Assembly: GCF_018326005.1 (NCBI RefSeq)
Contig: NZ_AP021903.1
Span: 1,614,001-1,678,000 of the forward strand
From: Pseudomonas sp. Seg1
GTDB taxonomy: Bacteria; Pseudomonadota; Gammaproteobacteria; Pseudomonadales; Pseudomonadaceae
Reading direction: 5' to 3'
Length of the DNA: 64,000 nucleotides
The notes under the pieces were generated by a model. That model saw nothing but the letters and a program-made list of their open reading frames with translations, made no database searches and was not told where the DNA came from. The position numbers and the translations under genes were made by a program. The first letter of the stretch is position 1, and every line of letters begins with the position of its first letter. Positions 1 to 64,000 of this stretch are shown piece by piece.

Positions 1-296
1 AGGGTGATGTTGAGTTTTTGGGCTTTGCCCAAATACTTGAGCACATCGATATCCACCACGGCCCATGCACAGCCGGTGTATTTCGGGTTGGCCACGTGCA
101 GGCTCAGCTTGCTGGCCGCTGGAATGGGAGCGCCGTCGTCCGCGAGAATCTCGAAATGACCTTCGATGGCTTCGCGAGCCATGGCGACGGCATCGTCCAG
201 ATCCTCTCCAGCGGAAAAGCATCCAGGAATGTCCGGGACTTCTACACCCCAGGCGTGTTGGTCATCGCCAATTGAAATCGCAATCGGGTAGAGCAT
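1..296 (-). CDS. hicB: HicB-family antitoxin (partial, runs off left edge)
   Basis: Antitoxin of a type II toxin-antitoxin pair; HicB proteins bind and inactivate the HicA ribonuclease and usually repress their own operon through a C-terminal DNA-binding domain. The minus-strand frame opens with ATG at 296 (MLYPIAISIG) and shows the HicB partial RNase H-like fold: VEVPDIPGCFSAG at about residues 18-30, then the Asp/Glu-rich helix EDLDDAVAMAREAI, then the KYTGCAWAVVDID strand. The gene leaves the window after about 98 residues, so the DNA-binding tail is not visible. It lies 36 nt downstream of hicA on the same strand, the usual toxin-first order. Family assignment is secure; activity is inferred. 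Confidence 0.88.
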   Translation of the reverse strand, partial: MLYPIAISIGDDQHAWGVEVPDIPGCFSAGEDLDDAVAMAREAIEGHFEILADDGAPIPAASKLSLHVANPKYTGCAWAVVDIDVLKYLGKAQKLNIT

Positions 297-332
297 ATTC
301 GTTGTCCTCCATGGCGCAACTGACTCAGAGAG

Positions 333-512
333 TCAAAGCAGCGGCTGCTGCAAAATACTGATGGCCGTTTTCTTCAGCAGATCCTTTTTCGGATGTGGCA
401 CGGCGACCAGTCCAGGTTTGGTCGGATGCTTGAAGTGATGGTGACTTCCTTTGATCCGTACCAGATACCAACCGTCTGCGACGAGTTGGCCGATTAAAAA
501 ACGGCTATTCAC
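333..512 (-). CDS. hicA: HicA-family mRNA interferase toxin
   Basis: Small toxin (59 aa) of the HicAB system, a dsRBD-like ribonuclease that cleaves mRNA. No in-frame ATG fits; a GTG start at 512 is chosen because AAGGAGG lies four bases upstream and the protein then has normal HicA length. Hallmarks: N-terminal helix (LIGQLVADGWYLVR), the catalytic-His segment KGSHHHFKHP at about residues 21-30, and the closing strand GLVAVPHPKKDLLK. The next gene downstream is hicB. The GTG start would keep toxin translation modest. Identification rests on the GSHHHF signature and the partner gene. Confidence 0.88.
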   Translation of the reverse strand: MNSRFLIGQLVADGWYLVRIKGSHHHFKHPTKPGLVAVPHPKKDLLKKTAISILQQPLL

Positions 513-541
513 AACACCTCCTTGTGGTGTGCTTGGTGGGT

Positions 542-569
542 ACTATACCTATTGAATTTTTATGATCAA
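542..569 (-). promoter_or_regulatory. Candidate sigma-70 promoter of hicAB
   Basis: Reading the minus strand, TTGATC (569-564) and TATAGT (547-542) are separated by 16 nt, about 30 nt upstream of the hicA GTG. The -10 box lies in a near-palindrome (GGTATAGTACC), a plausible HicB operator. Inferred from sequence only. Confidence 0.5.
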
Positions 570-872
570 CACTATAACCACCGGGCGGTCGTCGTTCTCT
601 GTTGGGTGGTTGGCTTAGCGCAGTCTAGGTAAGACCGAAGCGATGGCGAGGTGGGTTTGTTACCCGGTTTTGCTTATGTTCATGGGGCGATCTTCCGCTG
701 CAAAATATTGGAACACATCTTTTTCTGACGTCACTGCTCGGGCTGCTAACGTTGAACTCTAATGAAGGTCATGGACACTCAACGAGCCTGTTGAAAGGGA
801 TCACCTCTCGATAAAGCCAGCGTAGTAATGCATGGGATTTGGCCATGTGATCGTCAGAAGGGAGTGAAACGG
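570..872. other. Intergenic region with no recognisable gene
   Basis: About 300 nt between the hicA promoter and the BRCT-domain gene. I see no convincing reading frame, tRNA or strong hairpin. The last 20 nt hold the GAAGGGAG ribosome-binding site of the downstream gene. The 5' region of both flanking transcription units presumably lies here. Confidence 0.4.
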
Positions 873-1391
873 ATGTCGACTCTAAAATTCAGCTATAGAG
901 ATGCAAAGGGCGATTTAAGTCAGCGGGAGTTGATTCATTGGTCAGAGAGTTCGGTTTACATTCAAGGACGATCGGCCAGCGATACCTTTCCTAAAACCTA
1001 TCGCAAGGATCGCATCATCGAAGTATTGCTTGGGGCTGAGCTGCTCTTAAATGAGGCCGCTCCTCCTTCTCCGAGGCTTCAGCACAATCGAAAGCCACCG
1101 GCGCTCGTTGCTTCAGAAGCCGCTTCGCAAACGCCTCATCCGAAAATGTCACCGGGTAGGATCAATCAAATTCTTTTCACTGGGTTCGCAGCTGCACAAC
1201 GGGCTGAGCTTGAGCAAAAAGCAGTGGAATATGGGTTGAGGGTCATGAGTACGGCAGGCAAGACGCTGACGTTTCTTTGTTATGGTGAAAATGCAGGACC
1301 AACCAAAGTTTCCAAAGCACTTGAGGCTGGAGCTTTCATCATCAACTCAGAGCAATTCTTGAATCTGATCACAACAGGAGAAATCCCCTGA
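873..1391 (+). CDS. BRCT-domain protein with WYL/SH3-like N-terminus
   Basis: A 172-aa cytoplasmic protein of unknown role. The start at 873 (MSTLKFSYRD) is preferred over an upstream in-frame ATG at 828 because GAAGGGAG precedes it and similarity to any fold begins there. Residues about 5-52 (YRDAKGDLSQREL ... KDRIIEVL) resemble the small beta-barrel motif seen in WYL-type or SH3-like modules. Residues 60-95 are a Pro/Ala-rich linker. Residues about 97-167 look like a BRCT repeat: ILFTGF, then helix AELEQKAVEYGLRV, TLTFLCYGENAGPTKVSKALEAGAFIINSEQF. BRCT domains usually bind DNA ends or phosphopeptides. It is monocistronic. The BRCT call is fairly safe; the N-terminal call is weak. Confidence 0.65.
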   Translation: MSTLKFSYRDAKGDLSQRELIHWSESSVYIQGRSASDTFPKTYRKDRIIEVLLGAELLLNEAAPPSPRLQHNRKPPALVASEAASQTPHPKMSPGRINQILFTGFAAAQRAELEQKAVEYGLRVMSTAGKTLTFLCYGENAGPTKVSKALEAGAFIINSEQFLNLITTGEIP

Positions 1392-1410
1392 AGTCATCAC
1401 TTCGATCAGC

Positions 1411-1593
1411 TTACGCATTTAAACCTGCGCCAACCGCCGAATGCTTGGTACGTGCGGCCAGCATCACCTCATTCTGCTTCTTGGTAGCTTCGGTCAGAAC
1501 TTCACGGTAAACACGCTTTTTTTCGTCCGATTTCGCATTACGGATGAAGTCTGCGAATGGGCTTGCGTACTCCTGTTTGAATCCGATTGTCAT
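1411..1593 (-). CDS. Small conserved hypothetical protein
   Basis: A 60-aa charged, helical protein (MTIGFKQEYASPFADFIRN, then a Lys/Glu-rich helix KSDEKKRVYREVLTEATKKQ). It has a good ribosome-binding site (GGAG seven bases before ATG) and its 3' end converges on the BRCT gene 19 nt away. No signal peptide, membrane segment or motif. I recall small proteins of this type as conserved but unnamed in Pseudomonas. Function unknown; coding status is supported by the RBS and composition. Confidence 0.6.
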   Translation of the reverse strand: MTIGFKQEYASPFADFIRNAKSDEKKRVYREVLTEATKKQNEVMLAARTKHSAVGAGLNA

Positions 1594-1769
1594 GGAATTG
1601 CTCCGTCATTGATCCCGAGCATGGGCATCACTTCGTGCGTCGCACGCTTCTCAAGGATTCTCGTTAGAGAGATCAAAGCGTAAGAGGGGAGGGGGTATCT
1701 GCAATCAATGATGTGTTTCCGAATCATTCCGCGCTGCCCAAACGGCCAACCTCAAATCCCAGCCACAAA

Positions 1770-1798
1770 AAAACCGGCCCTATAGGCCGGTTTTTTCT
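1770..1798. terminator. Bidirectional rho-independent terminator
   Basis: Perfect stem CCGGCC/GGCCGG (1774-1779 with 1785-1790), extended by A-run/T-run pairing and followed by TTTTTT on the plus strand and by a T-run on the minus strand. It lies downstream of tRNA-Gly on the minus strand. Confidence 0.8.
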
Positions 1799-1846
1799 AT
1801 CCCTGCATCCCCCGTCAAAAAACACAACGTGAGACCAATATTCGAG

Positions 1847-1920
1847 TGGAGCGGGTAGAGGGAATCGAACCCTCGTCGGAAGCTTGGGAAGCTACTGTTC
1901 TACCATTAAACTATACCCGC
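1847..1920 (-). tRNA. tRNA-Gly(CCC)
   Basis: Minus-strand cloverleaf: acceptor 5' GCGGGTA pairing with TACCCGC, D-arm with AATGGTAGA, anticodon loop TTCCCAA giving anticodon CCC, T-arm GAGGGTTCGATTCCCTC, discriminator T and encoded CCA (1847-1849). Length is 74 nt with CCA. It stands alone, with the 1770-1798 terminator downstream. Confidence 0.95.
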
Positions 1921-2008
1921 TCAGAGCGGCTGACTTTGTACCAGACTCGGCCACGGAATTGAAGTTTTTCTTTTACTCATGAACGCTTTAAATCACTGAA
2001 AACGGTCA

Positions 2009-2070
2009 ATCGCGGGCGAGCACTGCGGTGAGAAAAGCAAAATCTCAGCCCGGCAGCCTTGCTCGCGACG
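2009..2070. repeat. Degenerate REP-like palindrome
   Basis: Arms resembling TCGCGGGCGAGC and GCTCGCGACGA face each other across about 40 nt, immediately downstream of phaG. The arms are imperfect, so this may be a decayed REP pair. Confidence 0.4.
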
Positions 2071-2078
2071 ACGCTCTT

Positions 2079-2963
2079 TCAAATAGCCAATGCATGTTGA
2101 TCCTGAACAAACGAGTATCGCGTGCGGCTCGCCTGCGGTGCCGGTTTCAAGAAGCCGAGCAGGGCGTTCTGGCTATCGCGGCACGCCGCTTTGTGCTCCA
2201 TGTCGAGGAAGTGCCCGGTAGCTTGCAGGGTGGTGAAGGTGCTCTGCGCCACGTGGTTGCCGAACAGGCGCGCATCCTCGGCGGCGGTGTATTCGTCCCA
2301 TTCGCCGTTGAGAAACAGCACCGGTACGTTGATTTTCTTCGCCGCGTTCAAATAGCACTGCCGATCGCTGTGCAACACGTCGCTGATGTGGAAGTGCATC
2401 TGCCCGTATTCGTGCTCGGCCAGGCTGCTGACGTGGCGATAGTTGAAGCGTTTGAACAGCGACGGCAAGTGTTTGCCGATGGTGCTGTTGACCAGTTCAC
2501 CGACCCGATCGCCATCGCGCTGGCCGAGGTAGTCGACGCCGCGTTCCAGGTAATCGAGCATGTGCGCGTTGATCACTGGCGAGAATGAGCTGATCACGGC
2601 TTTCTCGATGCGCCGTGGCTGGTGCGCGAGGGCCACGAGCGTCGCGGCGCCGCCCCAGGAGAACGACAACACGTGTTCGGCGGCGAAGTGGTCGATCAGC
2701 TCCAGCAGGATCTGCCCTTCGACTTCTTTCGTCAGATGTTTCTCGTGACGGTTGTGGGCTTTTGACCGGCCCGCGTAGGGCTGGTCGTAGCAGACCACGT
2801 TGAATTGCGGGTGCAGGTTCTTCACGGTTTGTGCAAACGACGCAGTCGTGGCCATCGAGCCGTTGACCAGGATGATGGTCTTTTCTGCGGCGTCTGCGCG
2901 ATAGAACTCCGTGTAAACCCGATACTGACCCTGTATATCCAGCACAGCGATTTCTGGCCTCAT
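2079..2963 (-). CDS. phaG: (R)-3-hydroxyacyl-ACP acyltransferase/thioesterase PhaG, alpha/beta hydrolase
   Basis: A 294-aa protein that closely matches my memory of Pseudomonas putida PhaG from its first residues (MRPEIAVLDIQGQYRVYTEF) to its end (QHALAI). PhaG diverts (R)-3-hydroxyacyl-ACP from fatty acid synthesis to the medium-chain PHA precursor pool; it is related to RhlA. Visible features: oxyanion-loop region LVNGSMATT at 33-40, nucleophile elbow SFSWGGA with Ser102, and catalytic-His region ATGHFLDM near the C-terminus. The start at 2963 has AGGAG nine bases upstream; longer in-frame starts add a non-homologous tail. It is monocistronic and distant from any pha synthase genes, as PhaG usually is. 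A hydroxyalkanoyloxy-alkanoate synthase role is less likely. Confidence 0.88.
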   Translation of the reverse strand: MRPEIAVLDIQGQYRVYTEFYRADAAEKTIILVNGSMATTASFAQTVKNLHPQFNVVCYDQPYAGRSKAHNRHEKHLTKEVEGQILLELIDHFAAEHVLSFSWGGAATLVALAHQPRRIEKAVISSFSPVINAHMLDYLERGVDYLGQRDGDRVGELVNSTIGKHLPSLFKRFNYRHVSSLAEHEYGQMHFHISDVLHSDRQCYLNAAKKINVPVLFLNGEWDEYTAAEDARLFGNHVAQSTFTTLQATGHFLDMEHKAACRDSQNALLGFLKPAPQASRTRYSFVQDQHALAI

Positions 2964-3279
2964 GTCATAAGACTCCTGGCAAGCAAGCGGGTATGCGCGC
3001 AAAAAGAGATTGCACGAGCTTTGTGACAGGTAGGCATACGCCTGGAATTTGCTTGGCCCATGTCGATCCATGACAGCGGTCGACGGGTATTGTTATTGGC
3101 GGGCAGTCTGCCGGCTGAGGCGCAACCCAGAGGGCTGACGACCGGCAAAAAGTTTCTTGGATGTATGGTGTGACTCATCGGTCACAATTTGGCCGACGTC
3201 CTGATTCAAGCAGGGGGAGGAGGATCGCGCAAGTGCCTTTGGTAAATTGTTCGACAACTTCTGCTGAGCGGTCGCCGGC
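2964..3279. other. Intergenic region upstream of phaG
   Basis: 316 nt between the phaG start and the rsuA stop. It should carry the phaG promoter. I see no strong -35/-10 pair, no obvious -24/-12 element, and no gene or hairpin terminator. Confidence 0.4.
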
Positions 3280-3972
3280 TTAGAACAAATGAATCTCTTC
3301 GGTGCGCAAAGCGCGGTACTCGCCCGGTTTTAGCGCGTGATCGAGCAGCAGCGGGCCCATGGATTCGCGGTGCAGGCGCAGCACTTTGTTGTTGAAGTGG
3401 CCAAACATGCGCTTCACTTGATGGTAGCGACCCTCGACGATACTCAGGCGCGCCGACCTCGGGCTGAGCAGTTCCAGATGTGCAGGCTGCGTGGTCAGGT
3501 CTTCGAAGGCGAAGTAGATGCCCTCGGCAAACGTCATCGCATACTCCGCGCCAATATCCTGCTCGGTTTCGACGTAATAAACCTTTGGCAGTTTGGTTTG
3601 TGGCTGGGTCAGGCGCCGCGACCAGGTGCCGTCGTTGGTGATCAGCATTAAACCGGTGGTGTTGAAATCCAGACGTCCGGCAATGTGCAAGTCGTCCTTG
3701 TCCGGTTCGTCGATCAGATCGAGCACGGTCGGATGTTGCGGATCGCGGGTGGCGCTGACGCATCCCGGCGGCTTGTGCAGCATGAAGTAGCGCGCCGGTT
3801 TGCCCAGTTGCAGCACCTCGTCGTCGACTTCGACGCGGCTGAATTCCAGCACTTCGCTGTGCGGATCCGTGACGACTTTTCCGTCAACGCGCACGCGCTT
3901 TTCCACCAGCAACAGGCGAACCTGCTGACGGTTGTAGCGGGGCAAGTTGCTGAGGAAGCGGTCGACGCGCAT
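3280..3972 (-). CDS. rsuA: 16S rRNA pseudouridine(516) synthase RsuA
   Basis: Isomerises U516 of 16S rRNA to pseudouridine. 230 aa, normal family length. An S4-type RNA-binding module occupies residues 1-45 (MRVDRFLSNLPRYNRQQVR ... VRVDGK). The catalytic domain carries the RsuA/RluB-type signature GRLDFNTTGL with the catalytic Asp at 102, then NDG, the KVYYV strand, and EGRYHQVKRMFG, the conserved loop near the C-terminus. It is followed on the same strand by nothing close and preceded by the Cys-rich gene 33 nt upstream, so it could be co-transcribed with it. The alternative RluE/RluB identity is less likely given the S4 domain and short length. Confidence 0.9.
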   Translation of the reverse strand: MRVDRFLSNLPRYNRQQVRLLLVEKRVRVDGKVVTDPHSEVLEFSRVEVDDEVLQLGKPARYFMLHKPPGCVSATRDPQHPTVLDLIDEPDKDDLHIAGRLDFNTTGLMLITNDGTWSRRLTQPQTKLPKVYYVETEQDIGAEYAMTFAEGIYFAFEDLTTQPAHLELLSPRSARLSIVEGRYHQVKRMFGHFNNKVLRLHRESMGPLLLDHALKPGEYRALRTEEIHLF

Positions 3973-4005
3973 GTTCAGGTTTCAGTGGATGGCGAGGCGC
4001 GCATC

Positions 4006-4236
4006 TTACGGGATCGACGGCTTGGCCGCTTGCAGTTGCGCCTCGACCTGCGCGCAGCGCGGGCACAGGCAGGATTTGTTCCGCAGTTCCGGCGGCAAGG
4101 CTTCGAGCACGGCCGCGTCGATGCTGACGCCGTAGCACCAGCATGCGCGGTCGGCGGTGCGCGGATCGGCCAGGCTGCAATCGTTGCGGGCGCCGCAGGC
4201 CGGGCAGAGTTCGGGTCTTTCGATGACGTCAGGCAT
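4006..4236 (-). CDS. Cysteine-rich CWC-type protein
   Basis: A 76-aa protein with six cysteines arranged CPACG (about 12-16), DC, and a CWCYG motif, then CLCPRC near residues 60-65. The pattern suggests a zinc or other metal site. The ATG at 4236 lies inside the end of the diguanylate cyclase gene: the eight bases ATGCCTGA are shared, so translation is probably coupled. This start is better than upstream alternatives, which would overlap more. Function unknown; proteins annotated as cysteine-rich CWC family have this spacing. Confidence 0.75.
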   Translation of the reverse strand: MPDVIERPELCPACGARNDCSLADPRTADRACWCYGVSIDAAVLEALPPELRNKSCLCPRCAQVEAQLQAAKPSIP

Positions 4237-5716
4237 AAGTCGAGTGAGGCATTTCCACGCAGGTGCGGTTGCGGCCGGTTTGTTTGGCCCGGTACATCGC
4301 ATGATCGGCCCGCGACAGCAGGCTGTGCAAGGTGTCTTCGCGTTGCAGGGTGGTGGCGCCGATGCTCACGGTCAGATTCAGGCTGTGGCCGTTGTAGGCA
4401 TATTCGTGCTGCTCGACATGCTGGCGGATTTTCTCGGCAATTTTCTGACCGGTGTCGCCGTCGGTATCCTTCAGCAAAACAATGAATTCCTCACCGCCCC
4501 AGCGGCAGACAATGTCGGCATGGCGCAGGCAACTTTGCAGGTCGCGGGCAAAACCGATCAGCACCTGATCACCGGCCATGTGCCCATAGGTGTCGTTCAA
4601 CGCCTTGAAGTGATCGAGATCCAGCAACAGCGCGGTCAATGGCTTCGTTTCCCGTTGCGCTTCGTGCAGGGCTTGCACGGCGAGCAGATCGAAGCCACGG
4701 CGGTTCGGCAGCTCGGTGAGGCTGTCGAGGGTGGCCTGGGCCTGGATCTTCGACTGAAATCGTTTGATCACCCGGTTGAGCAAGGCCAGCACAATCAACG
4801 TCACCAACAGGCAGATCAACAGATTGAGATAGAGCGACTGACGGATTTCGCTCAAAGCGCCGTCTTCGCGTTTATCGACGAACAGGTACCAGTTCAACTC
4901 CGGAATAAACCTAACGTTGAGAAAATGCCCCTGGCCGTGAGCGGAGTATTCGTAGCTGCCGCTGTGCGGTTTCGGCAACTGACTGACCAGACTTCTCATG
5001 CTGTCGAGTTCGCCAAGGCTTTGCCCGCTATGCGCACCTTCTGGCCCGCCCTCGGCACCGGTCAGCACCAGTCGGCCGAAGGTGTCGACGAAGTACACGC
5101 TGCGTTGATAACGCTGTTGGTACTTGTCGATCAGCTTGATCACCGCATCTACGGTCAGACCCACGCCCGCCGCGCCGATAAAGCGGTTGTGGTAGTCGTA
5201 GACCTTGTAGTTGATGAAGAACGTCAGGTTGTCCTTGTTGGCCAGATCCGGGTCGACGTTGATCTCGTACGGGTCTTTCATGTCGCGCACGCGGAAGTAC
5301 CAGGCATCGCGTGGCTCATCGACTCTGACCTGCTTGAGCACGCCTTTGGCGTGGTAGTAGGTGAGGGTGCTGTTGGAGACGAAGAACGCAGTGTAGGCGC
5401 CGTAATGGCTCATGACTTCGTCGAGGTAGCGGGTCATCTGCTCGAAATTCTGTTCGCCGTTCACCACCCAGTCGCGCATGAAGGTGTCGCGGGACATCAT
5501 CGAGGAAATCAGGATCGGTCTGATCAGATCTTTCTGGATTTCCGAATAGACCGTGTCGGATGTCAGCGGCAGTTCGGTGTTGACGATGTTGTCGCGAATC
5601 GACGTGCGCGAAGCGTAGTAACTGAGCAGCGACGTGGCGAGAAAACCGGCGCCAAGCAGGGCAATCAGCGTCAGTACCAGTGAGCGTTGCGAGTACAGCG
5701 GAGAACGAAGCGGCAT
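4229..5716 (-). CDS. Membrane diguanylate cyclase with periplasmic Cache-like sensor
   Basis: 495-aa inner-membrane enzyme expected to make cyclic di-GMP from two GTP. Transmembrane helix 1 spans about 12-34, a periplasmic sensory region about 35-290 has the two-lobe Cache look (DAWYFRVRDMKDPYEINVDPD, NRFIGAAGVGLTVDAV), and helix 2 about 296-314. The GGDEF domain follows: DSLTELPNRRGFD at 331-343, the substrate segment LDLDHFKALND, and an intact active site GGEEF at 407-411. The inhibitory I-site RHAD (398-401) is exactly five residues upstream, so feedback inhibition by product is likely. There is no EAL domain. Ligand is unknown. The downstream CWC gene overlaps it by eight bases. Confidence 0.9.
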   Translation of the reverse strand: MPLRSPLYSQRSLVLTLIALLGAGFLATSLLSYYASRTSIRDNIVNTELPLTSDTVYSEIQKDLIRPILISSMMSRDTFMRDWVVNGEQNFEQMTRYLDEVMSHYGAYTAFFVSNSTLTYYHAKGVLKQVRVDEPRDAWYFRVRDMKDPYEINVDPDLANKDNLTFFINYKVYDYHNRFIGAAGVGLTVDAVIKLIDKYQQRYQRSVYFVDTFGRLVLTGAEGGPEGAHSGQSLGELDSMRSLVSQLPKPHSGSYEYSAHGQGHFLNVRFIPELNWYLFVDKREDGALSEIRQSLYLNLLICLLVTLIVLALLNRVIKRFQSKIQAQATLDSLTELPNRRGFDLLAVQALHEAQRETKPLTALLLDLDHFKALNDTYGHMAGDQVLIGFARDLQSCLRHADIVCRWGGEEFIVLLKDTDGDTGQKIAEKIRQHVEQHEYAYNGHSLNLTVSIGATTLQREDTLHSLLSRADHAMYRAKQTGRNRTCVEMPHSTYA

Positions 5717-5873
5717 GGCAGTTCCGTTGGCAGTGGCCCGATGGCAAGCATTCTAGTGGCACTGCGCGGAAATAACTGCTCCATGCGCGGCGCGAATGGT
5801 CGCTTCTGTATTGGACATCAACCTGTGGTTTTCAGGGTTCCAGCACCACTGATCTGAAGCCGGACTGAACCGG

Positions 5874-5900
5874 GCACTTGATCGATCCGCGTCAGTCAAA
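5874..5900 (+). promoter_or_regulatory. Candidate AlgU (sigma-E type) promoter
   Basis: GCACTT (5874-5879), 16-nt spacer, TCAAA (5896-5900). This differs by one base from the GAACTT-N16-TCNNA consensus of AlgU. It sits 55 nt upstream of the lipoprotein start at 5955. Confidence 0.4.
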
Positions 5901-5954
5901 AGCTCTATCGGCTGCTCTGTCCTGTTGCGGCTGTGGGTCTTTCAGGAGGCCGTC

Positions 5955-6218
5955 ATGCGAATTTCGAAACTGTTGCGTCGAGCACTGCTTGGAGCCGTGC
6001 TCGGTCTGGGCTTGTCCGGTTGTTACTACTACGCCGGTCCCTACGATGCATATCCCGCCACGTATTACTCTCCCGGCTATTACTCGCCTTATTACTACGG
6101 CGGTTATTACGGCCCGCGCTATTACGGTGGCGCGCGTTATTACTATGGTGGTCGCGGCTATTACGGCGGCTACGGACGGGGTTATCACGGCGGCGGATAT
6201 CACGGTGGGCACCACTAA
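5955..6218 (+). CDS. Tyr/Gly-rich lipoprotein
   Basis: 87-aa predicted lipoprotein. The start at 5955 follows GGAGG by a proper distance. A positively charged n-region (MRISKLLRR), a hydrophobic core and the lipobox LSGC (Cys at about 23) give a signal-peptidase II site. The mature part is nearly all Tyr, Gly, Pro, Ser and His: PYDAYPATYYSPGYYSPYYYGG followed by GYYGGYGRGYHGG repeats. Low complexity suggests an unstructured, perhaps adhesive or cross-linkable, surface peptide. The gene 178 nt downstream is a diverged tandem relative with the same leader motif. Function unknown. Confidence 0.75.
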   Translation: MRISKLLRRALLGAVLGLGLSGCYYYAGPYDAYPATYYSPGYYSPYYYGGYYGPRYYGGARYYYGGRGYYGGYGRGYHGGGYHGGHH

Positions 6219-6396
6219 TCAGCTCCTGAATGACGGAGTTGGCGGATGAACAAGGTTTCATTAATCACTTGTTTCAACTTGTTTCAGAAACGCACCAGAT
6301 TCTGAAAACGCTGTCAGATACTTCGTCAGTCACCGAATAAACGACTGACGCCTGCCAGCGTCGCTGGTGTGGCTACCCGCGGTCCAGGAGGCCGCC

Positions 6397-6804
6397 ATGT
6401 ATCGCCGAATTCTTCTGCTTGCCGTGATGTTTTTTTCCATTGGCGGATGCGTCCCTTATTCATACGGAGACAGCTACTACAGGTCAGAGGTCTACACCTC
6501 ACCCGCGCCGGCGTACTACAACGGTGGCGGCACTTATTACAGCGGTGGCAGCACGTACTATTCGGCCCCGCGCTACTATCAGCCAGCCCCGCGTTACTAC
6601 CAGCAACCGCGTTATTACCAACCGGCACCACGCTACTACCAGCCGGCTCCGCGCTACTACGAAAGCCGTCGTTGGCACGGCAATGATCGTGGCGGCTGGG
6701 ACGGCCACCGTCGCGGCGGCTGGGACAACGATCACCGCGGTCGCGGCAACTACGACCGTCACAGTGGTCGCGGCGACCACAACGGACGTGGCAACCGCTG
6801 GTAA
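6397..6804 (+). CDS. Tyr-rich repeat lipoprotein
   Basis: 135-aa predicted lipoprotein; start at 6397 after CCAGGAGG. Signal sequence MYRRILLLAVMFFSIGGC has a lipobox-like IGGC with Cys18. The mature chain has three zones: YYNGGG/YYSGG (about 40-55), PRYYQPA-type heptad copies (58-88), and an Arg/Gly/Asp/His zone with RGGWDGHRRGGWDND (about 98-112). The leader sequence is nearly identical to that of the upstream gene at 5955, so the pair probably arose by duplication and divergence. A strong terminator follows. Function unknown; a disordered surface protein is the simplest reading. Confidence 0.75.
   Translation: MYRRILLLAVMFFSIGGCVPYSYGDSYYRSEVYTSPAPAYYNGGGTYYSGGSTYYSAPRYYQPAPRYYQQPRYYQPAPRYYQPAPRYYESRRWHGNDRGGWDGHRRGGWDNDHRGRGNYDRHSGRGDHNGRGNRW
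6568..6660 (+). repeat. In-gene repeat encoding PRYYQPA units
   Basis: Four to five near-identical 21-nt or shorter units (coding PRYYQPA or PRYYQQ) in tandem within the lipoprotein gene. Copy number could vary by slippage or recombination. Confidence 0.7.
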
Positions 6805-6819
6805 TCCACCGCAAACAAA

Positions 6820-6848
6820 AAAACGGCGCATTGAGCGCCGTTTTTTTT
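6820..6848. terminator. Bidirectional rho-independent terminator
   Basis: Stem CGGCGC/GCGCCG (6824-6829 with 6835-6840), loop ATTGA, extended by A/T pairs, then TTTTTTTT. It separates the lipoprotein gene from the converging enoyl-CoA hydratase family gene. Confidence 0.85.
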
Positions 6849-6870
6849 GTGCCTGCTTTTTATTGGAGGG

Positions 6871-7983
6871 TCAGTATTGGCTCAGATCGGCCAACGGATG
6901 CCGCCCCTCCCAGACCTTGTGAAAATGCGCCTCGACCACCGCATCCGGCACACTGCTGACGTCCGGCCAATGCCAGTGCGGCTTTTGATCCTTGTCGATC
7001 AGCCGCGCGCGAACCCCTTCGCTGAACTCCGGGTGCCGGCAGCAATTAAGGCTCAGGGTGTATTCCATCTGGAAAACTTCGGCCAGCGACATATGTCGCG
7101 CACGGATGATCTGTTCCCACACCAGGTGCGCGGTCAGGGGTGAACCTTCGCTCAGGGTTTTTGCCGCTCGAGCGATCAGCGCGTCGCTGCTGTCACGTTG
7201 CAGGCTGATGGCTTTCCAGGCGCAACTCACGTCGCTGACGTCGAGCAGTTCGTCGATCTGCCGACGCCGTGGCAGCCACTGCGGCTCGGGCATCTGCGCC
7301 AGCGCTTCCTGCTGCAAGGCCTTGAACAGACTGTTGAGCTGCATGGCGGTCTGTTCCTGCCAGTTGAGTTGCAACAGGCCTTCGATCAGTTCTGGCTGCT
7401 GCTCGTCGAGCAGGAAACGGTCGGCCAGATCCAGATCAAGCGCATCGCGGCCGTTCATGTGTGCGCCGGTCAGGCCAAGGAACAAGCCGAGCTTGCCCGG
7501 CAGCCGCGCCAGAAACCAGCTGGCGCCAACATCCGGATACAGACCAATGGTGATTTCCGGCATCGCCAAACGGCTGCTCGGCGTGACAATCCGCGTGCTC
7601 GCACCTTGCAACAAACCCATGCCGCCGCCCAGCACGTAGCCGTGGCCCCAGCAGATCAACGGTTTCGGGTAGGTGTGCAGACTGTAGTCCAAGCGGTATT
7701 CCGCAGCGAAAAATTGCGCGGCCAGCGGCGGTACTTCGCCGGGATGGGCGCGACAGGCTTCGACCAGGCTGCGCACTTCACCGCCAGCGCAAAAGGCTTT
7801 GGCACCATTGCCGCGCAGCAATACGCAGACAATTTGTGGATCCTTGGCCCAGGCATTCAATTTATCGCTGAGGGCGTTGATCATCGGCAGAGACAGCGCG
7901 TTCAGCGATTTTTCAGCGTCCAGGCTGGCGATACCGAGGCGTGCGCCGTCGGTGCCGGAGAGTTCTTCGAAGTGCAGATTCAT
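6871..7983 (-). CDS. Enoyl-CoA hydratase/isomerase family protein, 3-hydroxyisobutyryl-CoA hydrolase-like
   Basis: 370-aa crotonase-fold protein. The crotonase oxyanion-hole segments are GNGAKAFCAGGEVR (about 58-71) and HGYVLGGGMGL (114-124). The segment MPEITIGLYPDVGASWFLARLPG (141-163) carries the Glu143 and Asp151 typical of 3-hydroxyisobutyryl-CoA hydrolases of valine breakdown, and the length is closer to that subfamily than to 260-aa hydratases. Start at 7983 follows GAGGT. It is alone here, with no acyl-CoA dehydrogenase or mutase beside it, so a role in valine catabolism is inferred from family only. Confidence 0.8.
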   Translation of the reverse strand: MNLHFEELSGTDGARLGIASLDAEKSLNALSLPMINALSDKLNAWAKDPQIVCVLLRGNGAKAFCAGGEVRSLVEACRAHPGEVPPLAAQFFAAEYRLDYSLHTYPKPLICWGHGYVLGGGMGLLQGASTRIVTPSSRLAMPEITIGLYPDVGASWFLARLPGKLGLFLGLTGAHMNGRDALDLDLADRFLLDEQQPELIEGLLQLNWQEQTAMQLNSLFKALQQEALAQMPEPQWLPRRRQIDELLDVSDVSCAWKAISLQRDSSDALIARAAKTLSEGSPLTAHLVWEQIIRARHMSLAEVFQMEYTLSLNCCRHPEFSEGVRARLIDKDQKPHWHWPDVSSVPDAVVEAHFHKVWEGRHPLADLSQY

Positions 7984-8115
7984 CGTGACCTCGATCGGGA
8001 ATTTGAACGATAAGTATGATCGCTGTGTGGGAAAGTGCCTGATGTGCATCAGATCAATTGACAAGCGTGGTCGGCTTTCCTAGGGTTCGCCCCATTGTTT
8101 TTGCCGGATATGACC

Positions 8116-8808
8116 ATGACTGCTGACGACCGTATCAAACTCGAACCGAGCTGGAAGGAGGCACTGCGTGCTGAATTCGACCAGCCCTACATGGCAGAGT
8201 TGCGCAACTTTCTGCAGCAGGAGCGGGCGGCCGGCAAGGAAATCTATCCGCCGGGTCCGCTGATTTTCAATGCGCTGAATTCGACGCCGCTGGATAAAGT
8301 GAAAGTGGTGATCCTCGGTCAGGATCCGTATCACGGCCCGGGACAGGCCCATGGCTTGTGCTTCTCGGTGCAGCCGGGCGTGCCGGCGCCGCCGTCGTTG
8401 GTCAACATCTATAAAGAGTTGAAACGCGATCTGAACATCGACATCCCGAACCACGGTTATCTGCAGAGCTGGGCCGATCAGGGCGTGTTGATGCTCAACA
8501 CCACCATGACCGTCGAGCGCGCCACCGCCAACGCACACAAGGACAAGGGCTGGCAGTTTTTCACCGATCGGATCATTGAACTGGTCAGCGAGCGCCAGCC
8601 GCATCTGGTGTTCATGCTCTGGGGCGCGCATGCGCAGAGCAAGCAGAAGCTGATCGACGCGACCAAGCATCTGGTGCTGACCTCGGTGCACCCGTCGCCA
8701 CTGTCGGCGTATCGAGGATTTTTGGGCTGCGGGCACTTTAGCCGGACCAACAAGTTTCTTGAGCAGAATGGCGAAACGCCGATCGAGTGGCGTTTGCCAC
8801 CGGTTTGA
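8116..8808 (+). CDS. ung: Uracil-DNA glycosylase
   Basis: Removes uracil from DNA to start base-excision repair. 230 aa. Signatures: [14 protein letters not shown] with catalytic Asp70, the DNA-intercalation and leucine-loop motif [11 protein letters not shown] with His192, and [10 protein letters not shown] in the uracil pocket. Two starts six bases apart are possible (8110 MTMTADD and 8116 MTADD); neither has a strong ribosome-binding site, and 8116 matches the family N-terminus better. It converges on the AbrB-family gene, with a REP pair between. Confidence 0.95.
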
Positions 8809-8826
8809 TGTCGGCCTGAAGGGCCC

Positions 8827-8933
8827 CATCGCTGGCAAGTCGAGTCGTCGCACCGCAGCTCCCACAGGTTTTTGTGGGTGCCACAATTATGTGTACACCT
8901 CAGAACCCTGTGGGAGCTGGCTTGCCAGCGATA
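8827..8933. repeat. REP pair (GCTGGCAAGCCAGCTCCCACAG family)
   Basis: Left half CATCGCTGGCAAG ... CAGCTCCCACAGG and right half CCTGTGGGAGCTGGCTTGCCAGCGAT face each other. The left half is interrupted by an extra 16 nt or so (around 8840-8855). Lies between converging genes. Confidence 0.85.
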
Positions 8934-8947
8934 AAGTCGACTCGGTC

Positions 8948-9982
8948 TTACTCGGGATTACGATTCCAGTATTTGAACAACGGCTCCGCCAGAAACAGCA
9001 CAAACAACAGCCGCATCACCTGCATCGCCGTCACCAGCGGCACCGACAGTTGCAGGGTCTCCGCCGTCAGACTCATTTCGGCAATCCCGCCGGGCATCAT
9101 GCCCAGCGTCAGTGAGCGCAGATCCAGATGGGTCAAGGCACTCAATCCCAACGCCGCCAATGTGGCGATCAACATGGTCAGCGCCGTGCCGATCAACGTG
9201 CGGCCCATGAACGACGGCGCACGCCGAAAAAACTGTCGATTGAAGTGGCAGCCCAGGCCGCTGCCGATCAACCACTGGCCAATCTGACTGCCGCCATTGG
9301 GCAAACCGATGTGCAGATCCCAACCGATACTCACCGCCGCACTCACCAGCAACGGCCCGAACAGCCACGGATTGGGTTGACGCAAACGCTGCCAGAGCCA
9401 AGCAAGCAGACCACCTGCCGGAAACAGGATCGCCAGCCAGCGCCAATCGACACTGCCAGCGTGAGCAATCGGCGTGCCGTCACCGAGCAGATACTTGAAC
9501 GCCGCCGGCACACACAACACCACCACCAACACCCGCAGACTTTGCCCTGCCGCAACGTGGCTGAGCATCGCCCCGTTGCGTGCACCGAGGTTGACCATCT
9601 CACCGGAGCCACCGGGCATGCTCGAGAAAAACGCCGTGGCGCGATCCTCCCCGGTGCGGCGCATCAACCACACGCCAACCACCGCCGACACGCTGGTCAC
9701 CAGCGCACCGAAAAAGATCAGACCGAAATGACTGAGCACCTGCTCCATCACCACCGGGGTGAAGTGCAGGCCGATGCCGATCCCGACAATCCACTGGCCG
9801 CACTTGCGGCCGCCGGGGATTTCCGTGAGTTGCCACGGCGTCAGGCAGCGCACGAGGATGATCGCCAGCAACGAGCCGACCATCCACGGCAGTGGCCAGC
9901 CGATCTGGCTGGCGAGGTAACCGCCAAGCAGACCGACCAGCGGGGTTCCCCACCAGGATTTCAGTGAGGCGCGATCAAACAT
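8948..9982 (-). CDS. AbrB-family (DUF-type ammonia monooxygenase-like) membrane protein
   Basis: 344-aa polytopic inner-membrane protein made of two homologous halves, each with GxxxGxxL and a PGGxxEM loop (MPGGSGEMV near 125; MMPGGIAEMS near 300). This is the AbrB-type membrane-protein family once annotated as putative ammonia monooxygenase. About ten hydrophobic segments. ATG at 9982 overlaps the tctA stop by eight bases; a longer TTG start at 9988 is possible. It is the last gene of the tricarboxylate uptake operon. Its transport substrate is not known; context suggests a carboxylate-related job. Confidence 0.8.
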   Translation of the reverse strand: MFDRASLKSWWGTPLVGLLGGYLASQIGWPLPWMVGSLLAIILVRCLTPWQLTEIPGGRKCGQWIVGIGIGLHFTPVVMEQVLSHFGLIFFGALVTSVSAVVGVWLMRRTGEDRATAFFSSMPGGSGEMVNLGARNGAMLSHVAAGQSLRVLVVVLCVPAAFKYLLGDGTPIAHAGSVDWRWLAILFPAGGLLAWLWQRLRQPNPWLFGPLLVSAAVSIGWDLHIGLPNGGSQIGQWLIGSGLGCHFNRQFFRRAPSFMGRTLIGTALTMLIATLAALGLSALTHLDLRSLTLGMMPGGIAEMSLTAETLQLSVPLVTAMQVMRLLFVLFLAEPLFKYWNRNPE

Positions 9983-11489
9983 CGGCAATGGCGCGGCGTG
10001 CGACCGAACGTTTGCGCCAGATGCGCAGCAGCGGCATCAGCAGCATGATCGCGGTCAGTACCCAGACACCGAAGGTGATCGGGCTCGACCAGAGGATTTC
10101 CAATGCACCGTTGGAAATCGACAGCGCCCGACGCAGGTTCTGCTCCATCAGGCCACCGAGGATGAAGCCCAGCAGCACCGGCGACAACGGGAAGTCGAGC
10201 TTGCGCAGGATGTAACCGAAAATGCCGATACCGACCATCAGGAACAGGTCGAACGTGGTGGCGTGCACCGCGTAGACGCCGATCCCGGTGATGATCGCGA
10301 TCACCGGCACCAGTGCCCAGTTCGGCACCGCAAGGATGCGCGTGAAGATGCGGATCATCGGGATGTTGAGGATCACCAGCATGATGTTGGCGATGAACAG
10401 CGAGGCGATCAGGCCCCAGACGATATCCGGTTGTTGCTGGAACAGCAGCGGCCCCGGGGTAATGTTGTACAGCGACAGGGCGCCGATCATCACCGCGGTG
10501 GTACCCGAACCCGGAACACCGAGGGTCAGCATTGGCACCAGCGCGCCACAGGCAGAAGCACCGATGGCGGTTTCCGGGGCGGCGAGGCCACGGGCATCAC
10601 CTTCACCGAATTTGCCGCTGGCACCGGCGATGCGTTTCTCGGTCATGTAGGCCACGGCACTGGCCAATGTGGCGCCGGCACCCGGCAATACGCCCATGAT
10701 GAAACCGAGCAGGCCGCAACGGATGTTCACCACGAACACCGAAGACGCTTCCTTGAAGTTGAACATCATCCGGCCGGTGGCTTTTACCGCTTCCTGGCCG
10801 CGATGGGTTTTCTCCAGCAACAGCAGAATCTCGCTGATCGAGAACAAGCCCAGCACCAGCACGACGAACTGGATGCCGTCGGTCAGGTGAATGTTGTCGC
10901 CAGTGAAGCGGTACACGCCGCTGTTGGCGTCGATGCCGACGCTCGACAGGAACAGCCCGATCAACGCCGCAATAAACGTCTTCAGCGGTCGATCACCGGC
11001 CATGCCGCCCAGGCAGACAATCGCAAACACCATCAACACGAAGTATTCCGCCGGCCCAAAGGCAATCGCCCATTTCGCCAGCAACGGCGCGAACAGCACC
11101 ATGCCGCAGGTGGCGATAAACGCACCGATAAACGAACTCCACGCCGACAGCGACAGCGCCACACCGGCCAGACCTTTGCGGGCCATCGGGTAACCGTCGA
11201 GGGTGGTCATTACGGTCGATGCTTCGCCGGGAATGTTCAGCAGAATCGAGCTGATCCGCCCGCCGTATTCGCAGCCCAGATACACAGCTGCCAGCAGAAT
11301 CAACGCCGACTCCGGCGGCAGGCCGAGGGCAAAAGCAATCGGAATCAGCAGTGCCACCCCGTTGATCGGGCCAAGGCCCGGCAGCAAGCCGACGACGGTG
11401 CCGATCAGTGTGCCGGTCAGGGCCGTGACCAAGTTGTACGGGCTCAGCGCGACGCCGAAGCCTTGACCCAAATAACCGAGGGTATCCAT
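9975..11489 (-). CDS. tctA: Tripartite tricarboxylate transporter, large membrane subunit TctA
   Basis: 504-aa permease of a tripartite tricarboxylate (citrate-type) secondary transporter, with about 11-12 membrane segments. Signature pieces: GLLPGLGPINGVALLIP (about 34-50), NIPGEASTVMTTLDGYPMA, and GVLPGAGATLASAVAY mid-protein, the paired re-entrant-type PGLG/PGAG motifs of the family. It begins one base after the tctB stop codon and overlaps the next gene, so tctB, tctA and the AbrB gene are one transcript. Works with TctC (binding protein) and TctB. Confidence 0.93.
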   Translation of the reverse strand: MDTLGYLGQGFGVALSPYNLVTALTGTLIGTVVGLLPGLGPINGVALLIPIAFALGLPPESALILLAAVYLGCEYGGRISSILLNIPGEASTVMTTLDGYPMARKGLAGVALSLSAWSSFIGAFIATCGMVLFAPLLAKWAIAFGPAEYFVLMVFAIVCLGGMAGDRPLKTFIAALIGLFLSSVGIDANSGVYRFTGDNIHLTDGIQFVVLVLGLFSISEILLLLEKTHRGQEAVKATGRMMFNFKEASSVFVVNIRCGLLGFIMGVLPGAGATLASAVAYMTEKRIAGASGKFGEGDARGLAAPETAIGASACGALVPMLTLGVPGSGTTAVMIGALSLYNITPGPLLFQQQPDIVWGLIASLFIANIMLVILNIPMIRIFTRILAVPNWALVPVIAIITGIGVYAVHATTFDLFLMVGIGIFGYILRKLDFPLSPVLLGFILGGLMEQNLRRALSISNGALEILWSSPITFGVWVLTAIMLLMPLLRIWRKRSVARRAIADV

Positions 11490-11490
11490 A

Positions 11491-11949
11491 TCAGTTCTCC
11501 AGCACGTCGAGCAGGCCAAGGGGCAGCGGAACGTCCATCACACGGTCGAACAGCAGGTACAGACCGATGGCCATCAGCGTGGTCACCACCACGCTCGGCC
11601 ACCAACGACCGCCATACAGGCGCGCCATCGGAATGCCGATGAGGATGCTGCTGAGGATGAAACCCAACGGTTCGAACAAACCGGCGAACACCAGCAACAA
11701 GGCGACGCAGATGGCAATCTTGGTCAGCGTTTCGCGATCCAGCGGTGGATCTTCATCGCTGTGTTTGATTGGCGCCGGGCGGAACACCATGTACAGCAGC
11801 GCCGCGCCCATCAGGCCGAGCATCAGCAAAGGGAAGGCGCGCGGGCCCACCGGTTCGTAGGAAAAAGCCGCTTGATACGGCCACGCCATCAGGGCCAGGC
11901 CGGCGCAAACCAGCAACAGCACTGAAGCGAAAATGCGTTGAATAAGCAT
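11491..11949 (-). CDS. tctB: Tripartite tricarboxylate transporter, small membrane subunit TctB
   Basis: 152-aa protein with four predicted membrane helices (5-25, 40-58, 82-105, 118-140) and the family motif GPRAFP near residue 35. Partner of TctA. Its stop is immediately before the tctA ATG, with one base between, consistent with coupled translation. The family is recognised by size, four helices and position rather than by catalytic residues. Confidence 0.88.
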   Translation of the reverse strand: MLIQRIFASVLLLVCAGLALMAWPYQAAFSYEPVGPRAFPLLMLGLMGAALLYMVFRPAPIKHSDEDPPLDRETLTKIAICVALLLVFAGLFEPLGFILSSILIGIPMARLYGGRWWPSVVVTTLMAIGLYLLFDRVMDVPLPLGLLDVLEN

Positions 11950-12005
11950 GGGAGCTCCTGTGCCGCGTCCCCGCAGTCGGGAACGCAGCCGCTAGACAGA
12001 GGCGA

Positions 12006-12983
12006 TCACTGGATCAGGCCGAACTCTTTGGCCAGCACTTTGTAGTCCGCCACCTGCTTCTTCACGTAGGTGTCGAGTTCCGGGCCGGTCATGGCAAACG
12101 GGAACAGTTCACGCTGATCGCGCAGCTTGGCGAACTCGTCGGAGGCCAGCAGTTTGTCGAACGAGTCTTTCCACCAGGCGTAGTCTTCATCGCTGACTTT
12201 TGGCCCGAGGTAGAAGCCGCGCACCACTGGCCAGACGATGTCGTAGCCTTGCTCGCGAGCGGTCGGGATGTCTTTCATTTCCGGCTCGTCGAGACGCTTG
12301 TCGGCGAACACCGCGAGCAGACGCATATCGCCGCTCTGGATGTGCGGCATGGAGTCGGAGATGTCGGTGCTGCCGACCTGGATGTGGCCGCCGAGCAGGG
12401 CGGTGGCGATTTCGCCGCCACCTTCGAGGGCGACGTAACGCAGGTCACGCGGGTTGATCCCGGCAGCCTTGGCGATCAGCGCGGTTTGCATCCAGTCCTG
12501 GCTGCCGACGGTGCCGCCGGAACCGATGACCACGGAGCTCGGATCTTTCTTCAATGCCTGAACGAGATCGTCGAGGGTCTTGTAGGGCGAATCGCTTTTC
12601 ACCGCGATGGCACCGTAGCTGGTGCCGACGGCCGCGAGCCAGCGCACATTGGTTTCATCGAAACGGCCGAACTTGCCCTGGGCCAGGTTCAACAGCGAAC
12701 CGCTGGACCACGCCACCAGCGTGCCGGCATCGGCCGGACGTTGCGCAACCACGGCGTTGTACGCCACCGCGCCAACGCCGCCGGGCATGTAGGTGACACG
12801 CATCGGTTTGGTCAGCAGTTTTTCGTTGACCAGCGCGCTCTGCACCAGTTTGCAGGTCAGATCGAAACCACCACCCGGCGAGGCCGGGGCGATGCATTCC
12901 GGACGTTTCGGTTCGGCCATGAGTTGGCCGGCAACCAGCACCGTGCCGATAGCTAAAGCAACTTTACGCAGTGACAAATTCAT
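12006..12983 (-). CDS. tctC: Tricarboxylate-binding periplasmic protein TctC (Bug family)
   Basis: 325-aa periplasmic receptor. Signal peptide MNLSLRKVALAIGTVLVAGQLMA, cleaved near residue 23. Mature Bug-fold hallmarks: CIAPASPGGGFDLTCKL (substrate loop one), VTYMPGGVGAVAYN, and the GSGGTVGSQDW loop. Start at 12983 preceded by GGAGAG. Captures citrate or other tricarboxylates for TctAB; exact substrate is inferred from the adjacent opdH porin and tctDE regulators. Confidence 0.93.
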   Translation of the reverse strand: MNLSLRKVALAIGTVLVAGQLMAEPKRPECIAPASPGGGFDLTCKLVQSALVNEKLLTKPMRVTYMPGGVGAVAYNAVVAQRPADAGTLVAWSSGSLLNLAQGKFGRFDETNVRWLAAVGTSYGAIAVKSDSPYKTLDDLVQALKKDPSSVVIGSGGTVGSQDWMQTALIAKAAGINPRDLRYVALEGGGEIATALLGGHIQVGSTDISDSMPHIQSGDMRLLAVFADKRLDEPEMKDIPTAREQGYDIVWPVVRGFYLGPKVSDEDYAWWKDSFDKLLASDEFAKLRDQRELFPFAMTGPELDTYVKKQVADYKVLAKEFGLIQ

Positions 12984-13092
12984 TGGTCTCTCCACAGGTT
13001 TTTTTGTTGTAGGGGATTCTTTGTAGGAGTTGCCGAAGGCTCGGATCGCGATCGGACGATCTTTTGATCTTCATCTTCGACATTTCAATCAA

Positions 13093-14385
13093 TTACCAAA
13101 GCGCAACGCTATAGCTCACCAGCAACCGCACTTCATCAGCATCGCGAGCGGAGTAATTCGAGCGATAAGTGGCATTACGCAAACGCACCGCGACATCCTT
13201 CAAGGCGCCGCTTTGTACTACATATTTGATCTCGGTGTTGCGCTCCCACTCTTTGCCTTCTTCACCGTTCTTGAGCTTGATGTTGTCACCGCTCAAGTAA
13301 CGGCTCATGAAGCTCAGACCGGGGATGCCGAGTTTGGCGAAGTCGAAGTCGTAACGTGCTTGCCAAGAGCGTTCTTCGGCGCCGGCGAAGTCGTTGATCT
13401 GCACGAAGTTGACCAGGTACGGGTCGCTGCCATCGACATACGGGAATGCGCTGTCGCCGGACATGTGCTGATAACCGGCGCTGAACTTGTGGCCGCTCAG
13501 GGCATAACTGACCAGACCGTTGAGCGAGCGGTTGTCGATTTCGCCGCCACGCGCCGCGCCTTGATCGTCACTGACGGCAAAACGCAGGTCGGTGGCAAAT
13601 GTGCCCGGGCCCATCGGGCGGGAGGCGACCAGACCGAAGAAGTGCTGGTTGTAGACTTCGTCGAGTTGCGCGAAGTGGTAACTGCCGGTGATCTTGTCAG
13701 TGAACTTGTAGTCCACGCCGCCGAAATCGAAGTGCTTGCCGGCAGCGGTGCCGGCAAAACGGCTGTTCTTGTTGTTGAGGGCGATGTCCTCGAAATCGGT
13801 GCTGTCGCGATCCTTGGCTTTCTCCAGGCGTCCGCCAGTGAAGGTCAGGTTTTTGATTTCTTTGGACGTCAGCAAACCGCCTTCAAAGGTCTGCGGCAGG
13901 ATGCGTCCGTCGTTAGGCTTGAGGATCGGCAGTTCGGGGATCAGGCTGCCGATTTTCAGTTCTGTGGCGGAGATTTTCACTTTGCCGGTCAGGCCGACCT
14001 TGGAGTACTCGTCAGCCGCGCGCCCGTCGTCGTGGGTCGGCAACAGGCCGGTGCCGGTACGGTCCGGGCTCGAATCGAGCTTGACCCCAAGCATGCCCAA
14101 CGCATCGACACCGAACCCCACGGTGCCGTCGGTGTAACCCGATTGCAGATTGAGCATGAAGCCTTGTGCCCATTCGTCACGCTTGGATTGCTGGGCGCTG
14201 GTGCCATCGCGAAAGTCGCGGTTGAAATACATGTTGCGGGTTTCGAAGGTGGCGCTGCTGTCTTCGATGAAGTCGGCAAAACTCAACGGCGAAAAACCGG
14301 CGAGGGCGGCGGCGCTGGCGAGGGTGGCGTGGCTGAAACGGGAAGGGCGAACGGGCATGAGAGCCCGGGTCTGCATGGACGGCAT
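13093..14385 (-). CDS. opdH: OprD-family porin OpdH (tricarboxylate porin)
   Basis: 430-aa outer-membrane beta-barrel of the OprD/OccK type. Signal peptide ends at PLSFA with mature DFIEDSSATFETRNMYFNRDF, the usual OprD N-terminus. Barrel strands run through to the C-terminal LLVSYSVALW with terminal aromatic Trp. It heads the opdH-tctCBA operon, 109 nt upstream of tctC. In P. aeruginosa the equivalent gene next to tctCBA and tctDE is opdH, induced by cis-aconitate; this identity is by synteny. Start chosen for GGAG nine bases upstream. Confidence 0.88.
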   Translation of the reverse strand: MPSMQTRALMPVRPSRFSHATLASAAALAGFSPLSFADFIEDSSATFETRNMYFNRDFRDGTSAQQSKRDEWAQGFMLNLQSGYTDGTVGFGVDALGMLGVKLDSSPDRTGTGLLPTHDDGRAADEYSKVGLTGKVKISATELKIGSLIPELPILKPNDGRILPQTFEGGLLTSKEIKNLTFTGGRLEKAKDRDSTDFEDIALNNKNSRFAGTAAGKHFDFGGVDYKFTDKITGSYHFAQLDEVYNQHFFGLVASRPMGPGTFATDLRFAVSDDQGAARGGEIDNRSLNGLVSYALSGHKFSAGYQHMSGDSAFPYVDGSDPYLVNFVQINDFAGAEERSWQARYDFDFAKLGIPGLSFMSRYLSGDNIKLKNGEEGKEWERNTEIKYVVQSGALKDVAVRLRNATYRSNYSARDADEVRLLVSYSVALW

Positions 14386-14419
14386 GCGGGTGTACTCCGT
14401 TTATTGTTCTTATTGGTCG

Positions 14420-14439
14420 AAAACGCTTCGTGGCGTTTT
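14420..14439. promoter_or_regulatory. Inverted repeat in the opdH/tctD divergent region
   Basis: Perfect 7-bp arms AAAACGC (14420-14426) and GCGTTTT (14433-14439) with a 6-nt spacer, 35 nt upstream of opdH. It could be an operator (for example for TctD) or a weak hairpin. Function inferred only. Confidence 0.35.
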
Positions 14440-14621
14440 TCGTCACGCTGTGTGGCAGCAGCGACGGCAGTCGAAACTGTCCGTAAACCGACTCTAACGG
14501 CCCAACCTTTCGCTAACCTTTCAGCTGACTTTCACGGTTTTCGGGCTTCACAGCGACGGTTGCGGCTGTAAACTCCGCGACAAAGAGTGGCGCCGGCCAC
14601 CCCTGAACGAGGTAAGAATCC

Positions 14622-15293
14622 ATGCGTGTCCTGCTCGTCGAAGACCATCTGCAACTGGCCGAAAGTGTGGCCCAGGCGCTCAAGAGCACCGGTCTGACCG
14701 TGGATGTGTTGCACGATGGTGTCGCCGCCGATCTGGCCCTGAGCAGTGAGGAATACGCGGTGGCGATTCTTGATGTCGGCTTGCCGCGCATGGATGGATT
14801 TGAGGTGTTGGCGCGCTTGCGTGCTCGTGGAAAAAATCTGCCGGTGCTGATGCTGACCGCGCGCAGTGATGTGAAGGATCGCGTGCATGGCCTCAATCTC
14901 GGCGCTGACGATTACCTCGCCAAACCGTTCGAACTGACCGAACTGGAAGCCCGGGTCAAAGCCCTGTTGCGCCGCAGTGTGCTCGGCGGCGAGCGCCAGC
15001 AACGTTGCGGCGTGCTGGCCTATGACCTCGACACACGGCGCTTCACCCTCGGTGAAGAGCTGCTGACCCTGACCTCGCGCGAGCAAGCCGTACTCGAAGC
15101 GCTGATCGCCCGACCGGGACGGGTGATGAGCAAGGAGCAACTGGCCTCGCAGGTATTCGGCCTCGACGAAGAAGCCAGCCCCGATGCCATCGAAATCTAC
15201 GTGCATCGCCTTCGCAAGAAACTCGACGGTCAACCGGTGGCGATCGTGACATTCCGTGGTCTCGGCTATCTGCTGGAAAGTCGCGATGCATAA
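14622..15293 (+). CDS. tctD: Response regulator TctD (OmpR/PhoB family)
   Basis: 223 aa. Receiver domain 1-115 with acidic pocket ED at 7-8, phospho-acceptor Asp51 in ILDVGLPRMDG, Thr79 and Lys101 in LAKPFEL. A winged-helix DNA-binding domain follows (about 128-220: LTLTSREQAVLEALIARPGRVMSKEQL, then IYVHRLRKKLDG recognition helix and wing GLGYLL). Expected to turn on the divergent opdH-tctCBA operon when tricarboxylate is present. Its stop overlaps the tctE start by eight bases. Confidence 0.93.
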   Translation: MRVLLVEDHLQLAESVAQALKSTGLTVDVLHDGVAADLALSSEEYAVAILDVGLPRMDGFEVLARLRARGKNLPVLMLTARSDVKDRVHGLNLGADDYLAKPFELTELEARVKALLRRSVLGGERQQRCGVLAYDLDTRRFTLGEELLTLTSREQAVLEALIARPGRVMSKEQLASQVFGLDEEASPDAIEIYVHRLRKKLDGQPVAIVTFRGLGYLLESRDA

Positions 15294-16671
15294 GCCCAGC
15301 AGCCTGCGCTGGCGGTTGCTGTGGAACCTCGCGTTGCTGCTGGTGGTGCTGATGCTCGCCAGTGGCTTGAGTGCTTACTGGAATGGACGCGAGGCGGCCG
15401 ACACGGCGTATGACCGTACCTTGCTGGCGTCGGCGCGAACCATTGCTGCCGGTCTGTCGCAGCGTGACGGCAGCCTCAGTGCCGACGTGCCTTACGTGGC
15501 CCTCGATACCTTTGCCTATGACAGCGCCGGACGGATCTATTACCAGGTCAACGACATCCACCAGAAGCTGATTTCCGGCTACGAAAACCTCCCCGGCCCA
15601 CCGCCCGGCACCCCCAGGACTGATGACTACCCGGCCTTGGCGCGCTTCTATAACGCGACTTATCGCGGACAAAACGTGCGTGTGGTCAGCCTGCTCAAAG
15701 CCGTGACCGAACCCAACATGAACGGCATGGCGGAAATCCGCGTCGCCGAGACCGATGAAGCCCGGGTCAGCATGGCCCGCAGTCTGGCCGCCGACACCTT
15801 GTTGCGTTTGGGCATGTTGGCGATCGGTGCGTTGCTGTTGGTTTGGTTCGCGGTCAGCGCAGCGTTGCGACCGCTGGAGCGTTTGCGCACCGCCGTCGAG
15901 GAGCGCCAACCCGACGACTTGCGGCCGTTGCCGCTGGTAGAAGTGCAGCATGAGTTGTGGCCGCTGGTGCGCGGGCTCAACCATTTCACCGAGCGCCTGC
16001 GTGGTCAGTTCGAGCGACAGGCACAGTTCATCGCCGACGCCGCGCATGAATTGCGCACACCCTTGGCGGCGTTGAAGGCGCGACTTGAATTGGGCTTGCG
16101 TTCAAATGACCCGCAGGTCTGGCGCACGACGCTGGAATCTTCCGCGCAGGGCACCGATCGCCTGACCCATCTGGCCAATCAATTGCTCTCGCTGGCGCGT
16201 GTCGAGAACGGCGCGCGGGCGATTGCCGAGGGCGGGGCGCAATTGCTCGATCTGAGTCAGTTGGCCCGGGAACTGGGCATGGCCATGGCGCCACTGGCCC
16301 ACGCCCGTGGTGTTGCGCTGGCGCTGGAGGCGGATGAACCGGTGTGGTTGCGCGGCGAGCCGACGTTGCTCAATGAGTTGCTGAGCAACCTGGTGGACAA
16401 CGCACTGGCGCACACGCCACCGGGCGGCAACGTGATTTTGCGCGTGACGGCGCCGGCGGTGCTTGAGGTTGAAGACGACGGACCGGGGATTCCTCTGGAA
16501 GAGCGTGATCGGGTGTTCGAGCGCTTCTACCGACGTAATCAGCAGGTCGCCGGTTCGGGGTTGGGGCTGGCGATTGTCGGTGAGATCTGCCGGGCGCATC
16601 TGGCGCAGATCACGTTGCATGATGGTGAGCAGGCGGGGTTGAAGGTGCGTGTGAGTTTTATTGCTGGCTAA
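15286..16671 (+). CDS. tctE: Sensor histidine kinase TctE
   Basis: 461-aa inner-membrane kinase, partner of TctD. TM1 about 11-31, periplasmic sensing region about 32-170, TM2 about 171-193, then HAMP-like linker. The dimerisation box DAAHELRTPL places the phospho-accepting His at 254. The ATPase has N-box NELLSNLVDNALAH, G1 DDGPGIP and G2 GSGLGLAIV. Translation is coupled to tctD through ATGCATAA. Length and architecture match 2-component carboxylate sensors. Confidence 0.92.
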   Translation: MHKPSSLRWRLLWNLALLLVVLMLASGLSAYWNGREAADTAYDRTLLASARTIAAGLSQRDGSLSADVPYVALDTFAYDSAGRIYYQVNDIHQKLISGYENLPGPPPGTPRTDDYPALARFYNATYRGQNVRVVSLLKAVTEPNMNGMAEIRVAETDEARVSMARSLAADTLLRLGMLAIGALLLVWFAVSAALRPLERLRTAVEERQPDDLRPLPLVEVQHELWPLVRGLNHFTERLRGQFERQAQFIADAAHELRTPLAALKARLELGLRSNDPQVWRTTLESSAQGTDRLTHLANQLLSLARVENGARAIAEGGAQLLDLSQLARELGMAMAPLAHARGVALALEADEPVWLRGEPTLLNELLSNLVDNALAHTPPGGNVILRVTAPAVLEVEDDGPGIPLEERDRVFERFYRRNQQVAGSGLGLAIVGEICRAHLAQITLHDGEQAGLKVRVSFIAG

Positions 16672-16686
16672 ATCGGCGAGGGCCTT

Positions 16687-16818
16687 TGTGGCGAGGGGAT
16701 TTATCCCCGATCGGCGACCGAGCAGCCGCAGTTCGGAAAGTACGGTCTGTCGGGAAAAATCGGATTGCATATTTTGGGGTCGCTTCGCGACCCATCGGGG
16801 ATAAATCCCCTCACCACA
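16687..16818. repeat. REP pair (GGGGATAAATCCCCTCACCACA family)
   Basis: Left half TGTGGCGAGGGGATTTATCCCCGAT and right half ATCGGGGATAAATCCCCTCACCACA are inverted, with a smaller internal palindrome GGTCGCTTCGCGACC. Between the converging tctE and HDOD gene. Same family as the copy at 56986-57110. Confidence 0.85.
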
Positions 16819-16822
16819 GCGA

Positions 16823-17644
16823 TCAGTAAAACATCGTCCGCGATTCTTCCAGATCCGCGCACAACGCCTTGTTCTCCGGGTCGATCCCAAGCTTTCTGAA
16901 TGCCGGAACCGTAAGTGGGTCAATCCGCGCAAACGGATGATCACTGCCCTTGTGGCAATACAGGCTCGCCACTTGCACCAGATCGACGTAATCGATCTCT
17001 GCCGAGTCGCGCTTGAAGTCCTGATACAACCCCGGCAACTCCACCAGCCGCTCCGGAAATTCCCAGACGCGCAGCAGTTTGTCGCCCAGCAATGGGTGAA
17101 GTTGGTCGATTACATGGTTGAGGCTGACCGGGTCCGACAGCAATTCGTAGTGATCTTCGGCGTAGGTCAGAATCGGCAGCACACCGATCTGATGCACCAG
17201 ACCGCCCAGTGCTGCCTGATCGGGTTTGAGCTGAGTGTAGCGACGGCACAGCGCGTAGCTGACCCCGGCGATTTCCAGGCTCTTGCGCCAGACTTCACGC
17301 ATCTTCTGTTCCACCACATCGGAACTGGCGTGGAAAATCTGCTCCATCACCAGGCCGATTGCCAGGTTGCTGCTGTAGTTGATGCCCAGGCGAGTGATGG
17401 CGGTGTGCAGGTCGGTGACTTCCTGCGCCGCGCGCAGCAGTGGACTGTTGACCACTTTGATCAGGCGCGCAGAAAGCGCAGTGTCACGGCCAATGACTTT
17501 GCTCAGGTCGCTGACGCTGATTTCCGGGTCTTCAGCGGCCTTGCGAATTTGCAGGGCCACTTCCGGCAGTGTTGGCAGAACCAGGTCATCGTTATCGATG
17601 GCCTCAACCAAATCCTGTTGGATCTTATCCGCCAGTTCGTTCAT
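16823..17644 (-). CDS. HDOD domain-containing protein
   Basis: 273-aa soluble signalling protein. The HDOD fold (a relative of the HD phosphohydrolase that lost catalytic residues) covers about 19-215: LPTLPEVALQIRKAAEDPEISVSDLSKVIGRD, ALSARLIKVVNSPLL, AITRLGI, and GLVHQIGVLPIL in the place of the HD motif (HQ rather than HD). HDOD proteins act in motility or c-di-GMP-linked regulation without enzymatic activity. It lies 35 nt downstream of ygfZ on the same strand and may be co-transcribed. Target unknown. Confidence 0.85.
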   Translation of the reverse strand: MNELADKIQQDLVEAIDNDDLVLPTLPEVALQIRKAAEDPEISVSDLSKVIGRDTALSARLIKVVNSPLLRAAQEVTDLHTAITRLGINYSSNLAIGLVMEQIFHASSDVVEQKMREVWRKSLEIAGVSYALCRRYTQLKPDQAALGGLVHQIGVLPILTYAEDHYELLSDPVSLNHVIDQLHPLLGDKLLRVWEFPERLVELPGLYQDFKRDSAEIDYVDLVQVASLYCHKGSDHPFARIDPLTVPAFRKLGIDPENKALCADLEESRTMFY

Positions 17645-17679
17645 TTATGCTCTCTAGGGTGTTGCAACAAATGCTGCGA

Positions 17680-18621
17680 TCAGCGCTGGATTTCGCGGTC
17701 GCGATCCAGTTCGTAGGGCAAATCGAGCAAGTGCAGCGCTGGCCCCTCAAGGGTGCCCACATGCAGATCGCCCGCTTCGGCAGCTTCGGCCTGCAACACC
17801 GCCAGCAGTTCAATATTTTTCCCGGCATTGGCAGCCAATACGACTTCACCGATCGAGCTGTTGTGGCTCGGCGCGAACAACGGGGTGCCTGGTTCCGGCA
17901 ATTCGGCGGCGTCCAGGCTCACGCGATACAGACGACGCTTGAGCTTGCCCAGGTACTGCATGCGCGCGACGATTTCCTGGCCGGTGTAGCAGCCTTTCTT
18001 GAAACTCACGCCGCCAACGGCTTGCAGGTTGAGCATCTGCGGGATGAACAACTCGCGGGTGCTCGGCATGACCTGACCGATACCGGCGCGGATCTGGCCC
18101 AGCAGCCACTGGTTCAGCTCGCCTTCAGGCAGGACGGCGGACAGCCTGGCTTTGATGGATTCAGCTTGATCGACGGGTACCCAGAGTTCGGCACGCTGCG
18201 GCGAAACGCGGATCGCGATCAGGCCTTCGTTGCGCGCGACACTGTCGGTTTCGGCGGATAGATCCAGACCGAGGCTGGCCAGTGCGGCGTCGCCATGCTC
18301 CAGGCCGAAGCGCACCCATGAGCCACTTTCGTCAGTCAGTTTGGATTTGGAGAACACTGCGTACTTTTTCAGGTCCGCCAGTTGCGGTTCCAGCAGCTCG
18401 CTGGCCATCGCCAGCAGCACGCCGTCACCTTCGAGCAGAATGCGGAAACTCGACTGCATCCGGCCTTTTTGCGTGCAGCGCGCGCCGAGGCTGGCCCGGG
18501 TGTCGCTCAGGTAATTGATATTGCAGGTCAGCTGGCCTTGCAGGAATTTTCCGGCATCCGCGCCGCGAACCGCGAGAACGCCTTCATGAGACAGGGTGCA
18601 GAAAAAAGCAGAATCGGCCAT
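17680..18621 (-). CDS. ygfZ: Folate-binding protein YgfZ (Fe-S cluster enzyme repair factor)
   Basis: 313 aa, related to the GcvT aminomethyltransferase fold. The family signature KGCYTGQEIVAR is present (around residues 209-220), with the conserved Cys needed for function. YgfZ binds tetrahydrofolate and supports Fe-S enzymes such as MiaB; in gamma-proteobacteria it often sits next to sdhE, as here (divergent, 150 nt apart). Start at 18621 gives the usual N-terminus with an early Phe/Leu strand (FFCTLSHEGVLAVRGADAGKFLQGQ). Confidence 0.92.
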   Translation of the reverse strand: MADSAFFCTLSHEGVLAVRGADAGKFLQGQLTCNINYLSDTRASLGARCTQKGRMQSSFRILLEGDGVLLAMASELLEPQLADLKKYAVFSKSKLTDESGSWVRFGLEHGDAALASLGLDLSAETDSVARNEGLIAIRVSPQRAELWVPVDQAESIKARLSAVLPEGELNQWLLGQIRAGIGQVMPSTRELFIPQMLNLQAVGGVSFKKGCYTGQEIVARMQYLGKLKRRLYRVSLDAAELPEPGTPLFAPSHNSSIGEVVLAANAGKNIELLAVLQAEAAEAGDLHVGTLEGPALHLLDLPYELDRDREIQR

Positions 18622-18771
18622 GGGTCATCGCAGGGTAAATAGACTGGGGCACATCATAAGGGCGCGTTGTTGAAATGGGTAGTTGATAAAGGATCGGTGG
18701 TGCCCGACCAAAGCCGACTGTGCGACTTGCGCACGGGCTGTATACTTGCCGCCAAATTTGAGGAGGGCCCC

Positions 18772-19032
18772 ATGGCCGAAGTCGAACAAGTTGAACTGAA
18801 TCGCCTCTTTTGGCACAGCCGTCGCGGCATGCTTGAGCTTGACGTATTGCTGGTGCCGTTCGTGCAGGAGGTCTACGCGACGTTGAACCAGGTGGATCGC
18901 GATCTGTATGTGCGTCTGCTGACGTGCGAGGATCAGGACATGTTCGGCTGGTTCATGGAGCGCAGCGAGTCTGAAGACCCCGAGCTGCAACGCATGGTTC
19001 GCATGATCCTGGATCGTGTCCAGCCCAAGTAA
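18772..19032 (+). CDS. sdhE: FAD assembly factor SdhE
   Basis: 86-aa factor that helps attach FAD covalently to succinate dehydrogenase and fumarate reductase flavoproteins. The [10 protein letters not shown] segment holds the conserved RGxxE flavinylation motif (Arg17, Gly18, Glu21). Start at 18772 follows GAGGAGG; upstream in-frame codons lack such a site. Downstream ygfX starts inside this gene, an arrangement known from E. coli (sdhE-ygfX, also called cptB-cptA). Confidence 0.92.
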
Positions 19033-19468
19033 TACGTTCGAATGCCGCTGGCATGCCTCGCGGCAGTTGCTGGCGGCGTATTTGTTGGCCCAGGCGTTCG
19101 CTTTGGGTTCGTTGTTCCTGCTTTCAATTCCACTCTGGGCCAGTCTCCTTGGCGCTTTCGCTTGCCTGCTTCACGCCTTTTACGTGATGCCACGGCAGAT
19201 TCTGTTGAGTCATCCCAGTGCTTTTTGTCGCCTGCGTCGGGATGCCGATGGCTGGCAACTGTGGAATCAGGCTGATGGTTGGCAAGCGGTGCAACTGCGA
19301 CCGGACAGCCTGGCGCTGCCGCTGATCGTGGTGCTGCGTTTTCGCTTGCGCGGAGAATGGCGGGTCAGATCGATCTGCGTACCACGCGACTCGCAGGCGG
19401 CGGATCTGCACCGGCGCCTGCGGGTTCGGCTCAAGTTCAGCCGGCGTAGGTGGGCGGCACCAGAATAG
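19016..19468 (+). CDS. ygfX: YgfX-family membrane protein (CptA-like)
   Basis: 150 aa. GTG at 19016 overlaps sdhE by 17 bases. Two adjacent membrane helices near 19-37 and 40-58 ([34 protein letters not shown]), then a basic cytoplasmic tail ([21 protein letters not shown]). In E. coli YgfX is proposed as a membrane toxin (CptA) affecting MreB/FtsZ and as an SdhE partner. Its 3' end overlaps the convergent nadB gene by 32 bases. Confidence 0.8.
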
Positions 19469-21053
19469 TGTCGAGCGCCTCGGGCAGCAGGTCCGGATAG
19501 TCGAGGGTGTAATGCAGGCCGCGACTTTCTTTGCGCTCCATGGCTGAGCTGATCATCAGTTCAGCAACTTGCGCGAGGTTGCGCAGCTCGATCAGATCGC
19601 GACTGACTTTATAGTTGCTGTAGAACTCGTCAATCTCGTCCAGCAGCAGGCGCACGCGGTGTTGAGCCCGTTGCAGGCGCTTGTTGGTGCGCACGATGCC
19701 GACGTAGTCCCACATGAATCGCCGCAACTCATCCCAGTTGTGCGCAATGATCACGTCTTCGTCAGAGTCGGTCACCTGGCTGGCGTCCCAGACGGGCAGG
19801 GCGTGCGGCGCTGTAACAGCGTCCAGTTGCGCAAGAATGTCCGCCGCCGCCGAGCGGGCGTAGACGAAGCACTCCAGTAGCGAATTGCTGGCCATGCGGT
19901 TGGCGCCGTGCAGGCCGGTGAAGCTGGTTTCGCCAATAGCGTACAGCCCTGGCACATCGGTGCGGCCATGTTGATCGACCATCACGCCGCCACAGGTGTA
20001 GTGCGCTGCCGGTACGACCGGGATCGGCTGTTTGGTGATATCGATGCCAAAGCCCAGGCAGCGCTCATAAACAGTCGGGAAGTGAGTCTTGATGAAGGCT
20101 TCGGGCTTGTGGCTGATGTCGAGGTAAACGCAATCCACGCCCAGACGCTTCATTTCGTGGTCGATGGCACGGGCGACGATATCGCGGGGTGCCAGTTCGG
20201 CGCGTTTGTCGAAGCGGTACATGAAGCGTTCGCCGTTCGGCAACTTCAAGTGCGCGCCTTCGCCACGCAAGGCTTCAGTAATCAGGAAACTCTTGGCCTG
20301 CGGGTGATAGAGGCAAGTGGGGTGGAACTGGTTGAACTCCAGATTCGCTACCCGACAGCCAGAGCGCCAGGCCATGGCGATGCCATCACCGCAGGCGCCG
20401 TCGGGGTTGCTGGTATAGAGGTAGACCTTGGCTGCACCACCGGAAGCGAGAATCACGAAGCGCGCGCCGTAGGTGTCGACTTCGCCAGTGGCGCGGTTCA
20501 GCACGTAGGCGCCGAGGCAGCGTTCGCCGTCCAGGCCCAGGCGTCGTTCGGTGATCAGATCGACCGCCACCCGCTGTTCCAGCAGTTCGATGTTCGAACG
20601 TTCTTTGGCCTGGGCCAATAGAGTTCTGAAAATTGCGGCGCCGGTGGCATCCGCCGCGTGGATGATGCGCCGATGACTGTGGCCGCCTTCGCGAGTCAAG
20701 TGGAATTCGAAACCACCGTCTTCTGTGCCTGACTGCTCGTCGCGGGTGAACGGTACGCCTTGGTCGATCAGCCACTGGATGGCTTCACGGCTGTGCTCGA
20801 CGGTGAAGCGCACGGCGTCTTCATGGCACAGGCCGCCGCCCGCATTAAGGGTGTCATCGACGTGGGATTCGACAGTATCCGTATCGTCGAGCACGGCGGC
20901 GACGCCACCCTGCGCCCAGAATGTCGAACCGTTGGCGAGATCGCCCTTGCTCAATACGGCAATGCGCAAATGACCCGGCAGGGTCAGCGCGAGACTCAAA
21001 CCGGCAGCACCGCTGCCTATGACCAGAACATCATGTTGGAATTGTTGGCTCAT
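19437..21053 (-). CDS. nadB: L-aspartate oxidase
   Basis: First enzyme of de novo NAD synthesis, oxidising L-Asp to iminoaspartate with FAD. 538 aa. N-terminal dinucleotide fold [13 protein letters not shown] (GxGxxG at 13-18), then the flavoprotein motifs [12 protein letters not shown], the active-site [12 protein letters not shown] (Arg pair), and HPTCLYHP. The C-terminal helical domain holds [10 protein letters not shown]. Start at 21053 matches NadB N-termini ([15 protein letters not shown]). Convergent with ygfX and divergent from algU, as in other pseudomonads. Confidence 0.95.
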
Positions 21054-21331
21054 TACAGGATTCCGCTCAAAGCGACCCGGGTCGGGGTTGGCGCAAGACA
21101 GCTGGATCGGCGAGTCAAGACAGCCACACAGCCCACTAGTATATAGAGGGGTGGGGCGGCACAATAGCCGAGCCTATATGGCATTGTGAAACTACTGTGA
21201 CGGGAAAAATCGGGTGCTTCGTCGGAAGATTTTTCCGCAGGTTTTGGGAAAAGACGACTGTATCGGCGGTGAAACACGCTTTTTCCGTTCAGGGTCGCCC
21301 AATGTGCAGTGGGTACGGCTATAAATAATTG

Positions 21332-21359
21332 GAACTTTTGCCAAAGGCCCAAGATCAAT
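21332..21359 (+). promoter_or_regulatory. Candidate AlgU promoter upstream of algU (distal)
   Basis: GAACTT (21332-21337), 17-nt spacer, TCAAT (21355-21359). Fits the ECF/AlgU consensus GAACTT-N16/17-TCNNA loosely at -10. Lies 254 nt before the algU ATG, in the 559-nt nadB-algU spacer that otherwise holds no gene. Confidence 0.55.
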
Positions 21360-21526
21360 AGTCGGTGCCAGAAACAAGGGACAGTGTCGGCTTCAGTGCG
21401 GAATCTGTGGTTGGGGTTCCTGCCGGCGAAACCGATGACAAGATTATTCGCGCAGCCGGTTTATCCCGAGCTGCGTTTTTCGTGCGTGCCAAATCAGAGC
21501 CCGCAGGAAACTTGCTTGGAGGGGGA

Positions 21527-21553
21527 GAACTTTTGCGAAAAGCCCGAGTCTAT
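21527..21553 (+). promoter_or_regulatory. AlgU-dependent autoregulatory promoter (proximal)
   Basis: GAACTT (21527-21532), 16-nt spacer, TCTAT (21549-21553), 60 nt upstream of the algU ATG. Strong match to AlgU promoters; implies positive autoregulation of the operon, as known for algU in P. aeruginosa. Confidence 0.7.
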
Positions 21554-21612
21554 GTTTGCAAGTCTGGTCGTTTAGTTATGCAAGTCTCCTTCGGGCTTAT
21601 CGAGGAGTGTTC

Positions 21613-22194
21613 ATGCTAACCCAGGAAGAGGATCAGCAGCTGGTCGAACGCGTTCAGCGTGGCGATAAGCGAGCTTTCGATCTGCTGGTGCTGAAATATC
21701 AGCACAAAATTCTCGGGTTGATCGTGCGTTTTGTGCACGACACCCATGAAGCCCAGGACGTGGCTCAGGAAGCCTTTATCAAGGCGTATCGAGCACTTGG
21801 AAACTTTCGCGGCGACAGTGCGTTTTATACGTGGCTGTACCGTATTGCCATTAACACGGCAAAGAATTACCTGGTTTCTCGCGGCCGTCGGCCGCCAGAT
21901 AGTGATGTAAGTTCCGAAGATGCAGAGTTCTACGATGGCGATCATGGCCTCAAGGATCTCGAGTCACCAGAACGTGCATTGCTGCGGGATGAGATCGAAG
22001 GCACCGTCCATCGAACCATCCAGCAACTGCCAGAGGATTTGCGTACTGCTTTAACTTTACGTGAGTTCGATGGTCTGAGTTACGAGGACATTGCGAGTGT
22101 CATGCAGTGTCCGGTGGGTACCGTGCGCTCCCGGATTTTCCGCGCCCGGGAGGCCATCGATAAAGCCCTGCAGCCGTTGTTGCAGGAAAACTGA
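21613..22194 (+). CDS. algU: RNA polymerase sigma factor AlgU (RpoE-type)
   Basis: 193-aa extracytoplasmic-function sigma factor for envelope stress and alginate. Region 2 carries VAQEAFIKAYRALGNFRGDSAFYTWLYRIAINTAKNYL (-10 recognition), region 4 carries LREFDGLSYEDIASVMQCPVGTVRSRIFRAREAI (-35 helix-turn-helix). Closely matches AlgU/AlgT. Start at 21613 (MLTQEEDQQLVERVQRGD) follows GAGGAG. Held by MucA in the operon just downstream; two likely AlgU promoters lie upstream. Confidence 0.96.
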   Translation: MLTQEEDQQLVERVQRGDKRAFDLLVLKYQHKILGLIVRFVHDTHEAQDVAQEAFIKAYRALGNFRGDSAFYTWLYRIAINTAKNYLVSRGRRPPDSDVSSEDAEFYDGDHGLKDLESPERALLRDEIEGTVHRTIQQLPEDLRTALTLREFDGLSYEDIASVMQCPVGTVRSRIFRAREAIDKALQPLLQEN

Positions 22195-22224
22195 GACAGC
22201 GGCGACAGCCAAGAGAGGAACGCC

Positions 22225-22812
22225 ATGAGTCGTGAAGCCCTGCAGGAATCGCTGTCCGCAGTGATGGATAACGAAGCGGACGAACTGGAATTGCGTCGAG
22301 TGCTCAATGCACTGGACGACGTCGATACCCGTGAGACCTGGGCTCGTTACCAGATCGCTCGGGCAGCTATGCACAAGGATCTGCTGCTGCCACGTCTGGA
22401 CATTGCTGCGGCAGTATCTGCTGCACTGGAAGACGAGACGGCTCCGGCCAAAGTATCTCGCAGCCCATGGCGCAACCTCGGCCGTCTGGCTGTTGCAGCC
22501 TCGGTGACTGTTGCCGTTCTGGCGGGTGTTCGTCTGTACAACCAGGACGAAATCGCTGGTGTCGAACTGGCACAGCAATCCAATCAGCCAACCCTGGCCA
22601 CCCCACAGGTCAAAGGTCCGGCTGTTCTGGCAGGCTATAGTGAGAGTTCGGAAGCCACTGGCCCAATGGCCAACGGCGTATTGCAAGGTCAACCAGGCTG
22701 GCACGATCAGCGTCTGCCAGGCTACCTGCGTCAGCACGCCCAACAGGCAGCGCTGAAAGGTACTGAAAGTGCATTGCCGTATGCACGTGCAGCAAGCCTG
22801 GAAAACCGTTAA
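22225..22812 (+). CDS. mucA: Anti-sigma factor MucA
   Basis: 195-aa single-pass inner-membrane anti-sigma factor. The cytoplasmic part (1-80, MSREALQESLSAVMDNEADELEL) binds AlgU, a membrane helix spans about 87-104 (LAVAASVTVAVLAGV), and the periplasmic part (105-195) binds MucB and is cut by AlgW and MucP under stress. The reading frame is intact, so this strain is not a mucA22-like mucoid mutant. It follows algU by 30 nt and precedes mucB by 8 nt. Confidence 0.95.
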   Translation: MSREALQESLSAVMDNEADELELRRVLNALDDVDTRETWARYQIARAAMHKDLLLPRLDIAAAVSAALEDETAPAKVSRSPWRNLGRLAVAASVTVAVLAGVRLYNQDEIAGVELAQQSNQPTLATPQVKGPAVLAGYSESSEATGPMANGVLQGQPGWHDQRLPGYLRQHAQQAALKGTESALPYARAASLENR

Positions 22813-22820
22813 GGAGGATC

Positions 22821-23786
22821 ATGCGCGCCATACCTCTACTTTCGCTTCTGCTCAGTGGCTGGTTCATCGTTCCAGCCCATGCCGATGAGGCCCAGGATTG
22901 GCTGACCCGACTGGGCCAGGCCGAGCAGCAGCAAAGCTTCCACGGCACCTTTGTTTATGAGCGTAACGGTAGTTTTTCTACCCATAACATATGGCATCGC
23001 GTCCAGAATGGCCAAGTCCGCGAGCGTTTACTCCAGCTCGACGGTTCGGCTCAGGAAGTCGTGCGCATTGATGGGCATACTCAATGCGTCAGCGGCACCC
23101 TGATTGCCGGACTGGGGGATTCTCCCAACTCGGCCGCTCGTCCTCTCGATCCGCAAAAGCTGAAAAACTGGTATGACCTTGCCGTCATTGGCAAGTCGCG
23201 CGTGGCCGGGCGAGACGCAGTGATCGTATCGCTGACGCCTCGTGACCAGCACCGTTACGGGTTCGAGTTGCATCTGGACAAAAGGACCGGTCTGCCATTG
23301 AAGTCGCTGCTGTTGAACGACAAAGGGCAGTTGCTCGAACGATTCCAGTTCACCAGCCTCGATACCGATGATGTACCGTCGGATAAAGATCTTTTGGCTG
23401 CCGCTGATTGCAAGCCGATTACCCTCGACAGCGACAAGGCCTCTGCCGTAAAGACTGCTCAGGTATGGCATTCGGACTGGCTGCCGCCGGGCTTCGAGCT
23501 GACCAGCAGCACCTCGCACAAAGATCCTGAAACCAAGACTCAGGTCAACAGCCTGATGTATGACGACGGATTGGCGCGCTTTTCGGTTTTCCTCGAGCCA
23601 TTGAATGGCGCTACGGTCACCGATACCCGTACTCAACTCGGTCCGACCGTCGCTGTATCCCGTCGCCTGACCACGCCAGAAGGCGAAATGATGGTCACCG
23701 TGGTAGGCGAGATTCCGATCGGCACTGCCGAACGAATTGCTCTATCGATGCGTAATACTGATGGCGCTGCAACCAGCAAGCAGTGA
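22821..23786 (+). CDS. mucB: Periplasmic sigma-E regulator MucB (RseB family)
   Basis: 321 aa. Signal peptide 1-21 (MRAIPLLSLLLSGWFIVPAHA). Mature chain shows the RseB two-domain layout: large lipoprotein-like domain starting AQDWLTRLGQAEQQQSFHGTF and a smaller C-terminal domain ending at about 315. It binds the periplasmic part of MucA and blocks its cleavage by AlgW. Perfect AAGGAGG before ATG. Part of the algU operon. Confidence 0.93.
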   Translation: MRAIPLLSLLLSGWFIVPAHADEAQDWLTRLGQAEQQQSFHGTFVYERNGSFSTHNIWHRVQNGQVRERLLQLDGSAQEVVRIDGHTQCVSGTLIAGLGDSPNSAARPLDPQKLKNWYDLAVIGKSRVAGRDAVIVSLTPRDQHRYGFELHLDKRTGLPLKSLLLNDKGQLLERFQFTSLDTDDVPSDKDLLAAADCKPITLDSDKASAVKTAQVWHSDWLPPGFELTSSTSHKDPETKTQVNSLMYDDGLARFSVFLEPLNGATVTDTRTQLGPTVAVSRRLTTPEGEMMVTVVGEIPIGTAERIALSMRNTDGAATSKQ

Positions 23787-23878
23787 GCTGATTTCAGTCA
23801 TTACCATTTCTTCGTCGAGACGGAGATGAAATGTTTGCTGAGCATTTTCATTTGCAAATAACCCGAAAGTTTTTTATA

Positions 23879-23902
23879 GGTCAGAGCCTCACGGCTCTGG
23901 CC
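23879..23902 (+). terminator. Hairpin between mucB and mucD
   Basis: Stem of ten pairs (one G-T) around loop TCAC, GGTCAGAGCC with GGCTCTGGCC, followed by TTGTTTGTTGTT rather than a pure T-run. May attenuate transcription into mucD or protect the upstream mRNA. Confidence 0.45.
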
Positions 23903-23996
23903 TTGTTTGTTGTTCCTGGAATAAAAGTCCCGGCCAGTGGTTTCCGGTGATTCTTGTTCCATATCGCTTAAACCTGCTCGTCGTAACGGGAGCTGT

Positions 23997-25427
23997 ATGT
24001 CGATACCTAGCTTGAAGTCTTATTTCTCCATTTTCGCCACCGTGCTGTTGCTCGGTCAGGCGGTCCCGGCTGCGCAAGCGGCCGATTTGCCTGATTTCAC
24101 TCAGTTGGTTGAACAGGCCTCGCCTGCCGTGGTGAACATCAGTACCACGCAGAAACTGCCCGATCGCAAAGTGAACCAGCAGATGCCTGATCTCGAAGGC
24201 CTGCCGCCGATGCTGCGCGAGTTCTTCGAGCGCGGCATGCCGCCTCAGCAGCGTTCGCCAGGTGGTGGTCGCCAGCGTGAAGCGCAATCGTTGGGCTCGG
24301 GCTTCATCATCTCTTCTGATGGTTACATCCTGACCAACAACCACGTGATTGCCGATGCCGACGAAATCCTCGTGCGTCTGGCTGATCGCAGCGAAATGAA
24401 AGCCAAGCTGATCGGCACCGACCCGCGCTCCGACGTGGCGTTGTTGAAAATCGAAGGCAAGGATCTGCCAGTGCTCAAGCTCGGCAAGTCCCAAGACCTG
24501 AAGGCTGGCCAGTGGGTCGTGGCAATCGGTTCGCCTTTCGGCTTCGACCACACCGTGACCCAAGGTATCGTCAGCGCCGTGGGTCGAAGCCTGCCGAACG
24601 AAAACTATGTGCCGTTCATCCAGACCGACGTACCGATCAACCCGGGCAACTCCGGTGGCCCGCTGTTCAATCTGAACGGCGAAGTGGTCGGGATCAACTC
24701 GCAGATCTACACCCGTTCCGGCGGCTTCATGGGCGTGTCGTTCGCGATCCCTATTGATGTGGCGATGGACGTTTCCAATCAGCTGAAGAGCGGTGGCAAG
24801 GTCAGTCGCGGCTGGCTGGGTGTGGTCATCCAGGAAGTGAATAAGGATCTGGCCGAGTCGTTCGGTCTTGAGAAACCGGCCGGCGCGCTGGTAGCGCAGA
24901 TCCAGGATGACGGCCCGGCGGCCAAGGGCGGTCTGCAAGTGGGCGACGTGATCCTCAGCATGAACGGTCAGCCGATCATCATGTCTGCTGATCTGCCGCA
25001 TCTGGTCGGCGCGCTGAAGGCGGGGGCGAAAGCCAATCTGGAAGTGATCCGTGAAGGTAAGCGCAAAAACGTCGAGCTGACGGTTGGCGCGATTCCTGAC
25101 GAAGACAAAGAGCTGGATGCGCTGCCGAAGTCCGGTGCTGAAACCAACAGCAACCGCCTCGGTGTCTCTGTCGGCGAACTGACCGCCGAACAGAAGAAAA
25201 CCTACGACCTCAAAGGTGGCGTGGTCATCAAGGAAGTGCAGGACGGTCCTGCCGCCCTGATCGGTCTGCAACCGGGTGATGTCATCACTCACCTGAACAA
25301 TCAGGCCATCAGCTCCAGCAAGGAGTTCGCCGAGATCGCCAAGGCATTGCCGAAGAATCGTTCGGTGTCGATGCGGGTCCTGCGCCAAGGGCGTGCGAGC
25401 TTCATCACGTTCAAACTGGCTGAATAA
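23997..25427 (+). CDS. mucD: Periplasmic serine protease MucD (DegP/HtrA family)
   Basis: 476 aa. Signal peptide ends at AAQAA around residue 29. The trypsin-like domain has His116 (NNHVIAD), Asp146 (DPRSDVALL) and Ser219 (GNSGGPLF). Two PDZ domains follow (GWLGVVIQEVN ... GALVAQI and LGVSVGELTAEQKK ... GVVIKEV). MucD degrades misfolded envelope proteins and keeps AlgU activity low. Start at 23997 follows GGAG. In P. aeruginosa mucC sits between mucB and mucD; here the 210-nt gap has no mucC. Confidence 0.95.
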   Translation: MSIPSLKSYFSIFATVLLLGQAVPAAQAADLPDFTQLVEQASPAVVNISTTQKLPDRKVNQQMPDLEGLPPMLREFFERGMPPQQRSPGGGRQREAQSLGSGFIISSDGYILTNNHVIADADEILVRLADRSEMKAKLIGTDPRSDVALLKIEGKDLPVLKLGKSQDLKAGQWVVAIGSPFGFDHTVTQGIVSAVGRSLPNENYVPFIQTDVPINPGNSGGPLFNLNGEVVGINSQIYTRSGGFMGVSFAIPIDVAMDVSNQLKSGGKVSRGWLGVVIQEVNKDLAESFGLEKPAGALVAQIQDDGPAAKGGLQVGDVILSMNGQPIIMSADLPHLVGALKAGAKANLEVIREGKRKNVELTVGAIPDEDKELDALPKSGAETNSNRLGVSVGELTAEQKKTYDLKGGVVIKEVQDGPAALIGLQPGDVITHLNNQAISSSKEFAEIAKALPKNRSVSMRVLRQGRASFITFKLAE

Positions 25428-25445
25428 CCGCTGGTAGATAAAAAG

Positions 25446-25473
25446 AAACCGCCTCGAAAGAGGCGGTTTTTTT
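25446..25473 (+). terminator. Rho-independent terminator after mucD
   Basis: Ten-bp stem AAACCGCCTC/GAGGCGGTTT with GAAA tetraloop, then T-run. It ends the algU operon and, on the minus strand, serves bepA. Confidence 0.9.
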
Positions 25474-25505
25474 ATGCCTGAAGCTTTTGTGCTGACGGGT
25501 AATGA

Positions 25506-26939
25506 TCAGCCCATCATGTCCTTGATCATCCGCTCCTGCTCCATCAGCTCGCGCTGACGTGCGTCGATGCGCGACGACAGCGGGAAGTTGCTGCCCGCCT
25601 TGCGCTTGGCAAAATCGAGCTGCTGAATCGCCTGACGATAGTCGCCGACGAGTGCAAAGTATTCGGCACGCGCCTGATGCAAGCCGATGATGTTGCCCGA
25701 CAACCCACGGGTTTCGGCGACCTGATACCAGACATCCGGATCATCCGGGCGTGTTTTGAGCAAGCCTTCGAGCGCCTTCTCGGCATCGGCGGCGCGGTTC
25801 TGTTTGAGTAGAAGATCCACGCGAACCTGATTCAGCGGATAGTTGCCGGGATATTGCGTGAGCATCCGCTCGACCCGCGACTGTGCATCGGGCAATCGAT
25901 TGTTGGTGATGTCCAGGTCGACTTGCGCCAGGTTGTAGATGATTTCGTTCGGCGATGTCGCCAGCAATTGCTTGAGATTCTCGCGTGCCTCATTCAACTG
26001 ACCGCCCTTGATCTGCGCAATTGCCAGACCGTAGCGTGCCACGTCGTTTTTCGGGTTTTCGTCCAGCTGCGCGCGAAAACGCTTGGCGCCCAATCCTGGG
26101 GTTTCTTCGTAGATCAGTTGCACGCGTGCGCGGATCAACTGATAGCGCTTGGAGTCTTCAATGCCGCCCGGTTTGGCTTGCTCGGCGCGGTTGCGGGTGT
26201 CGGCAATACGCGATTCGGTGACCGGGTGAGTCAGGAGGAATTCCGGTGGCTTGGCGTCGAAACGGTATTGGCGCATCAAGCGTTCAAACATGGTCGGCAT
26301 CGAACGCGGGTCGTAGCCGGCCTTTTCCAGATTGAGGATGCCGATGCGGTCGGCTTCCTGTTCATTCTGACGGGAGAAGGTGCGCTGTGATTGAATCGCT
26401 GCCGCTTGAGTGCCGGCGATGGTCGCGATGCCAGCATCACCGCCACCCGCCGCTGCGATCACAATACCGGCCAGCAGCGCGGCCATCATCGGCACCTGCA
26501 TCCGCTGCGAGGCTTCGACGCCGCGGGCAAAATGGCGTTGCGACAAGTGAGCCAGTTCGTGCGCCAGTACCGAAGCGTATTCGCCCTCGGTCTGCGCGTT
26601 CAGAAACAAACCACCGTTGACCCCGACCACCCCGCCCGGCGCTGCGAAGGCGTTGAGCTGCGGGCTGTTGATCAGGATGAATTCGAGGCGCCGGTCAGTG
26701 ACCTGACTGGTCTCAACCAGCTTGTAAACGCTGGACTCGACGTAGTCCTTGAGCTGCGGATCGTTGAGCTGTGAAACCTGGCTGCGCAACATGGCCAGCC
26801 AGGCGCGCCCGAGCTGATATTCCTGTTGCGGCGAGACAATGGCAGAACTGGCGTCGCCGAGTGACGGCAGATCGTCGGCAAAGCCCGGTGAGGCGAGCAG
26901 GCAAGCGAGCGTCAGCAGGGTAGGGCGCAGAAAAGTCAT
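25506..26939 (-). CDS. bepA: M48-family metalloprotease / chaperone BepA (YfgC)
   Basis: 477 aa exported protease that supports outer-membrane protein and LptD assembly. Signal peptide about 1-21 (LLTLACLLASPGFA). HExxH zinc site HELAH at 127-131, third ligand Glu195 in QNEQEADRIG. C-terminal TPR repeats (about 290-460) bind BAM components. E. coli BepA works with BamA and related proteins; bamC is also in this window at 30789. Start at 26939 avoids a longer ATG at 26960 that would weaken the signal peptide. Confidence 0.92.
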   Translation of the reverse strand: MTFLRPTLLTLACLLASPGFADDLPSLGDASSAIVSPQQEYQLGRAWLAMLRSQVSQLNDPQLKDYVESSVYKLVETSQVTDRRLEFILINSPQLNAFAAPGGVVGVNGGLFLNAQTEGEYASVLAHELAHLSQRHFARGVEASQRMQVPMMAALLAGIVIAAAGGGDAGIATIAGTQAAAIQSQRTFSRQNEQEADRIGILNLEKAGYDPRSMPTMFERLMRQYRFDAKPPEFLLTHPVTESRIADTRNRAEQAKPGGIEDSKRYQLIRARVQLIYEETPGLGAKRFRAQLDENPKNDVARYGLAIAQIKGGQLNEARENLKQLLATSPNEIIYNLAQVDLDITNNRLPDAQSRVERMLTQYPGNYPLNQVRVDLLLKQNRAADAEKALEGLLKTRPDDPDVWYQVAETRGLSGNIIGLHQARAEYFALVGDYRQAIQQLDFAKRKAGSNFPLSSRIDARQRELMEQERMIKDMMG

Positions 26940-27038
26940 GCACAAAGCCTTAGAAGACAAAGACCTTACTGTAGCCGGACACCGAAGCTGCGACCAGATA
27001 TTCTAGGCAGCTCGACTGACCTGATCCGGAGTGACGCA

Positions 27039-27278
27039 ATGACTGACGCTGTAGCCCATGACGTGGAACTGGACGCCAGTGGCCTGAATTGTCCGTTGCC
27101 GTTGCTCAAGGCAAAAATGGAGCTCAATAAGCTCCAAAGCGGCGCCGTACTCAAGGTGATCGCCACGGATGCTGGCTCGCAGCGCGACTTCCGCACCTTT
27201 GCCCGATTGGCCGGTCATACGCTGCTGCGCGAAGAAGACGAGGCGGGCGTCTACCGTTACTGGTTGAAAAAAGCCTGA
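27039..27278 (+). CDS. tusA: TusA-family sulfurtransferase
   Basis: 79-aa persulfide carrier. The CPxP motif NCPLPLLK holds active Cys18. Starts with strong GGAG RBS. Upstream divergent gene is bepA and downstream is perM, the order I recall in P. aeruginosa, where the equivalent TusA-like protein affects molybdenum-enzyme homeostasis. Typical TusA length is about 80 aa. Confidence 0.9.
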   Translation: MTDAVAHDVELDASGLNCPLPLLKAKMELNKLQSGAVLKVIATDAGSQRDFRTFARLAGHTLLREEDEAGVYRYWLKKA

Positions 27279-27310
27279 AACCGACAGCGTAAAAGACCTA
27301 AGGAATATTG

Positions 27311-28381
27311 ATGTTCAAAGTGTTACGCGACTGGATTCAGCGCTACTTCTCCGATGAGGAAGCCGTGGTGCTGGCCGTTCTGCTGGTGCTGGCCTTTACC
27401 GCCGTGCTCACCCTCGGTGGCATGCTGGCGCCGGTATTGGCGGGAATGGTGCTGGCGTATCTGATGCAGGGGCTGGTGGTCACGCTGGAGCGTCTGCGGG
27501 TCCCGGGTGGTGCGGCGGTGGGATTAGTGTTTGCGCTGTTCATGGGCGTGCTGATGCTGTTCATCGTCGTGGTGCTGCCGCTGCTCTGGCATCAGTTGAT
27601 CACGCTGTTCAACGAATTGCCGGGCATGCTCGCCAAATGGCAATCGCTACTGTTGCTGCTGCCGGAGCGTTACCCGCATCTGGTGTCCGATGAGCAAGTG
27701 CTACAGGCGATCGAAGCGGCGCGCGGCGAAATCGGCAAGTTCGGCCAATGGGCGCTGACCTTCTCGCTGTCGAGCCTGCCGCTGTTGGTCAACATCATGA
27801 TCTATCTGGTGCTGGTGCCGATCCTGGTGTTCTTCTTCCTCAAGGATCGGGCCATGATCGGCGAGTGGGTGCGCGGCTATTTACCCCGTGAGCGGGCGTT
27901 GATCACTCGGGTCGCGCAGGAAATGAACCGGCAGATCGCCAACTACATTCGCGGCAAGGTCATCGAGATCGTGATTTGCGGTGGCGTGACTTACATCGCA
28001 TTCGTTGCGCTCGGGCTTAATTATGCGGCGCTGCTGGCGTTGTTGGTCGGTGTGTCAGTGGTGGTACCGTACGTCGGCGCGGTGGTGGTGACCGTCCCGG
28101 TGTTGCTGATTGCGCTGTTCCAGTGGGGCTGGAGCGATCAGTTCATTTATTTGATGGCGGCCTACGGAATCATCCAGACGCTGGATGGCAACGTGCTGGT
28201 GCCGCTGCTGTTCTCGGAGGCGGTCAACCTGCACCCGGTGGCGATCATCTGCGCGGTGCTGTTGTTCGGCGGGTTATGGGGATTCTGGGGGGTGTTCTTT
28301 GCAATTCCGCTGGCGACGCTGTTCAAGGCTGTGCTGGATGCGTGGCCGCGCAAGGAGCCGGTAGTGGCGCCGCTGCTTTAA
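27311..28381 (+). CDS. perM: AI-2E/PerM-family transporter
   Basis: 356-aa inner-membrane protein with seven to eight helices. The family segments VVPYVGAVVVTVPVLLIAL and PLLFSEAVNLHPVAIICAVLLFGGLWGFWGVFFAIPLA near the C-terminus are clear. Often annotated as AI-2E transporter; PerM members also export other small molecules or cations. ATG at 27311 (MFKVL) follows AAGGA. It ends the run of genes starting at tusA and converges on bcp. Confidence 0.85.
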   Translation: MFKVLRDWIQRYFSDEEAVVLAVLLVLAFTAVLTLGGMLAPVLAGMVLAYLMQGLVVTLERLRVPGGAAVGLVFALFMGVLMLFIVVVLPLLWHQLITLFNELPGMLAKWQSLLLLLPERYPHLVSDEQVLQAIEAARGEIGKFGQWALTFSLSSLPLLVNIMIYLVLVPILVFFFLKDRAMIGEWVRGYLPRERALITRVAQEMNRQIANYIRGKVIEIVICGGVTYIAFVALGLNYAALLALLVGVSVVVPYVGAVVVTVPVLLIALFQWGWSDQFIYLMAAYGIIQTLDGNVLVPLLFSEAVNLHPVAIICAVLLFGGLWGFWGVFFAIPLATLFKAVLDAWPRKEPVVAPLL

Positions 28382-28409
28382 AGCGTTTCTTTGGAGAGGC
28401 TTTTGGCCT

Positions 28410-28480
28410 CATCGCTGGCAAGCCAGCTCCCACAGATTTCGTGTGTGCCGGAAACCCTGTGGGAGCTGGCTTGCCAGCGA
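28410..28480. repeat. REP pair (GCTGGCAAGCCAGCTCCCACAG family)
   Basis: Inverted halves CATCGCTGGCAAGCCAGCTCCCACAG and CTGTGGGAGCTGGCTTGCCAGCGATG, short spacer. Between converging perM and bcp. Confidence 0.9.
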
Positions 28481-28508
28481 TGGCGTCAGTGATAACGCCA
28501 CAAAAACA

Positions 28509-28982
28509 TCAGGCTTTATTCAGGTCCTGAGCCGCAGCCAATACCGCATCCACATGCCCCGGCACTTTCACGCCGCGCCATTCCTGACGCAGCACACCGT
28601 CCTTATCAATCAGGAAGGTGCTGCGATCAACGCCCAGATATTCCTTGCCATACAGCTTCTTCAACTTGATCACGTCGAACAATTGGCACACGGCCTCGTC
28701 CTTGTCGCTGATCAACTCGAACGGGAACTCCTGCTTGCACTTGAAGTTCTCGTGCGACTTCAGGCTGTCGCGGGAAATGCCGAAGATTTCCGTGTTGGCA
28801 GCCTGGAACGCTGCGTACTGATCACGAAAGCCCTGACCTTCGGTGGTGCAACCGGGGGTGCTGTCCTTCGGATAGAAGTAGATCACCACTTGCTTGCCTT
28901 TCAAGGCAGACAGGCTGACGGTTTGCCCGCTGGTGGCAGGTGCTTCGAAATCCGTAACCGGTTGGTCGATGACAACGGCCAT
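28509..28982 (-). CDS. bcp: Thioredoxin-dependent thiol peroxidase Bcp
   Basis: 157-aa peroxiredoxin that reduces H2O2 and organic peroxides. Peroxidatic Cys45 in STPGCTTEGQGFRD. The E. coli resolving Cys50 is absent here (Gln at 50); other cysteines at 82 and 99 are candidates for resolution. AAGGA before ATG 28982. It follows gcvR by ten bases and is likely co-transcribed with it, as in P. aeruginosa. Confidence 0.93.
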   Translation of the reverse strand: MAVVIDQPVTDFEAPATSGQTVSLSALKGKQVVIYFYPKDSTPGCTTEGQGFRDQYAAFQAANTEIFGISRDSLKSHENFKCKQEFPFELISDKDEAVCQLFDVIKLKKLYGKEYLGVDRSTFLIDKDGVLRQEWRGVKVPGHVDAVLAAAQDLNKA

Positions 28983-28992
28983 GAAAGCTTCC

Positions 28993-29553
28993 TTACATTG
29001 GGTTTTGTGGGCGCCAAGGCTCGATCAGTGCGTCGAGGTTCATCGCGTCGGCGAAATCGAGGAACTGGTCGCGCAGCCAACTGATCTGGGTGCCGGCCGG
29101 CAGGGTCACGGTGAACGTGGCATTGAGCATGGTGCCGCCGGTCTGCGGTGCCTGATACGTGTCGCAGGTCAGGTTTTCCAGTTCGACGTTGTGGTCCATG
29201 AAGAACTGGCACAACTCATTGATGATGTCCGGGCGATAAGCCGAGCTGACGTAAGCCACGTATGGCAGCGCCTGTGGCCGATTTTCCAGCGCCGCGCTGC
29301 GCACCACGTTGACGGTGAAGGCGTGCTTCTTGGCGAGCCCCGACAGGCTGCCTTCCAGGCGCGCGAGGGCGTCCCAGCTGCCAGAGATCTCGAGGATCAG
29401 CGCGCTGCACTCGCCGTGGCGGGTCAGGCGTGAAGTAACCACGGCGCAGCGATTTTCATGGCTGGCGCGGCACAGGACGTTAGTCAGCTCCATGGGGTTG
29501 GCGCCGAGGGCACTGATGACAAGGAATTGTTCGCGGACTGTGGGGGTGGACAT
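28993..29553 (-). CDS. gcvR: Glycine cleavage system transcriptional repressor GcvR
   Basis: 186 aa with two ACT domains (about 10-85 and 95-175) that bind amino acids. The motifs are ISALGANPMELTNVLCRASHENRCAVVTSRLTRHGECSALILEISG for the first and DRPDIINELCQFFMDHNVELENL-like positions for the second. E. coli GcvR binds GcvA to repress gcvTHP. It is adjacent to dapA, divergent, and upstream of bcp on the same strand. Confidence 0.85.
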   Translation of the reverse strand: MSTPTVREQFLVISALGANPMELTNVLCRASHENRCAVVTSRLTRHGECSALILEISGSWDALARLEGSLSGLAKKHAFTVNVVRSAALENRPQALPYVAYVSSAYRPDIINELCQFFMDHNVELENLTCDTYQAPQTGGTMLNATFTVTLPAGTQISWLRDQFLDFADAMNLDALIEPWRPQNPM

Positions 29554-29892
29554 GCAGCATTCCTAAAGCGATGAGCGGTCGGTAGGTTACGGACGTTGGG
29601 CGCCGGGCTGCGCCAGTGTGTGCCGATTCGGGCGGTCCGTTCAAAATGCCCCGGCATGCGCTCGCGGCTCGCTCCACTATAGCGGGAGCGCGTCGATGCG
29701 ACGCAGGAACGGGGTCTGGGAGGCCGAAAAGGGAGGCTGGAACCCGGCGTACAAGCTGATCAGTACCGATCAAAGTCTGAAGGGTAGCGAAAAGCGACGC
29801 CAAGGGGAATGGCGGCAGCGCAGTACTTCGCTTGTGCAAGCATCTTGGCGCCAGTACCATTACCGCTCTCTTTTTCCGGCAGGAGCGGTTTC
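29554..29892. other. Intergenic region between gcvR and dapA
   Basis: 339-nt divergent promoter region for gcvR-bcp and dapA-bamC. Contains the AGGAG site of dapA at its right end. I see no gene and no strong -35/-10 pair. Confidence 0.4.
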
Positions 29893-30771
29893 ATGATTGC
29901 GGGCAGTATGGTGGCACTGGTCACTCCCATGGATGCACAAGGGCGTCTTGACTGGGACAGCCTCAGCAAACTCGTGGACTTCCATCTCAAGAACGGCACC
30001 CATGCCATTGTCGCGGTCGGTACTACCGGCGAGTCGGCAACCCTTGATGTAGAAGAACACATCGCCGTCATCAAAGCCGTGGTCAAACAGGTTGCCGGGC
30101 GCATCCCGGTCATTGCCGGCACCGGCGCCAACTCGACCCGTGAAGCCGTCGAGCTGACCCGCAACGCCAAAGAAGCCGGCGCCGATGCCTGCCTGCTGGT
30201 GGTTCCGTACTACAACAAGCCGACCCAGGAAGGCCTGTACCAGCACTTCAAGCACATCGCTGAAGCGGTCGACATTCCACAGATTCTCTACAACGTGCCT
30301 GGCCGCACGTCTTGCGACATGCAGGCCGAGACCGTGATTCGCCTGTCCACCGTGCCGAACATCATCGGCATCAAGGAAGCCACCGGCGACCTGAAACGTG
30401 CCAAGGCGATCATCGACGGCGTGAGCAAGGACTTCATCGTGCTGTCCGGCGATGATCCGACCGCAGTCGAGCTGATCCTGCTGGGTGGCAAGGGCAACAT
30501 CTCTGTTACCGCCAACGTCGCCCCGCGCGAAATGGCTGATCTGTGCGAGGCCGCGCTCAAGGGCGATGCCGACACCGCACGGGCCATCAACGAAAAACTG
30601 ATGCCGCTGCACAAGGACCTGTTCATCGAAGCCAACCCGATTCCGGTGAAGTGGGCTTTGGTTGAAATGGGCCTGATGCACGAAGGCATCCGCCTGCCGC
30701 TGACCTGGCTGAGCGCACCTTGTCATGAAACGCTTCGCACGGCCCTGCGCCAGTGCAGCGTCCTGGTTTAA
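29893..30771 (+). CDS. dapA: 4-hydroxy-tetrahydrodipicolinate synthase
   Basis: Condenses pyruvate with aspartate semialdehyde in the lysine/DAP pathway. 292 aa TIM-barrel. Schiff-base Lys161 in IGIKEATGD, with GTTGE loop at 43-47, YNVPGRT at 133-139 (Tyr133 and Arg138) and [11 protein letters not shown] near 200. Start at 29893 ([12 protein letters not shown]) after GGAG. The next gene bamC begins 18 nt after its stop. DapA activity feeds peptidoglycan and lysine supply. Confidence 0.96.
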
Positions 30772-30788
30772 TTGAGGAAGTACAACGC

Positions 30789-31904
30789 ATGAAGCGAATG
30801 GCCGGACTTTCCGCACTTGCCTTGATTATCTCCAGCACCAGTGGCTGTGGATGGGTCTGGGGGCCGGAAGGTTATTTCCGCGACCGTGGTAGCGATTACC
30901 TGCAAGCGCAACAGACTGCACCGATGCAACTGCCACCGGATGTCAGCACCTCCAAGCGTCTGGATCCGCTGCTGCCGATCCCGCGTAACGTCGCTGACGA
31001 CACCGCCCAGGGCGAATACATCGTTCCACGTCCACAGCCGTTGTCGGCCATCGCCGATGCGACCGACTACTCGCTGCAGAAGAGTGGCGATTCGCGTTGG
31101 GTCATGGCCCAGCATCCACCGGCTGAAGTCTGGCCAGTGGCGGTGCAGTTCTTCCAGGACAACGGTTTCCGTCTGGATGAACAGCGCCCGCAAACCGGCG
31201 AATTCACCACCACCTGGCAGCATTCCGACGAACTGTCCGCCGCCATGGCCAAGCGCCTGAGCGCGGCCGGTGTCGCCAGCGACAGCGAAACCCGCGTTCG
31301 TGTGCGTATCGAGCCGGGCGTGCAGCGCAACACCAGTGAAATCTACGTGGTCAGCGCCGAGCGTCCTGCCGGCAGCACCGCCGACGTCGCCTTCACCAAT
31401 CGTTCGGTCAATACTGGCCTGGACGCAGCGCTGGTCGACGACATGCTCGCGAGCATGAGCCGTATCGCCGAGAAGGGCGGTTCGGTATCGATGCTGGCGT
31501 CGCGTGATTTCGATACACCGAGCCGTGTCAGCCTCAGCGAAGACGGCAGCGGTAACCCGGTATTGAACGTCGGTACCGATCTGGACCGTGCCTGGTCGAG
31601 TGTTGGCCGCGCGCTGGAACAGGGCGAATGGCGCGTTGAAGACATCAACCGCAGCCTGGGCCTGTACTACATCAACCTGGCCGAAAAAGCCGAGAAGAAA
31701 GACGACAAGCCTGGTTTCTTCAGCAGCCTATTCGGCAGCGCGCCGAGCAAGGAAGAAGTCGAAGCCCGTGCCGAGCGTTATCAGGTTCGTCTGAGCAAGG
31801 TTGGCGAGAACATTCAGGTGACCGTCGAGAAAAACATCAACACCGTCGCGCCGGCTGAAGTGGCGCGTAAAGTGTTGAGCGTGATTCAGGACAACCTGGG
31901 CTGA
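30789..31904 (+). CDS. bamC: Outer-membrane assembly lipoprotein BamC
   Basis: 371-aa lipoprotein component of the BAM complex. N-terminus MKRMAGLSALALIISSTSGC gives a lipobox with Cys at about 20. Two BamC helix-grip domains follow (about 95-210 and 230-355), with WPVAVQFFQDNGF and AWSSVGRALEQGEWRVEDINRSLG typical. Cotranscribed with dapA, as in many gammaproteobacteria. Confidence 0.9.
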   Translation: MKRMAGLSALALIISSTSGCGWVWGPEGYFRDRGSDYLQAQQTAPMQLPPDVSTSKRLDPLLPIPRNVADDTAQGEYIVPRPQPLSAIADATDYSLQKSGDSRWVMAQHPPAEVWPVAVQFFQDNGFRLDEQRPQTGEFTTTWQHSDELSAAMAKRLSAAGVASDSETRVRVRIEPGVQRNTSEIYVVSAERPAGSTADVAFTNRSVNTGLDAALVDDMLASMSRIAEKGGSVSMLASRDFDTPSRVSLSEDGSGNPVLNVGTDLDRAWSSVGRALEQGEWRVEDINRSLGLYYINLAEKAEKKDDKPGFFSSLFGSAPSKEEVEARAERYQVRLSKVGENIQVTVEKNINTVAPAEVARKVLSVIQDNLG

Positions 31905-31910
31905 TCAACC

Positions 31911-32672
31911 ATGCGTTTTGCCGTTCTCGGCAGCGGTAGCCAAGGGAACGGCACGCTGATCGCCAGTGCTGATACGTATGTGCTGGTGGATTGTGGTTTT
32001 TCCCTGCGGGAAACCGAAAAACGCCTGTTGCGCCTGGGGGTGAACCCGGCGCAACTGAGCGCGATACTCGTAACCCACGAACATGCCGACCACGTGCATG
32101 GCGTGGGTTTGCTGTCTCGGCGCTACAATCTACCGGTCTACCTCAGTCGCGGCACACTGCGCGGGATGCGCAAACCGATTGAACCTGCAGGCTTTCTGGC
32201 CGGCGGCGAGCAACTGCAGATCGGTGCGCTGAATATCGGGGTCATTGCCGTGGCCCATGATGCGCAGGAACCGACCCAGTATGTATTCAGTGATAACGAG
32301 CAGCGGCGCTTCGGCCTGCTGACCGACCTGGGTTCCTACTGCGAGCGGGTGCTGGACGGTTATCGGGATCTCGATGCGTTGATGATCGAATCCAACCATT
32401 GCCGCGACATGCTGGCCCGCGGTCACTATCCGTACTTTCTCAAGCAACGGGTGGGCGGCGAGCTGGGACATTTGAACAATCATCAGGCGGCATTCCTGGT
32501 GTCCGAGTTGGGTTGGCAGGGCTTGCAACACCTGGTCCTGGCCCACCTGAGCAGCAAGAACAACTTGCCGCAGCTGGCCCGGCAATGTTTTGTCGACACC
32601 CTCGGGTGCGACCCGGACTGGCTGCAACTGGCCGATCAAGATTCAGGGCTCGACTGGCGCCACATCGCCTAG
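31911..32672 (+). CDS. MBL-fold metallohydrolase
   Basis: 253 aa. Metal ligands THEHADHVHG (HxHxDH) at 54-63 and a second His/Asp region around LIESNHCRDML. Belongs to the small MBL group with MRFAVLGSGSQGN at the N-terminus, which contains YycJ- and PhnP-like hydrolases. It lies seven bases after the bamC stop and 29 bases before purC, in one run. Substrate unknown. Confidence 0.85.
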   Translation: MRFAVLGSGSQGNGTLIASADTYVLVDCGFSLRETEKRLLRLGVNPAQLSAILVTHEHADHVHGVGLLSRRYNLPVYLSRGTLRGMRKPIEPAGFLAGGEQLQIGALNIGVIAVAHDAQEPTQYVFSDNEQRRFGLLTDLGSYCERVLDGYRDLDALMIESNHCRDMLARGHYPYFLKQRVGGELGHLNNHQAAFLVSELGWQGLQHLVLAHLSSKNNLPQLARQCFVDTLGCDPDWLQLADQDSGLDWRHIA

Positions 32673-32700
32673 CCCACCTACTTAGCAAGCGGAGCCCATC

Positions 32701-33414
32701 ATGGAAAAACGTGAAGAACTCTACCGCGGCAAAGCCAAATCGGTTTACAAGACCGACGACGCTGACCGCTTGATCCTGCTGTTTCGCAACGACACCTCGG
32801 CGTTCGACGGCAAGCGCATCGAGCAGCTCGACCGCAAAGGCATGGTGAACAACAAGTTCAACGCCTTCATTATGCAGAAACTCGAAGCGGCCGGTATTCC
32901 GACCCAGTTCGACAAATTGCTGGCCGACAACGAAGTCCTCGTGAAGAAACTCGACATGATCCCGGTTGAGTGCGTCGTGCGTAACTACGCCGCCGGCAGC
33001 CTGGTAAAGCGCCTGGGCGTCGAAGAGGGCATGAAGCTCAACCCGTACACCTTCGAGCTGTTCCTGAAGGACGACGCCAAGGGCGATCCGTTCATCAACG
33101 AATCCCACGTCGTGGCATTCGGTTGGGGCACCGCCGAGCAACTGGTTCGCATGAAAGAACTGTCGCTCAAGGTCAACGAAGTCCTGACCAAGCTGTTCGA
33201 CGACGCCGGCCTGCTGCTGGTCGACTTCAAGCTTGAATTCGGCGTGTTCAGTGACGGCTCCATCGTCCTGGGCGACGAGTTCAGCCCGGACGGCTGCCGT
33301 CTGTGGGACAAGGACACCAAGAAGAAGATGGACAAGGACCGCTTCCGCCAGGGCCTCGGTGACGTCATCGAAGCCTACGAAGAAGTCGCCAATCGTCTGG
33401 GTGTACCGCTTTAA
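32701..33414 (+). CDS. purC: Phosphoribosylaminoimidazole-succinocarboxamide synthase
   Basis: SAICAR synthetase of de novo purine synthesis. 237 aa. Signatures: [13 protein letters not shown] at 8-20, the [11 protein letters not shown] substrate loop, [15 protein letters not shown], and [24 protein letters not shown]. Complete and standard length. Good GGAG before ATG. The tRNA-Ser gene follows, with its own promoter. Confidence 0.96.
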
Positions 33415-33459
33415 TCGACGCAAGCATCTGATAGCACGAAGAAATTTTCGAAAGAGGGT

Positions 33460-33487
33460 TTGCTTTCGGTAAAAGTGTTGTTATGAT
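33460..33487 (+). promoter_or_regulatory. Sigma-70 promoter of tRNA-Ser
   Basis: TTGCTT (33460-33465), 16-nt spacer, TATGAT (33482-33487), followed by GCGCGCC, a GC-rich stretch like a discriminator; the tRNA starts at 33498. Confidence 0.7.
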
Positions 33488-33497
33488 GCGCGCCGTT

Positions 33498-33587
33498 GGA
33501 GAGATGCCAGAGTGGCCGAATGGGACGGATTCGAAATCCGTTGTACCTTCACCGGTACCTAGGGTTCGAATCCCTATCTCTCCGCCA
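33498..33587 (+). tRNA. tRNA-Ser(CGA)
   Basis: 90-nt class II tRNA: acceptor GGAGAGA pairing with TCTCTCC, D-arm, anticodon arm GGATTCGAAATCC with anticodon CGA, long variable arm (GTACCTTCACCGGTAC region), T-arm AGGGTTCGAATCCCT and encoded CCA. Confidence 0.97.
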
Positions 33588-33595
33588 TATATAGA

Positions 33596-33630
33596 AAAAT
33601 CCCCGTAGATGAAAATCTACGGGGATTTTT
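33596..33630 (+). terminator. Rho-independent terminator after tRNA-Ser
   Basis: Perfect 15-bp stem AAAATCCCCGTAGAT/ATCTACGGGGATTTT with GAAA loop (33596-33610 and 33615-33629), then T-run. Confidence 0.9.
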
Positions 33631-33645
33631 TGTTTTCGGTGCCTT

Positions 33646-33683
33646 GGAAAAGCCCCACAAAATTCACTCTGTGGGGCTTTTCC
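33646..33683. terminator. Second hairpin (bidirectional), serves the minus-strand gene
   Basis: Perfect 14-bp stem GGAAAAGCCCCACA with TGTGGGGCTTTTCC, ten-nt loop. On the minus strand it ends with TTTTCC and lies 38 nt past the stop of the 33721 gene. Confidence 0.7.
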
Positions 33684-33720
33684 ATGTCTGCAGGGTCTAA
33701 AGCTCCCCGCAATCAATCAC

Positions 33721-33927
33721 TCACGGCTGCGAGTGCCCCAGCTTCCGTTTGATCAATTCATACACATCCTTATGCGTCGAATTGTGCAGCGTCTTGTCCT
33801 TGCATGCCGAGCTGAGGAAGGTTTTCACTTCGTCCTTGGCATGTGGGTAGAGGCCGGCGACATAGTCCGCTTCGTGTTCTTGCGAGCAGTTGAAGTGCTT
33901 GTCGTCTTTCGCTTTGTCTCTAGCCAT
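33721..33927 (-). CDS. Small charged protein, function unknown
   Basis: 68-aa Lys/Asp/His-rich protein (MARDKAKDDKHFNCSQEHEAD ...). It contains two cysteines, CSQEHE and SSACKDK, and ends in a helix LIKRKLGHSQP. Start at 33927 follows AAAGGAG. No signal peptide or membrane segment. The protein could be a small stress or DUF-type protein; I do not recognise a named family. Confidence 0.7.
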   Translation of the reverse strand: MARDKAKDDKHFNCSQEHEADYVAGLYPHAKDEVKTFLSSACKDKTLHNSTHKDVYELIKRKLGHSQP

Positions 33928-34079
33928 TTTTACGGCTCCTTTCGAGTTCGATTGATCAGGTGGAACAGGGCCGGATTGCCCCATACGCCGGTCAGCGTAG
34001 GGGCGTTGGGATAACTCGCCACTGGTTCGAACAAAAAAGGAAAGGGCTGTAGGACGCAGTCGTGCATTGGCTCTCGCGG

Positions 34080-34271
34080 TTAAATCTCCTTGACCGGCGT
34101 CTCTCCCGTTGCACCCTTGATCAGCGCGATCACATGCAAACAATCCGCCTTGTTCACATACGACTCGCCGCTGGCGATGGTCTCGTGATTGCCCGCGCGC
34201 AGCCTCCAGCGCCATTGGCCTTTGCCGGTGCTTGGGGTGCCTCTGGATTGCCTGTAAATCTCGAAATACAT
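34080..34271 (-). CDS. DUF1508/YegP-family protein
   Basis: 63-aa protein of the YegP type. The family shows FEIYRxxRGxxxxGxGQWRWRLRAGNHExIASGESYxNKADC, here almost entirely visible (FEIYRQSRGTPSTGKG ... WRLRAGNHETIASGES). The family is a small alpha-beta fold with unknown function, sometimes near stress genes. Monocistronic; no strong upstream promoter seen. Confidence 0.8.
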   Translation of the reverse strand: MYFEIYRQSRGTPSTGKGQWRWRLRAGNHETIASGESYVNKADCLHVIALIKGATGETPVKEI

Positions 34272-34548
34272 TCAGTTCGCTCCATGCGATTTGTGCGTGC
34301 GACAGCCTGTGTGGCGCATCGACGCAAGCCTAGCGCAGGCGGGTATTTTGGCTATCGGACATTTGTTTCCAATCGTTCGCGGATGTTTCTGAGGAGTGCG
34401 GACTAGAGCGCCGGGTCAGGCCTCTGGTTTGGCCGAAATGACGCCGTTTGACCCTTGCAACGCCGTCGACGCTACTGCTTAATACGGGACGGCTCATGGC
34501 GTCGAAAATCTTTCGTCGACCGACAAACACTATAAAAAGAGCACTTCT

Positions 34549-35514
34549 TTGACTGAGCACGGAACGCAACAGGCCGTTCGGGTGACGTTATCGCTGGTTG
34601 TCCCCGTTTTTAACGAGGAGGACAGTCTCGACACGTTTCTCCTGCGCATAGATGAGGTCTTTCAGACCCAGCCGTCAATTGACCTTGAACTGGTGTTCGT
34701 CAATGACGGCAGCACTGATACCACGTTGCAGCGTTTACTTGAGCGCCAGCAGCGAGACTCGCGCCTGCGCATCGTCGATCTGAGTCGCAACTTCGGCAAA
34801 GAGGCGGCGTTGTCTGCCGGTCTGCAAATGGCGACGGGGCAGATCGTGGTGCCGATCGATGCCGATCTGCAGGATCCGCCTGAAGTGATCCTGCAAATGA
34901 TCGAGCGCTGGCGGGAAGGCTACGAAGTGGTGCTGGGCCATCGCATCAGTCGTCGCAGCGATACCTGGGCCAAGCAGACCTCGGCGCACTGGTTCTATCG
35001 CCTGCACAATAAAATCGCCGAACAGCCATTGCCGGAGAACGTCGGCGACTTCCGCCTGATGGATCGTTGTGTGGTCGATGCGTTGCTGACCTTGCCGGAG
35101 TCCCGACGCTTCATGAAAGGCTTGTTCGCCTGGGTCGGATTTCGCACCACTCACGTCGATTACGAGCGCCCCGAGCGCGTGGCCGGGCACAGCAAGTTCA
35201 ACGGCTGGCGACTGTGGAATTTTGCCCTGGAAGGCATCACCAGTTTCAGCACCGAACCGTTGCGGATCTGGACGTACATCGGGGCACTGGTGTCGCTGGT
35301 GTCGTTTGCCTTCGCCATTTTTATCGTGGTTCGTACGCTGGTCCACGGTGTCGACATGCCTGGTTACGCCTCGCTGATGGTCGCGGTCACGTTCCTTGGC
35401 GGCCTGCAATTGATTGGCATCGGTGTGCTCGGCGAGTACCTGGGCCGCACTTATATCGAATCCAAACGCCGGCCGGTTTATCTGGTGCGTCGCGTCTACG
35501 ACCCCAAGGACTGA
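34549..35514 (+). CDS. GtrB-like polyprenyl-phosphate glycosyltransferase (GT2)
   Basis: 321 aa. TTG start at 34549 is the best initiation available (weak GAG upstream). GT-A domain: LSLVVPVFNEEDSL at 14-27, VNDGSTD at 51-57, and the catalytic DADLQDPP at 104-111. Two membrane helices near the C-terminus (about 240-262 and 275-297). This is the DPM1/GtrB/ArnC type, expected to load a sugar from a nucleotide donor onto undecaprenyl phosphate. It leads an operon with a methyltransferase (three bases on), gtrA and a GT-C-like gene. Confidence 0.88.
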   Translation: MTEHGTQQAVRVTLSLVVPVFNEEDSLDTFLLRIDEVFQTQPSIDLELVFVNDGSTDTTLQRLLERQQRDSRLRIVDLSRNFGKEAALSAGLQMATGQIVVPIDADLQDPPEVILQMIERWREGYEVVLGHRISRRSDTWAKQTSAHWFYRLHNKIAEQPLPENVGDFRLMDRCVVDALLTLPESRRFMKGLFAWVGFRTTHVDYERPERVAGHSKFNGWRLWNFALEGITSFSTEPLRIWTYIGALVSLVSFAFAIFIVVRTLVHGVDMPGYASLMVAVTFLGGLQLIGIGVLGEYLGRTYIESKRRPVYLVRRVYDPKD

Positions 35515-35517
35515 CAC

Positions 35518-36228
35518 ATGGATCTCAAGGAAACCGACATCCTCGGCGACAGCATCGGCGAGCATTGGTATTACTGCTCCAAAGCGGCAGCCACCCGTCG
35601 CTTGCTCGGCAATGCGCCGATCAAGCGGATTCTCGATGTGGGCGCCGGTTCCGGGTTTTTCTCCCATCATCTGTTGAGCCAGACCGATGCGCGTGAGGCC
35701 TGGTGCGTGGATATCAGCTACCCCGTTGATTCAGATGCAACCACCACCGGCAAACCGGTGCATTACCGGCGCGGCATCGAAACCATTGACGCCGATCTCG
35801 TGCTGCTGATGGATGTCCTTGAACACGTCGATGACGACCTCGGTCTGCTCAGGGAATACGTCGACAAAGTGCCGCCCGGCAGCCGCTTTCTGATGACGGT
35901 GCCGGCGTTCCAGTTTCTCTGGAGCGGCCACGACGACTTTCTTGAACACAAGCGCCGCTACACCTTGGCACAGTTCGAGACACTGGCTCGCGATGCCGGC
36001 CTGACGGTGCAGCGCGGTGCCTATTATTTCGGCGCGGTGTTCCCGATTGCGGCGGCACTGCGTTTGCTGCCACAGGGCCCACAGACTGCAACGCCACGCT
36101 CGCAGCTCAAGCGTCATCACCCGCTGGTGAACTCGGTGCTCAAGGCCCTTTGCAGCCTGGAGCTGCCATTGATGGGCATCAATCGCCTCGCCGGTTTGAG
36201 CGTTTTTGTGCTGGCGCAAAAACCGTGA
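35518..36228 (+). CDS. Class I SAM-dependent methyltransferase of the glycan operon
   Basis: 236 aa. Rossmann SAM-binding motif I ILDVGAGSGFFS (about 38-49), motif II around AWCVDIS (Asp), motif III/IV LLMDVLEHVDDD, then GSRFLMTVPAFQFLWS. HEHVD-like EHVDDD is common in Ubi/Ubie-like and polysaccharide O-methyltransferases. Lies between GtrB-like and GtrA genes; its stop overlaps the next start (GTGA). Substrate is unknown but could be the carrier-linked sugar or lipid. Confidence 0.82.
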   Translation: MDLKETDILGDSIGEHWYYCSKAAATRRLLGNAPIKRILDVGAGSGFFSHHLLSQTDAREAWCVDISYPVDSDATTTGKPVHYRRGIETIDADLVLLMDVLEHVDDDLGLLREYVDKVPPGSRFLMTVPAFQFLWSGHDDFLEHKRRYTLAQFETLARDAGLTVQRGAYYFGAVFPIAAALRLLPQGPQTATPRSQLKRHHPLVNSVLKALCSLELPLMGINRLAGLSVFVLAQKP

Positions 36229-36611
36229 CCTCAGCGGAAAAATCCCTGTTGATCCAGCGCGGTTTGCGTTTTGCCTTGACCGGGATTTTCGTCACTGGCT
36301 TGCATGCCCTGGTCGCGGTGCTGTTCATCAATTTCATCGCCCCTCAGCCACCGCTTGCCAACGGCGTGGCTTTTGCCGTCGCGACCGTCGTTTCCTACGT
36401 GATCAACACCACCTGGAGTTTCTCGGCCCGGCTGCATGGCAGAACCCTGATGCGTTTTCTGCTGGTATCGCTGGGTGGGTTTTTATTGGCGATGTTGGTT
36501 GCCTGGGGTGCGCAAATGGCCGGGCTCCACTATCTGTTGGGCATCGGAGCGGTGGCGCTGACGATTCCGGCATTCACTTTTGTGCTGCATAACTTCTGGA
36601 CGTATCGATGA
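36225..36611 (+). CDS. GtrA-family flippase-like protein
   Basis: 128-aa protein with four predicted membrane helices (LRFALTGIFVTGLHALVAVLF, LANGVAFAVATVVSYVIN, LMRFLLVSLGGFLLAMLV, YLLGIGAVALTIPAFTFVLHNFWTYR) and the usual GtrA ending HNFWTYR. GtrA proteins flip polyprenyl-phosphate-linked sugars across the membrane. GTG start at 36225 overlaps the methyltransferase stop; its own TGA overlaps the next ATG. Confidence 0.9.
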   Translation: MTSAEKSLLIQRGLRFALTGIFVTGLHALVAVLFINFIAPQPPLANGVAFAVATVVSYVINTTWSFSARLHGRTLMRFLLVSLGGFLLAMLVAWGAQMAGLHYLLGIGAVALTIPAFTFVLHNFWTYR

Positions 36612-38704
36612 AGGTTTCGAACACCCATCCGGCCCTCGCGTTGCTACCGATCCTGCTGGGCGTGCTGGTGTTCTTCCTGGTGATCGGTCCACAGGCGCTG
36701 GATCCGCAGAACATCGCTTGGTTGAAGGACGGTGATCCGGCAACGCATTATTTGGGTTGGGTGAATTTCCGTCATTCGCCCTGGACGTTTCCGCTCGGGC
36801 TCAACCCGTCGTATGGGTTGGAGCTGGGCAGCGCGATCATCTTTTCTGACTCCAATCCACTGATGGCGTTGCTGTTCAAACCGTTCAGTGGCTGGTTGCC
36901 GGACACCTTTCAGTATTTCGGAATCTGGTTGCTGGCCTGTTTCGTTTTGCAGGCCTGGTTTGCCTGGCAATTGCTCGGGTTGATGACTGATAACCCCGTG
37001 CTTCGACTGCTGGGCGCGGGCCTGTTGGTGTTTTCTCCGCCGATGTTTCTTCGTACCGGAGGGCACTTGTCCCTGGCCGGACACTTCCTGATTCTGGCGG
37101 CCCTTTACCTGGCGCTGCAGCCGATGCTCCAACGGCGGCGCCTGGCATGGGGCGCATTACTGGCCGCCACCGCACTGGTGCATGCGTATCTGTTGGTGAT
37201 GGTGGCGCTGATCTGGGTGGCGGATCTGCTTGGCAAGGTCTGGGTAGGCAGGCTGACCCGACGTCAGGGCCTGATCGAGTTCGCCAGTCTGTTTGCCCTG
37301 GTCAGCGTGTGCTGCTGGCAAGCCGGGTATTTCAGCATTGTCGACGGCGCGGGCGGTGGCGGGTTTGGCTGGTATCGAATGAATCTGCTGTCCCTGGTCG
37401 ATTCGGATGGCTGGTCATATGTTCTGCCAAACCTTGCCAACGGCGGCGGCGATTATGAAGGCTTCAATTATCTGGGCCTCGGGGTTCTGTTGCTGGTGCC
37501 ATTGGCGGGCATCGCCTGGTTCAGAAGCGGCATTTCCTTGAAGGCGTTGCTGCGCAGCCGGCCCTGGTTGGTGTTGGCGATGCTGGGATTGACCCTGTTC
37601 GCACTGTCGAACCAGATCGGTTGGGGCACGCACACGTTCAGCTATCCGCTACCCAAAATCCTTGAGCGTCTGGCGAGTATTTTTCGCGCCTCGGGTCGCA
37701 TGTTCTGGCCGGTGTTTTACACCATCGTCGTGTTGCTGGTGTTCTTCGTCGTGCGGGGCTATCGAACGCGTACCGCCATCGGTTTGCTGGCACTGGCGCT
37801 GGTGGTGCAAGTGGTGGATACCCGCATCGCCTGGGCGAGTTTGCGGGCGGCGAAAATGCTGCCACCGACATCCACCTGGGCCAGCCCCATGCATGATCCT
37901 TTCTGGGACAGCGCCGCGGCTCATTACAAGAATATCCGCGCGATGATCCCGAAAAATCAGCCCGATCAGTGGCAGGCCATCGCCGATTTCGCCGCTGCTC
38001 ATCGATTGCAGACCGATGCCGTGTACATGGGGCGCATGAGTCCTTCTGTCCTCGAACGCACCCAGCTCGATGCGCAGCGCAGGCTGGCGACGGGCGATTA
38101 CGAGGCCGACTCGCTGTACATCATTGATGATGAGGCGTTGGACGCGGCCATCAACAGTGTGCACAGCGACACTGACCTGCTGACTCGCGTAGACGATTTT
38201 GTTGTATTGGCACCGGGCTGGAAACACTGCAATCAATGCCTGGCGATGGTTGATGAGGGGCGGGCAATGTCCTCGATTCCGTCCAGCCAGTCAGGGCTGG
38301 TGCAGACATTCAATCGTAAAAGCCGACAGCTGACCAAGGGCTGGGCGGCGCCTGAAACCTGGGGTACCTGGAGCGAAGGGACGGAGGCTGAAATCACCCT
38401 GCGGGTGAAGCCGGATACCCAAGTGATCGTGCTGGAGGCACTGGCATTCGTGATGCCGCCAGGTCTTACCCAGCGAGTCATCGTCAGCATCAATGGTGAA
38501 CAGGTGTTGTCGACGCGTCTGACGCAGGTGCAAGACAACCGGCTGGAAATTCCGCTCAGTACGGCCATCCGCGAGACGTTGGGCAAGAATGGTCTGCTGA
38601 AACTTCAGTTGCATCTGCCCGATGCCGTCAGCCCGCAACAGCTGGGCTTGAATGATGATGCGCGGGTCATGGGGCTGGGGTTGAAAACGCTGACCGTCCA
38701 CTAA
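36608..38704 (+). CDS. Large polytopic membrane protein, GT-C-like glucosyltransferase (GtrC position)
   Basis: 698 aa with roughly 11-13 hydrophobic segments in the first 430 residues, then a soluble C-terminal domain of about 270 residues. Early periplasmic motif DGDPATHYLGWVNFRHSPW (about 41-59) carries the acidic pair typical of GT-C active sites; further LNPSYGLELGSAI and SLAGHFLILAALYLALQ follow. The C-terminus (EITLRVKPDTQVIVLEA ... LLKLQLHLPDA) looks beta-rich, like a binding domain. Final gene of the GtrB-MT-GtrA unit, so likely transfers the flipped sugar onto a surface acceptor. Named family uncertain (I would say DUF6311-like). Confidence 0.75.
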   Translation: MKVSNTHPALALLPILLGVLVFFLVIGPQALDPQNIAWLKDGDPATHYLGWVNFRHSPWTFPLGLNPSYGLELGSAIIFSDSNPLMALLFKPFSGWLPDTFQYFGIWLLACFVLQAWFAWQLLGLMTDNPVLRLLGAGLLVFSPPMFLRTGGHLSLAGHFLILAALYLALQPMLQRRRLAWGALLAATALVHAYLLVMVALIWVADLLGKVWVGRLTRRQGLIEFASLFALVSVCCWQAGYFSIVDGAGGGGFGWYRMNLLSLVDSDGWSYVLPNLANGGGDYEGFNYLGLGVLLLVPLAGIAWFRSGISLKALLRSRPWLVLAMLGLTLFALSNQIGWGTHTFSYPLPKILERLASIFRASGRMFWPVFYTIVVLLVFFVVRGYRTRTAIGLLALALVVQVVDTRIAWASLRAAKMLPPTSTWASPMHDPFWDSAAAHYKNIRAMIPKNQPDQWQAIADFAAAHRLQTDAVYMGRMSPSVLERTQLDAQRRLATGDYEADSLYIIDDEALDAAINSVHSDTDLLTRVDDFVVLAPGWKHCNQCLAMVDEGRAMSSIPSSQSGLVQTFNRKSRQLTKGWAAPETWGTWSEGTEAEITLRVKPDTQVIVLEALAFVMPPGLTQRVIVSINGEQVLSTRLTQVQDNRLEIPLSTAIRETLGKNGLLKLQLHLPDAVSPQQLGLNDDARVMGLGLKTLTVH

Positions 38705-38791
38705 GCGCTGAAACACTGTGTGGATGCTGATGGACGCCAGGCCCAAGGACTTTCTACACTGCCTCCAGTCTGGGGATCAGGGGAGCAATGG

Positions 38792-39712
38792 ATGAATCGA
38801 AATGAACTGCGCAAGGCTGACATCAACCTGATGGTGGTGTTCGAGACCTTGATGCTCGAACGCAATGTGACCCGGGCGGCGGAAAAGCTTTTTCTCGGCC
38901 AGCCGACCATCAGCTCGGCGCTCAATCGCTTGCGCTCGATGTTCAACGATCCATTGTTTATCCGCGTCGGCCATCGCATGGAGCCTACGGCCCGTGCCGA
39001 AGAACTGTTTCGTCATCTCTCGCCGGCGCTCGATTCGCTGTCCGTCGCGCTGAGCCTGACGCACAATTTCGATCCTGCGGTCAGCAACATGACCTTTCGT
39101 ATCGGCTTGTCCGATGACGTCGAGTTCGGCCTGTTGCCACCCTTGCTGCGCGCCCTGCGCCAGGAAGCGCCGAAAGTCGTGTTTGTGGTGCAACACGTCG
39201 ATTACTGGCGGATTCCCGACTTGCTCGCAGCGGGTGATATCACCGTGGGTATCAGCCAGACCCGTGGTTTGCCGGCGAATGCCAAACGCAAACTGCTGCG
39301 GCATATCCAGCCGAGTATCCTGCGTGCCGATGCATCCGACTCACCGTTGACCCTCGATGAATACTGCTCGCGCCCCCATGTGCTGGTTTCCCACACGGCG
39401 AACATCAGTGGTTACGCTGACGAGTGGCTCGCCGAACTCGGTCGCACCCGGCAGGTCGTGTTGTCAGTGCCGCAATACAGCGCATTGCCTGCCTTGTTGG
39501 CCGGGACGGATCTGATTGCCAGTCTGCCGGATTACACCGCCGAGGCCATGGCTGCGTCCGGATTGCTGTTCAAAGAACCGTTTCCCTTCAAGACGCCGAT
39601 GCTCGATCTATCGATGGTCTGGCTCAGTCACGTCGACAGCGACCCGGCCGAACGCTGGTTACGTTCGCGGCTGGAAGCGTTCATGAGCGAGCGCCCCCTC
39701 ACCGCGCCTTGA
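38792..39712 (+). CDS. LysR-family transcriptional regulator
   Basis: 306 aa. Winged HTH in residues 1-65 (DINLMVVFETLMLERNVTRAAEKLFLGQPTISSALNRLRSMFNDPLFIR), of the NodD/LeuO/SyrM-like branch. Effector domain about 90-305. Start at 38792 (MNRNELRKADIN) follows GGGGAG. It is codirectional with the glycan operon, 87 nt after it, and converges on the next LysR gene. Target and effector unknown. Confidence 0.85.
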   Translation: MNRNELRKADINLMVVFETLMLERNVTRAAEKLFLGQPTISSALNRLRSMFNDPLFIRVGHRMEPTARAEELFRHLSPALDSLSVALSLTHNFDPAVSNMTFRIGLSDDVEFGLLPPLLRALRQEAPKVVFVVQHVDYWRIPDLLAAGDITVGISQTRGLPANAKRKLLRHIQPSILRADASDSPLTLDEYCSRPHVLVSHTANISGYADEWLAELGRTRQVVLSVPQYSALPALLAGTDLIASLPDYTAEAMAASGLLFKEPFPFKTPMLDLSMVWLSHVDSDPAERWLRSRLEAFMSERPLTAP

Positions 39713-39774
39713 AATCACTGCAGTCAGGCGCGACAGCGCCTGCAGGGATTTGCAAAACCGGCATTGGTGAAGCT

Positions 39775-40710
39775 TCAGGCGGCTTCCAGTTCGCTGCACA
39801 CCTTGATCACTTGCTCGCGCAGCCAGATGTTGGCGCTGTCATGGTCGGCGTGCTGGCTCCATTGCATGTCGAGGGTGAACCCCGGCAGGCCATTCGGCGC
39901 CTCACAGTGATTGAAGATGGCTTCTTTGGTCAGTAAACGCTGGATGCGCCGGGGCAGGGTGAGGATGAAATCGGTGCCGGTGATCATTTTCAGTGCGGCG
40001 CTATAGCTGTTGGAGCGTGCCACGATCTGACGTTTCTGCGCCTGCCGTGCCAGCCAGCCATCAACCATGTTGGTGGTGGACGTCCACGGTGTCGGAAAGA
40101 CATGCCGGCGTTCGGTGAAGGCTTGCAGGCTCAGACGTGGTTCCAGTGGTGTGGCACGTTTATCGAAGACGCAGACCAGATCATCTTCGAGCAGCATCCG
40201 CGACTTCAGGTCAGTGTGATTGCGGTGAAAGTTCGGGCCGAAACTGATCACCAGGTCGAGACTGCCGTCGCGAAGTTCATCGGCCGGCACGTCGGTTTCG
40301 AACTTGTGCATGTTGACCATTACTGGCAAGTCATCGTAGTCGAACCGCTTCAACAGACGCGGCAGGATCAGTTGCTCGAAGTACTCCGGGGCGCAGATGT
40401 TGAAGGTGACGGCTTGCCGGCTCGGATCGAATGCCGGGGCACCGGCGTGGCACAGGTTGATACTTTCGAGGATTTTCTGCACATGGCCGTACATGCTGCA
40501 GGCCTTGTAGGTCGGGCGCATGCCGGTACGGGTGTTGATGAACAGCTCGTCTTCGAAACTGGTACGCAGTTTTTTCAGGCAATAACTGACGGTGGATTGA
40601 CTGACGAACAGCGTTTCCGACACATCGGTGACGCTGCTCTGCTCATACACGGCGATAAACACCATGAGGTCCTGCATGTCGAGCTTTCGAAGCAAGTTAC
40701 TGTTCAGCAT
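39775..40710 (-). CDS. LysR-family transcriptional regulator
   Basis: 311 aa. HTH region MQDLMVFIAVYEQSSVTDVSETLFVSQSTVSYCLKKLRTSFEDELFINTRTGMRPTYKA; effector domain about 90-305 (DLVISFGPNFHRNHTDL). Convergent with the 38792 regulator with 62 nt between stops. The two share only the general LysR plan. It may control genes beyond the 40710 end (CynX transporter is on the same strand but upstream). Function unknown. Confidence 0.85.
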   Translation of the reverse strand: MLNSNLLRKLDMQDLMVFIAVYEQSSVTDVSETLFVSQSTVSYCLKKLRTSFEDELFINTRTGMRPTYKACSMYGHVQKILESINLCHAGAPAFDPSRQAVTFNICAPEYFEQLILPRLLKRFDYDDLPVMVNMHKFETDVPADELRDGSLDLVISFGPNFHRNHTDLKSRMLLEDDLVCVFDKRATPLEPRLSLQAFTERRHVFPTPWTSTTNMVDGWLARQAQKRQIVARSNSYSAALKMITGTDFILTLPRRIQRLLTKEAIFNHCEAPNGLPGFTLDMQWSQHADHDSANIWLREQVIKVCSELEAA

Positions 40711-40907
40711 CCGTACTGTCTCGCTGTGCTCCTTGCGCTGAATCCGCGCAAACGTGTGCGAACGATCCTAACGGAACGATAGTGCTAGGAGAAACCCCTG
40801 TAGGACATTTCACGGACAGTTGTGGGACAGAAAGTTTTAGCAACACGACGTCGCTGAATAATCCGCGCAAAGATGGCCAGAGGCCTCTAGCTCATGGGCG
40901 TCTGCGA

Positions 40908-42092
40908 TCATCGAATATGCTGCGTGTAATGTCGCGGATCAAAGCGCAGCACCATCAGCAGCATGACCACCATCACCGCCGTCAGCGACCACCACGCCCA
41001 TTCGAAGCTGCCGAGTTGATCACGAACCATCCCCGCCATAAGAGGGGAGAGGCCGGCAATCAGATAACCAATGCCTTGCACGAAAGCGGTAAGGCCGCCG
41101 GCACGCTGTGGATTGTCGAGGTGGTCGAGCGAGACGATCAGGCTCATCGGAAACAGTCCGCCAATACCCAGCCCCAGCAGACAGGGCCACAGCAGGCTGA
41201 GATGGTCTGGGCTGAGGATCAACCCGCAGAAGCCGGCGATGATCAATCCGAGCAGCGCCATCAACACCACGCGCCGGTCACGACTGCGATTGGCAATGGC
41301 CGGAACCACCAGGCCGGAAATCACCTCCATGGCCGTCAGAAAACCCAACAGCAGACCGGCGTTCTGCTCACTCCAGCCTTTTTCAACGTAGTACGGCGCC
41401 AACCACGCGAGCACACAGGTGTAGGACGCCGTCCCCAGACCGAAGAAGACCGCGAGTAACCAGGCGCGGGAATTGGCGAAAAACGATTCTTTCTTCGCGG
41501 CAGCGCTGACGGCGTTTGGCAGATGGGTGCGTTGTGACCACCAGAACAGCAAGGCGAACAACGCCAGCGCTGCCCAAATGGCCAATCCGAGACGCCAGCT
41601 TCCGGTTTGCACCATCACCAGTGGGGCGAACGAGGCGGCAAGGGCCGCGCCGCCCATGATCGAGGTCACGTACAAGCCCATGCACAGCGCCACGTTGTCC
41701 GGGAAACGTGCTTTTATCAGCGCCGGCATCAACGCCTGAATCAGCGCGATGCCGATTCCCGCCAGCACCGCGCTGATAATCAGCTCCGCCGCAGAATCGA
41801 CAAACAGCCGCGCCAGTGTTGCCAACCCGATGATCAGCAGCGACAGCAGCACCGTGCGCTGCTCACCCAGACGCTGACTGATGCTAATGCCGAAAAACAT
41901 CGCCATGCCCATGGCCATCACCGGCAGCATGGTCAGCAGCGACGCGAGGCTGTAACTCAACGGGATATCGCCGCGAATGGCCGAGAGCAACGGCCCGACC
42001 GCGGCCATCGATGGACGCAGATTAAGCGCGACCAGAATGATGGCGAGCATCAGCCAGAGAGCGGGGCGGGCGGTGGTGCGGACGTTTTCCAT
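40908..42092 (-). CDS. MFS transporter, CynX/NimT family
   Basis: 394 aa, twelve predicted helices. N-terminus ALWLMLAIILVALNLRPSMAAVGPLLSAI carries the LNLRP..GPLL pattern of the cyanate/NimT (CynX-type) family. ATG at 42092 is preceded by AGG; longer frames lack homology. Divergent from eptA, with a REP pair and about 400 nt between. Substrate unknown; CynX type carry cyanate or nitroimidazole-like small compounds. No cynS is seen nearby. Confidence 0.82.
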   Translation of the reverse strand: MENVRTTARPALWLMLAIILVALNLRPSMAAVGPLLSAIRGDIPLSYSLASLLTMLPVMAMGMAMFFGISISQRLGEQRTVLLSLLIIGLATLARLFVDSAAELIISAVLAGIGIALIQALMPALIKARFPDNVALCMGLYVTSIMGGAALAASFAPLVMVQTGSWRLGLAIWAALALFALLFWWSQRTHLPNAVSAAAKKESFFANSRAWLLAVFFGLGTASYTCVLAWLAPYYVEKGWSEQNAGLLLGFLTAMEVISGLVVPAIANRSRDRRVVLMALLGLIIAGFCGLILSPDHLSLLWPCLLGLGIGGLFPMSLIVSLDHLDNPQRAGGLTAFVQGIGYLIAGLSPLMAGMVRDQLGSFEWAWWSLTAVMVVMLLMVLRFDPRHYTQHIR

Positions 42093-42198
42093 CTTCAGAC
42101 CTATGAGCGAGAGGCTGACAATTAGGCGCCCGGCTGTCGCACCGGACAAACCAGAAAATCCCGAGCAGTATTTAAAAAGTCGATAACACTTCTCTCCT

Positions 42199-42290
42199 TG
42201 TGGGAGGGGGCTTGCTCCCGAAAGCGGTGGGGCGGTCACCCTCAGTGCGGAATGTGCCGACCTCTTCGCGAGCAAGCCCGCTCCCACAGA
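42199..42290. repeat. REP pair (GAGCAAGCCCGCTCCCACAG family)
   Basis: Left half TTGTGGGAGGGGGCTTGCTCCCGAAAG, right half CTTCGCGAGCAAGCCCGCTCCCACAG. Unusual in lying between divergent genes. Confidence 0.85.
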
Positions 42291-42364
42291 AAAGTGTCTG
42301 GTCCAAAACTTAACCAGAACTGAATCATTCTCAAATACTTCACAAGTTCGCGTTATAGCCACCT

Positions 42365-42389
42365 GCCAACTAATCGTTGGCGTCTTTTT
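42365..42389 (+). terminator. Leader hairpin upstream of eptA
   Basis: Stem GCCAAC/GTTGGC (42365-42370, 42376-42381), then GTCTTTTT. Terminator-like in the leader of eptA; could be attenuator or leftover terminator. Confidence 0.35.
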
Positions 42390-42490
42390 CACAAAAAATT
42401 GATGGTTGCCTGCCTAAAGTTTGTTATGCCTCGGTTAATGAATTTTTCACAATTAACCCAGGCGCTTCTTTTCAGGAATTGCCCACCTCT

Positions 42491-44140
42491 ATGTTGAAGT
42501 CAAAAACCGTGCGCCCGGAATGGGTGACGTTGATTGCCAGTGCCTTTCTTTTGCTCGGTTTCAACTTTGTGCTCTGGCAGCATTTGTTCGAGATTACTGC
42601 GGCGGATGGCAAAGGCATCGCCATGCGCGTGGCTTTCGCCGTGATGATCTTTGCCGCGTTCAACATCGTGCTGACTTTTCTGGCCTTTCGTCCGCTGCTT
42701 AAACCCATCCTGACTTTGATGTTTTTGATCAGCGCCGGCGTGGCTTATTTCATGAGCCAGTATGGCGTGATGATTGATGCGGGCATGTTTCGAAACTTCG
42801 CTGAAACGAATGTCACGGAAGTGCGTGACTTGTTGTCGTTGAAGTTGTTTATGTATGTCTTGCTGTTAGGCATTTTACCGTCGTGGTTGTTATGGAAAGT
42901 TCCAGTCAACTATCGTCGCTGGCATCACGAACTGCTCAGTAAAGTTGTCGTCAGTGTGGCGTCGGTGGCGGTCATCGGTGGTGTGGCACTGGCCAACTAT
43001 CAGGGATTGTCTTCGCTGTTTCGTAATCACCATGAACTGCGCCTGATGCTCGTGCCGAGCAACTACATTGGCGCGTCGGCCGGTTACCTGCGTGAGCAGG
43101 TCGTCTCGGCGCAGCAACCGTTCGTGAAAATTGGCGAAGACGCACAACGCAACCCGGATCTGAAAGTCCAGCCGCGCAAATCCCTGACCGTACTGGTGGT
43201 GGGGGAAAGTGCCCGCGCAGAGAACTTCGGCATCCTCGGTTATGGCCGGGACACCACGCCGAAACTGGACAAGGAAGCCGGGCTGATCGCTTTCACCGAT
43301 GTGCATTCCTGCGGCACTGAAACCGCGGTCTCGGTGCCGTGCATGTTTTCCAACATGGGCCGCAAGGATTACGACGCCAGCAAGGCGAAGAACGAAGAAG
43401 GCCTGCTCGACGTGCTCAAGCGTGCCGGCATCGACGTGATCTGGCGTGATAACCAGTCCGGCTGCAAAGGCACCTGTGATCGAGTCACCGTGCAGGATGT
43501 CAGCAACTTGAAGGACCCGACGCTGTGCGCCAGCAGTGAGTGCCGCGACGAAATCCTGCTGCAAGGTCTGCAAGGCTTTATCGATCATCTGGACAAGGAC
43601 ACCGTGCTGGTCCTGCATCAAATGGGTAGTCACGGCCCGGAATACTTCAAGCGTTATCCAAAGGAATACGAGCACTTCACGCCGGTCTGTGAAAGTAACG
43701 CGCTGAACAATTGCAGCCGCGAAAGTATCGTCAACGGTTACGACAACACCCTGGTCTATACCGATCATGTGCTGTCGAGCCTGATCGATGTGTTGCGCAA
43801 CAATCAGGACAAAGTCGATACGGCGATGTTGTATCTGTCTGATCACGGTGAGTCGCTGGGCGAGTACAACTTGTTCCTGCATGGCACGCCTTACATGCTG
43901 GCACCCGAGCAACAAAAGCATGTGGCGATGCTCGCGTGGTTCTCCGACAACTATCAAAAGGCTTATTCGGTCGACACCCATTGCCTGCAAATGAGTCGTG
44001 ACAAACCGTTGAGTCAGGACAATCTGTTCCACTCGATGCTTGGTCTGCTGGAGGTGCGCAGCAAGGTCTATCAGCCGGATCTGGACCTGTTTGCCGGATG
44101 CCGTGGAGCGGTGATTGACGGCGTGCTGGCCAAGGACTGA
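42491..44140 (+). CDS. eptA: Phosphoethanolamine transferase EptA family
   Basis: 549-aa inner-membrane enzyme that adds phosphoethanolamine to lipid A (polymyxin resistance-type modification). Four to five membrane helices in residues 14-170, then a periplasmic catalytic domain. Metal/nucleophile set visible: Glu239 (GESARAENFG), Thr278 in CGTETAVSVPCMF, and Asp451-His452 in LSDHGESLGE; disulphide Cys pairs are present around CKGTCDRV and CASSEC. Start at 42491 follows a weak RBS in the AT-rich leader. It has no adjacent pmrAB. Confidence 0.92.
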   Translation: MLKSKTVRPEWVTLIASAFLLLGFNFVLWQHLFEITAADGKGIAMRVAFAVMIFAAFNIVLTFLAFRPLLKPILTLMFLISAGVAYFMSQYGVMIDAGMFRNFAETNVTEVRDLLSLKLFMYVLLLGILPSWLLWKVPVNYRRWHHELLSKVVVSVASVAVIGGVALANYQGLSSLFRNHHELRLMLVPSNYIGASAGYLREQVVSAQQPFVKIGEDAQRNPDLKVQPRKSLTVLVVGESARAENFGILGYGRDTTPKLDKEAGLIAFTDVHSCGTETAVSVPCMFSNMGRKDYDASKAKNEEGLLDVLKRAGIDVIWRDNQSGCKGTCDRVTVQDVSNLKDPTLCASSECRDEILLQGLQGFIDHLDKDTVLVLHQMGSHGPEYFKRYPKEYEHFTPVCESNALNNCSRESIVNGYDNTLVYTDHVLSSLIDVLRNNQDKVDTAMLYLSDHGESLGEYNLFLHGTPYMLAPEQQKHVAMLAWFSDNYQKAYSVDTHCLQMSRDKPLSQDNLFHSMLGLLEVRSKVYQPDLDLFAGCRGAVIDGVLAKD

Positions 44141-44303
44141 GCCGTTTAGGGCCCGTCGTTCTGACCCGACGGGCCTGTCCGTTTCCTCTGTCAGACTATT
44201 CTTGCTCTTTGGCAGGACATTTCGTTACAGCTCTTGCCCTTCGCAGGCGCGTAAATCGCCAGTGGCGATATATACTGCGCGCCATTCTTCAAGGGAGAGC
44301 CGT

Positions 44304-45437
44304 GTGGCCATCGATATTCACTGGATTCGCGACAACGAAAGCCTCGCGCAATTTTGCGCTGAGTGGCAGCAGCTGCCTTTCGTGGCCCTCGACACCGAAT
44401 TCATGCGGGTCGACACCTTTTACCCGATTGCCGGCCTGTTGCAGGTCGGCGACGGCAAACGCGCCTACCTTATAGATCCGCTGACCATCAATGCCTGGCA
44501 ACCGTTGGCCGCATTGCTGGAAAACCCGGCAGTGCTCAAAGTCCTGCACGCGTGCAGCGAAGACCTCGAAGTCCTGTTGCGCCTGACCGGCAGCCTGCCG
44601 GCGCCGATGTTCGACACGCAACTGGCCGCTGCCTATCTGAACCTAGGGTTCTCGATGGGCTATTCGCGACTGGTGCAGGAAGTGCTCGGCATCGAACTGC
44701 CGAAAGGTGAAACCCGCTCCGACTGGCTGCAGCGTCCGTTGTCCGACACGCAAATCAGCTACGCCGCTGAAGATGCCGTGCATCTGGCGGAGGTTTTCGT
44801 CCAGCTGCGGCCGAAACTGTCTGACGACAAATTCGCCTGGGTGTTGGAAGACGGCGCCGAACTGGTCGCCAACCTGCGTCGCGAAACCGACCCTTACGAG
44901 GTTTATCGCGAGGCCAAACTGGCGTGGAAACTGTCTCGCGCCCAGTTGGCTGTGCTGCGTGAACTGTGCGCCTGGCGTGAAAAAGAAGCCCGTGCCCGCG
45001 ATCTGCCACGCAACCGCATCGTTCGCGAGCATTCGCTGTGGCCGCTGGCGCGTACCCAACCGGACAACCTCGCCGCGCTGGGCAAGATCGAAGACATGCA
45101 CCCGCGTACCGTGCGTCAGGACGGTCAATTTCTGCTTGATCTGATCAAGCGCTCTGGCAGTGTGGGGCCTGATCAATGGCCGCCTGCTGTAGCAGAGCCA
45201 TTGCCGATCGAAGCGGCAGCGTTGATCAAACAACTGCGCGCATTGGGCCAGGCTGAGGCCGAGCGTCTGGGCATTGCCCCAGAGCTGATGCTGCGCAAGA
45301 AAACCCTCGAAGCGCTGGTCAAAAGCGGCTACCCCGAGGGTCCTTACCAATTGCCTGAGTCGTTGCGTGGCTGGCGCCGCGAACTCATGGGCCAGAAGCT
45401 GCTCGACAGCCTGGCCACCGCCGGAGAACAGCCTTGA
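44304..45437 (+). CDS. rnd: Ribonuclease D
   Basis: 3'-5' exoribonuclease for tRNA maturation. 377 aa. GTG start at 44304 with AAGGGAGAG upstream. DEDD catalytic motifs: [14 protein letters not shown] (Asp30, Glu32), [16 protein letters not shown], and the third Exo motif [13 protein letters not shown] (Tyr and Asp). An HRDC domain follows (about 210-290, [26 protein letters not shown]). Overlaps the next gene by four bases. Confidence 0.95.
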
Positions 45438-45727
45438 AACGTATTTGCTCTATTTACCAAAGCTCGAAGCGCAAAGGCATGTACCTCTATGTGCTCAAGA
45501 GCGATGAATTGGAACGCGTGCCCGAGGCGTTGATGGCGGCTTTCGGCAAAGCCATATTTTCCTTCAGTCTGGTGTTGACGCCTGAGCGCAAACTGGCCAG
45601 TGAGGACATCGTCGTGGTCCTGGAAAACCTCGACAAGCAGGGCTATCACCTGCAAATGCCACCGGCCGAGGACGAGTACATCGAGCACTTGCCCGAAGAG
45701 TTGCTGCGCCGCAACGACCCGGTCTGA
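45434..45727 (+). CDS. ycgL: YcgL domain-containing protein
   Basis: 97 aa, soluble. Start TTG at 45434 overlaps rnd by four bases (TTGA). Family pattern: [38 protein letters not shown] matches YcgL, a small conserved protein of unknown function next to rnd in pseudomonads. Coupling suggests a job linked to RNA turnover but that is inference. Confidence 0.85.
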
Positions 45728-45832
45728 TCGGCGAGGCCCTGTTCTGGGCCTCTGTTAACCCTGGAACTGTTTTTACCGCGATGGCCGCCCTGAAAGCGGC
45801 GGCTGTCTGCACGGTTTGCGAAAGGTTTGAAG

Positions 45833-46765
45833 ATGCGCGTTCTGATTGCTGAACACGACCACGCGATATACGCCCGGCTGCTGCGTCAGGCAGCGCCGGA
45901 GCTTGAAGTATTGACCAGCGGCGACTCCGCTGAACTGGCCCGTCAGGCCGCCGATTGCCCGGTATGGCTGGGGCAACCGGATCTACTCGCGACCCTGTTG
46001 CGCCAAGGCCATCAACCGCAATGGCTGCAATCGACCTGGGCCGGCATCACGCCGCTGCTCGCTGATGGCTTGCGTCGGGATTACCGCTTGACCCGCGCGG
46101 TGGGGATTTTTGGCCAGGTGATGGCCGAATACGTGCTGACTTACATGCTCGGCCACGAACGCGAAGTGCTGGCGCGGCTGGTCAGCCAGGTCGAGCGCAA
46201 ATGGGACAACCGCACCGGCCAGAGCCTGGTCGGACGCAAGGTGCTGATCGTCGGCACCGGTGACATCGGCCAGAGCGTTGCGCAGTTCCTGTTGCCGTTC
46301 GGCGTCGAACTGTACGGTATCGCCAGCAGCGCCCGTGAGCAGGCACCGTTCGTTGAAGTCGGCTCGATGGCGGATCTGCCGCGTCTGGTGGGCGAGGTCG
46401 ATTACGTGGTCAACCTGCTGCCGAACACCGAACACACCCACGATATCTACGACGCGGCGCTGTTCAAGCAATTCAAGCCGACCGGGTTGTTCATCAACGT
46501 CGGGCGCGGTGTGGCGGTGGTTGATGCGGATCTGGTGGAGGCCTTGAAGGAAGGGCATCTGGCGGGCGCGGTGATCGACGTCTGCCGTCAGGAACCGTTG
46601 CCGCAACGTCATCCGTTCTGGACGGCCTGGGGTTTGCTGTTGACCGGTCACAGTTCGGCACCGACTTCACCGGCGTTGATGGTGCAGTTGTTTGTCGAGA
46701 ATCTGCGGGCGTATCAGGCGGGTGAAGCGTTGCGCGGGGAAGTGGATTTCAACCGCGGTTACTGA
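45833..46765 (+). CDS. D-2-hydroxyacid dehydrogenase family protein
   Basis: 310 aa. NAD-binding Rossmann KVLIVGTGDIGQSVAQFLL (around 140-158), catalytic Arg in INVGRGVAVVDADLVEAL, and His in LLTGHSSAPTSP near 280 that replaces the usual HxxG pair. Start ATG 45833 follows AAAGG. Likely a glyoxylate/hydroxypyruvate reductase-like or other 2-hydroxyacid enzyme; exact substrate not seen. Confidence 0.82.
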   Translation: MRVLIAEHDHAIYARLLRQAAPELEVLTSGDSAELARQAADCPVWLGQPDLLATLLRQGHQPQWLQSTWAGITPLLADGLRRDYRLTRAVGIFGQVMAEYVLTYMLGHEREVLARLVSQVERKWDNRTGQSLVGRKVLIVGTGDIGQSVAQFLLPFGVELYGIASSAREQAPFVEVGSMADLPRLVGEVDYVVNLLPNTEHTHDIYDAALFKQFKPTGLFINVGRGVAVVDADLVEALKEGHLAGAVIDVCRQEPLPQRHPFWTAWGLLLTGHSSAPTSPALMVQLFVENLRAYQAGEALRGEVDFNRGY

Positions 46766-46779
46766 TTCACCGCAAACAA

Positions 46780-46870
46780 TGCAGGAGTGAGCCTGCTCGC
46801 GATAGCGGTGCGTCAGACAACATTAATGTCGACTGATACGGCCTCATCGCGAGCAGGCTCACTCCTACAG
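46780..46870. repeat. REP pair (GAGTGAGCCTGCTCGCGAT family)
   Basis: Left half GCAGGAGTGAGCCTGCTCGCGAT and right half ATCGCGAGCAGGCTCACTCCTAC. Between converging dehydrogenase and nitroreductase. Confidence 0.9.
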
Positions 46871-46887
46871 TTTTTTTGCGTTGTGGC

Positions 46888-47481
46888 TTACAGGGTGAAG
46901 TCGCCTTCTGCCGCGAGTTCGCTCAACGGGCGACGCGGGCTCGGCTCTTCACGCGCTTGCAGGTAATCCGCCAGCGTCGATTTGTCGCCAAGTTTGCCGA
47001 CGGCCACTGCGGCATGCAGCGCATAACCCTCAGGAATGTTCAGCTCCTTGCGCGTCAGCTCCTGATCGAAGCCGGCCATGCCATGGGTATGCCAGCCGCT
47101 GATGCTGGCTTGCAGCGCCAGATGACCCCACGCCGAACCGGTGTCGAAGGTGCTCCAAAGCGCCGGCGTTTCTTCAGTGGCGCCCGGCACGGCGAAGGTG
47201 GTTTTCGAGATCACGATCACCAGCGCCGAAGCGTGCTGCGCCCAGCCACGGTTGAATTCGTTCAGCAGCCCCAGAAAACGCTCCCAGTTCGGCGTATCGC
47301 GACGTGCGTACAGAAAGCGCCACGGCTGCGAGTTATAGGCCGATGGCGCCCAGCGCGCCGCTTCGAAAAAGCTCAGCAGGGTTTCTTCCGGGATCGCTTC
47401 ACCGGTAAAGGCGCGGGGCGACCAGCGGTCGGTGAACTGTGGGTGAATGGCGTATTCGGCAACGCGAAGGTTGGCACTCAT
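46888..47481 (-). CDS. Nitroreductase-family oxidoreductase
   Basis: 197-aa FMN-dependent enzyme. FMN site RWSPRAFTGEAI at 19-30, AARWAPSAYNSQPWRFLYA at 41-59, and AWGHLALQASISGWHTHGMAGFD. Start at 47481 (MSANLRVAEY). Reduces nitro compounds or quinones in general; substrate unknown. Monocistronic, with its 5' side facing the ycgN promoter region. Confidence 0.88.
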   Translation of the reverse strand: MSANLRVAEYAIHPQFTDRWSPRAFTGEAIPEETLLSFFEAARWAPSAYNSQPWRFLYARRDTPNWERFLGLLNEFNRGWAQHASALVIVISKTTFAVPGATEETPALWSTFDTGSAWGHLALQASISGWHTHGMAGFDQELTRKELNIPEGYALHAAVAVGKLGDKSTLADYLQAREEPSPRRPLSELAAEGDFTL

Positions 47482-47759
47482 CAAGAAATTCCTTGCTACG
47501 TTTGAGTAAAAGATTCGAACGAAAACCCGGCGGGATCAGTGCGCTGAACGATGGGGTTTTCCGAGCCGTGTCAGTTCACCGGGATGCAACGTGCTCGAGC
47601 GTTAATGGCTCCCGGGCAAGGCTCCTGCGACTGGCAAAGCTACGCGCCGTCACAAAAACTGACAAGTGCTGCGCAACCGGCAGTCGCCAGCGCTTGGCCC
47701 GCAAGGCCTGGGGCACTAGACTGGCGGCCTTTTCACCACCTGATGTTGATGCTTGAGCC

Positions 47760-48209
47760 ATGGTCGCCAAAGTCGAACCGTTCTGGAAACGCAAAACCCT
47801 CGATCAACTGGATCTGGAGGAATGGGAATCGCTGTGCGACGGCTGTGGTCTGTGCTGCCTGCAAAAACTCGAGGATGAAGAGGACAACAGCGTTTATTAC
47901 ACGCGCATCGCCTGCAAACTGCTGGACCTGAAAACCTGCCAGTGCAGCGATTACCCGAACCGCATCAAGTTTGTCCCGGATTGCATCCAGCTCACCCCGG
48001 GCCAGGCCGAAGAGTTCAAATGGTTGCCGCCGACCTGCGGCTATCGTCTGGTCAGCGAAGGCAAGGACCTGCCACTCTGGCATCACCTGGTCTGCGGCGA
48101 CCGCGACGCGGTGCACCACGAGCGAATTTCGCAGTCCGGGCGCATGCTCGCCGAGGGCAGCGTGCCGGAGGATGACTGGGAAGATCACCTGATTTTCCGG
48201 GCGGGCTAA
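47760..48209 (+). CDS. ycgN: YcgN-family cysteine cluster protein
   Basis: 149 aa. The family pattern is visible: [18 protein letters not shown], then [14 protein letters not shown] with CxxCGxCC, the conserved [23 protein letters not shown] and C-terminal cysteines ([15 protein letters not shown]). YcgN homologues are thought to bind a metal or Fe-S cluster. Function unknown. Start has a weak RBS (TTGAG). The gene that follows begins 36 nt later. Confidence 0.88.
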
Positions 48210-48244
48210 ACGCCCGCAAATCCAGATTTCAACAAGGAGTGGGT

Positions 48245-49474
48245 ATGGCTGTGGGATTGCAGCGGGCGTTGATGGTTGCGCTGTTGGCGCTCAGCGCGCC
48301 GGCATGGGCGGCGAAGAAAGTCGATCTGGATTACCACGTACGCCTGTTGCCACAGAGCGATCAGGCTGAAGTGCGCCTGACCCTGGCCAAAGGTGAAGCG
48401 GTGCGCAGCCTTGATTTCGACCTCGGCGACGGCAGTCATTACAGCGACTTCAAGGCGGACGGCCAATGGCTGCTGACGCCCGGCAAACAGGCCCGTGGCG
48501 TCTGGCGTCCGACCAGCGACAAGGCCAGCCTGACCTACCGCGTGCGCATCAGCCACGGCCGCAAGAGCGGTAGTTTCGACACCCGTATGACTTCAACCTG
48601 GGCGTTGATGCGCGGCGACGAACTGGTGCCGTCGGCCAAACTCGATCAACAGGACGGCACCGAACTGGTCTCGCGCTTGCAATTCGAACTGCCCGAGGGC
48701 TGGAAAAGCGTCGAAACCGCCTGGCCACGCATCGGCAAGAACAAATTCCGCATCGACAATCCCTCACGTCTGTTCGATCGCCCGACGGGCTGGATGCTTG
48801 CCGGCCATCTCGGCAGCCGGCGCACGCGCCTGGGTGAAACCGAGGTCACCGTGGCGTCGCCGCAAGGGCAGGGCATGCGGCGGATGGACGTGCTGACGTT
48901 GTTGACGTTTGTCTGGCCGCAGGTACAAGCGCTGTATCCGCGTCATCCGACCAAGTTGCTGATCGTCGGCGCCAATGACCCGATGTGGCGCGGCAGCCTC
49001 GGCGCGCACGAGTCGATCTATCTCAATACGCGCCTGCCGCTGGTCAGTGAAAGCGGCAGCAGTGCCTTGGTGCGTGAGTTGGCGCAGGTGTTCGGCCGGA
49101 TCAATGACGAGCAGCGCAGCGACTGGATCAGCGAAGGGTTTGCCGAGTATTACGCGATCGAACTGGTGCGCCGTGCCGGTGGTATGAGCGATGAGCGTTA
49201 TCAGGCGTTACAGGCGAAATTGTCCAAGGACAGCCAGAAGGTTACAACCTTGCGCGGCGAGCAGATCAGCCCGGCGCAGATGGCGAAAGCGGTGGTGGTG
49301 TTGCAGGAACTGGATGGCGAGATTCGTTTGAAGACACGCAACAAGCGCTCGCTGGATGACGTGTTGCGTGGGGCGATGCATTTGGGGACGGTGAGTACAA
49401 AAGAATTTGTGCAACTGGCCGAGAGTGTTCTCGGCGAGTCTTCCAAAGTCCTCGATACCGCGTTACTTCAGTAA
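48245..49474 (+). CDS. Exported protein with degenerate gluzincin-type peptidase fold
   Basis: 409 aa. Signal peptide 1-22 (LMVALLALSAPAWA). Central region has the M1/M61-type layout: the WISEGFAEYYA sequence (294-304) matches the GFAEY motif that carries the third zinc ligand, yet the upstream HExxH position reads RELAQ (277-281), so the zinc site is broken. The rest of the domain (SESGSSALVREL, YLNTRLPLV) is kept. The protein is therefore probably a non-catalytic relative or a binding scaffold. Start at 48245 follows AAGGAG. Confidence 0.75.
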   Translation: MAVGLQRALMVALLALSAPAWAAKKVDLDYHVRLLPQSDQAEVRLTLAKGEAVRSLDFDLGDGSHYSDFKADGQWLLTPGKQARGVWRPTSDKASLTYRVRISHGRKSGSFDTRMTSTWALMRGDELVPSAKLDQQDGTELVSRLQFELPEGWKSVETAWPRIGKNKFRIDNPSRLFDRPTGWMLAGHLGSRRTRLGETEVTVASPQGQGMRRMDVLTLLTFVWPQVQALYPRHPTKLLIVGANDPMWRGSLGAHESIYLNTRLPLVSESGSSALVRELAQVFGRINDEQRSDWISEGFAEYYAIELVRRAGGMSDERYQALQAKLSKDSQKVTTLRGEQISPAQMAKAVVVLQELDGEIRLKTRNKRSLDDVLRGAMHLGTVSTKEFVQLAESVLGESSKVLDTALLQ

Positions 49475-49480
49475 CGCCGC

Positions 49481-49572
49481 CATCGCTGGCAAGCCAGCTC
49501 CCACAGTGTTTTAGGTCGGACACAAAATATGTGATCACCACAAGACCTGTGGGAGCTGGCTTGCCAGCGATG
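49481..49572. repeat. REP pair (GCTGGCAAGCCAGCTCCCACAG family)
   Basis: Inverted CATCGCTGGCAAGCCAGCTCCCACAG and CTGTGGGAGCTGGCTTGCCAGCGATG, between converging genes. Confidence 0.9.
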
Positions 49573-49601
49573 GGGTCATCAGCCCCAAAGCAAATTCTGG
49601 A

Positions 49602-49979
49602 TCAAACCCCGGCTTTCGGCGATTTCACCGAATCATTGCCGGTAACGGTGGCGGTACTGGTCGCTGCTTCGGCATTGGCCTTCAGCTTGCTCAGTTCTTC
49701 ACCCGCGCGTTCGATCTTCGCCCGCACGTTGTTCATGTCCTGACGGCTTTTCTCGATCAGGCTTTTCACCGAACTGTGCCCGGTAATCCCACGAGCCATG
49801 GCCACGCCGCCAATCGCCACCTGAATCAACCCGAACACCCCGCCACGGCGCAGGCCCTTGCCGACCATGATCACGCCGCCGGCCAAGGATCCGATGCGCT
49901 CCCAGCCTTCCACGTTCTGCTCGGAACGGCTCTGGAACGGGGTGGATTCGATACGCTCGACACGTTTGAGTTCGCTCAT
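49602..49979 (-). CDS. Small membrane protein with glycine-rich YgaP/DUF2892-like segment
   Basis: 125 aa. Middle region WERIGSLAGGVIMVGKGLRRGGVFGLIQVAIGGVAMARG looks like the two-helix DUF2892 inner-membrane domain; a coiled C-terminal part (SLIEKSRQDMNNVRAKIERAGEELSKLKAN) follows. The start at 49979 (MSELKRVER) is preferred over an ATG 22 codons upstream because the RBS AAAGA sits before it. Function unknown. Confidence 0.72.
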   Translation of the reverse strand: MSELKRVERIESTPFQSRSEQNVEGWERIGSLAGGVIMVGKGLRRGGVFGLIQVAIGGVAMARGITGHSSVKSLIEKSRQDMNNVRAKIERAGEELSKLKANAEAATSTATVTGNDSVKSPKAGV

Positions 49980-50060
49980 GATCTTTCTCCAGGCAATGAG
50001 TAATGGATAAACAAGCTGACTGCCAGAGCGGTCCGCTTGTTCCATCGGATGTGCGACGCT

Positions 50061-50531
50061 TCAGCGGAATTTCGGCCCGGAGCGGGTATTCAGGCCCTTG
50101 GCCATGCGGTCGTAGAGCACGACGTTGACCGTGGCGGCGAGGTTCATGCAGCCCGTGGTCGGGATGTACACGACGTCTTCGCACCAGTCGCGAATCTCTT
50201 TGTCCAGCGAGCCGTCTTCGGGGCCGAAGATGTACAGCGCGCGATCAGGGTGGGTGTATTCCGGCAACGGACGGGCGCCTTCGACCAGTTCCACGGCGAC
50301 GGGCACGCAGTTGAGCGGGAGGATCTTTTTCAGATCATCGATGCCGATCAACGGGATGTCGTAGTGCACGCGTTTGGTATCGGTGACGAAATCGGCGGCG
50401 CGTTCATAGCGCTTGCCGGTGTAGAACACCGACGCCACGCCGTAGCAGCCTGCGGCGCGCATCACCGAACCGACGTTCTCCGGTGACTTGGGGTTGTACA
50501 AACCAATGCAGCTGTAACGTTTGTCTGCCAC
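50061..50531 (-). CDS. TrmH/SpoU-family RNA methyltransferase
   Basis: 156 aa. Start GTG at 50531 chosen because family residues begin there (RYSCIGLYNPKSPENVGSVMRAAGCYG). Three SpoU motifs are visible: N-PENVGSVMRAA, IFGPEDGSL, and TGCMNLAATVNVVLYD (the knot). Methylates a ribose 2'-OH in tRNA or rRNA; the exact target is unknown (TrmL or TrmJ are possible by size). Short alternatives at longer starts add a REP-encoded tail. Confidence 0.85.
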   Translation of the reverse strand: MADKRYSCIGLYNPKSPENVGSVMRAAGCYGVASVFYTGKRYERAADFVTDTKRVHYDIPLIGIDDLKKILPLNCVPVAVELVEGARPLPEYTHPDRALYIFGPEDGSLDKEIRDWCEDVVYIPTTGCMNLAATVNVVLYDRMAKGLNTRSGPKFR

Positions 50532-50621
50532 GAGCGGGGTGCCTTCGGGAAAAAGACGGCGATTATACGGGGATTGGGGGAGGGCGGGCAGATTCAGGAC
50601 TTGCGCTGTCTGCTCTGACCT

Positions 50622-50714
50622 CATCGCTGGCAAGCCAGCTCCCACAGGTATCTCGGGTGTACACAAAATTTGTGAGCGACCAAAATAATTGTGGGAGCTG
50701 GCTTGCCAGCGATG
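50622..50714. repeat. REP pair (GCTGGCAAGCCAGCTCCCACAG family)
   Basis: Inverted CATCGCTGGCAAGCCAGCTCCCACAG and GTGGGAGCTGGCTTGCCAGCGATG between two codirectional minus-strand genes. Confidence 0.9.
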
Positions 50715-50736
50715 AGGCCAATTCAGGCGATGAAGA

Positions 50737-51108
50737 TCAGTCTTCTTTCTTCATCAACCCGGCCAGCGCGGCGAACGGGTTGTGCGTTGCCTTGGCGATT
50801 TTCGGCGTGCTCAGCGAGCCTTCGCTGAAATACTGCTGGTCGGTGTAGCGCGAGTGCTCGTTGTCGTGGCAGTACAGGCACAACAGCTCCCAGTTCGAGC
50901 CGTCCTGCGGGTTGTTGTCGTGGTTGTGGTCGCGGTGATGCACGGTCAGTTCGCTCAGGCGCTTGCCGGAAAACTCGCGGGTGCAGCGGCCACAGACGTG
51001 CGGATACATCTTCAGGGCCTTGTCGCGGTAGCCCATTTCCTTGTCGCGCTGGTTGTCGGCGAGGATGCGATCCAGCTTCGACGTGTTGGTTGGGGTGGAC
51101 GAACTCAT
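50737..51108 (-). CDS. yajD: YajD-family HNH nuclease
   Basis: 123-aa protein with one HNH endonuclease motif: CGRCTREF (zinc Cys pair), then TVHHRDHNHDNNPQDGSNWELLCLYCHDNEH with HxH, N and the second CxxC-H. Soluble, charged. Family name YajD fits by size and by the Cys/His pattern. Not associated with restriction or phage genes here, so a housekeeping nuclease role is inferred. Unknown substrate. Confidence 0.85.
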   Translation of the reverse strand: MSSSTPTNTSKLDRILADNQRDKEMGYRDKALKMYPHVCGRCTREFSGKRLSELTVHHRDHNHDNNPQDGSNWELLCLYCHDNEHSRYTDQQYFSEGSLSTPKIAKATHNPFAALAGLMKKED

Positions 51109-51156
51109 GGGTTCACCTTTGTAAAAGACTAATGACGGTTATGTGCAGAGTTTAGC

Positions 51157-51843
51157 TCAGCCCTTGAGTTTCTCGGCAATCCAGATCGTGTGGCGGGTGC
51201 CCTTGTTGCCGTGGGCGAACACCTGCACTTCTTCGGCCTTGAAACCGGCCTTCTTCAATTTGTCGGAAAACAGCCGATCGGCGCTGGCCGACCATACGGC
51301 GAGTACGCCTTTGGGACGCAGGGCCTTGGCACAGGCATTCAGACCGGCGGCGGAATACAGCCAGCTGTTGGCCTTTTGGGTCAGGCCTTCGGGGCCGTTG
51401 TCGACGTCGAGCATGATCGCGTCGAAGCCGTTCGGCTCGCTTTGCAGCACCTTGGCCACATCGTCCTGACGGATCACCGTGCGCGGATCAAGCAATGGCC
51501 GCCCGGACTTTTCGCCGAGCGGGCCACGGTTCCACTCGACCACGCCGGGCACCAGCTCAGCGACCACCACTTCGGCGGTTTTACCCAGATGCTTGAGCGC
51601 CGAGGCGAGGGTGAAACCCATGCCGAGCCCACCGATCAGCACCCGCGAGTTCGGCCGGCCAGCCACCTTGCGACAAGGAATCTCGGCCAGCGCATCTTCG
51701 GAACCGTGCATACGCGTGTTCATCAATTGCCCGCCGTCGCCGCCCTGGATCTTGATGACGAAATCCTCGCCATACTCGAACAGGCACAGGGCACCGCCGC
51801 TTTCAGGGATCGGGGTGGTGTCGAGCAGAACGAAACGTTTCAT
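51157..51843 (-). CDS. Spermidine-synthase-like methyltransferase-fold protein
   Basis: 228 aa, Rossmann fold of the spermidine synthase/SpeE class. Motif RVLIGGLGMGFTLASAL (SAM or decarboxy-SAM loop), VVVAELVPGVVEWNRG, and DAIMLDVDNGPEGL with the Asp pair. The N-terminal gate-domain typical of SpeE is missing, so polyamine activity is uncertain; a SAM-dependent methyltransferase is equally likely. No speD nearby. Start MKRFVLLDTTPI at 51843. Confidence 0.78.
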   Translation of the reverse strand: MKRFVLLDTTPIPESGGALCLFEYGEDFVIKIQGGDGGQLMNTRMHGSEDALAEIPCRKVAGRPNSRVLIGGLGMGFTLASALKHLGKTAEVVVAELVPGVVEWNRGPLGEKSGRPLLDPRTVIRQDDVAKVLQSEPNGFDAIMLDVDNGPEGLTQKANSWLYSAAGLNACAKALRPKGVLAVWSASADRLFSDKLKKAGFKAEEVQVFAHGNKGTRHTIWIAEKLKG

Positions 51844-51921
51844 GGAAATCTCTACAAGGGGGAAGGCAAGCAGGCCCGTTGGGAGTAGCCTGAGCGCAGA
51901 CTAAGGCCAACGGAGCCCTTG

Positions 51922-52206
51922 ATGAAGCGCACCATTCTAACGGTCATTGCCCTGGCCGCGCTCTCGATTACTGCCGTGCAGGCACAGCAGGTTGTTCCGG
52001 TCAGCCCGGCGCCGCAGCCTGGCTCGCCCGGAACCGCGACACCGACACCGTATCCGCAGATCACGCCGATCAACATTCCCAAGTCGGGCGCCGGCAGTGG
52101 CAGCCCGCCGCTGGTGCCGATCGAAATGCCCAGTCCGCCGAGCAAGGATCAAGCGGTGCCGGGCATTGAACCGAGCGGCACCAAGGCCAAATCCCCGGGC
52201 GGTTAA
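51922..52206 (+). CDS. Small proline-rich exported protein
   Basis: 94 aa. Signal peptide MKRTILTVIALAALSITAVQA (cleaved near residue 21 or 22), then a mature Pro/Ser/Gly chain (PVSPAPQPGSPGTATPTPYPQ). ATG at 51922 after GGAG. Low-complexity periplasmic or surface peptide of unknown role. Its end overlaps the next gene (52203) by four bases; the genes converge. Confidence 0.65.
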   Translation: MKRTILTVIALAALSITAVQAQQVVPVSPAPQPGSPGTATPTPYPQITPINIPKSGAGSGSPPLVPIEMPSPPSKDQAVPGIEPSGTKAKSPGG

Positions 52207-52676
52207 ATCTGCTGCGCCGCCAATTGGCCGTCGGCCATGCGCAGGCGTTTGGAGAGAGAGACGGCGAGGGCGCGGATGATCTTGGCGGCGATCTTCGGCG
52301 CGTCGTTGAGCATTTTTTCCAGCGAGTCCTTGCCCAGGTTCAGCAGTTGGCAATTGCTCGCTGCCACGCACGTCGCAGAACGCCTTTCGCCGTCCAGCAC
52401 GGCCATTTCGCCGAACGCCCGACCACTGCGCAGGGTGGCCATGGTGATGACCTGGCCGTCGGCGCCGGTTTTCTGCACGGCGACCTGGCCGGTGTGGAGG
52501 ATGCACATGAAGCTGCCGGCATCGCCCTCGCGGAAAATCGCTTCGCCTTCAGCCACGGTGCTGATGCTGAAGTAGCCGGATGCCGCTGCGAAATCGGCCA
52601 GTTGCAATTGATCGAACAGGCCGCAATCCATCAGCCAGTCGCGAATTTCGTTGTTGAGTAAGGTGGGTTCTGACAT
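52203..52676 (-). CDS. Cyclic-nucleotide-binding domain protein
   Basis: 157 aa. A single cNMP-binding beta-roll (about 30-140): EGEAIFREGDAGSFMCILHTGQVAVQK, RSGRAFGEMAVLDGERRSATCVAASNCQLLNL, with the FGEMAVLDGERRSA phosphate-binding cassette (Glu and Arg) intact. No helix-turn-helix or kinase domain. Stand-alone binding module with unknown partner. Its start at 52676 is alone; no strong RBS. Confidence 0.85.
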   Translation of the reverse strand: MSEPTLLNNEIRDWLMDCGLFDQLQLADFAAASGYFSISTVAEGEAIFREGDAGSFMCILHTGQVAVQKTGADGQVITMATLRSGRAFGEMAVLDGERRSATCVAASNCQLLNLGKDSLEKMLNDAPKIAAKIIRALAVSLSKRLRMADGQLAAQQI

Positions 52677-52828
52677 GTCGTGGCAATCTTTTTGTTTTCA
52701 CATTTTCGAGGCTGTACACGGATCCCGTGGGAACCCTTTTTGTGGTGAGGGGATCGGTTTTCACGGAGATCTGTGAGGTATCGGCCTCTTGGGTCTGGAG
52801 TTAAGACCCAAGTGACCGACGGAGTTCC

Positions 52829-54883
52829 TCAGACGATGCCCAAAACCTTGAACACAAATGCGTATTCGAGCGCTACGTCACGTAATCCCTGATAACGCCC
52901 GCTCATTCCGCCATGGCCGGCGCCCAATTCAGTTTTGAGCAGCAGCACATTGTCGTCGGTCTTCGTCGCGCGCAATTTTGCCACCCACTTGGCCGCTTCC
53001 CAGTACTGCACGCGGCTGTCGTTGTAGCCGGCGATCACCAGCGTTGCCGGATACGCCTGAGCGCTGACGTTTTCGTACGGTGCATAGGCCTTGATCCGAT
53101 CATAGACTTCCGGTTCCTGCGGGTTGCCCCACTCGTCGTATTCAGTGACGGTCAGCGGCAGCTCCGGGTCGAGCATGGTGTTGAGGACGTCGACAAACGG
53201 TACTTCGGCAATCGCCACACCGAACAGATCCGGGCGCTGGTTGAGCACCGCGCCGATCAACAGACCACCGGCGCTGCCACCGCTGATCGCCAGTTTTTCC
53301 GCCGTGGTGATGCCGTTGAGGATCAAAAACTCGGCGCACGCGATGAAGTCGCTGAAAGTATTGTGTTTGTGTTCCTGCTTGCCTGCGCGATACCAGGCTT
53401 CACCCAGTTCACCGCCACCGCGTACGTGGGCGATGGCGAAGGCCATACCGCGATCGAGCAGACTCAGACGTGCGTGGGAAAACCACGGGTCTAGGCTCGA
53501 ACCGTAAGCGCCATAACCATAGAGATACAGCGGCACCGGTTTGCCGACCATTTCGCGTTTCATCACCAGGCTGATCGGCACCAGCGTACCGTCCGGCGCG
53601 CTCGCCCACAGGCGTTGGCTGACGTAAGCGTCGGCATCGAACGGGCCGAGTACCGGGGTTTCTTTCAGGACGGTCTGTTCGCCGCTGGCCAGTATCAATT
53701 GGCGGACCTGAGCCGGGCGATTCAACGCCTCATAGCGCAGACGAATGCGGTCGCTATCGAATTCCAGGCTGTTTTGCACGTAGAGGCTGTAGGCCGCGTC
53801 CGGCAATTGCACGCGATAAGGCGCCACGCCGTGTGGGTGAACTTCGATGATCGGCAAGCCACCTTCGCGCAGGCTCAGGGTCATGGCCTCGCTGTTGAGG
53901 CTCACACCGTCGAGCATCACCGTGTCGCTGTGCGCGATCAGCTGTTGCCAATCGGCCTCCGTCGGCACCACGCCAGTGTCCGGCGCCTGATACAGGGCGT
54001 AGTTGATGCCATCGCGGTTGGTGCGGATAAACCATGTCCATACGCCATCGAGCAGGCCATGGTCGACGTCGTATTCGTGATCCTCGACCCGTGGCGCCAG
54101 GCAAGCGAATGGCAGCTGCGGCTGGTTGGCATCCAGCGCCCAGACTTCGCTGGTAGTCTTGCTGCCCAGCGACAGCAGCAACTGCTGTTCGGAGCTTGCG
54201 CGGTAGCAGTGCAGGAAGAAACGCCCGTCCGGCTCGTGGAAAACTTCTTCGGCAGCGGTACCGTCGAGGCGGTAGCGGAACAGTTTGTGCGGGCGATGGG
54301 TGTCGTCGAGGACGCCGAAGAACAGCGTCAGGCTGTCGTTGGCCCAGGTCATGCTGCCGTCGCAGTCTTCGAACTCCAGTTCGCTGACTTTGTCGTTGGC
54401 CAGTTCTTTGACGAACAGCGTGTAGATCTCATCGCCCGAGGCATCAACGCTGTAGGCCAGACGCTGGTGATCGGGGCTGATGCTGAACGCGCCCAGCGAG
54501 AAGAAACCGCCATTGGCCAGCACGTTCGGGTCGAGCAACAGTTGCTCGCGGCTTTCATCGAGGGTCAGGCTGTCGTCCGCCGGACGCGGGCAGCGGTAGT
54601 GCCGGGCGTATTCGTCACCGGCAGTGGTGCGCGTGTAATACAGATACGGGCCCCACGGCGAGGGCAGGGACAGGTCGGTTTCAAGAATCCGGCCCTTGAT
54701 CTCTTCGAACAGGGATTCGCGCAGCTCGGCCTGATCGGCGGTTTGCGCTTCCTGGTAAGCGTTTTCAGCCTTGAGGTAGTCGAGCACCGCGTCGGTGTCA
54801 CGCTCCTGCAGCCAGGCATACGGGTCGGCGCCGGGTGCCTTGTGGGCAATCGGGGCACTGATGACGTTGGCGGATACGGGCAT
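52829..54883 (-). CDS. ptrB: Prolyl oligopeptidase-family peptidase, oligopeptidase B-like
   Basis: 684 aa, S9 family. N-terminal seven-bladed propeller region (about 75-410), C-terminal alpha/beta-hydrolase domain with Ser537 in GGSAGG, Asp622 in YNDSRVQ and His657 in GAGHGGMS. The acid-binding pair typical of PtrB trypsin-like specificity is expected near KDxxEHxE, not checked. Cytosolic (no signal peptide). Start at 54883. The whole frame is intact. Confidence 0.9.
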   Translation of the reverse strand: MPVSANVISAPIAHKAPGADPYAWLQERDTDAVLDYLKAENAYQEAQTADQAELRESLFEEIKGRILETDLSLPSPWGPYLYYTRTTAGDEYARHYRCPRPADDSLTLDESREQLLLDPNVLANGGFFSLGAFSISPDHQRLAYSVDASGDEIYTLFVKELANDKVSELEFEDCDGSMTWANDSLTLFFGVLDDTHRPHKLFRYRLDGTAAEEVFHEPDGRFFLHCYRASSEQQLLLSLGSKTTSEVWALDANQPQLPFACLAPRVEDHEYDVDHGLLDGVWTWFIRTNRDGINYALYQAPDTGVVPTEADWQQLIAHSDTVMLDGVSLNSEAMTLSLREGGLPIIEVHPHGVAPYRVQLPDAAYSLYVQNSLEFDSDRIRLRYEALNRPAQVRQLILASGEQTVLKETPVLGPFDADAYVSQRLWASAPDGTLVPISLVMKREMVGKPVPLYLYGYGAYGSSLDPWFSHARLSLLDRGMAFAIAHVRGGGELGEAWYRAGKQEHKHNTFSDFIACAEFLILNGITTAEKLAISGGSAGGLLIGAVLNQRPDLFGVAIAEVPFVDVLNTMLDPELPLTVTEYDEWGNPQEPEVYDRIKAYAPYENVSAQAYPATLVIAGYNDSRVQYWEAAKWVAKLRATKTDDNVLLLKTELGAGHGGMSGRYQGLRDVALEYAFVFKVLGIV

Positions 54884-54944
54884 GGAAGGCTCTCGGACAA
54901 TGTTCGGAATAGGGTTTTTCGCTGATATTGATACCGCCGCAGAC

Positions 54945-55038
54945 CCTGTAGGAGTGAGCCTGCTCGCGATGACGGACGGCCAGACAACATAGGTGCTGAA
55001 TGTGCCGGCCTCATCGCGAGCAGGCTCGCTCCCACAGG
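54945..55038. repeat. REP pair (GAGTGAGCCTGCTCGCGAT family)
   Basis: Left half CCTGTAGGAGTGAGCCTGCTCGCGAT and right half ATCGCGAGCAGGCTCGCTCCCACAGG; lies between divergent ptrB and the 55110 gene. Confidence 0.88.
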
Positions 55039-55109
55039 TTGCATGTCTATTGGGACAAGCCTGACGGGCGAAAAGTCGTTACTATAAGCGCCTCTTTGCC
55101 TGCCTTGCC

Positions 55110-55607
55110 ATGGACACCATGACCGAGAACGACTATCTGATCGCCTGGGGCCTCTACGCCTTTGCCGCTGTAGGCTGCCTGTTGGTATGGATGCGCCTGA
55201 CCACCTGGATGTGGCGCTGGCTGCGCGAACCGTTGCGCGTGTTGATGGCGGTGTTGCTGTTCAGCCCCACCATCATCGATCCGGTGAAGGAAAAGGTTGC
55301 GCCGGCCATCGCCATCACCGCACTGGATCTGGCCTTCAAGGTCGGCAACAACGCTTGGCGCGCAATCTCCGATCTGTTCATGTACGGCATGATCGCTTTT
55401 GGCATTTACCTGATCTTCGTGTTGATCCGCTTCCCGATCGAGCGCGCTTCCAGAGCTCGCCGCGAACAGGCTGAAGCCGCCAAGGCAGCGGCCCGGTCAG
55501 AGGATCGAGACGACGATCAACCGTTCGGTGGTGCCGGTGATGATCGTTATGGTCGCCCGCCAGTGCCGAACAATCCGCAGCGCATGCGGGTCGAGCCGCG
55601 TCTGTAA
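55110..55607 (+). CDS. Inner-membrane MFS-adjacent-type protein of unknown function
   Basis: 165 aa with two to three helices (13-31, 47-60 as amphipathic, 100-118) and a charged, disordered C-terminus (RREQAEAAKAAARSEDRDDDQ). Probably a single inner-membrane protein with a cytoplasmic tail. ATG at 55110 or 55119; the first was chosen as the longer frame. Located 15 nt before the YafJ amidotransferase gene and likely co-transcribed with it. Function unknown. Confidence 0.65.
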   Translation: MDTMTENDYLIAWGLYAFAAVGCLLVWMRLTTWMWRWLREPLRVLMAVLLFSPTIIDPVKEKVAPAIAITALDLAFKVGNNAWRAISDLFMYGMIAFGIYLIFVLIRFPIERASRARREQAEAAKAAARSEDRDDDQPFGGAGDDRYGRPPVPNNPQRMRVEPRL

Positions 55608-55622
55608 TCCGAGAGTCCGCAC

Positions 55623-56399
55623 ATGTGTGAATTACTGGGCATGAGTGCCAACGTGCCGACCGATATCGTGTTCAGCTTCACTGGCCTGATGCAGCGCGGC
55701 GGTCGCACCGGCCCGCACCGCGACGGTTGGGGCATCGCTTTTTATGAAGGCCGTGGCCTGCGGCTGTTTCAGGATCCGGCGGCGAGTTGCGAATCCGAAG
55801 TCGCCAACCTGGTGCAGCGTTACCCGATCAAGAGCGAAGTGGTCATCGGCCACATTCGTCAGGCCAACGTCGGCAAGGTCTGCCTGTCCAACACTCACCC
55901 GTTTGTCCGTGAACTGTGGGGGCGCAACTGGTGCTTCGCGCACAACGGCCAGCTCGCCGATTTCACCCCGATCAAAAGTTTCTACCGCCCGGTCGGCGAT
56001 ACCGACAGCGAGGCGGCGTTCTGCGATTTGCTCAATCGTGTGCGTGCAGCATTCCCGGAACCGGTCGATATAGAAGTGCTGCTGCCGGATCTCGTCGCCG
56101 CGTGCGCCGAATACCGCAGCAAAGGCGTGTTCAACTGCCTGCTCAGCGACGGCGACTGGCTGTTCTGCTATTGCTCGACCAAACTGGCGCAGATCACCCG
56201 ACGCGCACCGTTCGGCCCGGCTCGCCTGAAGGATGTCGATGTGATCGTCGACTTCCAGGCGGAAACCACGCCCAACGACGTGGTCACGGTGATCGCCACC
56301 GAACCTCTGACCGAAAACGAAACCTGGACCCGCTACGAACCGGGCCAATGGAGCCTGTGGCGACGCGGCGAATGCGTCAGCCAAGGCAAGACCGAATAA
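55623..56399 (+). CDS. Class II glutamine amidotransferase (YafJ-like)
   Basis: 258 aa. The N-terminal nucleophile Cys2 ([12 protein letters not shown]) is retained and the GAT-II fold shows [25 protein letters not shown] and [27 protein letters not shown]. Hydrolyses glutamine or a gamma-glutamyl compound; substrate unknown. Followed by a DUF2937 gene 12 nt away. Confidence 0.88.
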
Positions 56400-56411
56400 G
56401 GATTGCACCCC

Positions 56412-56954
56412 ATGTTGCTCAGTTATCTACGGCTGGTGTTGTTTGCGGCGGGCCTGTTGATCGGTGTCCAGGTGCCGGGGTTCATCAGCGATTATGCGAA
56501 ACGCGTCGAGGCTCATCTGATCGAAGCGCAGACCGGCCTGCGCGGGTTTCAGGGCACTGCCGAGCAGTTTTTCAAAGGCGACTTGCAGGCGCTGGTTGCG
56601 CATTACCGCGCCAGCGAAGATCCGGTATTTCGCAGCGACGCCGACAGCCTGAGCACCTTGCTCAATCGTCAGCTGGCGCTGGACAAGCAATACCAGGCGA
56701 TGCAGGGCCCGTGGTACATCCGCTTCCTGCAAGTGGTGCTGGCCGCTGATCCGGACATCCGCAAGGAAACCTGGAATGGCTACAGCTACCAGATTCTGCT
56801 GACGCCAGAGGCGATGATCTGGGGCATGAGTGGCGCGCTGCTGCTGTCGTTCGGGATTGAATGCCTGTTCCGTCTGATTGACTGGGTGGTGCTGGGCGGC
56901 AAGCGTCTGCGCCAGAGCCGGCCGATCGAAGATCGCGACGTGCGCGGGTTGTAA
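56412..56954 (+). CDS. DUF2937-family inner-membrane protein
   Basis: 180 aa. Membrane helices near 5-22 (LRLVLFAAGLLIGVQVPGF) and 137-158 (AMIWGMSGALLLSFGIECLF); a periplasmic loop between (RGFQGTAEQFFKGDLQALVAHYR). Fits DUF2937. Start at 56412 lies after GGATTGC; longer TTG-start alternatives were rejected. Probably one operon with 55110 and 55623. Confidence 0.75.
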   Translation: MLLSYLRLVLFAAGLLIGVQVPGFISDYAKRVEAHLIEAQTGLRGFQGTAEQFFKGDLQALVAHYRASEDPVFRSDADSLSTLLNRQLALDKQYQAMQGPWYIRFLQVVLAADPDIRKETWNGYSYQILLTPEAMIWGMSGALLLSFGIECLFRLIDWVVLGGKRLRQSRPIEDRDVRGL

Positions 56955-56985
56955 GGCCTGCACAACCCGTTGAAGTGAGGGGATT

Positions 56986-57110
56986 CTGTGGTGAGGGGAT
57001 TTATCCCCGATGGGGCGCAAAGCGGCCCCCTATGGTGTGTCAGGTAAACCTGATGCTGCAGGTTTGAGGGCTGCTACGCAGCCCATCGGGGATAAATCCC
57101 CTCACCACAG
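56986..57110. repeat. REP pair (GGGGATAAATCCCCTCACCACA family)
   Basis: Left half CTGTGGTGAGGGGATTTATCCCCGAT, right half ATCGGGGATAAATCCCCTCACCACAG; inner palindrome GGCTGCTACGCAGCC. Between converging genes. Same family as 16687-16818. Confidence 0.9.
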
Positions 57111-57116
57111 GTGTGA

Positions 57117-58031
57117 TCAGTCAGTGAGGGTGATGTAGTCCTTGCCCACTTTGTGCGCATACCCCGCCAACACCTGCTGACACAACGTCACAATCTCCTC
57201 GACCCACTCAACCCCCACTCGCCACGACACCACCACTTGCAAGTCCGGCGGCCGCTGATCAATGGCCAACAATGTCAGTTCCCCCCGCGCCAATTCCTCC
57301 GCCACCAGCACGGGCGGTAACACGCCAATACCAAATCCATCACGCAACAACCGCGTAATCGCCGATACCGAATTCACACAATTCAAGCGCGGCGCCAGCA
57401 CGCCATTTGCCTGCATCAACGCCAGAATGTCCTGATGCGGCCGGGAGTTTTTCGAATAGGTGATGATCCGTTCCTGCGCCAGTTCGGCCAGATCGGCGTA
57501 CTCGCGGTTGTAGATCGAATTACTGGCGACAATCCAGCCCAGCGGATGGCTGGCCAGCTCCAGGCTGCGCACGCTTTCATGGCGCACCAGGTCGGTTTGC
57601 AGGATCAGATCGAGAAAGCCTTTTTGCAGCTGATCGCAGAGGTTCAGCGAGGTATCCGCCACCAACTCGATTTCCACGCGCGGATAGAGATCGGTCATCT
57701 GCGCCACCAACGGGCTCAGCCAAGTGTGGATCACCGTGTCCATCACCCCGATACGCACCCGACCGACCTTGCTTGAAAGGGTTTCGATCGATTGCTTGAG
57801 CGCACTCATGGTGTCGAGCATCTGCTCGGCATAGTCCAGCACTTTCAAGCCTTCGGGCGTCAGGCTGACCCCGCGAGAATCACGCAAAAACAGCTTCACG
57901 CCCAGCTCACCTTCGAGCACCGCGATACGGCTGGAAATCGACGCCTGGGTGGTGAACAGCTTGTCGGCGGTCAGGCGAAAACTCTTCAGCCGGGCGACCC
58001 AGACAAAGGTCTCGAGAAACTTCAGGTTCAT
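57117..58031 (-). CDS. LysR-family regulator, likely of the 5-oxoprolinase locus
   Basis: 304 aa. HTH in 1-60 (FLETFVWVARLKSFRLTADKLFTTQASISSRIAVLEGELGVKLFLRDSRG), effector domain about 90-300. It is divergent from the MFS-pxpABC genes with 158 nt between, a typical LysR-target arrangement. Effector may be 5-oxoproline or a related amide; this is inference from position. Confidence 0.85.
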   Translation of the reverse strand: MNLKFLETFVWVARLKSFRLTADKLFTTQASISSRIAVLEGELGVKLFLRDSRGVSLTPEGLKVLDYAEQMLDTMSALKQSIETLSSKVGRVRIGVMDTVIHTWLSPLVAQMTDLYPRVEIELVADTSLNLCDQLQKGFLDLILQTDLVRHESVRSLELASHPLGWIVASNSIYNREYADLAELAQERIITYSKNSRPHQDILALMQANGVLAPRLNCVNSVSAITRLLRDGFGIGVLPPVLVAEELARGELTLLAIDQRPPDLQVVVSWRVGVEWVEEIVTLCQQVLAGYAHKVGKDYITLTD

Positions 58032-58189
58032 GGCAAAGGCTCGGGTGACAAATTTTTCTTATGCCTAAGGCGGGTTTTTATTCGTTGGACGCAGCAGGGC
58101 GGAGCGCCCAAAAATCGGCGCATCCGGTTCCCACGATAGGCGTCGCGGGATCTGCGAACAAGACCAATAAAAACCTGCGGAGATTTGCC

Positions 58190-59476
58190 ATGAGTGCTCC
58201 CGACACCATTGATTTACCCAAGGCAGCGGCGCGTCCGGGGCCGTTCGACTGGTACCGCAACATCAATCAACAGGAGCGCCGCACGTTCTGGAGCTGCAAG
58301 ATCGGTTACGGTCTGGACGGCATGGACACGCAGATGCTCAGCTTCGTGGTGCCAACGCTGATTGCGATGTGGGGCATCACCACCGGTGAAGCCGGGCTGA
58401 TCCACACCAGCACCTTGATCGCCTCGGCCATCGGCGGCTGGGTTGCCGGCATCCTTTCCGACCGCATCGGTCGCGTGCGCACCCTGCAACTGACCGTGTT
58501 GTGGTTTGCCTTCTTCACCTTCCTCTGCGGCTTCGCCCAGAACTACGAACAATTGTTGATCGCCCGCACCCTGATGGGCTTCGGTTTCGGTGGCGAATGG
58601 ACCGCCGGTGCGGTGCTGATCGGTGAAGTGATCCGCGCCAAGGATCGCGGCAAAGCGGTGGGCATGGTGCAATCCGGTTGGGCTTTGGGTTGGGGGCTGA
58701 CGGCGATTCTGTATGCGCTGTTGTTCTCGGTACTACCGCCGGAAGACGCCTGGCGCGCGCTGTTCATTCTCGGCATCGTCCCGGCGATTTTCGTGATTTT
58801 TGTCCGTCGACTGGTGAAAGATCCGGATATTTACCGCGAAGCCAAGGCTGCACAAACACCCCAGAACCCGGCGAAGTTCTACGAGATTTTTGCCCCCGGC
58901 ATGCTCTTCACCACATTCCGTGCCTCGCTGCTGACCACCGGTGCGCTGGGTGGTTACTACGCAATCACCTCGTGGCTGCCGACCTTCCTGAAAAATGAAC
59001 GCGGCTTGAGCGTGCTCGGCACCGGCGGCTATCTGGCCATGGTGATCGTCGGTTCCTACGTCGGGTATGTGATCAGCGCCTATCTGACCGATCTGCTGGG
59101 GCGCAAAAAGAACTTCGTCCTGTTCTCGGTGGGCTCGTTCACCATCGTTCTGCTGTACACGCAAATGCCGGTCAGCAACGCTGTGATGTTATGGCTGGGC
59201 TTTCCGTTGGGCTTTTTTGCTTCAGGGATCTTCAGCGGCATGGGCGCGTTTCTCACCGAGCTGTTTCCAACGCGGATTCGTGGTTCCGGGCAAGGCTTCT
59301 GCTACAACATCGGTCGTGCGCTGGCCGCATTGTTTCCGCTGCTGATCGGTTTGCTCAGCCAGAAAGTGCCATTGAGCATGGGCATCGGTGCGTTCGCTGC
59401 AGTGTCCTACGGCGTGGTGATTCTCGCGGCCTTGAGCCTGCCGGAGACTCGCGGCAAGCAACTCGATGCACAGTAA
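58190..59476 (+). CDS. MFS transporter, probable 5-oxoproline uptake
   Basis: 428 aa, twelve predicted helices, with the MFS motif A ILSDRIGRVR after helix 2 and LTDLLGRKKNF between helices 8 and 9. N-terminus resembles the aromatic-acid/sialic-acid H+ symporter subfamily. ATG at 58190 (MSAPDTIDL) after CGGAG. Located 76 nt upstream of pxpA and presumably imports the substrate of PxpABC. Transport of 5-oxoproline is inferred from the cluster. Confidence 0.85.
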   Translation: MSAPDTIDLPKAAARPGPFDWYRNINQQERRTFWSCKIGYGLDGMDTQMLSFVVPTLIAMWGITTGEAGLIHTSTLIASAIGGWVAGILSDRIGRVRTLQLTVLWFAFFTFLCGFAQNYEQLLIARTLMGFGFGGEWTAGAVLIGEVIRAKDRGKAVGMVQSGWALGWGLTAILYALLFSVLPPEDAWRALFILGIVPAIFVIFVRRLVKDPDIYREAKAAQTPQNPAKFYEIFAPGMLFTTFRASLLTTGALGGYYAITSWLPTFLKNERGLSVLGTGGYLAMVIVGSYVGYVISAYLTDLLGRKKNFVLFSVGSFTIVLLYTQMPVSNAVMLWLGFPLGFFASGIFSGMGAFLTELFPTRIRGSGQGFCYNIGRALAALFPLLIGLLSQKVPLSMGIGAFAAVSYGVVILAALSLPETRGKQLDAQ

Positions 59477-59552
59477 CTGCTAACCTGCGAGGCACTGCCC
59501 GGCGGGCAATGTCCTACGGATAGAAAGACAAAAAGCTACAGGAGTGTTTACC

Positions 59553-60305
59553 GTGAGCCGCCTGTTATTGAATTGCGACATCGGCGAGAGTTTCGGCAGC
59601 TGGACCATGGGTCTGGATGCCGAAGTCATGCCCTTCATTGATTGCGCCAACGTCGCCTGCGGCTTCCATGCCGGCGACCCGAGCATCATGCGCAAAACCG
59701 TCAGCCTGGCCCTGAGTCACGGCGTGCAGATCGGCGCCCATCCGGCCTATCAGGATCTGGTCGGCTTCGGCCGCCGTTCGATGGCGTACTCCGCGCAGGA
59801 ACTGCAAGACATCCTGCATTACCAGATCGGCGCCCTCGACGGCATTTGCCGGGCCCAAGGCGGGCGAGTCAGTTACGTCAAACCCCACGGTGCGATGTAC
59901 AACGACATGATGGCGAACCCGGCGCAATTGCGCGCGGTGATTCAGGCCGTGGCGGCTTACGACCGCAGTCTGCCGCTGATGCTGATGGCCACTCGTGACA
60001 ATCGCGCTGCGCAGCAGATCGGTGATGAGTACGGCCTCACGCTATGGTTCGAGGCCTTCGCTGATCGCGCCTATGACAGCGCCGGCAAACTGGTTTCACG
60101 GCAACTGCCGGGCGCGGTGCATCACGATCCCGAGATCATCATCGAACAAGCGCTGAAGATTGCCCGTGGTGACAATCTGATCGCCAACGATGGCAGCGCC
60201 TTGCGCCTGCAAGCCAACACCCTCTGCGTACACGGCGACAACGCCAGTTCGGTCGCCGCCGTGCAACGCATTCGCGAGGCCCTGAATCAGCAGGATGCGC
60301 AATGA
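59553..60305 (+). CDS. pxpA: 5-oxoprolinase subunit PxpA (LamB/YcsF family)
   Basis: 250 aa. GTG start at 59553 chosen for CAGGAG nine bases upstream. LamB/YcsF signature [25 protein letters not shown] (metal-type site) and KPHGAMYND are all clear. PxpA works with PxpB and PxpC to hydrolyse 5-oxoproline with ATP to glutamate. Four-base overlap with pxpB. Identity is by the three-gene order plus motifs. Confidence 0.92.
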
Positions 60306-61006
60306 ACCCAAGGATTGAAGTGGTGGCACTGGATTGCCTGATGCTGCGTCTGTTCGATGAAATTGCCGAGGCCAACATGCCGTGGATGCTGGCGGCCAGC
60401 GAGCGGTTGCGTCAGGCCTTCGGCACGCAGTTGATTGATCTGGTGCCGTCCTATACGACGTTGATGGTGCATTACGACCTGACTTCATTGAGTCCGAATC
60501 AGGCGCGGGAGTTGATTGCGCAGGCGCTGGTCGACCTGTCGCCGAATGCGCGAACCGGCGGCCAGTGTCATGTGCTGCCGGTCTGGTACGACCTGAGTGT
60601 CGGACCGGAACTGAGCTTGCTCGCCGAGCGCAGCGGTCTGGCGCTGGAGGAGGTGATTCGCCGTCACAGCGCCAGGGAATATCAGGTGTTCGCGCTCGGC
60701 TTTGCGCCGGGTTTCGCTTTCATGGGGTTGGTCGAAGAGATTCTGGCGGCGCCACGGCTGAGCACTCCACGGAAAAAAGTCGCGGCCGGCAGCGTCGGGA
60801 TCGCCGAACGCCAGACCGCCGCCTATCCCGTGGTCTCCCCCGGCGGCTGGAACCTGATTGGCCGCACGCCCGCAAAGCTGTTTGACCGCAACCGCGATGG
60901 CTACAGCCTGATGCAACCCGGCGACACCGTGCGTTTCGAAGCGGTGAGCCATGCCGAATTCATCCGTTTTGGCGGCGATGACACGCCTCTGGAGGCGCTG
61001 GCATGA
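60302..61006 (+). CDS. pxpB: 5-oxoprolinase subunit PxpB (KipI family)
   Basis: 234 aa. AHS1/KipI fold with the conserved stretches [13 protein letters not shown] (as [13 protein letters not shown]), [49 protein letters not shown], and [27 protein letters not shown] near the end. ATG overlaps pxpA by four bases and its own TGA overlaps pxpC. KipI in Bacillus inhibits KinA; here the operon context gives PxpB. Confidence 0.92.
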
Positions 61007-61926
61007 GCGGACTGAAGATTGAAGCGAGCACGCCGCTGTGCCTGTTGCAGGACGCAGGACGTTTTGGCGTGCGGCATCTGGGCGTGACCCAGGGCGGTGC
61101 GGCGGACTGGCGTTCGATGAGCTGGGCCAATTGGCTGCTGGGCAATGGGCTGGACGTGCCGGTGGTCGAAATTACCCTTGGCGGGTTTGCCGTGGTGGCT
61201 GAGGAGGACTGCTTGCTGGCATTGGCCGGAGCCGATCTCGGCGCGCAGATCGACGGGCAGCCAGTGGCGCCGTGGCGCAGTTTCAAACTGGCCCGAGGGC
61301 AGAAGTTGCAGTTCACTCAGCCGCTGCTCGGTGCCCGTGCTTATCTTGCCGCACCCGGTGGATTCGACGCGCCGAAGGTGTTGGGCAGCAGTGCTACGGT
61401 GGTGCGCGAAGAACTTGGCGGTCTGGATGGCATGGGCTTGCCGTTGGCCAAAGGCGCGACGCTGACTTATCAGGGGCACGCCTTGCTGGTTCGTGAGGTG
61501 CCGATGGAATATCGTCCGGATCTACGGCTGAATACGCCGCTGGATCTGGTGCTCGGTGCACAGATCGGCGAGTTCAGCGGGCAGAGTCTGTTTGATCTGT
61601 TCAACAGCGCGTGGACGCTCGACAGTCGCGCCGATCGCATGGGCATTCGCTTGCTCGGCAAGGCGTTGCAGTATCACGGCCAGCCGATGATTTCCGAGGG
61701 TATTCCGTTGGGGGCCGTGCAGGTGCCGCCGGATGGGCAACCGATTGTGCTGCTCAACGATCGGCAGACCATTGGCGGCTATCCGCGATTGGGGGCGCTG
61801 ACGCCGTTGGCGTTGGCGCGGCTGGCGCAGTGTTTGCCGGGGGCCAAGGTGAGGTTGAGGCCGGTGGTGCAGGACGTCGCGCACCGGGAGCATGTCGAGT
61901 ATTTGCAGCGCTTTATCAATCGCTAA
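61003..61926 (+). CDS. pxpC: 5-oxoprolinase subunit PxpC (KipA/AHS2 family)
   Basis: 307 aa. AHS2 fold with GRFGVRHLGVTQGGAADWRSMSWANWLLGN, AYLAAPGGFDAPKVLGS and the C-terminal GAVQVPPDGQPIVLLNDRQTIGGYPRLG. Completes the PxpABC oxoprolinase. Overlaps pxpB by four bases. A REP pair follows its stop. Confidence 0.92.
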   Translation: MSGLKIEASTPLCLLQDAGRFGVRHLGVTQGGAADWRSMSWANWLLGNGLDVPVVEITLGGFAVVAEEDCLLALAGADLGAQIDGQPVAPWRSFKLARGQKLQFTQPLLGARAYLAAPGGFDAPKVLGSSATVVREELGGLDGMGLPLAKGATLTYQGHALLVREVPMEYRPDLRLNTPLDLVLGAQIGEFSGQSLFDLFNSAWTLDSRADRMGIRLLGKALQYHGQPMISEGIPLGAVQVPPDGQPIVLLNDRQTIGGYPRLGALTPLALARLAQCLPGAKVRLRPVVQDVAHREHVEYLQRFINR

Positions 61927-61929
61927 AAG

Positions 61930-62021
61930 CATCGCGGGCAAGCCCGCTCCCACAGTGTCCGAGTTGTACTCGAAATTTATGTACACCACCGATACCTGTG
62001 GGAGCGGGCTTGCCCGCGATG
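61930..62021. repeat. REP pair (GCGGGCAAGCCCGCTCCCACAG family)
   Basis: Inverted CATCGCGGGCAAGCCCGCTCCCACAG and CTGTGGGAGCGGGCTTGCCCGCGATG, between converging pxpC and the VWA gene. Confidence 0.9.
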
Positions 62022-62043
62022 GCGCCAGTCCAGACAACAACAA

Positions 62044-63222
62044 TTATTTGGACAGAAACCGCATCCCTTCCTCAAGCCCACGCAGGGTCAGCGGATACAT
62101 CTGATCCTCGATCAAATCGCGCACGATATTGGTCGACGAGGTATAGCCCCACGTATCTTTCGGATACGGATTGATCCAGATGAGCTTCTTGTACTTCTCC
62201 ATGAAACGCTGCATCCACAGGTAGCCCGGCTCCTCGTTCCAGTGCTCGACGCTGCCGCCGGCCTGGGTGATTTCATAAGGTGCCATGGCCGCGTCGCCAA
62301 TGAAGATCACTTTGTAGTCGGCGCCGTACTTGTGCAGCAGATCCTGAGTGGAGAAACGCTCGGAAGTGCGGCGCATGTTGTTCTTCCACACCGATTCATA
62401 AATGAAGTTGTGGAAGTAGAAGTACTCCAGATGCTTGAACTCGGTCTTGCAGGCCGAGAACAGTTCTTCGCAGATCTTCACGTGCGCGTCCATCGAGCCG
62501 CCGATGTCGAACAGCAACAGCAGCTTCACTGTGTTGCGCCGTTCCGGGCGCATCTGGATGTTGAGCAGGCCGGCGTCCTTGGCGGTGTGGTCGATGGTGC
62601 CGTCGATGTCCAGTTCTTCCGCCGCGCCCTGGCGGGCAAATTTACGCAGACGGCGCAGGGCTACCTTGATGTTGCGCGTGCCCAGTTCCACCGAGTCGTC
62701 GAGGTTCTTGTACTCGCGCTGATCCCAGACTTTGACTGCTTTGCCTTGGCGTTTGCCGGCATCGCCGACCCGAATGCCTTCCGGGTTGAAACCGCCGGAA
62801 CCGAATGGGCTGGTGCCGCCGGTGCCGATCCATTTATTACCGCCGGCGTGGCGCTCCTTCTGTTCTTCCAGGCGCTTCTTGAACTCTTCGATCAGTTTGT
62901 CCAGGCCGCCGAGGGACTGGATCTGCGCGCGTTCCTCGTCAGTCAGCGAGCGCTCGAACTCCTTGCGCAACCAGTCTTCGGGAATCAGCGCCTGCAAGTG
63001 ATCGTCGAGTTTTTCCAGACCATTGAAGTAGGCGCCGAACGCGCGGTCGAACTTGTCGAAATGCCGCTCGTCCTTCACCAGAATCGCCCGCGACAAGTAG
63101 TAAAACTCGTCCATGTCGGCGAAGGTCACGCGCTGTTTCAGCGCGTTGATCAGGTCGAGCAGTTCGCGCACCGACACCGGTACCTTGGCTGCACGCATTT
63201 CATTGAACAGGTTGAGCAACAT
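62044..63222 (-). CDS. CoxE-type VWA domain protein
   Basis: 392 aa. N-terminal helical region 1-115, Gly-rich linker with GGTSPFGSGGFNP near 138-150, and a VWA domain (about 220-390) whose MIDAS reads DIGGSMDAH, a DxGxS variant of the usual DxSxS. CoxE partners with MoxR-type AAA+ ATPases, here 12 nt upstream. The pair probably acts as a metal- or cofactor-dependent maturation chaperone for an oxidoreductase; substrate unknown. Confidence 0.86.
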   Translation of the reverse strand: MLLNLFNEMRAAKVPVSVRELLDLINALKQRVTFADMDEFYYLSRAILVKDERHFDKFDRAFGAYFNGLEKLDDHLQALIPEDWLRKEFERSLTDEERAQIQSLGGLDKLIEEFKKRLEEQKERHAGGNKWIGTGGTSPFGSGGFNPEGIRVGDAGKRQGKAVKVWDQREYKNLDDSVELGTRNIKVALRRLRKFARQGAAEELDIDGTIDHTAKDAGLLNIQMRPERRNTVKLLLLFDIGGSMDAHVKICEELFSACKTEFKHLEYFYFHNFIYESVWKNNMRRTSERFSTQDLLHKYGADYKVIFIGDAAMAPYEITQAGGSVEHWNEEPGYLWMQRFMEKYKKLIWINPYPKDTWGYTSSTNIVRDLIEDQMYPLTLRGLEEGMRFLSK

Positions 63223-63234
63223 GGCATCAGCCTC

Positions 63235-64000
63235 TTAGCGGGTGCCGCGACGGCTCATGAACGCCAGACGCTCAAGCAGTTGCACGTCCTGTTCGTTCTT
63301 CACCAAGGCACCCGCCAGTGGCGGAATCGCTTTGGTTGGATCGCGTTCACGCAGCACGGCTTCGCCGATGTTGTCGGCCATCAGCAGTTTCAGCCAGTCG
63401 ACCAGTTCCGAGGTCGACGGCTTCTTCTTCAGACCGGGAACCTTGCGCACGTCGAAGAACACGTCCAGCGCTTCGCTGACCAGATCCTTCTTGATGTCGG
63501 GGTAATGCACGTCGACGATTTTCTGCAGGGTGGTGCGGTCGGGGAAGGCGATGTAGTGGAAGAAGCAGCGGCGCAGGAAGGCGTCCGGCAGCTCTTTCTC
63601 GTTGTTCGAGGTAATGATGATGATCGGGCGCTTCTTGGCCTTGATGGTCTCGTCGATCTCGTAAACGTAGAACTCCATCTTGTCGAGTTCTTGCAACAGG
63701 TCATTCGGGAACTCGATGTCGGCCTTGTCGATCTCGTCGATCAGCAGAATGACCCGCTCTTCGGACTCGAAAGCCTCCCAGAGCTTGCCTTTCTTCAGGT
63801 AGTTGCGCACGTCATGGACTTTCTCATTGCCCAGCTGCGAGTCGCGCAGACGGCTCACCGCGTCGTACTCGTACAGGCCCTGATGAGCCTTGGTGGTCGA
63901 CTTGATGTGCCAGGTGATCAACTTGGCGCCGAACGATTCGGCCAGTTGCTCGGCGAGCATGGTCTTGCCGGTGCCCGGTTCGCCCTTGACCAGCAGCGGC
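63235..64000 (-). CDS. MoxR-family AAA+ ATPase (partial, runs off right edge)
   Basis: Minus-strand frame continues through the window edge. Visible: Walker A GEPGTGKT near the right end (63962-63985), Walker B VILLIDEIDKAD, sensor 1 region IIITSNNEKELPDAFLRRC with an arginine finger. At least 255 residues present. Works with the downstream VWA protein as a MoxR-CoxE pair. The N-terminus lies outside the window. Confidence 0.9.
   Translation of the reverse strand, partial: PLLVKGEPGTGKTMLAEQLAESFGAKLITWHIKSTTKAHQGLYEYDAVSRLRDSQLGNEKVHDVRNYLKKGKLWEAFESEERVILLIDEIDKADIEFPNDLLQELDKMEFYVYEIDETIKAKKRPIIIITSNNEKELPDAFLRRCFFHYIAFPDRTTLQKIVDVHYPDIKKDLVSEALDVFFDVRKVPGLKKKPSTSELVDWLKLLMADNIGEAVLRERDPTKAIPPLAGALVKNEQDVQLLERLAFMSRRGTR

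Follow-up and report, generated by a model that had tools for sequence, protein, structure and literature searches.

A gtr-like operon of Pseudomonas sp. Seg1 with a methyltransferase gene between gtrB and gtrA and an exchangeable DUF6311 protein

Results

Four closely spaced genes in a variable slot

The window, a stretch of 64,000 nucleotides from Pseudomonas sp. Seg1, contains four consecutive genes, here called B, MT, A and C, between a tRNA gene and a regulator gene:

33498..33587, + strand: tRNA-Ser(CGA), bounding the variable slot on the left (ARAGORN, slot comparison)
34549..35514, + strand: B, gtrB-like polyprenyl-phosphate GT2; 321 aa, two C-terminal hydrophobic segments, PF00535
35518..36228, + strand: MT, class I SAM-dependent methyltransferase; 236 aa, no hydrophobic segments, PF13489
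36225..36611, + strand: A, small GtrA-type membrane protein and putative flippase; 128 aa with four hydrophobic segments, GTG start
36608..38704, + strand: C, DUF6311 polytopic protein; 698 aa, PF19830, predicted GT-C glycosyltransferase
38777..39712, + strand: LysR-family regulator, bounding the slot on the right and outside the operon; PF00126/PF03466

All four open reading frames lie where an earlier note on this DNA had placed them, in the order B-MT-A-C, and the junctions that it described (3 nt between B and MT, a GTGA overlap of MT and A, an ATGA overlap of A and C) are all seen in the window. Across 50 operons, the window and 49 further loci, B and MT are 3 nt apart in 44 cases and 2 nt apart in the other 6; MT and A keep their 4-nt overlap with its GTG start in 46, and A and C share a 4-nt overlap at ATG in all 50. 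With the gap and overlaps retained to this extent, the spacing of the junctions is not a matter of chance. MT lies between B and A in every operon compared, and the co-conservation of the four genes in other genomes, which the earlier note had proposed as a check, was borne out.

The operon occupies a variable slot extending from the tRNA-Ser gene to the LysR gene; this slot is empty in one relative. Of 199 Pseudomonas genomes, 120 have the LysR gene (E ≤ 1e-130). No integrase was recognised in the slot, nor were 10–15-nt words of the tRNA-Ser 3' end, as a trace of an att site, found in about 33600–38900. Among the prophage contigs of IMG/VR, some carry gtrB together with DUF6311, and others carry B-MT beside phage genes, one of them as B-MT-A followed by a polytopic open reading frame. 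The linkage of B and MT was observed on three viral contigs, a plasmid and a betaproteobacterial contig. The phage link rests on the IMG/VR contigs, since neither C nor MT was found in named phage genomes. Two viral relatives of C sought in phages gave no match, nor did one of these two when sought in E. coli at near identity.

Predicted functions of the membrane proteins

B matches the GtrB family phrog_841 (2.5e-120) as well as PF00535, its closest solved structure is the Synechocystis GtrB sll0501 (5ekp, 9e-115), and hydropathy analysis revealed the two C-terminal membrane segments of a GtrB-type protein. B starts at TTG in the window. The codon aligned with this start is TTG in 24 of the 50 operons, GTG in 3 and no start codon in 23, and a TTG or GTG lies one codon upstream in 4 of the 15 rows listed (L037, L016, L027 and L018); judged from these alignments, the start position of B is uncertain. 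A belongs to the GtrA family (PF04138, 7.5e-15, 55.6 bits against a cut-off of 26.1), of which it is the sole match in the whole genome, and is a putative GtrA-type flippase.

C matches PF19830 (DUF6311) at 1.5e-68, with 232.3 bits against a gathering cut-off of 27. Its score against PF22895 (DUF7024), 19.0 bits, is below the cut-off of 24.4, although some orthologues carry this domain in precomputed annotations. A sequence search against solved structures returned one match, at E 0.3. The AF2 model (pLDDT 89.8, pTM 0.79), together with Foldseek and VIA matches, predicts the GT-C fold that the earlier note had suggested, and residues ~2–540 are accordingly predicted to form a GT-C glycosyltransferase. 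An acidic residue, D43, follows the first membrane segment, as in polytopic GT-C enzymes by prediction, and is invariant in the 50-row alignment A1. The best structural matches include the protein glycosyltransferases OST, PglB and PMT, whereas Foldseek against viral models yielded no matches at E ≤ 0.001. The mycobacterial arabinosyltransferases AftA and AftD, whose donor is decaprenyl-phosphate-arabinose, have a GT-C fold like that predicted for C. AftD aligns over residues 3–698 of C with an rmsd of 10.5, while C has no detectable sequence similarity to AftA or AftD.

In the predicted structure, residues ~561–698 of C form a β jelly roll with the fold of carbohydrate-binding modules 35/36. 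The earlier note had described an unusual, β-rich C-terminus of 270 residues. This description holds for the jelly roll, but not for residues ~431–540, which are mixed α/β and lie inside the portion aligning to GT-C enzymes; nor is the arrangement without precedent, as carbohydrate-binding modules occur on other GT-C enzymes.

Exchange of C between strains

The pairwise identities of C are nearly uncorrelated with those of B (rho 0.11) and of the flanking LysR gene (rho 0.07). C falls into three classes, with at least 13 class changes on the operon tree. In the pair L041/L055, for example, the identities are 98 for B, 97 for MT, 91 for A and 100 for LysR, but 51 for C. This combination of conserved A and B with a variable third component is that of gtr systems, and the comparisons indicate that recombination has swapped C between strains without replacing the donor-making part. 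Fast evolution of C alone was considered and dropped, as exchange better accounts for the low rank correlation and for L041/L055 and similar pairs.

When classes are compared, C is best conserved over its first 150 residues (69–73%) and diverges most in the jelly roll (36–40%), which could also reflect relaxed constraint. The best reading is that C is the acceptor/linkage module, exchangeable like a specificity cartridge. Five genomes, two of them akin, carry two C genes; a second C is located near gyrB.

Linkage and substrate of the methyltransferase

MT is soluble by hydropathy, and methyltransferase families alone were matched over its 236 aa. Within Pseudomonas, it is linked to B in 25 of 25 genomes. 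In the Pseudomonas survey, the B relatives that adjoin MT are at least 68% identical to B, whereas the best MT-free relative reaches 58%; this genus-wide split suggests that B and MT form a pair. The split breaks down outside the genus: in L114 and L116, MT accompanies B relatives of 56% and 51% identity, and in L049 a B at 69% leads directly into C, 4.7 kb of sequence giving no match to MT or GtrA. Solo relatives of MT also occur in L113 (beside tRNA-Pro) and L115 (no match to B, A or C across 15 kb), and MT stands at one end of four viral contigs. Other DUF6311 systems, among them the gtrB-DUF6311 viral contigs and L084/L085, are without MT, indicating that methylation is dispensable for the DUF6311 family. 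As for the earlier note's concern that MT might come from an unrelated pathway, MT is tied to the cassette in most settings, but not in all. Under strict limits, its carriers numbered 2 of 274 in the class-wide search and 4 of 398 in the phylum-wide search, including the Seg1 genome itself in both; many more relatives exist in a large protein set, the best 120 per search being listed.

The structural model of MT matches methyltransferases with many different substrates, among them tRNA, quinones and sugars, with the tRNA enzyme CmoM as the best VIA match, and the fold therefore does not name the substrate. Against the curated NCBIfam models, MT scored 23.8 of 102.95 bits for UbiG and 24.8 of 184.95 bits for BioC, and a sequence search against solved structures gave no matches at 0.01.

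Discussion

Like the gtrABC systems of Salmonella and Shigella, the operon combines conserved GtrB and GtrA with a strongly divergent third gene, and shares with them gene shuffling, a tRNA-adjacent location and phage carriage (PMC3688519). It differs in having four genes in the order B-MT-A-C rather than A-B-C, in its extra methyltransferase, in a DUF6311-family GT-C protein whose end is CBM-like, and in its chromosomal slot, with neither integrase nor tRNA-end repeat found. The three-component pentofuranose system of Citrobacter youngae has a GT-C enzyme, ORF12 (GT136), with a β-rich CBM after the membrane part, and an auxiliary enzyme that alters the donor sugar, an epimerase there and a methyltransferase here; however, its donor derives from PRPP and its flippase is of the MATE type, instead of the GtrB and GtrA types (PMC11127046). 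The closest published pairing of a methyltransferase with GtrA that we found is the gsf cluster of Actinoplanes missouriensis, where GtrA-dependent glycosylation occurs with a predicted SAM-dependent methyltransferase-domain gene, AMIS_70470 (PMC13390465). That cluster has 11 genes and belongs to another phylum, its methyltransferase gene is not adjacent to the GtrA gene by number, the encoded protein has two predicted membrane helices, the proposed transferase is stated not to be GT-C, and the passages on the cluster demonstrate no methylation (PMC13390465). The gtrA/B/II cluster of Pseudomonas donghuensis HYS, with a reported role in O-antigen glucosylation, has the order A-B-II and a GtrII-type enzyme, and the paper's text does not contain the word methyltransferase (PMC8509367). 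In the open-access PMC literature, we found no paper that treats DUF6311, nor one in which gtrB and gtrA flank a coupled methyltransferase gene.

The glycan role suggested by the earlier note is well supported, in its gtr-like form, by homology, fold and context. Taken as a whole, the operon is probably best explained as a three-component extracytoplasmic glycosylation system of the gtr type with a fourth, donor-modifying enzyme. At the cytoplasmic face, GtrB would load a hexose, probably glucose, onto undecaprenyl phosphate; MT, itself cytoplasmic, would methylate the lipid-linked sugar prior to export, and GtrA would flip it across the membrane. In the periplasm, the GT-C protein C, via D43, would then transfer the sugar to a surface polysaccharide, most likely the LPS O-antigen, assisted by its carbohydrate-binding-like domain. 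The gene order B-MT-A-C would mirror the order of these reactions. We infer the sugar, the MT substrate and the O-antigen acceptor; we found neither an enzyme assay nor a glycan structure for any member. A more specific proposal, which we hold tentatively and at slightly less than even chances, is a four-component system of the lysogenic-conversion type, in which MT acts on the polyprenyl-phosphate-linked sugar, and the pre-methylated hexose is flipped and placed on the O-antigen. In this proposal, phages, a plasmid and chromosomes share the B-MT-A donor module, which is joined to interchangeable GT-C cartridges, either DUF6311 proteins or others. A single donor module would then serve both class I and class II GT-C proteins in some Pseudomonas.

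The acceptor might instead be another surface glycan or a glycoprotein, such as exopolysaccharide, pilin or flagellin. None of the operon's close neighbours in the window is an O-antigen gene, and OST, PglB and PMT are among the best structural matches of C, but we consider this rather unlikely: the jelly roll resembles polysaccharide-binding modules, relatives in L084 adjoin Wzt and GT4-type genes, and DUF6311 accompanies gtrB on viral contigs. Furthermore, the B-MT-A set in L082 adjoins HisF/HisH/amidotransferase-type genes, which occur in O-antigen loci.

That MT methylates a nucleotide sugar before GtrB acts, or another cytoplasmic precursor, within an otherwise gtr-like system, would suit its solubility and a fold that matches the soluble small-molecule methyltransferases RebM and AtmM as well as UbiG. 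We regard it as unlikely in view of the coupling of MT between B and A in all of the operons compared and the suggested B-MT pair within the genus, to which L114, L116 and L049 are the exceptions outside. A passenger MT that serves some unrelated purpose, such as RNA or quinone methylation, might be implied by the solo relatives, the weak BioC and UbiG matches and the CmoM match, but is very unlikely, given that its BioC and UbiG scores fall far short of the cut-offs and that MT is linked to B throughout the Pseudomonas genomes, on the plasmid, and on the betaproteobacterial and viral contigs. Barely plausible is a WbdD-like chain terminator capping the O-polysaccharide beside a glycosylation system of B, A and C alone, as a WbdD-like methyltransferase-kinase is described as terminating an ABC-transporter-type O-antigen (PMC11127046), but the 236-aa MT has no kinase part and stays with B, also on the three viral contigs.

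The exchange of C alleles among otherwise similar operons points to diversifying pressure on the acceptor or linkage step. Should the proposed donor-modifying gtr system be correct, DUF6311 would gain a testable function as a periplasmic GT-C glycosyltransferase, and so would an unnamed methyltransferase that is widespread. The operon suggests an extension of the gtr logic by donor-modifying enzymes, comparable to the epimerases of pentofuranose systems. O-methyl sugars would then be predicted as side groups on Pseudomonas surface glycans, where they would plausibly alter phage receptors and antigenicity.

Operon genes and conservation of their order

The window covers bases 1614001-1678000 of a 6.63-Mb Pseudomonas genome of one contig, and the four open reading frames described in the earlier note were all present where it had placed them, with the 3-nt gap, the GTGA overlap and the ATGA overlap. 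They are assigned as follows.

34549..38704, + strand, the four genes in order:
B, GT2/GtrB family
MT, methyltransferase of the Methyltransf_23 family
A, GtrA_DPMS_TM family, putative flippase
C, DUF6311 family, 698 aa, predicted GT-C

By sequence, Synechocystis GtrB sll0501 is the solved structure most similar to B, and the genome yielded a single GtrA-family gene. The end of C gave a sub-threshold DUF7024 match in the family search. The closest fetched relatives belong to strains such as P. crudilactis, P. koreensis and P. fluorescens. Downstream of the operon, an ORF at 42377-44140, also present in many relatives, appears by inspection to encode an EptA-like phosphoethanolamine transferase.

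Relatives of C were encoded at 78 loci, 52 in Pseudomonas and 26 outside it. The order B-MT-A-C was found at 50 of the 52 Pseudomonas loci, with B split into two pieces in one (L014); the remaining two (L043 and L044) are second C copies in genomes that also hold operon copies (L005 and L033). Outside Pseudomonas, the betaproteobacterial contig L042 has C-B-MT-A-C, and an MT match was absent from the other 25 of the 26 loci. The coupling of the genes is conserved: among 50 operons compared (49 loci plus the window), 44 have a B-MT gap of 3 nt and six one of 2 nt, the MT-A overlap is kept in 46, and the A-C overlap in all.

Among 199 evenly drawn Pseudomonas genomes, including our own, MT (E<=1e-20) was carried by 25, and in all 25 it starts at most 13 nt from a B match. 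C, nearly full length and at least 50% identical, occurs in 23 genomes, all with MT; this count includes G125, whose operon C has an internal stop, and leaves out a further 12 genomes, whose C matches are weaker or partial. Two genomes carry MT and lack such a C: G140, where B-MT-A is followed by a 508-aa hydrophobic ORF and then by histidine-biosynthesis-, amidotransferase- and asparagine-synthase-type genes, and G109, where short ORFs follow. In G125 (L089 and L090), a 111-aa open frame that matches only the end of C stands far from the operon.

Slot between tRNA-Ser and the LysR gene

The operon is bordered by tRNA-Ser(CGA) on one side and a LysR gene on the other. The LysR gene (E<=1e-130) was found in 120 of the 199 genomes, of which 97 lack a nearly full-length C. 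We compared one LysR-adjoining stretch from each of 20 of these 97; the tRNA lay within the fetched stretch in five, and the other 15 (one of 1.4 kb) end short of it. In L124, about 155 nt separate the tRNA from LysR, representing an empty site, and the other four hold different DNA there (about 1.0 kb in L118, 2.8 kb in L125, 7.1 kb in L128 and 6.7 kb in L132). No integrase was recognised by eye among the ORF starts of seven of the 20 stretches.

The Pseudomonas operon lies downstream of dapA-bamC-MBL-purC. A DUF6311 gene likewise stands divergent beside dapA in four MAG contigs (L058, L059 and L060 from Burkholderiales, L057 from Proteobacteria), three of which have a dapA-MBL-purC group at this gene, and the B-MT pair of L114 is about 1.5 kb away from an ORF reading as purC. 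This common neighbourhood of DUF6311 or B-MT loci may reflect chance or a shared hot spot.

Exchange of C between strains

Across the 1225 pairs formed by the 50 operons and their flanking LysR genes, median identity was 85% for B, 83% for MT, 85% for A and 93% for LysR, and 56% for C. The identity of C was scarcely correlated with that of B, MT, A or LysR (Spearman 0.11, 0.14, 0.08 and 0.07, respectively), and that of B followed LysR (0.79). C was below 60% in 15 of the 64 pairs having B of at least 95% and MT of at least 90%. In four pairs chosen from among these 15, nucleotide identity drops at the start of C and returns to 87-100% within about 30-120 nt past the end of C, and in three of the four GtrA is already down to about 70-90% ahead of the boundary.

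The Pseudomonas C proteins fall into three classes at 60% average identity (n = 33, 14 and 11), represented by 30, 9 and 11 of the operon copies. On a B+MT+A+LysR tree, obtained by a quick search without bootstrap, at least 13 changes of C class are needed, against a shuffled mean of 18.3 (0 of 200 shuffles were as low), and well-supported branches force at least seven, six and three changes for classes I, II and III. Since the changes are fewer than in the shuffles yet number at least 13, inheritance explains the class only in part, and replacement is frequent. By these sequence comparisons, C is best described as a swapped cartridge.

Two full-length Cs, one of class I and one of class II, occur in each of five Pseudomonas genomes: our own, G111 (its operon C called class I from 80% identity to the window C), G108, RIT288 and P. 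crudilactis. Because their second copies are 98% identical, G111 and P. crudilactis are possibly not independent. The second C of our genome lies at 6.6 kb of the contig (L080, G000:C1:6582-8663), that of L043 follows gyrB and precedes genes reading as a two-component system, and the two of G108 are in tandem. The two Cs of betaproteobacterial L042 are of one kind (81% identical). Matches to B, MT and A are all lacking around the second, class II genes of L080, L043, L044 and L091; such a C, standing alone, would have to use a donor made by the operon.

Predicted structure of C

The AlphaFold2 model of C, built from a 50-row alignment, had a pLDDT of 89.8 and a pTM of 0.79. Foldseek (E<=0.001) returned five matches, comprising oligosaccharyltransferase chains and AftA. 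Over about residues 2-549, VIA-align scored the top Foldseek chains at 17.2 (OST), 15.6 (AftA), 15.0 (PglB) and 13.3 (ArnT), scores up to about 13 being possible background with helical models by the tool's own warning. The alignment with AftD spans residues 3-698, with an rmsd of 10.5. D43, past the first membrane segment, is invariant in the 50-row alignment; at this position GT-C enzymes carry their catalytic acid.

Residues from about 561 to 698 match jelly rolls (reelin 10.6, CBM35 9.8, CBM36 9.4). This beta-rich end, called unusual in the earlier note, has a precedent, since the GT-C enzyme ORF12 carries, past its membrane part, a beta-rich CBM that binds unmodified O-antigen, according to PMC11127046. 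The same type of jelly roll also terminates other proteins of 616-692 aa (L085-L087, L093-L095), one of them with PMT_2 and DUF7024 (L095) and some adjoining ORFs that look like genes for ABC-type polysaccharide export, as well as a 471-aa ORF reading as GT2 (L088). The jelly roll is one module on different glycosyltransferase cores.

The methyltransferase

MT has no hydrophobic segments by hydropathy, and its predicted model has a class I methyltransferase fold. Among 32 chosen relatives, 62 columns are invariant, including HWYY near the N-terminus. Its top structure matches include CmoM (tRNA), UbiG, RebM and AtmM, and the modelled structure does not point to one substrate. Periplasmic action of MT is unlikely; therefore, provided that MT belongs to this pathway, its expected substrate is the donor prior to flipping, and the gene order B, MT, A, C would then mirror the order of the reactions. 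The literature searched held no bench test of any operon member.

Several observations run against this reading, in which MT is the donor-modifying enzyme of a gtr-type system. Outside Pseudomonas, DUF6311 loci as a rule lack MT, and in the 4.7-kb contig L049 B (69%) is directly followed by C, with MT and GtrA absent. Furthermore, solo copies of MT exist in L113 and L115, of 15 kb each, and in four viral contigs (L138, L139, L141 and L142). In these viral contigs, a lone MT lies at one end, followed some 0.1-0.2 kb on by tRNA-Pro, and is probably host flank; in L138 a confirmed integrase gene follows this stretch. The solo MT relative directly precedes tRNA-Pro(GGG) in L113 as well as in the four viral contigs.

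Relatives on viral contigs and elsewhere

DUF6311 relatives are encoded on nine viral contigs, and in eight of them gtrB adjoins the DUF6311 gene or stands one gene away. BLAST matched GtrA in L098 and L100, the former match being confirmed with PHROG. Confirmed phage genes were those for the baseplate in L098, L099 and L102 and for an integrase in L104 and L106. MT relatives occur on 22 viral contigs, seven at 63-67% identity. Four of these seven are the solo MT contigs named above. Of the other three, L140 has phage tail genes followed by B-MT-A and a polytopic ORF that runs off the contig, L143 has a phage lysozyme followed by B-MT reaching the contig end, and L137 has B-MT and a polytopic ORF, with no GtrA match, followed by baseplate genes.

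GT-MT-GtrA-C is also present on a plasmid of Deltaproteobacteria bacterium Smac51, where an ABC transporter and glycosyltransferases are annotated nearby, and in L084 DUF6311-gtrB-gtrA adjoins Wzt and GT4-type genes. Outside the genus, L114 has B-MT with A and C matches absent, while L116 has a polytopic ORF, MT (43% over residues 94-236), A and B in line. Five DUF6311 genes lie within 13 kb of the Polynucleobacter contig L050, a stretch free of B, MT and A matches, and a sixth lies on a different contig of that strain (L054).

Comparison with known systems

In Salmonella, as described in PMC3688519, the GtrA and GtrB families are alike and the GtrC families unlike one another, and gtr operons undergo shuffling and lie beside tRNA genes; the Pseudomonas operon follows the same logic. 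A GtrA-dependent cluster of Actinoplanes also contains a protein with a methyltransferase domain, according to PMC13390465. The Pseudomonas operon differs from both in its gene order, in having a methyltransferase coupled between gtrB and gtrA, in its DUF6311-CBM enzyme and in the exchange of this enzyme between strains.
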